34,766 nt of DNA from assembly GCA_021162685.1 (NCBI GenBank), contig JAGGYF010000034.1:1-34766 (forward strand), written 5' to 3'. Source of the DNA: Candidatus Iainarchaeum sp. (lineage in GTDB: Archaea > B1Sed10-29 > WALL01). The position numbers and the translations under genes were made by a program. The notes under the pieces were generated by a model, which searched no databases, was not told where the DNA came from, and saw nothing but the letters and a program-made list of their open reading frames with translations. The stretch's first letter is position 1, and every line of letters starts with the position of its first letter. Below are positions 1 to 34,766 of the stretch, one piece after another.

Positions 1-2041
1 CTGATGCTGTGTTACCAACTGAATCAGCTGACTCAACCTCAAAGTAATATGTTGTGCCGTTTTGTAGGCCTGTTAAATCAATTGAGTGGGATGTAACTAA
101 GGTACTGTCAGATTCCTCACTACCTAATGTTGTACAATCAGTTCCATAATATACTACACTTGTTGCATTCTCATCTGTTGTCCATGTTATTGTTGCAGAG
201 GTATTTGTTACAGATGATGAAACAGATGAGATAGTTGGCGGTGTTGTATCAACAGTGAATGTTATCTGCGTGGACGCTGTATTTTTGTTTCCCTGGACAT
301 CCATACATCTCACATAGTATGTGTGATCACCATCTGAAAGACTTGCTAGTGATTCTGAGTGTGAAACACCGCCAGTTGTTGAGAACGTGTTATTCATTGA
401 ATCATAATCCACATCAGATGTATCATATTTACATGTTGCATCCTCGTCTGTTGTGACCTGTAATGTCGTAGTGTTTGTTCCTATTGTTCCTGTTGGCTGT
501 GCATTGCTTATTGTTGGTGGGGTAGTATCAGGCTCAGCTGTCGTGAAATTATAAACATCGCTCTCATTACACTTTCCAGATGCATCACATGATTTAACTT
601 TGTAATAGTATGTAGTATTTGATGTTAATCCGCTAAGTTTGATTGAATGTGATGTTACACTGCTATTATCTGTTACAGTGTTATCAAGTGTGCTTGAACT
701 TGTACCATAATATACAGTGCTGTTGCTTGACTCATCCGTTGTCCATGTTATTGTAGCGTTTTCTGTTGTGATGGATGTTGCAGTAACAGAACTTATTGTT
801 GGTGCTTTCTTATCTGTTGGAGTCCTACAGTTATCAGTGATGTCGTCTACATTCTCATTTCCATCTGTATCAACTGCTGTGACTGCAAAACAGTATTGCA
901 CACCATTTGTTAATCCTGTAACTGTGTAATTCGTTTTGTCCTTTTCATATATCTTCTTTATTGGAGTTAGATCAGAAACGCTGCTTATAGAACTTGTGCT
1001 CTTGTATATCCTATAATGGTCAAAATCAGATGCATCTGACTCATCCCATTCCAAATAAACCTCTCCACCGTTTTCTGTATCCTGTGCCTTTAATCCTGCA
1101 ATTGGGTCTGGTGGAGTTGTATCAGAACCAGTTTTGAATGTGTCTATGTTTGATGTGCCTATGTTTCCAGACATATCCTCTGATACTACCCTGTAGTAGT
1201 ATGTCTTTGATGGAAGCAAATCGCTTATGGTTATAGAGTGAAGGTTGACATATGCAGTCTTCTTCTTCTCGCTTCCCAGGGATTGTGTTGTCCCATATTC
1301 AACCTTAGATGTTGCCTCCTCATCAGTATTCCATGTTATTGTAACTGTTGTTCCAGAAACGCTTACATCAATATCAGATATCTGAGGAGGGGTTTTATCC
1401 TCAACCTTAGATATTGTAAATTCAATCGTCTTAGTAAATGTTCTTCCTGTTGCATCTTCTGCCTCTATTTTCAACGTATGTGTCTTCCTAAGGAGGGAGG
1501 AAGGAGTATATGTAAACGTCTTGTTGTCCTCTGTTGTAAATGTTACTTCCTCATCATCAAGTGTTGTTTTTGTTAGTACTACCTCCTTGTTAAAAGATAA
1601 TGCTATCTCAGGGCTTGTCGTATATATCGTGCTTCCATCAGAGGGAGTTATCTCAGCTGTTATCTCTTTTGTATCAATGGTAAATGTAAGATAGATGTGT
1701 CTTTTGTTTCCAGCAACATCTGTTGCATTTAGTGTGACTGTATGATTTCCATCCTCAAGCGTTACTTCTTTCCTGAAAATAACATGATTTATGTTTGTTA
1801 TATCCTCCGAGATACCATCTATCCTAAAATCTGTTACTATTACTGGCTCATCAAATTCAAAATAGATAGAAATCTTTGATGAGTCAATAAATGTGTTGTT
1901 CTCAGGAGAGACAACGGGCATAGAGAGAGAGGTATCCACAATGATGGTTGGTTCCTGCTCCATGGTCTTATTTGTTTTCTGTGTTTCAACACATCCTGCA
2001 ATGAGTATAAAGAGCATCAACAAAAAAACCTTTGTTTTCAT
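1..2041 (-). CDS. Fibronectin-III-type repeat lipoprotein (3' end outside window)
   Basis: The frame is open from ATG at 2041 to the window edge, giving at least 680 residues. The N-terminus is a lipoprotein signal: a hydrophobic stretch followed by a lipobox (LIAGC) with Cys17, so the protein should be lipid-anchored outside the membrane. After an Ig-like segment come about five beta-sandwich modules joined by DTTPPTIS-type linkers. Four look like fibronectin III (TITW.TDE..., YYGT, TYYY.V.S.D..GN) and one is a shorter Ig-like unit. N-x-T/S sequons are frequent. A catalytic domain may lie beyond the edge. The gene begins 10 nt after the secD stop, so it is probably co-transcribed with the Sec accessory genes. 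The FN3 fold assignment is firm; the role (surface adhesion or scaffold) is inferred. Confidence 0.88.
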   Translation of the reverse strand, partial: MKTKVFLLMLFILIAGCVETQKTNKTMEQEPTIIVDTSLSMPVVSPENNTFIDSSKISIYFEFDEPVIVTDFRIDGISEDITNINHVIFRKEVTLEDGNHTVTLNATDVAGNKRHIYLTFTIDTKEITAEITPSDGSTIYTTSPEIALSFNKEVVLTKTTLDDEEVTFTTEDNKTFTYTPSSLLRKTHTLKIEAEDATGRTFTKTIEFTISKVEDKTPPQISDIDVSVSGTTVTITWNTDEEATSKVEYGTTQSLGSEKKKTAYVNLHSITISDLLPSKTYYYRVVSEDMSGNIGTSNIDTFKTGSDTTPPDPIAGLKAQDTENGGEVYLEWDESDASDFDHYRIYKSTSSISSVSDLTPIKKIYEKDKTNYTVTGLTNGVQYCFAVTAVDTDGNENVDDITDNCRTPTDKKAPTISSVTATSITTENATITWTTDESSNSTVYYGTSSSTLDNTVTDNSSVTSHSIKLSGLTSNTTYYYKVKSCDASGKCNESDVYNFTTAEPDTTPPTISNAQPTGTIGTNTTTLQVTTDEDATCKYDTSDVDYDSMNNTFSTTGGVSHSESLASLSDGDHTYYVRCMDVQGNKNTASTQITFTVDTTPPTISSVSSSVTNTSATITWTTDENATSVVYYGTDCTTLGSEESDSTLVTSHSIDLTGLQNGTTYYFEVESADSVGNTAS

Positions 2042-2051
2042 ATGGCATCAC

Positions 2052-3587
2052 TCAAACAAGCTCTTCTATGATCCTGGCAAATGCGGGCCTCACTATGATT
2101 ATACCAACAAGGACTCCTATCATAGTTGTTATAGCAAATCCCTTGAGCATACCAAGACCCAAAGTCATTAGTGGGAACATGGCTGCTATTGTTGTAAATC
2201 CTGCAACTAACACTATATTAAATGCCCTCTTTATCCTTGTTATAAGGGAAACCTCCTCAACTGTTCCCCTTATCGCTTCATCGGATATCACAATAAGATG
2301 GTCAACACCAGTACCTAACGCTGCTATAATACCTGCCATTGCTGGAAGGTCAATCTGCCAGTTTATGATGGACGCAATGCCCAAAATAATCAAAACCTCA
2401 CATATATTGTTGAATATGATGGCAAGTGTTAGTTTTGGTCTTCTGTACCTCACAAAAACGACTGCTGCAACACCAAGCAAACACAAGAGACCTATGTAAA
2501 CTGACTGGCTAAGGAATCCCTTTCCAAGTGTTGGTGAAACTGACATCGTCCCAACAATTGATAGAGAAACGGGCAATCTTCCTGACCTGAGGATCACGAC
2601 CATCTTTGTCATCTCTTTTGTTGCTTCTGCCAGATTTGGCGCATGTCCTGTTATAACTGCCCTTGTTATTGGTTCTCCTGATGTAACCCCAGGTGTCAAA
2701 AACAATACAGACTTTAGATTGAGGGCACTCCAGAGCCAGTATGTATCAACCTTTGGTTTCTTAATAACAGTGACGTTAAGCCTTTCCAATTGTGATATAT
2801 CATATGTGCTATCTTCTGGAATAATCACTTGTGTGTAATTGCCGCTCAAAATCTCATTTATTACCTCATCGTTTATTTCATCTGTTGGGATTATCTTCGT
2901 AAGGGAGTTATGTTCAAGTTCTTTGATATCTATTACATAACTCATTGGATTTGTTGGGTCTATCCTCATCTCAGACTCGTTTTGATATATATCAGTAGGA
3001 ACAAGGATAACAGCATTTTGGGGCCTATCAATAAACATATATATCCTTTCGCATTTTGTCTCTCCCTCTACCTTTCTACATTTGCCCTCTGCAATCTTGG
3101 CGAATCTGTTTGCTCCCTCTGAAGAAAGGGTAAATGGTACTCTCCATTCGCCTGTTGAACTTATGTATCCGTATCCTTCCTGATAGTTGGTTATAATCTG
3201 TTTTAGGTCCTTTGAATAAAGAGCAATCTGTCCATCTATAATCGCCTCAAACCTTCCCTGCTTTGACAGGACATCCTTCAGCACATCTATATTCTTCTCC
3301 TCTTTTTCAGAGACAGAAACTACAATATATTGGTCCTCCCATGGTCTAACAGATATATCCCTCAGGCCAAATCCGTTCAATCTGTTCTCAAGTATCTGAA
3401 CTATTGTCCCCATTGTATCAGGGGATACCTTCCTCTCCAGTTTTAACTGTATAATGGAGCCTCCACTAAAATCCATGCCAAATTGCAATCCTTTGAACGC
3501 AAGTGGGAATATGCCCAATAGTAGCAGAGATGCTATGAGTATCCTTATTCTCCAATCCTTCAAGAGCTTTGTTTTTCCATCCACCAT
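2052..3587 (-). CDS. secD: Protein translocase accessory subunit SecD
   Basis: This is the membrane subunit that, with SecF, helps proton-driven late steps of export through SecYEG. The 511 residues show the RND-type layout: one N-terminal membrane segment (about residues 14-31), a large extracytoplasmic region starting with the conserved FGMDFSGGS motif and a P1-like NGFGLRDISV segment, then five clustered C-terminal membrane segments containing the GTGVDHLIVISDE loop typical of archaeal SecD. It overlaps the end of secF by 28 nt in another frame, so the two are probably translationally coupled. Length is normal for the family. No cytoplasmic SecA gene is expected in archaea and none is seen. 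Confidence 0.96.
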   Translation of the reverse strand: MVDGKTKLLKDWRIRILIASLLLLGIFPLAFKGLQFGMDFSGGSIIQLKLERKVSPDTMGTIVQILENRLNGFGLRDISVRPWEDQYIVVSVSEKEEKNIDVLKDVLSKQGRFEAIIDGQIALYSKDLKQIITNYQEGYGYISSTGEWRVPFTLSSEGANRFAKIAEGKCRKVEGETKCERIYMFIDRPQNAVILVPTDIYQNESEMRIDPTNPMSYVIDIKELEHNSLTKIIPTDEINDEVINEILSGNYTQVIIPEDSTYDISQLERLNVTVIKKPKVDTYWLWSALNLKSVLFLTPGVTSGEPITRAVITGHAPNLAEATKEMTKMVVILRSGRLPVSLSIVGTMSVSPTLGKGFLSQSVYIGLLCLLGVAAVVFVRYRRPKLTLAIIFNNICEVLIILGIASIINWQIDLPAMAGIIAALGTGVDHLIVISDEAIRGTVEEVSLITRIKRAFNIVLVAGFTTIAAMFPLMTLGLGMLKGFAITTMIGVLVGIIIVRPAFARIIEELV

Positions 3588-4552
3588 TTTAATATCACCG
3601 CATTCATAAACCAGGTTGATGCCAGGTCAGCAGTAAGTCCACACAGAAGTACTGCTGCTATCTGGAATAACACTGTTATTTGTGCAAGATATGAGGAAAT
3701 TGCTAAAATCGCTAGAACAACAAGTGTCGTGCCTGTCATTGTCAAACCTGTAATCATTGCATCCTGGATGCGCTTGGAGATTGTTCCTCCTCCTCTTTTC
3801 AGCACTCTTGTTGTCAGCATAATATCTGTATCAACAGAATAACCAATGAGCATCAATAATGCTGCGATAGTTGCCAATGTTAACGGAATACCAAACAAAG
3901 ACATAGCACCAAGCGCGACAATAATATCAATAATCGCTGAAAGTACAACATACGAAGAGGGGGCAATCTTTCTAAAACTCACAAAAACAATAATTGCCAT
4001 GAAGATAAATGCTAGTATGACAGCCCTCTGCCCCTGTTCCCAAAATGTTTTACTAAATGAGGGGCCAACCTCTCTTACACTTATCTGCTCTTCTGCAGCA
4101 CCAAGAAGTGATGAAAGCAAAGATGCTACCTCGCTTCTGAATTGTGCTTCTGCCATCAATACAACATCTGCTGGCTCATAATTCTTATCCTCTTCTAGTG
4201 TAACATATTTCTTTGCTATCTCCATTGCTTTTTCTGGGTCTTTATCCAACAATGCTCTTGCCTTGAGCAGATCTGGATTGCCAGAGTATTCTATAATCAA
4301 CCCTTTTGTACCAGACACTGGGTTTTCTATAACCCTAACGTTCACTTGCCCAACATTCTTCTGCTCCAGTGCTGACTCTATTTTATGCACATCAACATCC
4401 ACACCACTTGGGAGCTGCACAGTTATACTTGTTCCTCCTTTCAGATCTATGCCCTGCTGTATATTAGGGATAAGGATAAGTGAGATAACTACCAAGATTG
4501 TAGGTATAACGAGATAAAATTTGTAATAACTTTTATCGTATATGTTGAGCAT
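3560..4552 (-). CDS. secF: Protein translocase accessory subunit SecF
   Basis: This is the partner of SecD in the export machinery. The 330 residues have an N-terminal membrane segment (about 12-29), the SecF signature GIDLKGGTSI, an extracytoplasmic domain that is somewhat long because of a Lys/Glu-rich helical insert around residues 90-125, and five C-terminal membrane segments. These include the hallmark GYSVDTDIMLTTR, whose Asp residues belong to the proposed proton path. It is first in the secF-secD-lipoprotein unit. The chosen ATG at 4552 is followed directly by a short basic/aromatic tail and the first membrane helix. The promoter probably lies in the 55-base gap shared with the divergent trmI gene. 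Confidence 0.95.
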   Translation of the reverse strand: MLNIYDKSYYKFYLVIPTILVVISLILIPNIQQGIDLKGGTSITVQLPSGVDVDVHKIESALEQKNVGQVNVRVIENPVSGTKGLIIEYSGNPDLLKARALLDKDPEKAMEIAKKYVTLEEDKNYEPADVVLMAEAQFRSEVASLLSSLLGAAEEQISVREVGPSFSKTFWEQGQRAVILAFIFMAIIVFVSFRKIAPSSYVVLSAIIDIIVALGAMSLFGIPLTLATIAALLMLIGYSVDTDIMLTTRVLKRGGGTISKRIQDAMITGLTMTGTTLVVLAILAISSYLAQITVLFQIAAVLLCGLTADLASTWFMNAVILKWWMEKQSS

Positions 4553-4576
4553 TTGACCACTTTAGAAATTGAATAG

Positions 4577-4600
4577 TTTTTTATGGCTTCTTATATATAA
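4577..4600. promoter_or_regulatory. Divergent promoter region between secF and trmI
   Basis: The 55 bases between the two start codons hold two AT boxes. A ttttttat box (4577-4584) lies 28 nt from each ATG (4552 minus, 4608 plus), the distance expected for leaderless transcripts from both. A stronger ttatatataa box (4591-4600) would fit only the secF side, with a leader of about 17 nt. Inferred from spacing only. Confidence 0.45.
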
Positions 4601-4607
4601 AAATAGT

Positions 4608-5345
4608 ATGGAAGAACCAATTGTTATTATAAGCAAAAATGGCCGTGTTCTTTATAAATTATGGAGGGGAGAGGACATAAGCACAACCGATGGCATCATA
4701 AAAGCGGATGCGATAAGGAAGAAAGGAATTGCAAGAACTAGTAAAGGCGAGTCCTATCTGGTTATGAAGCCACTGCTCAGGGATTACATACAATATATGA
4801 GAAAAGGGGCTAGACCCATATATGAGTATGATGCAGGTATGATTGCCTCCCTACTTTCTCTTCAAAAAGGGGATAATGTTCTTGAAGCTGGGACAGGAAG
4901 TGCATGCACAACATTGGCTTTTGCGAACATTGTTTATCCTGGTAAGGTGTATACGTTTGAGAAAGAGGAGAGGTTCTATGAAATAGCAGTGGAAAACATA
5001 AAACATTCTGGGTTTGATAATATTGTTATCACACATGGTGATATACTGAAACAAAAACTTGACATGATGTATGATGCTGTTTTCCTGGACATGAATGAAC
5101 CTGTTAAAGCTATTGAGCATGTTTGCAAGCATTTAAAACAGGGAAGATTTCTTGCTGTGTTCACACCAGTTATAGATCATGTGAGACCTGTGATTGAGAA
5201 GATGAGTGAGTTAGGATTTGTTCAGATACAGTCCATACAACTTGACCTAAAAGAGGTTGAATTGAAAAAATACCTGAGGATTAAAGGTCTCTTTGGCTTT
5301 CCTGGATTTGTTGTTGTTGGGAGGAAGTTCAGTAATGAGAAATGA
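4608..5345 (+). CDS. trmI: tRNA (adenine-N1)-methyltransferase, TrmI family
   Basis: This SAM-dependent enzyme makes m1A at positions 57/58 in the T-loop of archaeal tRNAs. The 245 residues contain a small beta-rich N-terminal domain (IISKNGRVLYKLW) and a Rossmann methyltransferase domain. Its SAM motif I, VLEAGTGSACTT, is at about residues 92-102, and an acidic motif IV-like segment (AVFLDMNEP) follows. These are diagnostic of TrmI. I chose the ATG at 4608 because an in-frame upstream ATG at 4569 would add a hydrophobic, non-conserved tail and would overlap the promoter boxes. It converges on a NUDIX remnant with a gap of 12 nt. Confidence 0.93.
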   Translation: MEEPIVIISKNGRVLYKLWRGEDISTTDGIIKADAIRKKGIARTSKGESYLVMKPLLRDYIQYMRKGARPIYEYDAGMIASLLSLQKGDNVLEAGTGSACTTLAFANIVYPGKVYTFEKEERFYEIAVENIKHSGFDNIVITHGDILKQKLDMMYDAVFLDMNEPVKAIEHVCKHLKQGRFLAVFTPVIDHVRPVIEKMSELGFVQIQSIQLDLKEVELKKYLRIKGLFGFPGFVVVGRKFSNEK

Positions 5346-5357
5346 ATGCAAACACGT

Positions 5358-5573
5358 TCACTTTTGTCTACACAAGAAATGAAAACTTATGAAGTGCTTT
5401 TTATAGAGAAACTCCCGGGGGTATATCAATTCATGAAACATTATGAAATGTGGTTCCTCTATCTCTATACCGACCTCTTCCCTTACTTCTCTGCGTAGTG
5501 CTTGTTCCATCAGAAGTATCTCTTTGTTTCTATTCACTATCAACGCACCAACTGTTGGCTCTGGATATTCCAT
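5358..5573 (-). pseudogene. Truncated, internally deleted NUDIX hydrolase remnant
   Basis: The 71 codons begin like an archaeal NUDIX protein (EYPEPTVGALIV, KEILLM) and then jump directly into the second half of the NUDIX box (EQALRREVREEVGIEI). The roughly 25 residues normally between them, including the GG and the first Glu of the GX5EX7REUXEEXGU signature, are missing, apparently by an in-frame deletion after residue 22. The next strand region (FHELIYP...KKHFISFHFLC) is recognisable. The frame then stops at 5358, where family members usually run on for some 45-60 residues. With half the metal-binding loop and the C-terminus absent, hydrolase activity is unlikely. It lies downstream of the carbonic anhydrase on the same strand. 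Confidence 0.72.
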
Positions 5574-5578
5574 CTAGA

Positions 5579-5692
5579 TCATCGCTTTGTCTTTGGCATT
5601 TGTATCTTCTTCTTTGGTTTTACCACGCTTGCTTCCTTCTTTCCCTTTCCTATGCCCTCTATATGTGGCTTTTTAGGCCTTATCTTTACCAT
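5579..5692 (-). CDS. Possible 37-residue basic peptide
   Basis: This short frame runs from an ATG inside the last codons of the carbonic anhydrase gene (20-nt overlap, different frame) to a TGA 5 nt before the NUDIX-remnant start. It would encode a Lys/Arg-rich peptide (GKGKKEASVVKPKKK in the middle) with no membrane segment. In its favour, it fills an otherwise unexplained 100-base gap in a same-strand gene series, and its composition resembles nucleic-acid-binding tails. Against it, there is no clear Shine-Dalgarno sequence, it is very short, and I recognise no homologue. It may be a chance frame or a remnant of a decayed gene. Confidence 0.22.
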   Translation of the reverse strand: MVKIRPKKPHIEGIGKGKKEASVVKPKKKIQMPKTKR

Positions 5693-6143
5693 ATTCCCTC
5701 ACCAATCTAACGTATTCCTCCGCATTCTCAATTATTCGTTTTATATCATCATCTGTTGTTTTCCTCACAACCTTTGCTGGGATCCCCATGACAACACTAT
5801 TATCTGGCACATGCATGTTTGGCGGCACCAATGCGCCTGCCCCAATAATACAGTTATTTCCTATAATGACACCTGGCAGCAATGTCGCGTTCATACCTAT
5901 AAGAACATTGTTGCCTATGCTCTTGCAATGAACAATTGCTCCATGCCCTATTGTCACATTGTCGCCTATTGTTAAACCCTCGTCCCTAGAAACATGCAAA
6001 ACTGCATTGTCCTGGATGTTTGTGTTCTCTCCAATAACTATCTTGTTGACATCTCCCCTAACAACAGCATTGAACCATATACTTGAATTATCTCCGATAG
6101 ATACATCGCCAGTCACTACTGCATTTTTTGCTATGAATTTCAT
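5673..6143 (-). CDS. Gamma-class carbonic anhydrase family protein
   Basis: This is a left-handed beta-helix (hexapeptide repeat) protein of the gamma-carbonic anhydrase/YrdA group, 156 residues. Repeated hexapeptides run throughout (GDVSIGDNS, VIGENTNIQDN, TIGDNVTIGHG, GAGALVPPN). The three zinc ligands match His50 (AVLHV), His67 and His72 (IGHGAIVHC), with the supporting Arg29, Asp31, Gln44 and Asp45. It lacks the acidic loop of Cam itself, so it is Cam-like or YrdA-like. Metal binding is well supported; CO2 hydration is inferred. The start at 6143 forms an ATGA overlap with the stop of the upstream transporter gene, indicating one operon. An upstream in-frame ATG at 6197 would intrude 54 nt into that gene. 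Confidence 0.92.
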   Translation of the reverse strand: MKFIAKNAVVTGDVSIGDNSSIWFNAVVRGDVNKIVIGENTNIQDNAVLHVSRDEGLTIGDNVTIGHGAIVHCKSIGNNVLIGMNATLLPGVIIGNNCIIGAGALVPPNMHVPDNSVVMGIPAKVVRKTTDDDIKRIIENAEEYVRLVREYGKDKA

Positions 6144-6976
6144 ATCCCTAACCTCAATACAATAATGGCAATCAATGCTATGATTACAGCAACCCATTTC
6201 ATAAATGTTATTCTCTCCCTATAAATGATTTTTGACAATATTATTGATACCATAAGGGAAAGCGCTATAAGTGGATAAATAATAGACGCTGGCCCTTGCC
6301 TCAAAGCCAATATAACTGAGAAGAATGCTGCAACATTCAACAGACCCAATGCAATGCCAATAACATGCGCTCCCTTTTTATGCCCTATCCGTTTGTTGAT
6401 ATGCTTCTCAATAACATATGTTGGAATAGCTGCAAAAAAATATGATGAAGTAATAAACAACCCGATATTAACATTGTTTGACGCAATCTTTATGACTATC
6501 TCTGAAAGCGATATAAAAAACGCAACAAGTATAGCATATCTCACGCCTGTCCTCAGATTCATCCTCCCTCTTTTTTCTATGAGAAGAATCAGCGCAAGCA
6601 GGGAGAGAAAGATGCCCAACATCTGTATGATGGATATATGTTCACCCAAGAGGAAGATTGCAAGTGATGCAGTAAATGCACCATGTAAACCAAATATGGG
6701 AAATGCAATAATGGACTTTATGTGCTTCAATGCCTCTATCTTGAATATATTCGCTATGAGATATGGGCTTACCTGTGCAATAGCAAAAAATAAGGTTATG
6801 AGGAGATTGTCAAATGAGGGGTTTACAACAAAGGAGAGGAAAGCAACTGCTCCCCCAACTGTATAGAAATAGATCAACACTGTTGCTGGGTCATACCTCC
6901 TCTCCTCTGCTACCTTAAAGAGAAAATCAAAGATACCATAGCAGATCATTGATATAATAGCAAGGACAAACCACAT
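6140..6976 (-). CDS. EamA/DMT-superfamily membrane transporter
   Basis: The protein has about ten membrane helices in two homologous halves of five, as in EamA drug/metabolite exporters. The first begins MWFVLAIISMICYGIFDFLF and the second half begins TGVRYAILVAFFISLSEIVIK. Residues such as GPASIIYPLIALSLM near the end of the second half are typical. The 278 residues fit the family. The substrate cannot be deduced. I placed the start at 6976 because it opens directly on the first helix and lies 26 nt after a TATA-like box (7000-7005 read on this strand). Upstream in-frame ATGs extend into the divergent gene. It is followed without a gap by the carbonic anhydrase. Confidence 0.85.
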   Translation of the reverse strand: MWFVLAIISMICYGIFDFLFKVAEERRYDPATVLIYFYTVGGAVAFLSFVVNPSFDNLLITLFFAIAQVSPYLIANIFKIEALKHIKSIIAFPIFGLHGAFTASLAIFLLGEHISIIQMLGIFLSLLALILLIEKRGRMNLRTGVRYAILVAFFISLSEIVIKIASNNVNIGLFITSSYFFAAIPTYVIEKHINKRIGHKKGAHVIGIALGLLNVAAFFSVILALRQGPASIIYPLIALSLMVSIILSKIIYRERITFMKWVAVIIALIAIIVLRLGI

Positions 6977-6983
6977 CAAAGGG

Positions 6984-7005
6984 TTTAAATAATAGGGCAT
7001 ATATA
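6984..7005. promoter_or_regulatory. Divergent TATA boxes for the transporter and secreted-protein genes
   Basis: The box tatata (7000-7005) is 26 nt from the minus-strand ATG at 6976. The box tttaaata (6984-6991) is 23-26 nt upstream of the plus-strand ATGs at 7011 and of the position expected for transcription start (about 7013). The two boxes are interleaved, so each promoter overlaps the other gene's start region. Assigned by spacing and sequence only. Confidence 0.5.
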
Positions 7006-7007
7006 AT

Positions 7008-7511
7008 ATGATGGGGAGAGGCATGTTGTATAGAACACTTCTTGCATTGCTCATCATATCAAGCATATGCTATGCTGTTGAGTCACTAAGTGTCCCTCTG
7101 ATGGAGGGCCCTGTCTATTTTAAGGTTACGCTGTATAAGCCAACCAATATAACCATTGTTGCGGGGGATGATGAAGACCTTGCCATGGAACTCAAAAATA
7201 ATGATAGAACAATATTTGTTGATGATAAAAAGGATTACGGAAGAGACAAAGAGAGCTATGAAGCAGAAGCAGGGGAGTGGTTGATTAAGGTGTTCTTTGC
7301 TCCTGACTCTACTGAGCAAACCATTGGCTCATTTACAATTCGTGCGCCTGGCCACAATATATACTATATAGACAAAAGAGAATGGAGTGATAGTAATTAC
7401 TCAGAGTGGTATAACGATATAGAAATGCCAAGCGAGACAGCAGAAGGGGATGTTAGTATCTTTGATGGGTTTCTATCCCTCATCTTTCAGTTTATTGATG
7501 TGTTTTTCTAG
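7008..7511 (+). CDS. Secreted protein of unknown function
   Basis: I do not recognise this family. It has a clear signal peptide: a basic start, then LLALLIISSICYA, with probable cleavage near residues 22-25. The mature part of about 140 acidic residues looks like a single beta-sandwich (YFKVTLYKPTNITIVAG, EAGEWLIKVFFAP, IGSFTIRAPG). It has a hydrophobic, aromatic C-terminal tail (FLSLIFQFIDVFF) that could pack against the membrane. Three in-frame ATGs (7008, 7011, 7023) are possible. The one at 7023 has a GGGGAG just upstream, and those at 7008/7011 suit a leaderless mRNA. The last 20 bases overlap the 3' end of the opposing tgtA gene. Confidence 0.68.
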   Translation: MMGRGMLYRTLLALLIISSICYAVESLSVPLMEGPVYFKVTLYKPTNITIVAGDDEDLAMELKNNDRTIFVDDKKDYGRDKESYEAEAGEWLIKVFFAPDSTEQTIGSFTIRAPGHNIYYIDKREWSDSNYSEWYNDIEMPSETAEGDVSIFDGFLSLIFQFIDVFF

Positions 7512-9156
7512 TACTTACTGCAACGCCCCTATCAAAATCCAACATCTCATAAGCAGAAAGCATTGCTCTCCCTGTTGCTATAAGTGTTCCCTTCTCATCA
7601 ACTATAAGGACGTCCATGCCTGCTCTTATTCCCTTGTCTGCGTCACGAACAAACTTCGCAAACACATTTTTTCCCTTACTGACAAAAGGTATTGCATCCT
7701 CTGAAACTGCCACCCTCCAATGCTTTGTTTTTTTGTATAATCTATGTGCTATATTATGCAATATGGGTAGATAATCACTTGCTCTCATGGTTGCTAATAG
7801 CTCGCCATCTTTTGAATAAATTGCACGTATTCTACCTGTTTTCTTTGAGCGCTCTATTCTGACGTTTTTAGGGAATATGTTTTTCACACCATAGATGTAT
7901 TCAAATATCGCATTGATCTCATCTATGCCCTGAACATCAATATCAACATCTGGTTTTGGAACGATTTGGCCAAAAGGATACATGTTCAGAACTTCACACG
8001 GAACATCTTTGAATGGTGGGATGTTTACATACCTCCTGCTTTTCAGACGCTTTTTTGAATGCCTGTAAACCTCAATCCTATTGCTGCTCTCGTGTGATAA
8101 AACAAAAAATCGCTTCTTTGTTATTGGATCAAGTTTCTCAATGAATGGAGCATATCTTTTCATCCTCTTGAATGCCTCATAGAGCATAGGATGGGCTCTT
8201 GCTCTTTCTTCAAGGAGTTCCCATAAGGTATTCTCGTATATAGATTGTTTTATGCGGTCCATCTCCTCAAATGTTATGTATAGGTTGTGCTTCGCAAGCA
8301 ATTCCTCATCCATCTCATCAGGTGAATGTGATGAGCAAACAGGGCATGAACACGGCAGATATTTCATATTATTTATGTCATAGGTGCCGCTGACTGTCAT
8401 ATACTTTCCCTTCTTTGCAAACAAGGCATATGCAGCAGAATCAAAGATGTCACATCCCATTGCAACTGCGAATGCAAAGAACATAGGATGGCCAGCACCG
8501 AAATGATGTACTGGCTTGTTCAATGGAATGTTTTGTTTCACTGCAGCAATGATATCAATATTCAATGCAAACTCGTAGTTATTCATGAACGGCACAACTG
8601 TACCAATAGGATAGATATCAAAGTTAAGTCTTGCCATCTGCCTTGCATGTTTTGTTCTTATATCTAAATACTGCGCGCCTTGTATTGGGCCCGCCCACAA
8701 CCTCTCACTGTCTATTATTGCCTTTGCCTCTCTTGCCCTCTTTAATGTCTCTTTGCAGTTTGCCTCAACCTGCTTTTTTGTTCCAAGACCAGGAACATCT
8801 AGAAAAACGCCTATGTCCACATCCATCTTCTGCTGAAATCTAATTATCTCCCTATTTGTAACATCTATGCTTCCATACTGCATAAACTGGAATGCACCAG
8901 AGTCTGTCATTATTGGCCCATCAAAACCAATGAGCTTATGTGCTCCTTTCTTAACTGCCTCCTCTCTTCTGTGCTTCCATAGTATGTAGGCATTTGTTAT
9001 AATCGCCTGGGCGCCCATCTTCTTTATCTTCTTTGGGTGTATGGTTTGGGTAAGAGGGTTTATAACAGGGAGAATTGTAGGAGTCTCTATCTTTCCGTGT
9101 CTTGTTTTGAAACGTGCTATTCTCGCCCCAAGGTCCTTTTGAAGTATCTCTAACAA
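7492..9156 (-). CDS. tgtA: tRNA-guanine(15) transglycosylase (archaeosine TGT)
   Basis: This enzyme exchanges guanine-15 in the D-arm of archaeal tRNAs for preQ0, the first step of archaeosine formation. The 554 residues comprise the TIM-barrel catalytic domain with the signature MTDSGAFQFMQYG (about 83-95) and FDSAAYALFAKKGKYMT. A zinc site CSCPVC...H follows, then the archaea-specific C-terminal extension ending in a PUA domain (about 475-550, KGKNVFAKFVRDADKGIRAGMD). Length and domain order are normal for a one-piece archaeal TgtA. The start lies 4 nt after the upstream helical-repeat gene, so the two form an operon. Its 3' end overlaps the convergent secreted-protein gene by 20 nt. Confidence 0.96.
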   Translation of the reverse strand: MLEILQKDLGARIARFKTRHGKIETPTILPVINPLTQTIHPKKIKKMGAQAIITNAYILWKHRREEAVKKGAHKLIGFDGPIMTDSGAFQFMQYGSIDVTNREIIRFQQKMDVDIGVFLDVPGLGTKKQVEANCKETLKRAREAKAIIDSERLWAGPIQGAQYLDIRTKHARQMARLNFDIYPIGTVVPFMNNYEFALNIDIIAAVKQNIPLNKPVHHFGAGHPMFFAFAVAMGCDIFDSAAYALFAKKGKYMTVSGTYDINNMKYLPCSCPVCSSHSPDEMDEELLAKHNLYITFEEMDRIKQSIYENTLWELLEERARAHPMLYEAFKRMKRYAPFIEKLDPITKKRFFVLSHESSNRIEVYRHSKKRLKSRRYVNIPPFKDVPCEVLNMYPFGQIVPKPDVDIDVQGIDEINAIFEYIYGVKNIFPKNVRIERSKKTGRIRAIYSKDGELLATMRASDYLPILHNIAHRLYKKTKHWRVAVSEDAIPFVSKGKNVFAKFVRDADKGIRAGMDVLIVDEKGTLIATGRAMLSAYEMLDFDRGVAVSTRKTHQ

Positions 9157-9160
9157 ATCA

Positions 9161-9709
9161 TCACTTCCTCAGGTAGAACAGCATAACAACAATGATTATC
9201 AGAATTAGTGCAGCAACAGATACTGAGATATAATTCACATAGTTTGCATAGTCTCTTGCGCTTTCATAATTCTCTGCTTGCGGGTGCTCCAGTTTGTATA
9301 TCCTCATCTGCAATTCCATACTTAAATTTCCTGGTATCTCCGAGCTGTGCAGTTTGTATACTGTGCCTGCCTTATCATATGCCTCCTTCGCTAGGTCTTT
9401 TCTTCCTGCCTCTCTATACATGTCCCCTGCTGTCATGTACCATATCATCTGTTTGTCATAATCTCCTGCAACATCATATTGTTCTGATGCATTGAAATAG
9501 TAATTGCCCGCCTGGAGATAATGGCTATATGCCAATTCCTCTTCATTGCTCTCCTGGAAACATTCTGCTGCATTTCTATAAATCTCTCCTAATCTTGCAA
9601 GGTCTGCGTAATTATCTGTAGTCAATCCTTGGGCATTATCCAGTATGGAAAGGCATGTGGAGGAATATGCGCTTGCGATAAGCAACACAAGGAGCAGGGC
9701 TCGTCTCAT
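9161..9709 (-). CDS. Exported TPR-like protein with C-terminal membrane anchor
   Basis: The 182 residues comprise a signal peptide (MRRALLLVLLIASAYSS), then paired helices with TPR/SNAP-like spacing (EEELAYSHYLQAGNYYFNAS, MIWYMTAGDMYREAGRKDLA, KEAYDKAGTVYKLH), then one membrane segment (ISVSVAALILIIIVVMLFYL) and a short basic end. The topology should place the helical repeats outside the cell, tethered by the C-terminal helix. The start at 9709 is 26 nt from a symmetric TATATA box and opens on the signal peptide; an upstream ATG at 9760 would run through that box. It is co-directional with tgtA 4 nt downstream, but a functional link to tRNA modification is not evident. The TPR assignment is by pattern only. 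Confidence 0.75.
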   Translation of the reverse strand: MRRALLLVLLIASAYSSTCLSILDNAQGLTTDNYADLARLGEIYRNAAECFQESNEEELAYSHYLQAGNYYFNASEQYDVAGDYDKQMIWYMTAGDMYREAGRKDLAKEAYDKAGTVYKLHSSEIPGNLSMELQMRIYKLEHPQAENYESARDYANYVNYISVSVAALILIIIVVMLFYLRK

Positions 9710-9730
9710 GCTATAGTTTTTGTGTGATAA

Positions 9731-9740
9731 AGTATATAAG
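9731..9740. promoter_or_regulatory. Symmetric TATA box shared by divergent leaderless genes
   Basis: The sequence agtatataag contains a palindromic TATATA (9733-9738) at the exact midpoint between the minus-strand ATG at 9709 and the plus-strand ATG at 9762, about 26 nt from each. That is the usual archaeal TATA-to-start distance for leaderless mRNAs. No other AT box in the 52-base gap fits either gene. A purine/A-rich BRE-like stretch (gataaa) precedes it on the plus strand. Confidence 0.65.
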
Positions 9741-9761
9741 CATTCATTACGAGAAAACATT

Positions 9762-10721
9762 ATGACAATTATTGCAGACGTACCAAACGTTGATGAACTG
9801 TTGAAATCAACAATAAAGAGAAGTCAGAGAAGAGCAAAGCAGATCACGGCAAAAACAAAAAGGCAGATGATAAAAAAGCGAGAGATATATAAGATTGAGT
9901 CCGTCGCCCTATCATTGAGCAACAAGCTTGAGTCAATAGTGAAGGACACTGCAAATTTTAGAAAGCTCTCCCCATTTCAGAAGGAGTTGTGCAGCGCTTT
10001 GTTTGACATTGATGAGGTGAGACGTTCTCTCCACTCTATAAACTGGGCATCAAAAAAGATATTAGAGTTGGGTAACAGCTACAAAAAGAAAGTGATGAAA
10101 ACAAAGGATATTGAGAGCATAACAAGGATGAGGAAGCAGTTTGAGGCCAGGGTTGAGTCCATACTGAACAAAGTAAAAAATGACTTAGAGATACTAAAGA
10201 AGGCAGGCATAAAAACCAAACAGCTACCATCCATAAAGGAGTTACCAACTGTTGTTATTGCTGGCTATCCGAATGTTGGAAAAAGCTCAATACTTAATGC
10301 GCTGTCTGACTCAAAGGTAAAGGTTGAGCCATATCCGTTCACAACAAAACAATTGCTTGTGGGATATGCAAAAAGAAGGTTTGATAACATTCAATTAATT
10401 GATACACCAGGTATCCTTGATAGGCCAATAGAAAAGATGAATAGGATCGAAAGGCAGGCATTAGCAGCACTTAAGCATCTTGGAAACAATATCCTCTTTG
10501 TGTTAGATGCTTCTGAGACATGTGGCTTTCCAATAGAAAAACAATTAGCATTGCTTGAATCCATAAAAAGGTTATTCAAACCCAAACTGCTTGTTGTTGT
10601 CAATAAAAAGGATTTGATCACAAAAGATAAGTTGAAGGGTTTAGAATATGACATTCTTATTAGTGCAAAAAACAAGAAGGATGTAGAGAGGCTCAAGGAG
10701 ATGCTCTTTGAGATTATATAA
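9762..10721 (+). CDS. NOG1-type ribosome-assembly GTPase
   Basis: This Obg/HflX-class GTPase of the NOG1 subfamily is associated with 50S/60S assembly. The 319 residues have an N-terminal NOG1 helical bundle (about 1-160, rich in Lys/Arg) followed by a G domain. All motifs are present: G1 GYPNVGKSS (168-176), G2 region YPFTTK, G3 DTPGI (214-218), G4 NKKD (281-284) and G5 SAK (301-303). It lacks the long C-terminal tail of eukaryotic NOG1, as is usual in archaea. I chose the ATG at 9762 because it is 26 nt after the shared TATATA box; the in-frame ATG at 9720 lies upstream of that box. Confidence 0.93.
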   Translation: MTIIADVPNVDELLKSTIKRSQRRAKQITAKTKRQMIKKREIYKIESVALSLSNKLESIVKDTANFRKLSPFQKELCSALFDIDEVRRSLHSINWASKKILELGNSYKKKVMKTKDIESITRMRKQFEARVESILNKVKNDLEILKKAGIKTKQLPSIKELPTVVIAGYPNVGKSSILNALSDSKVKVEPYPFTTKQLLVGYAKRRFDNIQLIDTPGILDRPIEKMNRIERQALAALKHLGNNILFVLDASETCGFPIEKQLALLESIKRLFKPKLLVVVNKKDLITKDKLKGLEYDILISAKNKKDVERLKEMLFEII

Positions 10722-10730
10722 CAGAGTGAT

Positions 10731-10768
10731 GAGAGGTGTGCTTTTGACACATGTTTTAAATACCTCTC
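10731..10768 (+). other. Inverted repeat in the NOG1/UPF0147 gap
   Basis: GAGAGGT (10731-10737) pairs perfectly with ACCTCTC (10762-10768) across a 24-base loop that contains the AT box gttttaaat. It starts 9 nt after the NOG1 stop. It could help end the NOG1 transcript, or be incidental to the promoter of the next gene (another box, ttataaat, is at 10772-10779). The stem is short. Confidence 0.3.
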
Positions 10769-10808
10769 TGCTTATAAATAGAGCATTAGCTTTTTCTGGG
10801 TGATAGAT

Positions 10809-11066
10809 ATGGAGCAGGCACTGGAGAACATCAAATACGTCATGGATAATATACTAGGAGATAATTCTGTGCCTAGGAATATAAAGAGGGCTGTGGAGGA
10901 AGCAAAGAATCATATATTTCAGAGTGAAAATAATGAAGTGGGATTCACAAGAGCAATATATGTGCTTGACGAAATACTTAATGATGTGAATATGCCCTTT
11001 CATACAAGAACTGAGATTATGAGTATTATATCTGAACTTGAACGGTTGAAGGAGCAGATGAAGTAG
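10809..11066 (+). CDS. UPF0147 family protein
   Basis: This small all-helical conserved archaeal protein of unknown function has 85 residues. Its text is typical of UPF0147: IKYVMDNILGDNSVPRNIKR, a central AIYVLDEILNDVNMP and a final RTEIMSIISELERLKEQ. The two D.N.P half-motifs show an internal duplication of a helix-turn unit. The ATG at 10809 is preferred over the GTG at 10800 because the GTG lies inside a good Shine-Dalgarno sequence, GGTGAT (10799-10804), placed 5 nt before the ATG. The stop codon directly abuts the tyrS start, so the two are certainly in one transcript. Confidence 0.9.
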   Translation: MEQALENIKYVMDNILGDNSVPRNIKRAVEEAKNHIFQSENNEVGFTRAIYVLDEILNDVNMPFHTRTEIMSIISELERLKEQMK

Positions 11067-12098
11067 ATGGACACAGAAGAGAGATTTCAATTGATTGCAA
11101 AGCTTCCCACAGAAGAAATTGTTACTGGTAAGGAGCTTCTTGAATTACTCGAAACAAAAGAAAGGCCTATTGCATACGATGGGTTTGAGCCGAGTGGAAT
11201 GGCTCATATCGCCGCTGGATTGATGCGCGCCCAAAAGATAAATGACCTACTGGAAGCAGATGTTAGGTTCAAATTGTTGATTGCTGATTGGCATGCATGG
11301 ATAAACAATAAGATGGGTGGAGACCTAGATAAAATAAGGAAGGTTGGAGAATATCTTATAAAAGTGTGGGAAACATTTGGCGTTGACACAAAAAAGATTG
11401 ATGTTATCTGGGCATCTGATATTGTTAAAGATCCAGATTATTGGAAAAAGGTCATAATGATTGCAAAAGAAACGACAATAGCAAGGATGAGAAGGTGCGC
11501 AACAATAATGGGCAGACAAGAGAAAGAGATGCAACACGTCTCGCAATTTTTCTATCCTGCAATGCAATGCGCGGATATCTTCCAGTTGGAATGTGACATC
11601 ACACAGTTAGGTATGGACCAGAGAAAAGTGAATATGTTAGCAAGAGAAGTAGGACCAAAGATAGGATTTTGGAAACCAGTTGTTGTAAGCCACCACCTCT
11701 TAATAGGATTGCAAGGACCAACAAGAATGGAGATGGATATAAAGATGAGCAAGAGCAAACCCGAGAATGCTATCTTTGTGCATGATTCTGAGAATGCTAT
11801 AAAAGATAAACTAAAAAAGGCCTATTGCCCGCCAAAGGAGATTGAGGATAACCCTGTGCTTGAACTATGTAAATATGTAATCTTCAGAGGAGAAGAGCGG
11901 TCTTTTGTGATAGAACGGCCAGAAAAGTATGGAGGGAATATTGAATTCCAGACCTATGAAGAACTTGAAAAGGCATATAGAAATGGTTTGCATCCCCTTG
12001 ACCTAAAGAATGCTGTTGCTAGGGAGATAAATGAGATGATAAAGCCATGTAGGGAGTACTTTGAAAAGCATCCAGAATACTTGGAGATATTCAAATAA
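11067..12098 (+). CDS. tyrS: Tyrosyl-tRNA synthetase
   Basis: This class Ic synthetase charges tRNA-Tyr. It has 343 residues, the compact archaeal/eukaryotic TyrRS length without an S4-like C-terminal domain. Visible motifs are a tyrosine-pocket AYDGFEPSG (36-44) running into the HIGH-equivalent MAHIAAG (45-51), the Tyr-binding loop QCADIFQLECDITQLGMDQRK (about 167-187), and KMSKS at 226-230. The gene starts at the base after the UPF0147 stop with no spacer, implying coupled translation. Confidence 0.97.
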   Translation: MDTEERFQLIAKLPTEEIVTGKELLELLETKERPIAYDGFEPSGMAHIAAGLMRAQKINDLLEADVRFKLLIADWHAWINNKMGGDLDKIRKVGEYLIKVWETFGVDTKKIDVIWASDIVKDPDYWKKVIMIAKETTIARMRRCATIMGRQEKEMQHVSQFFYPAMQCADIFQLECDITQLGMDQRKVNMLAREVGPKIGFWKPVVVSHHLLIGLQGPTRMEMDIKMSKSKPENAIFVHDSENAIKDKLKKAYCPPKEIEDNPVLELCKYVIFRGEERSFVIERPEKYGGNIEFQTYEELEKAYRNGLHPLDLKNAVAREINEMIKPCREYFEKHPEYLEIFK

Positions 12099-12140
12099 TT
12101 TTTGCAGGATAATTACTTAAACAATAAAACCAAAAGAATA

Positions 12141-12184
12141 ATGCTCGTTTTGGGCAAAACGCTCGGTCGCGAGTAGCGCAGGGG
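12141..12184 (+). promoter_or_regulatory. Structured leader with 11-codon upstream ORF before DP1
   Basis: In an AT-rich gap, 40 bases are GC-rich and form two adjacent stems: CGTTTT-gggc-AAAACG (12146-12161) and CTCG-gtcg-CGAG (12162-12173), possibly closed by short outer pairing (GCT/AGC). The same stretch is an open frame ATG...TAG (12141-12176) encoding MLVLGKTLGRE, followed by AGGGG (12180-12184), a Shine-Dalgarno for the DP1 ATG at 12192. A TATA-like acttaaac (12114-12121) lies about 24 nt upstream of the small ATG. It may be an attenuator-like leader; this is inference. Confidence 0.4.
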
Positions 12185-12191
12185 CGTGGGT

Positions 12192-13661
12192 ATGAAAGAT
12201 AAAATTATTTCATATTTAAGGGAAAAGGGTTTTCTTGTAACACCAGAGGCACTTGAAGAGATAATGAAAGAGGATGCTCCATTGACATTTGCAGAGCGAC
12301 TATCAGAAGAGGTTTCTGGATCAATTATTGATGTTGAACAAATAGAACAGGTTAGAAGGCCTAAAGAAGAAAAAAGGATAGTCTACGAACCTAGTTCTCC
12401 GTTTAATCCACCTGCCAAGGAGATAGAATCAAAGGTTGTTGTGTTTGATGAACATGATGTAACAGGAAAATCACTAAGCGAAGGAAAGGTTGAGGATTTC
12501 ATTGATTATTTTAGGGACAGGTTTAGAAGGTTGTCAAAGATACTAAAAGAGAGAAGCGGAACACTAGTAAAGAATATTGAAGCATTGAAGAAAAAGCAGT
12601 ATGCAGATGAGATAAGAATTATTGGAATGATTAGTTCTTTACATGAAACAAAAAAAGGACATGTGCTTATGACACTTGAGGATGAAACAGACCAGATTAA
12701 CGTTCTCATACCAAAGCAGAATAGAGACCTCATGCTGTTCTCAAAAAATCTCTTGCCAGATGAGGTCGTTGCTGTTGAAGGAGTTTTACGCGGTACACTG
12801 TTCATTGCACAAGATATATTTCGCCCAGATATCCCCATGAAAACACCAAATAGAGCAGATGAGGAAGTATACGTTGCAATGATATCTGACACACATGTGG
12901 GAAGCAAACTCTTTATGGAGAAGAACTTTGTTAGGTTCATAGATTGGTTGAATGGAAGATATGGAGATGCAAAGCAGAGAGAACTTGCAGGAAAGGTAAA
13001 ATACATAACATTTGCTGGTGACCTCTGTGATGGTGTGGGTATATATCCAGGGCAGGAAGATGAACTTGAAACAGATGACATATTCAAGCAATATGATAAA
13101 CTTGCTATGCTATTGGAGAATGTTCCAGATTATATAGAGATCATTGCAATATCTGGGAACCATGATGCAGTGAGGGTTGCAGACCCTCAGCCAGCAATTC
13201 CAGAATATGTACTTGGTCATCTAAAAGATCTTCCGAATTTCAGGAGCCTTGGTTCTCCCTCCTATGTTTCATTACATGGTGTTGAATTCCTGTTGTATCA
13301 TGGACACTCTATCCACTCCGTTGTTCCGCATGTTAGCACTGTTGATTACAAGAACCCAGAGATGATAGTTAAGGAGTACCTACAGAGAAGGCACTTGCAT
13401 CCTGTATATGGTGAAAAACCTCCCATCTGTCCTGAGAAGAAGGACTATTTGGTCATAGAGAGAGTGCCAGATGTTGTGCAGGTTGCTGATGTGCACAAGA
13501 ATGGATATATGACATACAAAGGAGTTATAGGAGTAAATGCGGGGTGTTGGCAGAACACCACACCATATCAGATAAAACAGGGACACCACCCTACACCATG
13601 TATCCTACCTGTGATGAACCTACAGACAGGGAAATTAAACATACTACACTTTGATAGGTGA
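12192..13661 (+). CDS. polB: DNA polymerase D small subunit DP1 (exonuclease)
   Basis: This is the proofreading 3'-5' exonuclease subunit of the archaeal replicative polymerase PolD. The protein has an N-terminal helical domain (1-50), a linker, an OB fold (about 140-210, EIRIIGMISSLHETKKGHV), and an MRE11-like calcineurin phosphoesterase domain. All metal motifs are kept: SDTHVGS (near 232), FAGDLCDG (near 275), SGNHD (near 321), YHGHS (near 369) and VADVHKNG (near 431), so it should be active. The 489 residues are a normal length. ATG 12192 follows AGGGG by 7 nt; an in-frame GTG at 12186 is the alternative. The stop overlaps the Shine-Dalgarno of the DP2 gene, giving a polB-polC operon. Confidence 0.96.
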   Translation: MKDKIISYLREKGFLVTPEALEEIMKEDAPLTFAERLSEEVSGSIIDVEQIEQVRRPKEEKRIVYEPSSPFNPPAKEIESKVVVFDEHDVTGKSLSEGKVEDFIDYFRDRFRRLSKILKERSGTLVKNIEALKKKQYADEIRIIGMISSLHETKKGHVLMTLEDETDQINVLIPKQNRDLMLFSKNLLPDEVVAVEGVLRGTLFIAQDIFRPDIPMKTPNRADEEVYVAMISDTHVGSKLFMEKNFVRFIDWLNGRYGDAKQRELAGKVKYITFAGDLCDGVGIYPGQEDELETDDIFKQYDKLAMLLENVPDYIEIIAISGNHDAVRVADPQPAIPEYVLGHLKDLPNFRSLGSPSYVSLHGVEFLLYHGHSIHSVVPHVSTVDYKNPEMIVKEYLQRRHLHPVYGEKPPICPEKKDYLVIERVPDVVQVADVHKNGYMTYKGVIGVNAGCWQNTTPYQIKQGHHPTPCILPVMNLQTGKLNILHFDR

Positions 13662-13665
13662 TGTT

Positions 13666-16600
13666 TTGAAAGCAGACCCAGTGATACAGAGGTATTATGA
13701 AACCCTTGAAAAGAAGGCAAGGGAAGAGTATAGCATTGCAAAGGAAGCAAGAATGAAAGGGTATGACCCAAGCCAGAATGTTGAGATAGCATTTGCAAAG
13801 GATGTATATGCAAGGGTTGAAGGACTTGTTGGACCAACGGGCGTTGCTGCAGATATGAGAAGGATCATGGCAGAAACTGGATCAAGGGAGACCACTGCCC
13901 TTAGGACTGTTGATCTTATCATTGAAGGAAAATACGGAGAGATGGATGAAAATGAAACAGCAGAGCAGTGTATAAGAACTGCTCTTGCTCTTCTAACAGA
14001 GGGAGTTGTTGCAGCACCAATTGAAGGGATCTCTGGTGCAGAGGTTAAGGAGAATCCAGATGGATCAAGATATCTAACAGTTGGATTTGCTGGGCCAATA
14101 AGAAGTGCTGGGGGAACAGCACAAGCGCTAGCTGTACTAATTGCAGATTACACAAGACAGAAGATGGGATTGGATGAATATAGACCAACAAAAACAGAGG
14201 TTGAAAGATATGTGGAAGAGATAAATCTCTACCACAACGCTGTATCAAGATTACAGTACAAACCAACAGACGATGAGATAAGGACCATTGTTACCAACTG
14301 TCCTGTATGCGTATCTGGTGAGCCAACATCTGATGTTGAGGTTGATGTCTATAAAGATCTTGATAGAATACCAACAAATAGAATAAGGGGAGGTATGTGC
14401 CTAGTAATAAGTGAAGGCATTGCACAGAAGGCACAGAAGGTATTGAAATATGCCAAACTATTTGGGTTGAACTGGGATTGGCTCTCCTCTATTGTAAAGG
14501 TTGGTGCAAAAGGTGGGAAAACAGAGATAAAACCAGTTGACACATACATGAAGGAGATTGTTGCAGGGAGGCCTATACTATCCTATCCATCAACACCTGG
14601 CGGATTTAGGTTGAGATATGGAAGAACAAGAAATAGTGGGTTAATGGCAAAAGGTATGCACCCAGCAACAATGGTTGTGTTAGGAGGCTTCCCAGCTATC
14701 GGAACGCAACTTAAGGTTGAGAGGCCGGGCAAGGGCATGACTGTTGTACCATGCGATACTATAGAGGGTCCAGTTGTAAAGCTCAGAAACGGTGATGTTA
14801 TTATACTGGATAGTGAGGAGCAGGCAAGGGAGCTGTACTCACAGATTGATGAGATATTGTTTAATGGTGACCTCCTTATCTCGTTTGGTGATTTTTTACA
14901 TAGTAACCATCCAATCGTGCAAAGTCCTTGGGTTGAAGAATGGTGGGTACAAGAGTTAGAGGAGAGAGGAGGGAGATGTAAAAATCCGTTCAATGTCTCA
15001 TTTGACGAAGCAGTTAGATATTCAAAAGAGTATGGTGTCCCATTGCATCCAAAATTTGTTTTCCCATACAATGATGTTTCCATTGATGAACTGAAAAGGT
15101 TGATGCGTTGGCTCTCAACAGATATGAAAAACAGTGATGAAAAAAGAATACTTGAGTTACTTCTTGTTCCTCATCATGTTGAAGAAAACCATATTGTTAT
15201 TGAAGAATGGGCAAGAAAAGCATTGTTCAAAACATTAGATATACCATACAGCTTATCAAAGATTGACAACATAACTGCTGAAGATACATTATCATTTGTA
15301 AACAAACTTTCTCCTTTCATAATAATGGATAAAGCACCTGTCTACATAGGGGCAAGGATGGGAAGGCCAGAAAAGGCAAAAGAACGATTGATGAGTCCTG
15401 CACCACATGTTCTATTCCCTGTGGGTACATATGGAGGAAGCACACGTTCCATTATGAAGGCAGCAGAAGGTGGCACAATACAAGTAGAGATAACACGACT
15501 TAAATGTCCAAAATGCAATGTGATTGTCAATGGATATAAGTGTGACAGATGTGGATCACGAACTGTTGTTGAATATATCTGCCAAAGGTGCGGGATCCCA
15601 TCAGAGGATTTTTGCCCCAAATGTGGAGCAAAAACTGTAGGATATGAGAAGAGGGTTGTAAACCTAAAAGAGTTACTTGAAAAAGCCATTGAAAAGGTTG
15701 GGAAACCAGACCCAAAATTGAAAGGAGTTAAGGGAACAACGAGTGAAGCAAAATGCTTTGAGCCATTGGAGAAGGGGATATTGAGAAGCAGACATGGAGT
15801 ATATCTGTTCAAAGATGGAACAATACGGTTTGATTCAACAAACCTGCCAATAACGCACTTCAAGCCAAGTGAGATAGGAACAAGTATAGAAAAACTAAGG
15901 GAATTGGGTTATAGTGTATATAGCGAAGAGGATATTGTGGAGCTATTCCCACAGGATATAATTGTCTCAGAAGATGCTGCACCCTATCTCGTGCGGGTTA
16001 CAAAGTTTATTGATGAACTTCTTGAGAAATTTTATGGTCTTGAGCCATACTATAACATTGATACAAAAGAGGATTTGGTTGGAAAACTTGTTGTTGGGCT
16101 GGCACCACATACATCAGCTGCTATATTGGGCAGGATTATAGGGTTCTCCAAGGCAAGAGGATGCTACGCTCATCCATATTTTCATGCTGCAACAAGACGT
16201 GACTGCTTTGCGTATGATGAAACATTGCCAATATTTGATGGCATGTCGTGGCAAATTGTGAAGATTGGTGAGTTTGTTGAAAACCTAATAGAAAAAGGAC
16301 AATTCAGGACAACAGAGTTTGGAGATATTGTTGTTGAAGTAGAGGGATATAAAACTCTCTCCCTCAATAAGGATGGAAGATATGAGCTAAAAACCATAAC
16401 TGCTTTCTCAAAACATCCTGTTCATGACCATGTAACAACAATTAAAACTAAAAGCGGGAGGGAGATCACAACGAGCGGTCTTCATAACTTCATTGATTCA
16501 AAAAATCATGTTGTCCCAGCATTTCAGAGTGAAGAGGTGATACTCCCACGTAAACTTGACATACCAACAAGGGATGTAATGTGGATCGACTTGCTGGACT

Positions 16601-18360
16601 TTTCTGATGAGGACACTATGATTGTAGGAATTGCTGAAAAACTGAGGAGATATCTAAAAAGGGAGGGAGTAGCAAAGACCGCAAGAACCCTTGGGATACA
16701 TAAAAGCACATTGTACAATTATATGGTGCGTGATTCTGTGCCACTTTGGCTAGTACAGAGAGTAGGGATTAGTATTCCCTCCGATGTTCAAATTAAGGAA
16801 AAAAGAGATACTGTAATCCTTCCAAGAAAGATAAGGGTTGGAAGGGATTTCTTAAGGCTTCTTGGCTTCTATGTGGCAGAAGGCCATTGCAGAAAGAAAG
16901 ATAAGTTATGCTACCAGGTTGATTTTGCTGTTACCAGAGAAAAACAATTGGTAAAGAAGGTCATCAAAAATGTTTTTGGGGTAAACGCCTCAGAGGGAAA
17001 ACAGCGGGTCACTATCTGCTCAAAGATAATTTATAATCTTTTTGTGGGTCTAAAAGCAGGTACACACGCAAAGAACAAAAGAGTTCCACCGTTCATCTTT
17101 TCGCTACCATTAAAAAAGGTAAGGTGGTTTTTACAGGGATACTTTGAAGGAGATGGAGGGATAAGTAAATCAAAAACCAAAGGGGCGAGTCCCGAAGTGG
17201 CCTGTACATCAGCAAGTAAAATGCTATTGCGTGACATTGAATTTCTGCTTACTCGCTTTGGGCTGGTTTGCTCATGGGCCAAAGATGAGAGAAGCATGAG
17301 TACGGGAAAAGTTGCTGAATTTTACAAAAAGAGAGGGCAAATGTTGAAGTGGAAGTGTTACAAACTGCGCATGTATGGCACCACGGCCAAAGAGTTCTGT
17401 GAAAAGATAGGCTTCTGGTGGCCACAGAAAAAAACAAAGGCACATAAGATAATTAATCATCATTCATTCAAACAGAAGAGGATGAAGTACCTAAGGAATA
17501 GTGTCGTTGATCCTGTTAAAAACATAGAAATCAAAAAGTCTCCTCAATTTTTATATAATCTCACCGTAAAGGACAACCACAATGCGCTCGTTTCTGGGAT
17601 AACAGCAAAGCAATGTGACGGTGACGAAAATGCAATCATGCTTCTCCTTGATGCACTGCTCAACTTTAGTAAATCCTATCTTCCAGCAAGCAGGGGAGGA
17701 AGGATGGATGCTCCTCTTGTTATAACACTTGTCTTAAATCCATCCCAGGTTGATGACCAGGTGCATGAGATGGATATAGTTGAAAAGATGCCTCTGGATT
17801 TCTACAGAAAAAGCGGGGAGTTGTTAAGTCCCTCTGAGTTTGATATTGAAATTGTTGAAAAGAGACTCGGGAGAGAGAACCAGTATAACGGATTTAAGTA
17901 TACACATGAGACTTCAAAAATTGATGCTGGTGTTGTCCGCTCTGCCTACACAACACTTGAAACAATGGACGAAAAGGTTGATGCACAACTAAGCCTTGGA
18001 AGAAGGATCAGAGCTGTAGATGAAAAGGATGAAGCAAAGCGTTTGTTGAATTCTCACTTCCTTAGGGATTTATATGGTAACTTGAGGGCATTTGGAGAAC
18101 AAAAGTTTAGATGTACTGACTGCAATGCAAAATACAGAAGGGTTCCACTCATAGGCAAGTGTGTGAGATGCGGTGGAAGGGTTATTCTAACAATTGCAGA
18201 AGGTTCTGTTAGGAAGTATCTTGAAGTAAGCAAACAGATAGCAAATGACTATGGGTTGTCTGATTATATCATACAAAGGTTAGAACTGTTAGAAAAAAAT
18301 ATTGACTCTGTATTTGTAAATGAAAAGAGCAAACAATACAACCTAACAGACTTTTTGTAG
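13666..18360 (+). CDS. polC: DNA polymerase D large subunit DP2, intein-containing precursor
   Basis: This is the catalytic subunit of PolD. The precursor is 1564 residues; removing the 470-residue intein leaves about 1094, normal for DP2. Recognisable parts are the N-terminal [32 protein letters not shown] region, [14 protein letters not shown], a zinc-ribbon cluster (CPKC...CDRC...CQRC...CPKC, about 614-660), the catalytic [18 protein letters not shown] segment split by the intein, and a C-terminal zinc finger (CTDC...CVRC, about 1483-1503). The Asp pair in CDGDE corresponds to known catalytic aspartates. No ATG is available. I chose TTG 13666 because AGGTGAT (13656-13662), which overlaps the DP1 stop, lies just before it; TTG 13651 is the alternative. 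The stop directly abuts the convergent gene. Confidence 0.96.
   Translation: [1564 protein letters not shown]
16204..17613 (+). mobile_element. DP2 intein with LAGLIDADG homing endonuclease and C-terminal Gln
   Basis: This is a 470-residue in-frame insertion in DP2 between RRD and CDGDEN. It starts with Cys1 ([11 protein letters not shown], block A) and has a block B with TTSGLHNF (Thr89/Thr90, His94). Two DOD endonuclease motifs follow, LLGFYVAEG (219-227) and [10 protein letters not shown] (310-319). Block F, [15 protein letters not shown], precedes the end at ITAKQ, followed by extein Cys. The final residue is Gln rather than Asn and the penultimate is Lys rather than His. A Gln-ending intein is known in Pyrococcus abyssi PolII, so splicing is plausible. 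A helix-turn-helix (about 155-190) lies between the splicing and endonuclease parts. Retained acidic motif residues suggest an intact homing enzyme. Confidence 0.95.
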
Positions 18361-19146
18361 TCACTTAAATAGGATGATATAAAGAATGAGTAGGATAATG
18401 ATGCCACCAAGTAATGTATATCTCCCCATCTTCGTTGTCACGAGCCATTTTATTATACCCTGACTCTCTCCTCCTACCTTTACTGCCTGGATGCTCATTG
18501 ATTTCACAACACCAAATCCCCAATTAAATGCCTTCTTTGAATAATCCATCCAGCCCTCTGGTGTCTTCAGGTCTTCTAACATGTCCTTTGTTATCTCTAT
18601 CATTCCTCTCTCACGTTCTGGTACTTGTTCTATATGGATAGGAGAGCCTGAAATCGCATCAAGATCAAGCCTCTGCATCCTCCCCCCACCAAGCCTAACC
18701 CATATACGCCATATTGGAACATATATGAGGTTGACACCAGAAATAGTGATTGTGTTCTTTGGTATGCCCATCTCTCCTGCTACCTTTAATTGTGCTAGAT
18801 TTTTGACCTCTGATTGTTCTATTGCTGGTTTGAATACCTTGTACTCAATGTTGTGTTTTATCTCCTTTGATCTTTCAACAGGTATGCTCTTCAAGATTTC
18901 AATCATTATTGGCCTAAGTTCGCCTGTCAGTGCATCCATTGCCATCTGCGATGAGAATGTCTGAGATTTTCCTTCGTATTCCTGGTATATATCATAATTA
19001 AAGAACCAGTAGGGAACGTACATCAACGTAACGCTATCAATATCAAACCTTCTCCAATGTCTCTCCTTGAGAACGCTCTCAACAATCCCTAGAATATCAT
19101 CGAGTGTGAATCTCAATTCCAGGGCTGGTGAGTCCAGGAATGGCAT
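18361..19146 (-). CDS. Tail-anchored bilobed protein of unknown function, sepF operon
   Basis: I do not recognise a named family. The 261 residues contain two related segments: VTLMYVPYWFFNYDI...AMDALTGELRP (about 39-80) and VNLIYVPIWRIWVRL...DLDAISGSPIH (about 138-172). Both follow the pattern V.L.YVP.W, about 20 residues, DA.(T/S)G. This suggests a tandem duplication of a small beta-rich domain. A helical segment follows, then a single C-terminal membrane helix (YTLLGGIIILLILYIILF) ending in Lys, so the bulk is cytoplasmic and tail-anchored or the reverse. It starts 8 nt after the sepF stop, pointing to a role at the membrane linked to division. Its stop codon directly abuts the DP2 stop. 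Confidence 0.75.
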   Translation of the reverse strand: MPFLDSPALELRFTLDDILGIVESVLKERHWRRFDIDSVTLMYVPYWFFNYDIYQEYEGKSQTFSSQMAMDALTGELRPIMIEILKSIPVERSKEIKHNIEYKVFKPAIEQSEVKNLAQLKVAGEMGIPKNTITISGVNLIYVPIWRIWVRLGGGRMQRLDLDAISGSPIHIEQVPERERGMIEITKDMLEDLKTPEGWMDYSKKAFNWGFGVVKSMSIQAVKVGGESQGIIKWLVTTKMGRYTLLGGIIILLILYIILFK

Positions 19147-19154
19147 ACCACCAT

Positions 19155-19526
19155 CTATTTCCTTGTTTTGGCAACCTTAACGCCCTTTGGTGTCAGCAAC
19201 AACTTGTACTCTGTTATCCTCACGATATCTCCATCAATTGCTTTTGCATTGCCCTTCAGCTCATTTATCACTTGCTTTAATTTTATGGAATTTCTCTTGT
19301 ATAGTGGCTCTATGTTCAAGATGACAATGTTTCCCTCGTTCAAATCATTTATGATCTGGGCTGCATCGCTTGTATCCTGCAAGAGGTATGGCTTCACCCA
19401 CATATCTGCCTCTTCTTCTAGCAGGTTCTCGTGCTCCACACCTATTGTCTCTAAAAATTCATCTATATCAACATCCTCTGTACTGCCACCGATTTTGCTT
19501 GAAATTTTCTTTAAAAACCCTACCAT
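19155..19526 (-). CDS. sepF: Cell division protein SepF (FtsZ membrane anchor)
   Basis: Archaeal SepF tethers FtsZ rings to the membrane. The 123 residues start with an amphipathic membrane-targeting helix (MVGFLKKISSKIG), then an acidic linker (DVDIDEFLETIG), then the SepF core beginning WVKPYLLQDTSDAAQIINDL and GNIVILNIEPLYKRN, ending in a TEYKLLLTPKGVKV strand. These are hallmark SepF features. A strong Shine-Dalgarno GAGGAGG (plus-strand 19534-19540) lies 7 nt before the ATG at 19526, so this mRNA has a leader, unlike many neighbours. It is divergent from orc1/cdc6 and co-directional with the tail-anchored gene. Confidence 0.92.
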   Translation of the reverse strand: MVGFLKKISSKIGGSTEDVDIDEFLETIGVEHENLLEEEADMWVKPYLLQDTSDAAQIINDLNEGNIVILNIEPLYKRNSIKLKQVINELKGNAKAIDGDIVRITEYKLLLTPKGVKVAKTRK

Positions 19527-19612
19527 GTTCTTTCCTCCTCAATATATTTTAAGCTCAATGCCCATAATTATAGCGCTCTAAATTATGCAGGTTTCTAATT
19601 AAATACTTTTGT

Positions 19613-20818
19613 GTGAGTGAAATGCAAGATATTTTTGAACTTGAGATGAAAAAGCCAACCATATTCCAGGATAGAAATGTTCTTAGTCCTCATTACATAC
19701 CAGAGCATTTACCATACAGAGATAAGGAGATAGAAAAGATTATGAAAATCCTGGCTCCAGCGCTTTCTCAGAAGAGACCAAATAACCTGTTCATATATGG
19801 GAAGCCAGGTACAGGAAAAACTGCAAGCACAAAACATGTACTTGATAGGTTGGAGCGAGTCAAAGAAAAGTATGGTGCAAAGGTAGAGAGCCTATACATC
19901 AACTGCAGAGTACATAACACAAAGTACCAAGTGCTCTTAAAATGTGCTGAAACATGTTACCCAAACGAAAATTTCATGGGACATGCTGCAACCCACCTAT
20001 ATGAGAAGTTTTTAAAATATGTTGAGAAGAATGGTTTGGTTTACATTGTTGTCTTGGATGAGATAGATAAGGTCAAGGACCTTGATGAACTATTATACTC
20101 ACTAACAAGAGCTAATGATGAACTTGAAGGAGGGCATATAGGTATCATTGGTATCTCAAACAATGTAACATTTAAGGAGCGTATTGATCCTAGGAGTAAA
20201 TCAACACTATGCCAGGAGGAGATGGTTTTTGCTCCGTATAATGCTGTCCAACTTGAAAGCATACTGAAAGAGAGGGCAGAGATAGGTTTTAAGCAAAATA
20301 TGTGTGACGACTCCGCAATATCACTAGCAGCAGCATATGCTGCGCAGGAATCTGGTGACGCGAGATATGCTCTTAAACTGTTGTTGAAAGCAGGGGAGAT
20401 CGCTGATGAACATCATGAAAGGGTTACTGATGAACATGTGAAAAAGGCTAGAAGCATTGTTGAAGAGGACATCGTTCTTGAGCTCATATCCACACTCCCT
20501 GACCATCAGTCCATTGTTCTGTATGCAATTGCAACATTAACAGAGGAAGGAGGGCACTATGCAAGGCTTGGTGAGGAATCATCAGAACCTGTGCTTTTCT
20601 CAGGAGAGGTATATGAGAGATATGAGAAGATATGCAAACAATGGAAGATGAATGCGAGAAGCGCGAGATGGTACCGTGAGTATTTAAATGAATTAGAGAT
20701 GCTTGGGCTGATAACAACAACAATATCAGGGCCAGGGATAAGAGGAAATACAAGGCTTATTCGTCTAGCTCTACCAACAAAAAAGGTGAAAGAGGCAGTT
20801 GAAAAGAAATTTGCATAG
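19613..20818 (+). CDS. cdc6: Orc1/Cdc6 replication initiator
   Basis: This AAA+ origin-recognition protein binds origin repeats and loads MCM. The 401 residues have Walker A GKPGTGKT (63-70), Walker B VVLDEID (146-152), a sensor-1 strand GIIGISNNVTF, an arginine-rich IDPRSKS loop, an AAA+ lid with ARYALKLLLKAGEIA, and a C-terminal winged helix (EYLNELEMLGLI...G.R...I.L). Length is typical. The start may be GTG 19613 or ATG 19622; both fit. The gene is 87 nt from divergent sepF and about 1.25 kb from the polD operon. I see no clear origin-recognition repeats on either side of it in this window. Confidence 0.96.
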   Translation: MSEMQDIFELEMKKPTIFQDRNVLSPHYIPEHLPYRDKEIEKIMKILAPALSQKRPNNLFIYGKPGTGKTASTKHVLDRLERVKEKYGAKVESLYINCRVHNTKYQVLLKCAETCYPNENFMGHAATHLYEKFLKYVEKNGLVYIVVLDEIDKVKDLDELLYSLTRANDELEGGHIGIIGISNNVTFKERIDPRSKSTLCQEEMVFAPYNAVQLESILKERAEIGFKQNMCDDSAISLAAAYAAQESGDARYALKLLLKAGEIADEHHERVTDEHVKKARSIVEEDIVLELISTLPDHQSIVLYAIATLTEEGGHYARLGEESSEPVLFSGEVYERYEKICKQWKMNARSARWYREYLNELEMLGLITTTISGPGIRGNTRLIRLALPTKKVKEAVEKKFA

Positions 20819-20912
20819 TTTTTAAATGTTGCGTAAGCTTACACATAGTTGACGAAATTAATTTATATGGAAGTGCACACAATAATATCCCTTATTTTCG
20901 CGAGGTGTTTTG

Positions 20913-21068
20913 ATGAGAAGGAATGTCATGATAAAGATGGCTCTGCAGAAATATAGAAATGGTGAAATCAGTCTTGCTGGTGCTGCGAGGATGCTTGACA
21001 TGGATATGCACGAATTCTTATACTATCTAAATGAATTACAGAAGGAGACTGTATTTACAAAACATTAG
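20913..21068 (+). CDS. Small UPF0175-like helix-turn-helix protein
   Basis: A 51-residue protein with a strong Shine-Dalgarno GAGGTG 5 nt before the ATG and a TATA-like tttatatgg at 20862-20870. The central text ALQKYRNGEISLAGAARMLD followed by MDMHEFLYYLNE matches the HTH pattern of UPF0175-type proteins (A...Y..G.IS...AA..L.....EF...L), some of which act as antitoxins or repressors. It is shorter than the usual 80-90 residues, lacking the N-terminal extension. No toxin gene is adjacent. It lies directly downstream of orc1/cdc6 and overlaps the convergent Mth938-like gene by 4 nt. DNA binding is inferred. Confidence 0.72.
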   Translation: MRRNVMIKMALQKYRNGEISLAGAARMLDMDMHEFLYYLNELQKETVFTKH

Positions 21069-21433
21069 CATGTCACATGCATCAATGCTGTGACCTTTGG
21101 TTTCCTCTTCTTTGACATAAGTTCATTATATCGCTTTATTGCATCTGGTGTCTTTATCTCCTCTACCTTTATTTTCATCTCTTTTAACATCTTTCTTCCT
21201 TCGTCTGTTAGGTGCGCAATACCATATTGTCCTGTACCTAAAATGAATATCTTTGTGTCATCATCTATTATCCTTGAAAGTTCCTCTGGGCCTATTTTAT
21301 GGCTTGTTCCGTATATTGAATCTGGGATGGAGTAATCCCTTTTCTCAGCTGTTCCATCAGTATGGACAATTATGTCACAGCTATACACAACGTTGTTGTA
21401 TTTTATTTTTCCAAATGTTGTCCACTGAAACAT
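21065..21433 (-). CDS. Mth938-like (DUF498) domain protein
   Basis: The 122 residues resemble the Mth938/DUF498 fold family. They open FGKIKYNNVVYSCDIIVHTDG, followed by the signature strand-loop TKIFILGTGQYG, then a helical end (EIKTPDAIKRYNELMSKK). Archaeal members are of unknown biochemical function; the mitochondrial relative NDUFAF3 is a complex I assembly factor. The gene starts 4 nt after the stop of the DJ-1/PfpI lipoprotein gene, so the two are co-transcribed. Its own 3' end overlaps the convergent HTH gene by 4 nt. Confidence 0.78.
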   Translation of the reverse strand: MFQWTTFGKIKYNNVVYSCDIIVHTDGTAEKRDYSIPDSIYGTSHKIGPEELSRIIDDDTKIFILGTGQYGIAHLTDEGRKMLKEMKIKVEEIKTPDAIKRYNELMSKKRKPKVTALMHVTC

Positions 21434-21437
21434 ATAA

Positions 21438-22031
21438 TCACTTCAATGCATTGGCTATTATCTCTCCGAACTGCTTTGCTGCATGAGGTCCATTTGCTGT
21501 TATAATATTTCCATCAACAACAACATTTTGATTTATGTATGTTCCTCCTCCCTCTTCTATTAGTTTAGCAAATTGGCCGTTTCCATTCCATATCGTTGCC
21601 TTTTTTCCTGAGAGGATGCCTGCCTTTGCGAGAATGCCTGGCGCAATACATATGGCTGCAACGGGCTTTCCACTGCTAAAAAATGCTCTTGCTATATCGT
21701 GTGCTTTCTTATTCTCGTAGTATATGGACGCACCAGAGCCACCGACAAAGACAACAGTATCATAGTTATCTGGATTTATCTCATCTATTGTTGTCTCAAC
21801 ATTGTATGTTGCTCCTAGCATACCATGTGCCACTCCTTTAGATATGCTTGCTACTGTTACATTTATGCCTGCATCCTCAAGTGCCTTCTTTGTATCAAAC
21901 AATTCCTCATCCCTAAAATTTTCAAATGCTATGACCATAACCACAGATTTCCCCATTGCTCTTCCCTCCTCGTTATTTTGCATTGTGCATCCTACTATCA
22001 TCAATATCAGCAGCAGAACGAACAATCGCAT
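21438..22031 (-). CDS. DJ-1/PfpI family lipoprotein
   Basis: The 197 residues begin with a lipoprotein signal (LFVLLLILMIVGC, lipid-modified Cys15), followed by a complete DJ-1/PfpI domain. Visible are the strand KSVVMVIAFENFRDEEL with the conserved Glu37, the glycine-rich VVFVGGSGA, and the nucleophile elbow AAICIAPGILAKAGIL with Cys128. Most DJ-1/PfpI proteins are cytosolic, so membrane-anchored extracytoplasmic placement is unusual. Possible activities are protein/glyoxal deglycase, chaperone or peptidase; none can be chosen from sequence. A leaderless start is supported by the box atttaaaa (22053-22060) about 25 nt upstream, which lies inside the last codons of hel308. Confidence 0.9.
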   Translation of the reverse strand: MRLFVLLLILMIVGCTMQNNEEGRAMGKSVVMVIAFENFRDEELFDTKKALEDAGINVTVASISKGVAHGMLGATYNVETTIDEINPDNYDTVVFVGGSGASIYYENKKAHDIARAFFSSGKPVAAICIAPGILAKAGILSGKKATIWNGNGQFAKLIEEGGGTYINQNVVVDGNIITANGPHAAKQFGEIIANALK

Positions 22032-22050
22032 ATTTTATAGATATACTTTG

Positions 22051-24186
22051 TTATTTAAAATCTATAATCCTTCTCTGTCTGTTTTTTATCTTTTTTGCAT
22101 CTACTTTCTCTCCCAACTGTTTCTTGAGAGAGGCTGCTACTCCTGGTCCAACAACATCTGCTATCTTTTGTACTGGCATCCTTTTCAGTTGAGCCAGACT
22201 CTTGATGGAATGATTGAATAGCCTCCTTGCTCTAACCCTTCCAATGCCTTTGAGTTCAACCAGAGGCAGCAGTTCTTCCTTTACTCCATACTGCATTCTT
22301 CTTCTCAAGTAATTCAATGTAGGAATGTATCTCTTTGTGTTGCTTATCTTTGCAAGCTCAATAGCACTGTATATGAGCCAATCCATGTTTTGTAGCTTTT
22401 GTCTCAGTATGCCTGGTGCAATATTGTACTTACTCATTATATCGTCTTCATGCATCTCCTCTATCCAATCATTAAATAGCAATGTTGTTTTGTACTTATC
22501 AATAAAATTATAATGTTCATAACCTATGCTTGCTATATCTATTCCTATCTCTTTTTCATGGAGATACGCACTCCTCCATAGGTCAACTTCCTCCTTTCTT
22601 CTTGCAGACAGATATGGTTTCATCTCCTCTGTATCAACAAGCATATATATGATGCCCAATGTCCCCATTGTTCTGTTTTTCATAGCATCCATCATCCTAT
22701 ACGCAGAAAGAGGATCTATATACAGCTCAGAAACCCTTCTGCCGATCTCAGTTGCTATGAGTTTGCTTCCAGAGATAAGAACAAATCCCATATCAATAAG
22801 GTCATTAATAATGCTCTGTGCCTGTCTCATAATAGTATCTAGCTCCCCATGCTGGAATGCATAGAACGTGTTCATGAAAAACTCTTCAAGTTTCTGTTTT
22901 GTTGGAGTAAAGCCTATTGCTATACTGGCAAGTGTTTGCATCCTGAGTACTGGCTCAAAACCTAACTGCGAATAAACCTTTTCTGGTATCCCATTGATAT
23001 ACGTCTCCCAATAGCTCTGCTTCTCAGATAAGTCTTTTGCTATGATAACTGCAAGCCCCTCCTTGCTATATGTTGGCCTACCTGCTCTACCAGCCATCTG
23101 AATATACTCCCTAACAGGAATATTTACTATGCCGTTCACTCCATATCTTGTCATGTCCCTTATCACTACTGTGTCTGCGGGTAGATTCACACCAAGTGCA
23201 AGTGTTGGTGTTGCAACAATAACTCTTATCTTGTTTGACTTGAATGCTTGCTCCACGATATCTCTCTGCTTCTTAACAAGCCCTGCATGGTGAAAGGCTA
23301 CCCCGTCTCTAAAACAGGCAGCCAATCGCTTACATTGCTTTGTTGGTATCTCCAATGCATGCTCAATGTCTTCTGCCAATTCGTTCAGTTCATCTTTATT
23401 GATGTAAGCTCTTGTTATCCTCCTAAGTCGCTCTGCTTCTGCCTCTGCTCCCTTTCTCGTATTTACGAAGACCAATGCATTATGTCCATTTGATAATTCA
23501 TAATCACATATCTGCATAGTTGGTGTCTTCTCCTCTGCCTTGACCTCTATTGTTCCCTCTGTCGTCTCTATTATTCCATCAAAATACACGCCCTTAATGA
23601 GCTTTGTTGGTCGCCAATTGCTTTCCACACGTTCTGCTCCAAGCCATTTTGCTATCTCATCCATATTTGGAATCGTTGCGCTTAATCCAATAATCTGAAC
23701 ATGTGGAAACAGATGTTTGAACCTAGATATGATTGTCTCAAGGATTGCTCCTCTATCAGAATCAATGAGGTGAATTTCGTCTGCTATGAGCAGCCCAACA
23801 AATGGTATAAATGTTGCCTTGTGTCTCATTAACGAATCCAACTTCTCATATGATGTCACAATAATATCATATCGTTCAAGCCATCTGTCACTTGAATCAT
23901 AATCGCCAATAGAGAGCGCAATTTTTAGCCCCATCTTCTCATATTTCTTGAATGTTTGATAATGTTCTGATGCCAATGCTCTAAGGGGGCAGGTGTAAAC
24001 CACTTTTTTTCCTTTCCTCACACATTCTAGTGCAGCGAGTTCTGCGATTAGTGTTTTCCCAGAACCAGTAGGGGAGGATACTACAAGATTTGCACTATTT
24101 TCTATAAACCTTGTTTCCAGTGCCTTTTTCTGTACAGGATTTAATTGTGTTATCCCAGTGTCCTGCACAATTTCAGGTAATCGCAT
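22051..24186 (-). CDS. hel308: Hel308 (Ski2-like) DNA helicase
   Basis: This ATP-dependent 3'-5' superfamily 2 helicase unwinds lagging-strand forks and Holliday-like intermediates. The 711 residues show the Q-motif region TQLNPVQKKAL, Walker A SSPTGSGKT (37-45), TCPLRALASE, DEIH (136-139), SATIPN, the VFVNTRKGAE strand, ATPTLALGVNLPA and QMAGRAGRP. A winged helix and ratchet domain follow, with C-terminal helix-hairpin-helix repeats (LVELKGIGRVRARRLFN, VVGPGVAASL). Length matches Hel308. The start at 24186 lies about 25 nt from the AT box shared with the divergent membrane-protein gene, supporting a leaderless mRNA. Confidence 0.96.
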   Translation of the reverse strand: MRLPEIVQDTGITQLNPVQKKALETRFIENSANLVVSSPTGSGKTLIAELAALECVRKGKKVVYTCPLRALASEHYQTFKKYEKMGLKIALSIGDYDSSDRWLERYDIIVTSYEKLDSLMRHKATFIPFVGLLIADEIHLIDSDRGAILETIISRFKHLFPHVQIIGLSATIPNMDEIAKWLGAERVESNWRPTKLIKGVYFDGIIETTEGTIEVKAEEKTPTMQICDYELSNGHNALVFVNTRKGAEAEAERLRRITRAYINKDELNELAEDIEHALEIPTKQCKRLAACFRDGVAFHHAGLVKKQRDIVEQAFKSNKIRVIVATPTLALGVNLPADTVVIRDMTRYGVNGIVNIPVREYIQMAGRAGRPTYSKEGLAVIIAKDLSEKQSYWETYINGIPEKVYSQLGFEPVLRMQTLASIAIGFTPTKQKLEEFFMNTFYAFQHGELDTIMRQAQSIINDLIDMGFVLISGSKLIATEIGRRVSELYIDPLSAYRMMDAMKNRTMGTLGIIYMLVDTEEMKPYLSARRKEEVDLWRSAYLHEKEIGIDIASIGYEHYNFIDKYKTTLLFNDWIEEMHEDDIMSKYNIAPGILRQKLQNMDWLIYSAIELAKISNTKRYIPTLNYLRRRMQYGVKEELLPLVELKGIGRVRARRLFNHSIKSLAQLKRMPVQKIADVVGPGVAASLKKQLGEKVDAKKIKNRQRRIIDFK
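22053..22060 (-). promoter_or_regulatory. TATA box for the DJ-1/PfpI gene inside hel308
   Basis: Read on the minus strand this is TTTTAAAT, centred about 25 nt before the ATG at 22031. It overlaps the terminal codons and stop of hel308, so the downstream pair can be transcribed independently of the helicase despite a 19-nt intergenic gap. Assigned by consensus and spacing. Confidence 0.5.
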
Positions 24187-24206
24187 ACATAATGTTTTAG
24201 TTAGCC

Positions 24207-24215
24207 TTTTATTTA
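24207..24215. promoter_or_regulatory. Shared AT box between hel308 and a membrane-protein gene
   Basis: The box ttttattta (TAAATAAAA on the other strand) is centred at 24211, 25 nt from both the minus-strand ATG at 24186 and the plus-strand ATG at 24236. Both genes would have leaderless transcripts. The arrangement repeats that seen at 9731-9740, though this box is not palindromic. Confidence 0.5.
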
Positions 24216-24235
24216 TGATGTTCGTTATTCATCTG

Positions 24236-24760
24236 ATGAAAAAGGATGATGCTGTTGATTGGGTGATTGATAGATACAAGGAAGGAATGAGCCATCAGCA
24301 GATCAGATTGAAGTTAATAGAAGCTGGTTATAAGGAAAAGCAGATAGAGCGATTGTTCATAAAAGCATTTGAAAAGACACGAAAACATCCTGTGAAGGAA
24401 AAGGAGGTCCCATTTCTTAGAAGATATGGTATCTCATTCTTCGTTGGCGGCATATTTGGATTGCTGTTTATGCTCATATCCGATGGTAAGATAAATCTCA
24501 TTTCAACAATTGGTTGTTTGCTTGCTGGGATTTTTAGTCATAGGATAATCATGTTAAAGAAAACAGACATAAGATACGAGTTTTTTGAACAACTGAATTT
24601 TGTGTTGCGGTCTGGTCTTGTGGTTGGATTTGTATATTGGTTTATCTTCCTTTTAGTTAACCAGCCAACAACCTATATGATTATCTGGCTTGTCCTCTTC
24701 GTGTTTATTGGAGCAGTGGGTGCTGGTCTCAGTTATATAATTGGGCATAAAGCAATTTAG
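24236..24760 (+). CDS. Small membrane protein with N-terminal GY.E.QI helical module
   Basis: The 174 residues comprise a soluble helical module at 1-45 (VIDRYKEGMSHQQIRLKLIEAGYKEKQIERLF), then a basic stretch (RKHPVKEKE), then four hydrophobic segments (FFVGGIFGLLFMLI, ISTIGCLLAGIFS, LVVGFVYWFIFLLV, MIIWLVLFVFIGAVGAGLSYII). The family is unknown. The N-terminal module closely resembles that of the small protein at 32047-32301 and is a type I associate with DPANN membrane proteins. I placed the start at 24236 from the box 25 nt upstream; an earlier in-frame ATG at 24158 would overlap hel308 and the promoter. Confidence 0.72.
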   Translation: MKKDDAVDWVIDRYKEGMSHQQIRLKLIEAGYKEKQIERLFIKAFEKTRKHPVKEKEVPFLRRYGISFFVGGIFGLLFMLISDGKINLISTIGCLLAGIFSHRIIMLKKTDIRYEFFEQLNFVLRSGLVVGFVYWFIFLLVNQPTTYMIIWLVLFVFIGAVGAGLSYIIGHKAI

Positions 24761-24831
24761 AATACGTGGTGATAAATAGCATTTTATACAAAAAATAAAA
24801 ATAAACTAGTAAGAATATCTCAAGAACTAGG

Positions 24832-24858
24832 AAAACTAGTTTTTAATCTTTTGTTTTT
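24832..24858 (+). terminator. Palindrome and T-tracts in the 24761-24936 gap
   Basis: The 176-base gap holds no gene that I can see. It contains the perfect 12-base palindrome AAAACTAGTTTT (24832-24843), preceded by two related half-copies (aaactagt near 24813, aactag near 24825). T-runs follow (24840-24844, 24849-24852, 24854-24858) that fit archaeal T-tract termination for the upstream membrane-protein gene. The palindrome could equally be a protein-binding site. Confidence 0.4.
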
Positions 24859-24907
24859 ACCTCTGAGCTGGCAACTCCACAAAGATTTGGATTACCGGGC
24901 ATAAACA

Positions 24908-24915
24908 TTTATATG
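24908..24915 (+). promoter_or_regulatory. TATA box of the 75-residue membrane protein gene
   Basis: The sequence tttatatg is centred about 25 nt before the ATG at 24937, which fixes that ATG as a leaderless start. No Shine-Dalgarno is present. Confidence 0.5.
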
Positions 24916-24936
24916 CATAAAGAACATTAGTTCATC

Positions 24937-25164
24937 ATGGCGCCTTGGTGGGCATGGATCATCAGTTGGCTAACAAATGTTATAGTCATTAGTATTATTG
25001 TTGCCATTATAGATATGAAAGAAAACTACATAATTGAGAGGCTTCCATGGGCTGGCTTCTTTCTGGCGTTTGTTATACCCACAGTGTTTGAATTAATATG
25101 TTGGTGGGGAGAAAACAAGCCATTCATGGAGCTACTTGTTCCTGGATTTAGATTATTGTATTAA
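24937..25164 (+). CDS. Small two-helix membrane protein
   Basis: The 75 residues have two hydrophobic segments (about WWAWIISWLTNVIVISIIVAII at 4-25 and WAGFFLAFVIPTVFELICWW at 38-57) joined by a charged loop (DMKENYIIERLP). Trp is unusually frequent (seven residues), mostly at helix ends where it would sit at the membrane interface. I do not recognise the family. It stands alone behind its own promoter and overlaps the convergent coiled-coil gene by 4 nt. Confidence 0.62.
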   Translation: MAPWWAWIISWLTNVIVISIIVAIIDMKENYIIERLPWAGFFLAFVIPTVFELICWWGENKPFMELLVPGFRLLY

Positions 25165-25802
25165 CCGCCTGCCCACTGGAGCAATGTTTTCATTGCCTCT
25201 ATCTTTCTTATCAGTTGGTCTCTTTTATCAATAAGCTTCTTCTTTTCTGTCTCTGCGAGATCTCTTGTGAATTGCATCCTTGCCTCAACCTCTTTCTTCA
25301 TGCCTTCTCTTCTCTTCCCTATTTCTGATGTCCTTGCTTCATGTAATCTCAATCTATACTCCTTATCTTTTATGAAAAGTTTTAATCGTTTCCTCCATTC
25401 CTTCCTATGAATAAGATGCATTGGTGGCTCTACAAGTTCGTATGTTTCCCTATATGTTGGATCAGCAAGTAACCTGGCATGATGCTCCCAATACAATGGG
25501 TCTGTTATCCTCTTCAAGACATCTGTCACCTTGTTTGTCTGTAGCTCTTTGTGTCTCTTCCTCCATTCTTTAATCTGTTTGTTTATGTCCTTGAGTTTCT
25601 CCTCTGCCTCTTCTATCTGTTTCTCAAGCCTCCTCTTTGTTGGATAGATGAGTTTTGGCCAGTGACCCTTCATTTCTCCTATTTTTATAATGCCGCCTGA
25701 TTCCAAGTATACCTTTATTGCATTAACCCTCTCATTATAATCAATAGCCCAATTTGCTGGGAGATATCGCTTAAACTCCTCAAAATTCCCTATTGTCTTC
25801 AT
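25161..25802 (-). CDS. Coiled-coil protein of unknown function
   Basis: The 213-residue soluble, highly charged protein is not one I recognise. The N-terminal 60 residues look globular (YLPANWAIDYNERVNAIKVYLESGGIIKIGEM). Two long helical, coiled-coil-like stretches follow: about 67-105 (RRLEKQIEEAEEKLKDINKQ, then KEWRKRHKELQ) and 160-205 (REGMKKEVEARM..., ETEKKKLIDKRDQLIRKIEA). Between them is a Tyr/Trp/His-rich middle (DPLYWEHHARLL, EPPMHLIHRKEWRKRLKLF). No signal peptide or membrane segment is present. A TATA-like box lies 27 nt upstream. It is divergent from NAC. Confidence 0.65.
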   Translation of the reverse strand: MKTIGNFEEFKRYLPANWAIDYNERVNAIKVYLESGGIIKIGEMKGHWPKLIYPTKRRLEKQIEEAEEKLKDINKQIKEWRKRHKELQTNKVTDVLKRITDPLYWEHHARLLADPTYRETYELVEPPMHLIHRKEWRKRLKLFIKDKEYRLRLHEARTSEIGKRREGMKKEVEARMQFTRDLAETEKKKLIDKRDQLIRKIEAMKTLLQWAGG

Positions 25803-25824
25803 TAATATGGATTAATCAAAAAGG

Positions 25825-25832
25825 TATTATAA
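25825..25832. promoter_or_regulatory. AT box between the coiled-coil and NAC genes
   Basis: The sequence tattataa is centred 27 nt from the minus-strand ATG at 25802 (leaderless spacing). It is also about 34-37 nt upstream of the NAC start at 25863/25866, which would give a leader of about 8-11 nt. It could serve either or both genes. Confidence 0.45.
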
Positions 25833-25862
25833 ACCTTTGCTGTAAAAGATAGTGGTGTAACT

Positions 25863-26189
25863 ATGATGCCCATGAATCCAAAACAAATGGAAAAGATGAT
25901 GGCACAGCTTGGAATAAAACATAAACCAATAAACGCAACAGAGGTTATCATAAGGATGGATGGAAAAGAGATTGTCATTAAGAATCCGAAGGTTACTGAG
26001 GTGACGATGCAGGGCATCAAAACATTTCAAGTTGTTGGAGATATTGAGGAGAGAGAAAGACAGCCTTTCACAGAAGAAGACGTATCACTCATAATGGAAC
26101 AGGTTGGTTGCTCAGAGGAGGAAGCAGTAGCTGCGCTAAAAAAACATAAGGGAGATATCGCAGAAGCAATCATGGAACTTCAAGATTAG
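25863..26189 (+). CDS. nac: Nascent polypeptide-associated complex protein (archaeal NAC)
   Basis: This ribosome-associated chaperone forms homodimers in archaea. The 108 residues have an N-terminal MNPKQMEKMMAQLGI helix, the NAC domain (ATEVIIRMDGKEIVIKNPKV and MQGIKTFQVVGD), and a C-terminal UBA domain (FTEEDVSLIMEQVGCSEEEA, then LKKHKGDIAEAIMEL). This is the standard archaeal NAC-alpha-like architecture and length. Adjacent ATGs at 25863 and 25866 cannot be separated. The last 20 bases overlap the 3' end of the convergent sequon-rich gene. Confidence 0.95.
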   Translation: MMPMNPKQMEKMMAQLGIKHKPINATEVIIRMDGKEIVIKNPKVTEVTMQGIKTFQVVGDIEERERQPFTEEDVSLIMEQVGCSEEEAVAALKKHKGDIAEAIMELQD

Positions 26190-27258
26190 GTTCTTTAACA
26201 GAGCCGTACAAAGAAACTATGTCCCCAAACAATGTTTGTATGAGTAAATCAACTGTTACATTCCCTTCTGTTTCATTATACACTTTTTTATCCTTTAATG
26301 TGGAGAACAATGAGACATTGTATTTTGTTCCATTCACCTCAACAATATCTGGAATCCTGATATCTGCAAGGTAATATGTATCAACAACAGGATATGAGAA
26401 AGATGCCTCAAACAGTGGGTTTTCATAATCTGTTTTGAGTATGAAATATGTTTTATTCTGTTCCTTCATTCTTTTAACATCCACATTATATCCATTGCTC
26501 TCCTCAAATGTTCTCTCAAACACTGTCTTGTTTGTGCTATTCTCTACCTCTATCTCCACAACCTTCTCTGTTATGTTCTCAATCGTTCCGTTTACCTCTG
26601 CCTTTACTATCTCATAAGAGGGCATATACTGCCGATATGACTCAACGGCCACAATCTTTTTTATCTTCCCCTCAGATACTTCCATTTCTACATCACATTT
26701 CGTTTTCTCAAGAGGCTTTGTAAAAGGATAGACTATCCCTTTCACACTGGACTTGCTACTTATGTCCATTGTTTTATCATCCAGTACTACCTTGTCTGGG
26801 AGTTGTAATAATGCTGTTGCCACTATTGGAGAAGCAAGTTTGATGCCCTTGAATGATATTATCTTTCCTGCTTTATAACTTACATATTCTAATGATGAAG
26901 AAGAATTGCATTCTATAACAAAATCATACCTGTATAATCCTTCGCTTCCCTCATTCTCTGTCCTTGTTATGTTAACAGATTTTACTCCATCTATTGCTAG
27001 AAGTGCTTGCTCTATTTCTTTTCTATTCCCATAGTCAGAAACACCTATAGCAAACAATTGAGGATACATCTCAACAATAGTACAGTTTGTCCTCGCATAA
27101 TACTTCTCAATAGGTGTAAACACTGTTGGTGGAGCAGTGTTCTCTCCAACGTCTTTATTCTCAGTCTGGTGCTGTCTTGCGATCATAGATGCAATTGGAC
27201 CAGCAATTCCTATCACAAGAAGAACAGTGATGATTATCAGTTGTGTCCTTGATACCAT
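26170..27258 (-). CDS. Exported membrane-anchored protein rich in N-glycosylation sequons
   Basis: The 362 residues begin with an N-terminal signal anchor (TQLIIITVLLVIGIAGPIASMI), then a Thr/Pro linker and an extracellular domain mostly of beta strands. I do not recognise the family. An early segment, AIGVSDYGNRKEIEQALLAI followed by DGVKSVNITRT, has a ferredoxin-like beta-alpha-beta look. Twelve N-x-S/T sites are present (for example NCT, NIT, NSS, NKT, NVT), a density expected for an archaeal surface glycoprotein. Start 27258 is preferred to GTG 27267 because GGTGGT lies 5 nt upstream and would serve as its Shine-Dalgarno. Confidence 0.7.
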   Translation of the reverse strand: MVSRTQLIIITVLLVIGIAGPIASMIARQHQTENKDVGENTAPPTVFTPIEKYYARTNCTIVEMYPQLFAIGVSDYGNRKEIEQALLAIDGVKSVNITRTENEGSEGLYRYDFVIECNSSSSLEYVSYKAGKIISFKGIKLASPIVATALLQLPDKVVLDDKTMDISSKSSVKGIVYPFTKPLEKTKCDVEMEVSEGKIKKIVAVESYRQYMPSYEIVKAEVNGTIENITEKVVEIEVENSTNKTVFERTFEESNGYNVDVKRMKEQNKTYFILKTDYENPLFEASFSYPVVDTYYLADIRIPDIVEVNGTKYNVSLFSTLKDKKVYNETEGNVTVDLLIQTLFGDIVSLYGSVKEPNLEVP

Positions 27259-27348
27259 AAAAACCACCAGAGATTAGTTATAGGGATATAAAGGTTTAAA
27301 TAGGATGGGGTTTAGAAACTATGCACTGGCTTCTGGAGTTGATTATAT

Positions 27349-28017
27349 ATGCCAAAAGAAGGGGATTTTGTAGTTATAGACTATACAGTAAGTACAAATG
27401 GAAAGGTCTTTGATACAACAAAGGAGGATGTTGCAAAAAGCAATAATATCTTCCAAGAGGGTAGAACATATAGGCCTCTTGCTGTGTGCATTGGTGCAGG
27501 CGATGTTATTGTTGGTCTTGAGAAGGTACTGAAAGACGTTAAGAAGGGGGATAAAAAGGCATTCACAGTTGAACCAAAGGAGGCATATGGAGAAAGAAAC
27601 CCAGAACTCATAAAGATTGTTCCCCTGAAGGCATTCCAGGACAATAAAATAAATCCTGTTCCGGGTATGGTCCTTGATATAGATGGTATGCCAGCACGCA
27701 TACAGTCTGTGTCAGGCGGAAGGGTCAGAGTAGATTTCAATCATGAGCTTGCTGGAAAAACCCTTGAGTTTAGCATTGAGGTCATTGATGTATTAACAAA
27801 GCCTGAAGATAAGGTAAAGGCACTTGCCTCAAACTTCTTTGAGGAAGGCAGTGTTGATATCAAGGTAGAGGGAGACAAGGTAATAGTCAAACCAAAGAGG
27901 GAGCTGCTGAGGAAAAGGAATTACCCAGAAGCAAAACAGTTATTTATTGCTCATACTCTAACCAAGATAAAGGAGATAAAAGCAGTAGAATTCGTAGAAA
28001 CCTATGAAAAAGAGTAA
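27349..28017 (+). CDS. FKBP-type peptidyl-prolyl isomerase, long archaeal type
   Basis: This prolyl isomerase/chaperone has 222 residues. The FKBP core is visible as GDFVVIDYTVSTNGKVFDTT (5-24) and AVCIGAGDVIVGLEKVLKDV (44-63, active-site strand), and closes with the ELAGKTLEFSIEVIDV strand. Between them is the archaeal IF (insert-in-flap) chaperone domain (about 84-135, KIVPLKAFQDN, PGMVLDIDGMPARIQSVSGG). A charged C-terminal extension of about 70 residues makes it a long-type FKBP of the cytosolic SlyD-like class. The start follows a GGAG 10 nt upstream. It leads a same-strand run into psmB and aCPSF1. Confidence 0.93.
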   Translation: MPKEGDFVVIDYTVSTNGKVFDTTKEDVAKSNNIFQEGRTYRPLAVCIGAGDVIVGLEKVLKDVKKGDKKAFTVEPKEAYGERNPELIKIVPLKAFQDNKINPVPGMVLDIDGMPARIQSVSGGRVRVDFNHELAGKTLEFSIEVIDVLTKPEDKVKALASNFFEEGSVDIKVEGDKVIVKPKRELLRKRNYPEAKQLFIAHTLTKIKEIKAVEFVETYEKE

Positions 28018-28078
28018 GGTATTTAAAGGGGTAGGATAATAAAGTAATGCTTGTTTTTTGTGTTAAAGGTGGAGATTA

Positions 28079-28687
28079 ATGGATATGAGCGCTGAAACAA
28101 AGAAGGGTACAACAACAATAGGGCTTTTGTGCAGTGACGGTGTTGTCCTTGCTGCTGAGACAAGGGCCACAATGGGGAACCTGATAGCAAATAAGCACGT
28201 TGAAAAGGTATTTAAGATACAGGATCACATAGGCCTTACTACTGCAGGGGCAGTAGCAGATGCACAGAAGCTTGTTAGGATAATGCAGGTTGAAACCAAC
28301 CTATACCAAATAGAAAGAAAAGGACCTATTGAGGTTGAAGCAGCTGTAACACTGTTATCAAACATACTTCATGCTAACAAGTTTTTCCCTTATTATGTCC
28401 AGTTATTGATGGGTGGATATGACACAAAACCAAGACTATATTCTCTTGATGCAATTGGCTCCTCATTACCAGAAAAGGTTGTAGCGACTGGGTCTGGCTC
28501 TCCATTTGCATATGGTGTGCTTGAACAAAGTTATAAGGAGAATAAAAGTGTTAAGGAGAATGTAAAGGTTGCAGTACATGCATTAAAAGCAGCAATGGAA
28601 AGAGATGCAATGTCTGGAAATGGAATGAATGTTGTCACAATCACAAAAGAAGGTTACAAGAAGGTTGACATTTCAAAGATAATCTAA
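28079..28687 (+). CDS. psmB: Proteasome beta subunit
   Basis: This is the catalytic subunit of the archaeal 20S proteasome. The short propeptide (10 residues, ending KKG) is removed to expose Thr11 (TTTIGLLCSDGVVLAAETRAT). Asp and Lys of the catalytic set are in the expected AAETRAT and HVEKVFKI segments, and the SGSPFAYGVLEQ, AMERDAMSGNGMNVVTI and Ser-Gly motifs near the C-terminus are standard. The 202 residues fit the family. Translation starts after a strong GGTGGAG 4 nt upstream of the ATG; a TATA-like atttaaag at 28021-28028 gives a leader of about 30 nt. The alpha subunit gene is not in this window. Confidence 0.96.
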   Translation: MDMSAETKKGTTTIGLLCSDGVVLAAETRATMGNLIANKHVEKVFKIQDHIGLTTAGAVADAQKLVRIMQVETNLYQIERKGPIEVEAAVTLLSNILHANKFFPYYVQLLMGGYDTKPRLYSLDAIGSSLPEKVVATGSGSPFAYGVLEQSYKENKSVKENVKVAVHALKAAMERDAMSGNGMNVVTITKEGYKKVDISKII

Positions 28688-28710
28688 ACCCAGCCACTAG
28701 GAGGATTTAG

Positions 28711-30618
28711 ATGTCTGAATTTTTGAAAGAGTTAGAGAAGAAGATATCAGAAATAGTGCCGCCAGAGGCATTGGTGAGCAAGGTTAGTCTGCACGCTTCT
28801 GAAGTTGTCTTATATACAAAAAACATTGGGTTGTTTTTAGAGTCAGAAGCATTGGTAAAAACACTAGCAACAAAACTAAAGAAGAGAGTACATGTAAGAA
28901 GTGATGCTTCACTACTGAAACCACCAGAAGAAGCAAAAGAAGTAATAAAGAAGATTATACCAGAAGATGCTGGGGTTGAAGCAATAAACTTTGACCCAGA
29001 ATTCCATGAGGTTATAATTGAAGCAAAGAAGCCAGGATTAGTTATAGGAAAAGGAGGGACAACACTCAAAGCAATAACATTAGAGACAGGATGGTATCCA
29101 AGGATTTTGCGTGTGCCAACTGCTCCCTCTCCTGTCATGAGTGGTATACGATATAACCTACTGAAAAATAGTAAAGAGCGATTGAAGTTCTTGAAAAAAA
29201 CAAGTGAAAGGATATACAGACAAAACCCAAAAAAAGCAGAATGGGTCAGATTGACACCCTTAGGAGGAGCAAGAGAGGTTGGAAGAAGTTGCTTCCTGCT
29301 GGAGACACCAGAATCAAAGATATTAATAGATTGTGGGGTGAATGTTGCATCAAGGGATAATGCTTATCCTTTCCTTGATTCAATAAACTTCTCACTTGAT
29401 CAATTGGATGCTGTTATCATATCACATGCGCACCTTGACCACTCTGGTTTTCTCCCATACCTTTACAAGTATGGGTACACTGGGCCAACATACTGTACAG
29501 AACCAACAAGAGATGTTATGGTTCTTCTCATGTTGGACTACATAGATGTCCTTATGAAAGAGGGGAGAGATCCTCCATATGGTCAAAAGGACATAAAGAA
29601 GATGGTTCTCCATACAATAACAAAGGATTATGGAGAGGTAACAGATATCACACCAGACATGAGATTGACATTACATAATGCAGGCCATATCCTCGGAAGC
29701 GCATCAGTTCATTTACATATTGGGCAAGGTGTACACAACCTCTTGTATACAGCAGACTTTAAGTTTGGTTATACAAAACTATTTGACACAATATACACAA
29801 AGTATCCACGTATTGAAACCCTTATCATGGAAAGCACATATGGTGGGGCAAAAGACATACAACCACCACGATATATATCTGACAAGAAATTAATCCAAAC
29901 AATACACGAAACATGTTCAAATGGCGGCTCTGTTCTTATCCCAGTATTCGCTATTGGTAGAGCCCAAGAGATAATGCTTGTTATTGAGGAATACGCAAGA
30001 AGGAGCGGATGGGACATACCTGTTTACATAGATGGGATGACAAAAGAGGCATCTGCTATACACACAGCATACCCAGAGTTTTTGAGGAGGAATGTTAGGA
30101 AGAGGATCCTACATAATAATTCTCCATTTGAATCCGATATTTTCATAGAGGTTGATAAAACACAGCGTGAGGAGATAAGTGAGGAAAAAGGCAGTGTGTT
30201 CTTATCCCCATCAGGTATGATGTCTGGTGGGCCATCTGTTGAATACTTCAAAGCCATGTGTGAAAACCCGAAAAACACGCTTATATTTGTTGGTTATCAG
30301 GGTGAAGGATCACTTGGGAGGAGGATCCAAAACCTTGCAAACAGGAATAGTAATGATAGAACTATTCCAATGGTGATTGACGGAAAAACTGTTGGTATGA
30401 ATGTGAAGATGCGCATTGAAACCATTGAAGGATATTCTGGACACTCAGACAGGAAACAATTACTTGAGTTCTACAGGCGTTTAACACCGAAACCAGAAAG
30501 GGTTATCCTGGTTCACGGTGAAGAGAAGAAATGTACGGACTTGGCGAGAACACTGGCTTATTCACAAAGGGTAGAAACAACTGCACCTAGGAATCTTGAT
30601 AGTTTAAGATTGAAATGA
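28711..30618 (+). CDS. aCPSF1: KH/metallo-beta-lactamase/beta-CASP ribonuclease
   Basis: Archaeal CPSF73-like nuclease, implicated in transcription termination and mRNA 3'-end formation at U-rich sites. The 635 residues have an N-terminal KHa-like domain, a KH domain with VIGKGG (111-116), then the metallo-beta-lactamase fold with the metal motif HAHLDH (239-244). The NAGHILGSASV loop follows, then TADF, and the beta-CASP insert and motifs (ESTYGG; LIPVFAIGRAQE; FLSPSGMMSGG; GYSGHSDRKQL; VHGE). All catalytic ligands appear intact. The length is standard. A perfect GGAGG Shine-Dalgarno lies 7 nt before the ATG. It starts 23 nt after psmB and is probably in the same operon. Confidence 0.97.
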   Translation: MSEFLKELEKKISEIVPPEALVSKVSLHASEVVLYTKNIGLFLESEALVKTLATKLKKRVHVRSDASLLKPPEEAKEVIKKIIPEDAGVEAINFDPEFHEVIIEAKKPGLVIGKGGTTLKAITLETGWYPRILRVPTAPSPVMSGIRYNLLKNSKERLKFLKKTSERIYRQNPKKAEWVRLTPLGGAREVGRSCFLLETPESKILIDCGVNVASRDNAYPFLDSINFSLDQLDAVIISHAHLDHSGFLPYLYKYGYTGPTYCTEPTRDVMVLLMLDYIDVLMKEGRDPPYGQKDIKKMVLHTITKDYGEVTDITPDMRLTLHNAGHILGSASVHLHIGQGVHNLLYTADFKFGYTKLFDTIYTKYPRIETLIMESTYGGAKDIQPPRYISDKKLIQTIHETCSNGGSVLIPVFAIGRAQEIMLVIEEYARRSGWDIPVYIDGMTKEASAIHTAYPEFLRRNVRKRILHNNSPFESDIFIEVDKTQREEISEEKGSVFLSPSGMMSGGPSVEYFKAMCENPKNTLIFVGYQGEGSLGRRIQNLANRNSNDRTIPMVIDGKTVGMNVKMRIETIEGYSGHSDRKQLLEFYRRLTPKPERVILVHGEEKKCTDLARTLAYSQRVETTAPRNLDSLRLK

Positions 30619-30658
30619 TGGTTAATCAAGAGTTCTAAATCTTTATTAAGTGCTACTA

Positions 30659-30670
30659 ACTTAAACCAAA
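30659..30670 (+). repeat. acttaaaccaaa motif, copy 1
   Basis: The 12-base string acttaaaccaaa occurs here and at 34115-34126, both in gaps after a plus-strand gene. In each, ccaa is followed by a ttgg within 16 bases (possible small hairpin). Here it lies just upstream of the AT box of the next gene. Confidence 0.3.
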
Positions 30671-30673
30671 GCT

Positions 30674-30681
30674 TTTTTAAA
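30674..30681 (+). promoter_or_regulatory. TATA box of the 412-residue unknown gene
   Basis: The sequence tttttaaa is centred 26 nt before the ATG at 30704, consistent with a leaderless transcript. No Shine-Dalgarno precedes that ATG. Confidence 0.5.
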
Positions 30682-30703
30682 TTGGCTAATACCAAGTTTA
30701 GGT

Positions 30704-31942
30704 ATGGCAAGGGATAGAAGAATATCAAAAGCAAAGAGGAAGATTATAATTGAGATAACGCCAGAGGAACATCTATCTAGAGTGAAACTGCGCGGAGAGG
30801 AGGAAAACCTAAGATACAAGTTAGCAGCGTTGCAGGAAGAAATAAACCTTGAGCATTCCAGAATAGCACATCACATTGCTCAAATGTTACTGGGAATGGC
30901 TAACTCTGGGTCTCTTGATACTGAATTAGTAAGGAAGATGATAGAACACGATCACAAAGTAACAGCTCCATACCGTAGTATTGAAAAACACTATGATTTT
31001 CTTCATAAACATTATGCCCCATTATTAGTTGATCTTGCCAGAAATGAAGAGGGAGTAGTTGAGTTGGGGGACAAATCCTCTCCTGTTGCTGAAGAACTTG
31101 CAAGGATGGAAAAACGGTTGGCTAATCACGTAAAGGATCATTTGTTTCTTGTTGACCTTTTCAATCGCTCAGGAATGTGGGGGAAGGGCATTGTGGGTGC
31201 TCTTTCGTTTTTGCTAGGAACCAAAGAGAGTAAAGAGGAGGCAGAAAAGATCGCAACAAGAAGTGGTAGAAGAATAGCGAGGGAGATAGGTCGCTATTTA
31301 AACCTTAAACTTTCTCCAAAGCCAGATATACTATTATGCGAGTACCTACCAGACAAGGAAAATGCCTTTAAGAGATATGCAGAGGAAGAAGGCATCCCAC
31401 TTCTGCCATTAGAGGTAAGAATGATGATAGACGAAGTACGGAAGCCACGAAAAGGTCCTCTTTCAGAAGAATTGCTTGAAGAGCTTACTGAAAGAAATAG
31501 AAAAATGGCTAAGAAAGCGGTTAGCGTTATATCAAAACATTTGGAAGAAGGAAAGGAGGATATGTATGTTAGAGTTCTCACTGGAGTTGGCCATGTAATT
31601 GGGAAGGAGGGACTAGAGCAAGAAGAGAAGTCTGCATTGGAAATATATTATGAAGAGCTGCCAAGACTTAAAAAAGGTAAGCACCGGCAAGGTACATTAG
31701 GAGATATGTTAGAGAAGGAGATAAGTGCCAATCTACCAGATATTGATTTTGAGATAAGATATGATGATCTCGTCATAGAGTCTACCATAGAAGAGATGAT
31801 GAGAGAGCACTATATTAAAAAAGAGAGAGAAAGGAGAGATAAAGCTATATCTAATGCAAGAAGGAAAGTAGAAGAATACAAGAAGGAACTGGAAAAACTT
31901 AGACATGAAATTCAGCTACTATCTGATGAGGAGAACCAGTAG
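30704..31942 (+). CDS. Unrecognised 412-residue helical protein
   Basis: This soluble, charged protein has long helices, including a C-terminal coiled coil (about 365-407, ERRDKAISNARRKVEEYKKE). The N-terminal half contains His-rich helices (LEHSRIAHHIAQMLLGM, HDHKVTAPYRSIEKHYDFLH). The middle has an alternating pattern, PDILLCEYLPDKENAFKRYA ... IPLLPLE ... TERNRKMAKKAVSVI ... YVRVLTGVGHVIG. This is distantly reminiscent of TraB/TIKI-like proteins (acidic E after a buried strand, an R-D/N helix, a G.GH.G strand), but the first motif of that family is not visible. Metal binding or hydrolase activity is therefore speculative. It has its own leaderless promoter after aCPSF1 and is followed by a strong hairpin. 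Confidence 0.7.
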   Translation: MARDRRISKAKRKIIIEITPEEHLSRVKLRGEEENLRYKLAALQEEINLEHSRIAHHIAQMLLGMANSGSLDTELVRKMIEHDHKVTAPYRSIEKHYDFLHKHYAPLLVDLARNEEGVVELGDKSSPVAEELARMEKRLANHVKDHLFLVDLFNRSGMWGKGIVGALSFLLGTKESKEEAEKIATRSGRRIAREIGRYLNLKLSPKPDILLCEYLPDKENAFKRYAEEEGIPLLPLEVRMMIDEVRKPRKGPLSEELLEELTERNRKMAKKAVSVISKHLEEGKEDMYVRVLTGVGHVIGKEGLEQEEKSALEIYYEELPRLKKGKHRQGTLGDMLEKEISANLPDIDFEIRYDDLVIESTIEEMMREHYIKKERERRDKAISNARRKVEEYKKELEKLRHEIQLLSDEENQ

Positions 31943-31950
31943 TGTATCTC

Positions 31951-32026
31951 AGAAGAGTGTTTCTCTCAAGAGTCTTGGGAAAACTTTTGACTCTGCTTTT
32001 CTTAAGTGTTCTTGAAACGCTCTTCT
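31951..32026. other. Nested long hairpin between convergent genes
   Basis: AGAAGAGTGTTTC (31951-31963) pairs with GAAACGCTCTTCT (32014-32026), 13 pairs with one G-U when read on the plus strand. Inside lies a second stem AGAGTC/GACTCT (31969-31974 with 31989-31994) and, within that, aaaacttttg self-pairing. The 76-base element begins 9 nt after the 412-residue gene's stop and ends 20 nt before the convergent gene's stop. It may be a bidirectional terminator or RNA-processing signal, or a small structured RNA; it lacks a long T-run directly after the stem. Confidence 0.6.
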
Positions 32027-32046
32027 AGATGTCTTGGTAATGAACC

Positions 32047-32301
32047 TTAGCTAGACATCAATCCTATGATGGCTAACATAATCACAAAAAGTATAATTAT
32101 TGCAGCTATTAATATCATCCTTCTCTTCTGTTTCTCTGCCTTCTCTTCCTCTTTTTTTCTCTCAATAACCTTGAATATCTGATTGATCTGCTCTGAGGAA
32201 TAACCCATCTCAGCAAGGCTGTCCTCTATCCTCTCTCTTGGATAGCCCTGGTTCAGAAGCTCCTCTGTCTCCCTTATGATATCTATTGTTATCTCTTTCA
32301 T
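32047..32301 (-). CDS. Small tail-anchored protein with GY.E.I helical module
   Basis: The 84 residues comprise a helical module at about 8-46 (TEELLNQGYPRERIEDSLAE, then MGYSSEQINQIFKVI), a charged Glu/Lys linker (ERKKEEEKAEKQKRR), and one C-terminal membrane segment (MILIAAIIILFVIMLAIIGL). It is therefore likely a tail-anchored protein with the module in the cytoplasm. The module matches that at the N-terminus of the membrane protein at 24236-24760. It resembles UBA-like or CUE-like three-helix folds in length, which is inference. The start is 27 nt from the box at 32325-32332. Confidence 0.72.
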   Translation of the reverse strand: MKEITIDIIRETEELLNQGYPRERIEDSLAEMGYSSEQINQIFKVIERKKEEEKAEKQKRRMILIAAIIILFVIMLAIIGLMSS

Positions 32302-32324
32302 GATGTTTGGTTATGCCATATTCA

Positions 32325-32332
32325 TATAAAAA
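32325..32332 (-). promoter_or_regulatory. TATA box of the small tail-anchored gene
   Basis: On the minus strand TTTTTATA is centred 27 nt upstream of the ATG at 32301, giving a leaderless transcript. The 171-base gap 32302-32472 holds this box, a 6-bp stem GAAGCC/GGCTTC (32349-32354 with 32377-32382), and the promoter of the divergent lipoprotein gene; I see no gene in it. Confidence 0.5.
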
Positions 32333-32440
32333 TGTTGTGACTCCTTGTGAAGCCAGGTTTTGCTTTACTCAGACAGGGCTTCTAAGAAACGAAAAATAGT
32401 GGTGACTGTTAGGGTTTTCTGCTGAGACAAAAAACCAAAG

Positions 32441-32450
32441 ATTTTTAAAT
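32441..32450 (+). promoter_or_regulatory. TATA box of the cysteine-repeat lipoprotein gene
   Basis: The sequence atttttaaat, centred about 27 nt before the ATG at 32473, supports a leaderless start. There is no Shine-Dalgarno in the 20 bases before the ATG. Confidence 0.5.
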
Positions 32451-32472
32451 GAGTTTGTAGTCAGTAGGGAAT

Positions 32473-34053
32473 ATGAAAAGGCTTTCTCTATTGATTGTTT
32501 TATGCTTTTGCCTCTCACTCCTTGTTGGGTGCATTGGAGGAGGAAATAACGAGATTAACTACAAGAATTGTGGTCATAACCTAAGTTGTATCCAGAATGC
32601 GATTCAGAATTGCATCCCTGCAAAGGCAACTGTCCAGAATACTTATGTTGAAGTGCGCGGACCGAATGAATATCAATGTAGTTTACAGGGGCATGACATA
32701 GGCCCATGTGAATTATGTGAAGTTTATTTCCAGACCGAATCAGAAGAAGCAATATGTAATATCCCTCCACTTTTTCATAAATATGATATGTGGGAGTATA
32801 TGTCCCTGGGAAACAAATATTGCAAATTAAGCAGTAGAAGTGGTCCCATAATTGATGTTGGTGAAATGGAAACAGCTCCCAAACCACCTACTGAAGCAAC
32901 ACCCGCTCCCAGTACAGATAATGATCGAACTGGCGAAACACCAGAAGAAACTCCAGAACCATACAAAGTCATTCACCCAGAATGCGAAGTAATTCCATCA
33001 GACGATTGGAGGGCAATATGTGATGCAGCATTCGAACATAATGTTTCTATGTGCGCAGATATGAAGTATCCAGCTAGTGATAACTGTTATGCAACACTTG
33101 CTTTGGTTGAAGACAATCCTGCATATTGCAATCGAGCAGAAGTTTACACTGGAACTTGTTTTGAGTGGTATATGGAGATGAATATCGACAAACTTGATAA
33201 AACATACTGTACAGAAGTAGCAGCAGACAAGAACACTTGCTTACGTAGATATGGAGAATTGAAAGACGATTACTCTGTATGCACTGATCTGAAGCTGGAT
33301 CCAAGTGATGATTATTTATGTTGGCAAAAGATTGCAGAAGCCAATCTAGACCCAAGTGCATGTAGTGAATTGGTGGGTAAGAGACGAAGTGAATGTTATG
33401 AGCGATTGGCAAAACTGACTAAAGATACTTCGCTTTGTTCTTACATGGAAGAGGGAGATTATAAAAGCCACTGTTATGCTTACAGCAGTGAAGGAAATCC
33501 TGATCCTAGTGTGTGTGCAAACCCCATGAAATATGATTATGATCGAAAAAAATGCTATTTGCAAGCAGCAAGATACTTAACTGATAAATCTCTCTGCCCA
33601 TATGCTGAGGGAGAGGGGTCTTTCACAAAAGGAATGTGTGAGGAAGTTGTGGATGCTCAGATACTGATAAATAAAGCTGTTGACAAAAAAGACGCATCCA
33701 TATGCGAAGAGATACAAATAGATGAGCTCCTAAAAGATGATACGTTGTGGTATTACAATAATCACATGAGCCCATTAAAAGATGATTGTTATTACGCTGT
33801 CGCAAAAGCAACATTGAACAAAACCTTATGCGATTTCTCAGGAACGCACAGATTAGATTGCTATGAATGGATGTATAAAGAAACGCTTGACCCAGACATC
33901 TGCCCAATTGTAAAACACCCTGGACAGTGCTATAAATACATTGGGATACGCACAAATGATTTTAGTCTCTGTGCAAATGCTAGCAAATATGGAAGGGCAG
34001 AATGCTATTCCAAGGCAATAGCAGCAAGCGTCTTAAAAACAAGCAAACAATGA
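32473..34053 (+). CDS. Lipoprotein with tandem two-cysteine helical repeats
   Basis: The 526 residues begin with a lipoprotein signal (LLIVLCFCLSLLVGC, lipid-modified Cys20). A Cys-containing N-terminal domain (about 30-125) follows, then a Pro/Thr/Glu linker (about 135-163) typical of surface stalks. From Cys171 to the end there are about 13 units of about 25 residues. Each is of the form D.S.C..(M/I)...6-12...C(Y/F/W)...A, for example ASDNCYATLALVEDNPAYC and KSHCYAYSSEGNPDPSVC. The regular Cys pairs suggest one disulfide per helical hairpin in an extended extracellular solenoid. I recognise the repeat style from other uncultured archaea but know no function; ligand binding or attachment is possible. 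Alanine, aspartate and tyrosine are enriched; no catalytic motif is seen. Confidence 0.8.
   Translation: MKRLSLLIVLCFCLSLLVGCIGGGNNEINYKNCGHNLSCIQNAIQNCIPAKATVQNTYVEVRGPNEYQCSLQGHDIGPCELCEVYFQTESEEAICNIPPLFHKYDMWEYMSLGNKYCKLSSRSGPIIDVGEMETAPKPPTEATPAPSTDNDRTGETPEETPEPYKVIHPECEVIPSDDWRAICDAAFEHNVSMCADMKYPASDNCYATLALVEDNPAYCNRAEVYTGTCFEWYMEMNIDKLDKTYCTEVAADKNTCLRRYGELKDDYSVCTDLKLDPSDDYLCWQKIAEANLDPSACSELVGKRRSECYERLAKLTKDTSLCSYMEEGDYKSHCYAYSSEGNPDPSVCANPMKYDYDRKKCYLQAARYLTDKSLCPYAEGEGSFTKGMCEEVVDAQILINKAVDKKDASICEEIQIDELLKDDTLWYYNNHMSPLKDDCYYAVAKATLNKTLCDFSGTHRLDCYEWMYKETLDPDICPIVKHPGQCYKYIGIRTNDFSLCANASKYGRAECYSKAIAASVLKTSKQ
32983..34020 (+). repeat. About 13 tandem two-Cys protein repeats
   Basis: The coding stretch for residues 171 to about 516 carries a Cys every 8-17 residues in an alternating short/long rhythm (C-x8-13-C[YFWL], then about 12-14 to the next C). 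Units 9 and 10 are longer, with insertions of 8-16 residues. The DNA copies have diverged, so this is an old amplification visible only at protein level. Confidence 0.75.
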
Positions 34054-34098
34054 TGGTTCATAAATTTGTTACAGGAATAGAAGTTTTAATGGTGAAAA

Positions 34099-34114
34099 TT
34101 TTTGTCTTGTTTTT
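34099..34114 (+). terminator. T-tracts after the cysteine-repeat lipoprotein gene
   Basis: Two T5 runs (34099-34103 and 34110-34114) lie 46-61 nt after the stop codon, as in archaeal intrinsic or aCPSF1-dependent termination. The rest of the 150-base gap 34054-34203 holds the acttaaaccaaa repeat, an agggccct palindrome (34143-34150) and the next promoter. Confidence 0.4.
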
Positions 34115-34126
34115 ACTTAAACCAAA
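34115..34126 (+). repeat. acttaaaccaaa motif, copy 2
   Basis: Second copy of the 12-base string at 30659-30670. Here it continues as ccaaaaaattgg (34122-34133), a 4-bp stem with an A4 loop, directly after T-tracts. Confidence 0.3.
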
Positions 34127-34171
34127 AAATTGGTAACCTGACAGGGCCCTATGTTCCGCTATTACCCTTTA

Positions 34172-34179
34172 TCTTTTTA
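34172..34179 (+). promoter_or_regulatory. TATA box of the translin-family gene
   Basis: The sequence tttttatg is centred about 28 nt before the ATG at 34204, consistent with a leaderless start. Assigned by spacing. Confidence 0.4.
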
Positions 34180-34203
34180 TGTGTTGCATCCAAAAACAAT
34201 AGT

Positions 34204-34766
34204 ATGAACCTTGTGAAAGCAGAGAAGGAGCTCATAAAAAAGCAGAGGATTCGGGATGCCGTAACCCCAAAGCAAAAGGAGATCCTTAGGATATGTGCAA
34301 AAGCAATTAGGGATATCCATACAGGTAATATAAAAGAAGCGCGCAGGAAAAAGAAGGCAGTGGAAAAGAGGATAAAGGCACTTGAAAAGCAAATCAAGCA
34401 ATATCCCGTGCTTAGAGATAGACTCCTTGGCATTTGTTATCAGGAGTATGTTGAGCTTGCAGTCATGCTCTCTGTGCTGAAAGATAGTAGGTTACCAGAG
34501 CTGAACGTGCCTGCTGACGCGTACGTGCTTGGCACACTTGATGCAATTGGCGAGATGAAAAGAGAAGTGATGACAAAACTCCTCAACAATGATATTGATG
34601 GTGCGTTAATGCTCTACAACAAAATGGAGGAGATATACTACGCAATGGAGGGATTTTCCTTCCCTAGCTCAATTGTACCTGGGCTCAAAGCAAAACAGGA
34701 TGTTATGAAAAGGGTATTAGAAGGCCTCTATATCATCCTTGTTGAAGCACAGACAAAGAATAGGGA
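34204..34766 (+). CDS. Translin family protein (3' end outside window)
   Basis: The frame is open from ATG 34204 to the window edge, giving 187 residues. The text is all-helical and matches translin/TRAX: basic helices at the start (KKQRIRDAVTPKQKEILRIC), YQEYVELAVMLSVL, the family hallmark AYVLGTLDAIGEMKREVMTKL (LGxxDxxGE), a NDIDGALMLYNKMEEIYYAM helix, and the closing LKAKQDVMKRVLEGLYIILVEA. Archaeal translins form octameric barrels that bind and in some cases cleave RNA, including tRNA-derived pieces. Only a few residues are likely missing. No neighbour inside the window informs its role further. Confidence 0.88.
   Translation, partial: MNLVKAEKELIKKQRIRDAVTPKQKEILRICAKAIRDIHTGNIKEARRKKKAVEKRIKALEKQIKQYPVLRDRLLGICYQEYVELAVMLSVLKDSRLPELNVPADAYVLGTLDAIGEMKREVMTKLLNNDIDGALMLYNKMEEIYYAMEGFSFPSSIVPGLKAKQDVMKRVLEGLYIILVEAQTKNR

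Follow-up and report, generated by a model that had tools for sequence, protein, structure and literature searches.

A predicted archaeal lipoprotein with a tandem array of two-cysteine helical repeats

To our knowledge, little is understood about how tiny symbiotic archaea and bacteria grip other cells, and recognisable domains are scarce among their surface proteins. A contig of 34,766 nucleotides from Candidatus Iainarchaeum sp. (JAGGYF010000034.1, assembly GCA_021162685.1; the whole stretch is called the window below) encodes near its end a protein with a long series of spaced cysteines, which raises the question of what kind of protein this is and what it might do outside the cell. A preliminary description of the window had proposed a thirteen-unit two-cysteine solenoid on a lipoprotein stalk, projecting as a disulfide-pinned rod from a small-genome archaeon and possibly serving attachment or host contact. 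The analysis reported here confirmed that observation and partly supported its interpretation. We consider it fairly probable that the product is a lipid-anchored extracytoplasmic protein whose rigid rod of 13 repeats acts as a surface scaffold for protein-protein contact. The organism does have a small genome (1.11 Mb, 98.4% complete), in which the protein has only one full match.

The open reading frame list and translation gave an intact gene for the protein (Table 1). The array coordinates given in the preliminary description agree with ours, its first base exactly, but the gene starts 510 bases further upstream, and the front third, including an N-terminal cysteine-rich domain, had been overlooked. 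Read directly, the N-terminus MKRLSLLIVLCFCLSLLVGC is a hydrophobic signal peptide that closes with the cysteine of a lipobox, as had been supposed, and the protein is predicted to be lipid-anchored at that residue. What had been called a Pro/Thr linker is also rich in glutamate. The array itself runs from Cys171 (base 32983) to Cys511 (base 34005) and contains 26 cysteines in about 340 residues, with Y, F or W directly after the second cysteine in 10 of the 13 pairs. Around unit 10 it is interrupted by two insertions, the cysteine gaps there measuring 22 residues (Cys389 to Cys411) and 28 residues (Cys411 to Cys439), and the AlphaFold2 confidence (pLDDT) falls below 50 at residues 426-431.

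Table 1. Features of the window protein and its gene; array pairs are given as residue numbers, all other positions as bases of the window.
Feature	Position	Strand	Description	Basis
Whole gene	32473..34053	+	526-aa predicted lipoprotein, predicted two-Cys helical repeat array at C-terminus	ORF
Predicted signal peptide and lipobox (SLLVGC, putative lipidation at Cys20)	32473..32532	+	Hydrophobic N-terminus ending LVGC	Direct sequence reading
N-terminal Cys-rich domain, aa ~29-120	32557..32832	+	8 Cys, pattern CG-x4-C-x7-C...C	
Pro/Thr/Glu-rich linker, aa ~129-165	32857..32967	+		Sequence composition
Repeat array	32983..34020	+	13 C...C pairs	Cys spacing, unit HMM, Cys-blind parse, AlphaFold2
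Array pairs 1-7	171-183, 194-205, 219-229, 246-256, 270-283, 297-308, 322-334	+		Cys count
Array pairs 8-13	348-361, 375-389, 411-439, 453-463, 477-486, 500-511	+		Cys count
Irregular array stretch	33595..33789	+	Two insertions	Cys spacing, AlphaFold2

The repeat array is real and belongs to an uncatalogued family. A single-unit HMM of 26 positions, built from 110 units of other genomes only with the window protein left out (consensus CYSDVAEATKDPSICEKISDQELKDS), scored the window protein at 60.9 bits, compared to a maximum of 12.6 bits over 1,000 shuffles, half of which kept the cysteine positions. A single-unit HMM had been proposed in the preliminary description as a check, and on this independent profile the window protein carries the unit pattern C-[YFW]-x3-[AGS]-x4-[DN]-x3-C in tandem. 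Successive cysteines are 8-15 residues apart at 22 of the 25 gaps, a regularity reached by none of 100,000 random placements of 26 cysteines over an equal span. When the array was parsed without regard to cysteine, most units between residue 205 and the C-terminus fell into the same register; residues 171-204, one and a half units at the front, are more divergent. The earlier statement of regular units of about 25 residues needs correction, the period being irregular in the window protein and 26 (14 + 12) in the family. The three-unit profile A1 matched the window protein with an E value of 1.8e-20 that is not independent, 2 of its 20 rows having been taken from this protein.

No match to the window protein was obtained in Pfam, NCBIfam, PHROGs or, by sequence at E up to 10, the PDB, revealing no known enzyme or catalogued family, and the arrays of its relatives gave nothing above cut-off in the same searches. 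Literature searches found no description of a two-cysteine 26-residue repeat, an absence that is not proof. Several candidate assignments were rejected: hits of single members to DDE_3, CCDC50_N and LRR20_Nterm (Pfam/NCBIfam) lay far under the cut-offs, and a FecR-like tail suspected by eye in one relative (L099) found no Pfam support. A viral origin was likewise set aside, the viral contigs searched containing no relative, one relative having a single weak PHROGs match (E 0.0045), and the resemblance by fold being confined to TPR, Sel1 and ankyrin look-alikes of giant viruses.

With the A1 profile, 70 of the 345 archaeal genomes searched, from 61 of 232 genera, proved to carry the repeat. Among 387 genomes related to a Parcubacteria hit there were 45 carriers, all measuring 0.5-1.4 Mb (sizes were taken for carriers only), and at a looser cut-off 4 of the 19 genomes of the window organism's phylum had the repeat. 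No array was found in the four genomes of its family. A scan of about 85,000 species named Altiarchaeota, Diapherotrites, Woesearchaeota, Liptonbacteria, Parcubacteria and two unclassified bacteria as carriers. Its hand-made query, A4, combined two rows close to the consensus with a third from L002 in which two residues had been altered (CEQI to CEKI); the scan therefore detects canonical units only, and the named carriers are biased accordingly. Most of the named lineages are thought to be symbionts, and several copies of the array frequently occur within a single genome, as paralogues do in adhesin families. Together with the small size of the Parcubacteria-related carriers, these facts would fit a host- or partner-cell adhesin, in which the array would be the contact surface of an episymbiotic archaeon. 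We nevertheless regard this explanation as doubtful, given that the repeat occurs in no more than about one in five of the archaeal genomes searched, that the near relatives of the window organism have none, and that certain members, having just 3-4 units or being joined to the multi-span membrane protein DUF2079, do not resemble an adhesin tip.

The surface scaffold that we prefer is consistent with the architecture of the other members. N-terminal lipoboxes or transmembrane anchors are present on many of them, lipid- or membrane-anchoring being usual, and in some the arrays are fused to fn3 (9e-7) or DUF2079 (6e-66) domains, or to a C39-peptidase-like domain (7e-5, just under the curated cut-off of one model and just over that of another), or are divided in two by a mucin-like Ser/Thr stretch (L091). 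These anchors and fusions fit an extracellular scaffold. The array stands between the anchor and another domain in L008, L070 and L044, an arrangement that, like the mucin-like linker, would also suit a pure spacer whose only task is to raise another domain off the membrane. Such a role is unlikely here, the array of the window protein and of most members being the C-terminal end with nothing beyond it. Two members are of interest in themselves: L111 is a DUF2079 multi-span membrane protein with a short C-terminal two-cysteine array, next to which a second array protein is encoded, and the C-terminus of the array protein L093 includes a segment similar to archaeal flagellin (PF01917, 1.3e-6; 29.3 bits, the cut-off being 29.5).

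We further assessed how the two cysteines of a repeat, C1 and C2, might be paired. In family arrays, C1 is followed by C2 at a spacing of 14 in 542 of 626 steps, and C2 by C1 at a spacing of 12 in 473 of 687. Among 80 arrays drawn from 47 genomes, C2 is the first cysteine and C1 the last in 65, the reverse is seen in only 2, and the C2-start/C1-end arrangement is the majority in 40 of the 47 genomes. Disulfides between C1 and C2 of the same repeat would predict the opposite ends, so that the closed unit is probably C2-x11-C1 with a helix-helix disulfide, a pairing deduced from the array ends and the even cysteine count. The end counts depend on the rule by which chains are cut, and paralogues of one genome are not independent. 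The rule used (a cut at 30 residues between cysteines, those of the first hydrophobic stretch left out) was chosen after a first count was known, which with a 24-residue cut had given 61 of 81 and had broken the window array; both counts agree in their answer. The window array likewise begins with C2, ends with C1 and has no cysteine left over, as expected from the earlier claim of one C...C pair per unit, and we infer that it contains 13 disulfides. Covariation of cysteine loss was tried as another test of pairing and rejected; its first cysteine-blind version was confounded by parsed non-repeat regions. Cysteines are so seldom lost (1,383 retained, 17 single losses) that covariation says nothing on the matter, and their retention is in keeping with the disulfide-locked rod.

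Alternatively, the cysteines could be metal ligands or free thiols of a redox-active protein rather than structural disulfides. Their density would suit this, and neither VKOR nor DsbB was found in the organism's own genome, two absences that count against a disulfide-locked rod. That genome gave only one membrane thioredoxin-like CPFG protein and a sub-threshold DsbD-like match, and the disulfide machinery of this organism is uncertain. However, the even count, the 14/12 spacing and the ends of the arrays fit pairwise disulfides, the protein has an export signal, and cysteines of the window array are never closer than 9 residues, so that no CxxC motif occurs. We accordingly consider a metal- or redox-active protein very improbable and retain the disulfide-locked rod.

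Structure prediction also supports the helical solenoid that had been proposed. The AlphaFold2 model of the window array, made with nine relatives, is all helical (pLDDT 85.8, pTM 0.77), and a regular relative from Liptonbacteria (L037) was predicted with a pLDDT of 96.6 over 355 residues and a pTM of 0.80 as a strict repetition of 15-residue and 4-6-residue helices with a 26-residue period. Foldseek comparison with the PDB, by which the possibility of a known enzyme fold raised in the preliminary description was checked, gave no enzyme fold among the 50 best matches; the best neighbours were TPR-type superhelices (LGN, OGT and the lipoprotein-binding LbcA), at a TM score of at most about 0.3. 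Among viral models the matches were Sel1, TPR and ankyrin proteins, the best being a mimivirus ankyrin protein (TM 0.47). The predicted models describe the array as a helical solenoid that has no close relative among solved structures. TPR grooves bind ligands, and a possible, if tentative, alternative is that the array is an envelope scaffold or peptide-binding adaptor, its concave face binding a peptide or protein of its own cell (secretion, S-layer or a protease partner). The C39-peptidase-like fusion would agree with such a role, as would the peptide-like contacts that Sel1 proteins make in crystals (PMC3851747). Against it, the fold matches are loose, and the conserved positions (C, Y, A, D, C and I) look structural, with no further conserved patch found.

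Based on these results, we propose the following model for the rod. The C-terminal ~350 residues would fold into 13 repeats that build up a rigid helical solenoid. Each repeat would begin with helix A, a long one of about 12-15 residues, and continue with helix B, a short one of about 4-6 residues, the C2 cysteine of helix B being disulfide-bonded to the C1 cysteine of the next helix A. The linker and the N-terminal cysteine-rich domain would set the rod apart from the membrane, where it would offer a large repetitive face for contacts with a partner or host cell, an envelope protein or a peptide. The most likely reading is that the protein serves binding or display as a rigid rod on the surface, host contact being a plausible one among several uses. 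A bolder and rather unlikely extension is that such rods are common to ultra-small archaea and Patescibacteria-type bacteria, through gene transfer or shared need, and serve symbiotic cell contact, the window protein then being a divergent lipoprotein member with a second uncatalogued cysteine-rich domain.

By architecture, the nearest analogues of the two-cysteine rod appear to be the Hcp proteins of Helicobacter. HcpB and HcpC are exported helical-hairpin superhelices whose successive Sel1 repeats are joined end to start by disulfides (PMC3851747; PMC2581425), and a similar inter-repeat disulfide is inferred for the present family. Their repeats, however, have 36 residues rather than 26, and the Sel1 model of Pfam matched neither the window protein nor the relatives tested; the array is thus not an Hcp/Sel1 member. 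HcpB and HcpC were also absent among the 50 best Foldseek matches. TPR superhelices (OGT, LGN and the designed CTPR) share the stacking of tandem antiparallel helical units and include the best Foldseek neighbours, but they have a 34-residue period, two near-equal helices and no regular cysteines, in contrast to the one long and one very short helix predicted here; the TPR model of Pfam matched neither the window protein nor its relatives, and the likeness of fold is only loose. The repeat region of H. pylori CagY, compared by its description, also consists of surface-exposed tandem helical repeats with regularly spaced cysteines thought to be stabilising (PMC2581425), whereas its A motif has 38-39 residues and the protein sheathes a type IV secretion filament. 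The fungal adhesin BAD-1 has tandem surface repeats with one disulfide between conserved cysteines in each (PMC3708853); these are WxxWxxW loops of a eukaryote and not helical hairpins, and the likeness is one of principle only. A disulfide-locked helical solenoid on an exported protein is thus an already known kind of structure, and the new element is a two-cysteine 26-residue repeat separate by sequence from Hcp. The two-cysteine array adds a design to this kind, annotators could use it to name many surface proteins now labelled 'hypothetical', and a well-defined repeat on exported proteins of both archaea and bacteria provides a concrete list of candidates for study.

The N-terminal cysteine-rich domain is a separate module, as it has array-less relatives in other archaea. 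When 150 archaeal genomes were searched with profile A8, 15 proved to contain the domain, and the organism's own genome has it a second time; Pfam gave no match to it. In a genome of the same family (G001), six matches were observed, one of them in an open frame of 883 residues; the module thus looks expanded there, in a genome where no repeat array was found.

Relatives within the order keep the FKBP, proteasome beta, CPSF-type nuclease and translin-like genes together, but the array gene is absent from this conserved neighbourhood in the relatives examined and therefore looks like a lineage-specific insert. Its absence from the locus, together with the lack of an array in the four family genomes, indicates that it is not essential to the clade. 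The translin-family gene (34102-34764, +; PF01997, 2e-7) runs off the contig end and is conserved, being present in 7 of the 11 genomes from the order. Elsewhere in the window, a DJ-1/PfpI-family protein (21438-22031, -; E 4e-40) starts with a lipoprotein-type signal, LILMIVGC, which suggests a lipid-anchored DJ-1 protein outside the cytoplasm, and the translation of 13651-18360 (+) was judged by eye to be the large subunit (DP2-like) of an archaeal DNA polymerase II, apparently containing an intein.
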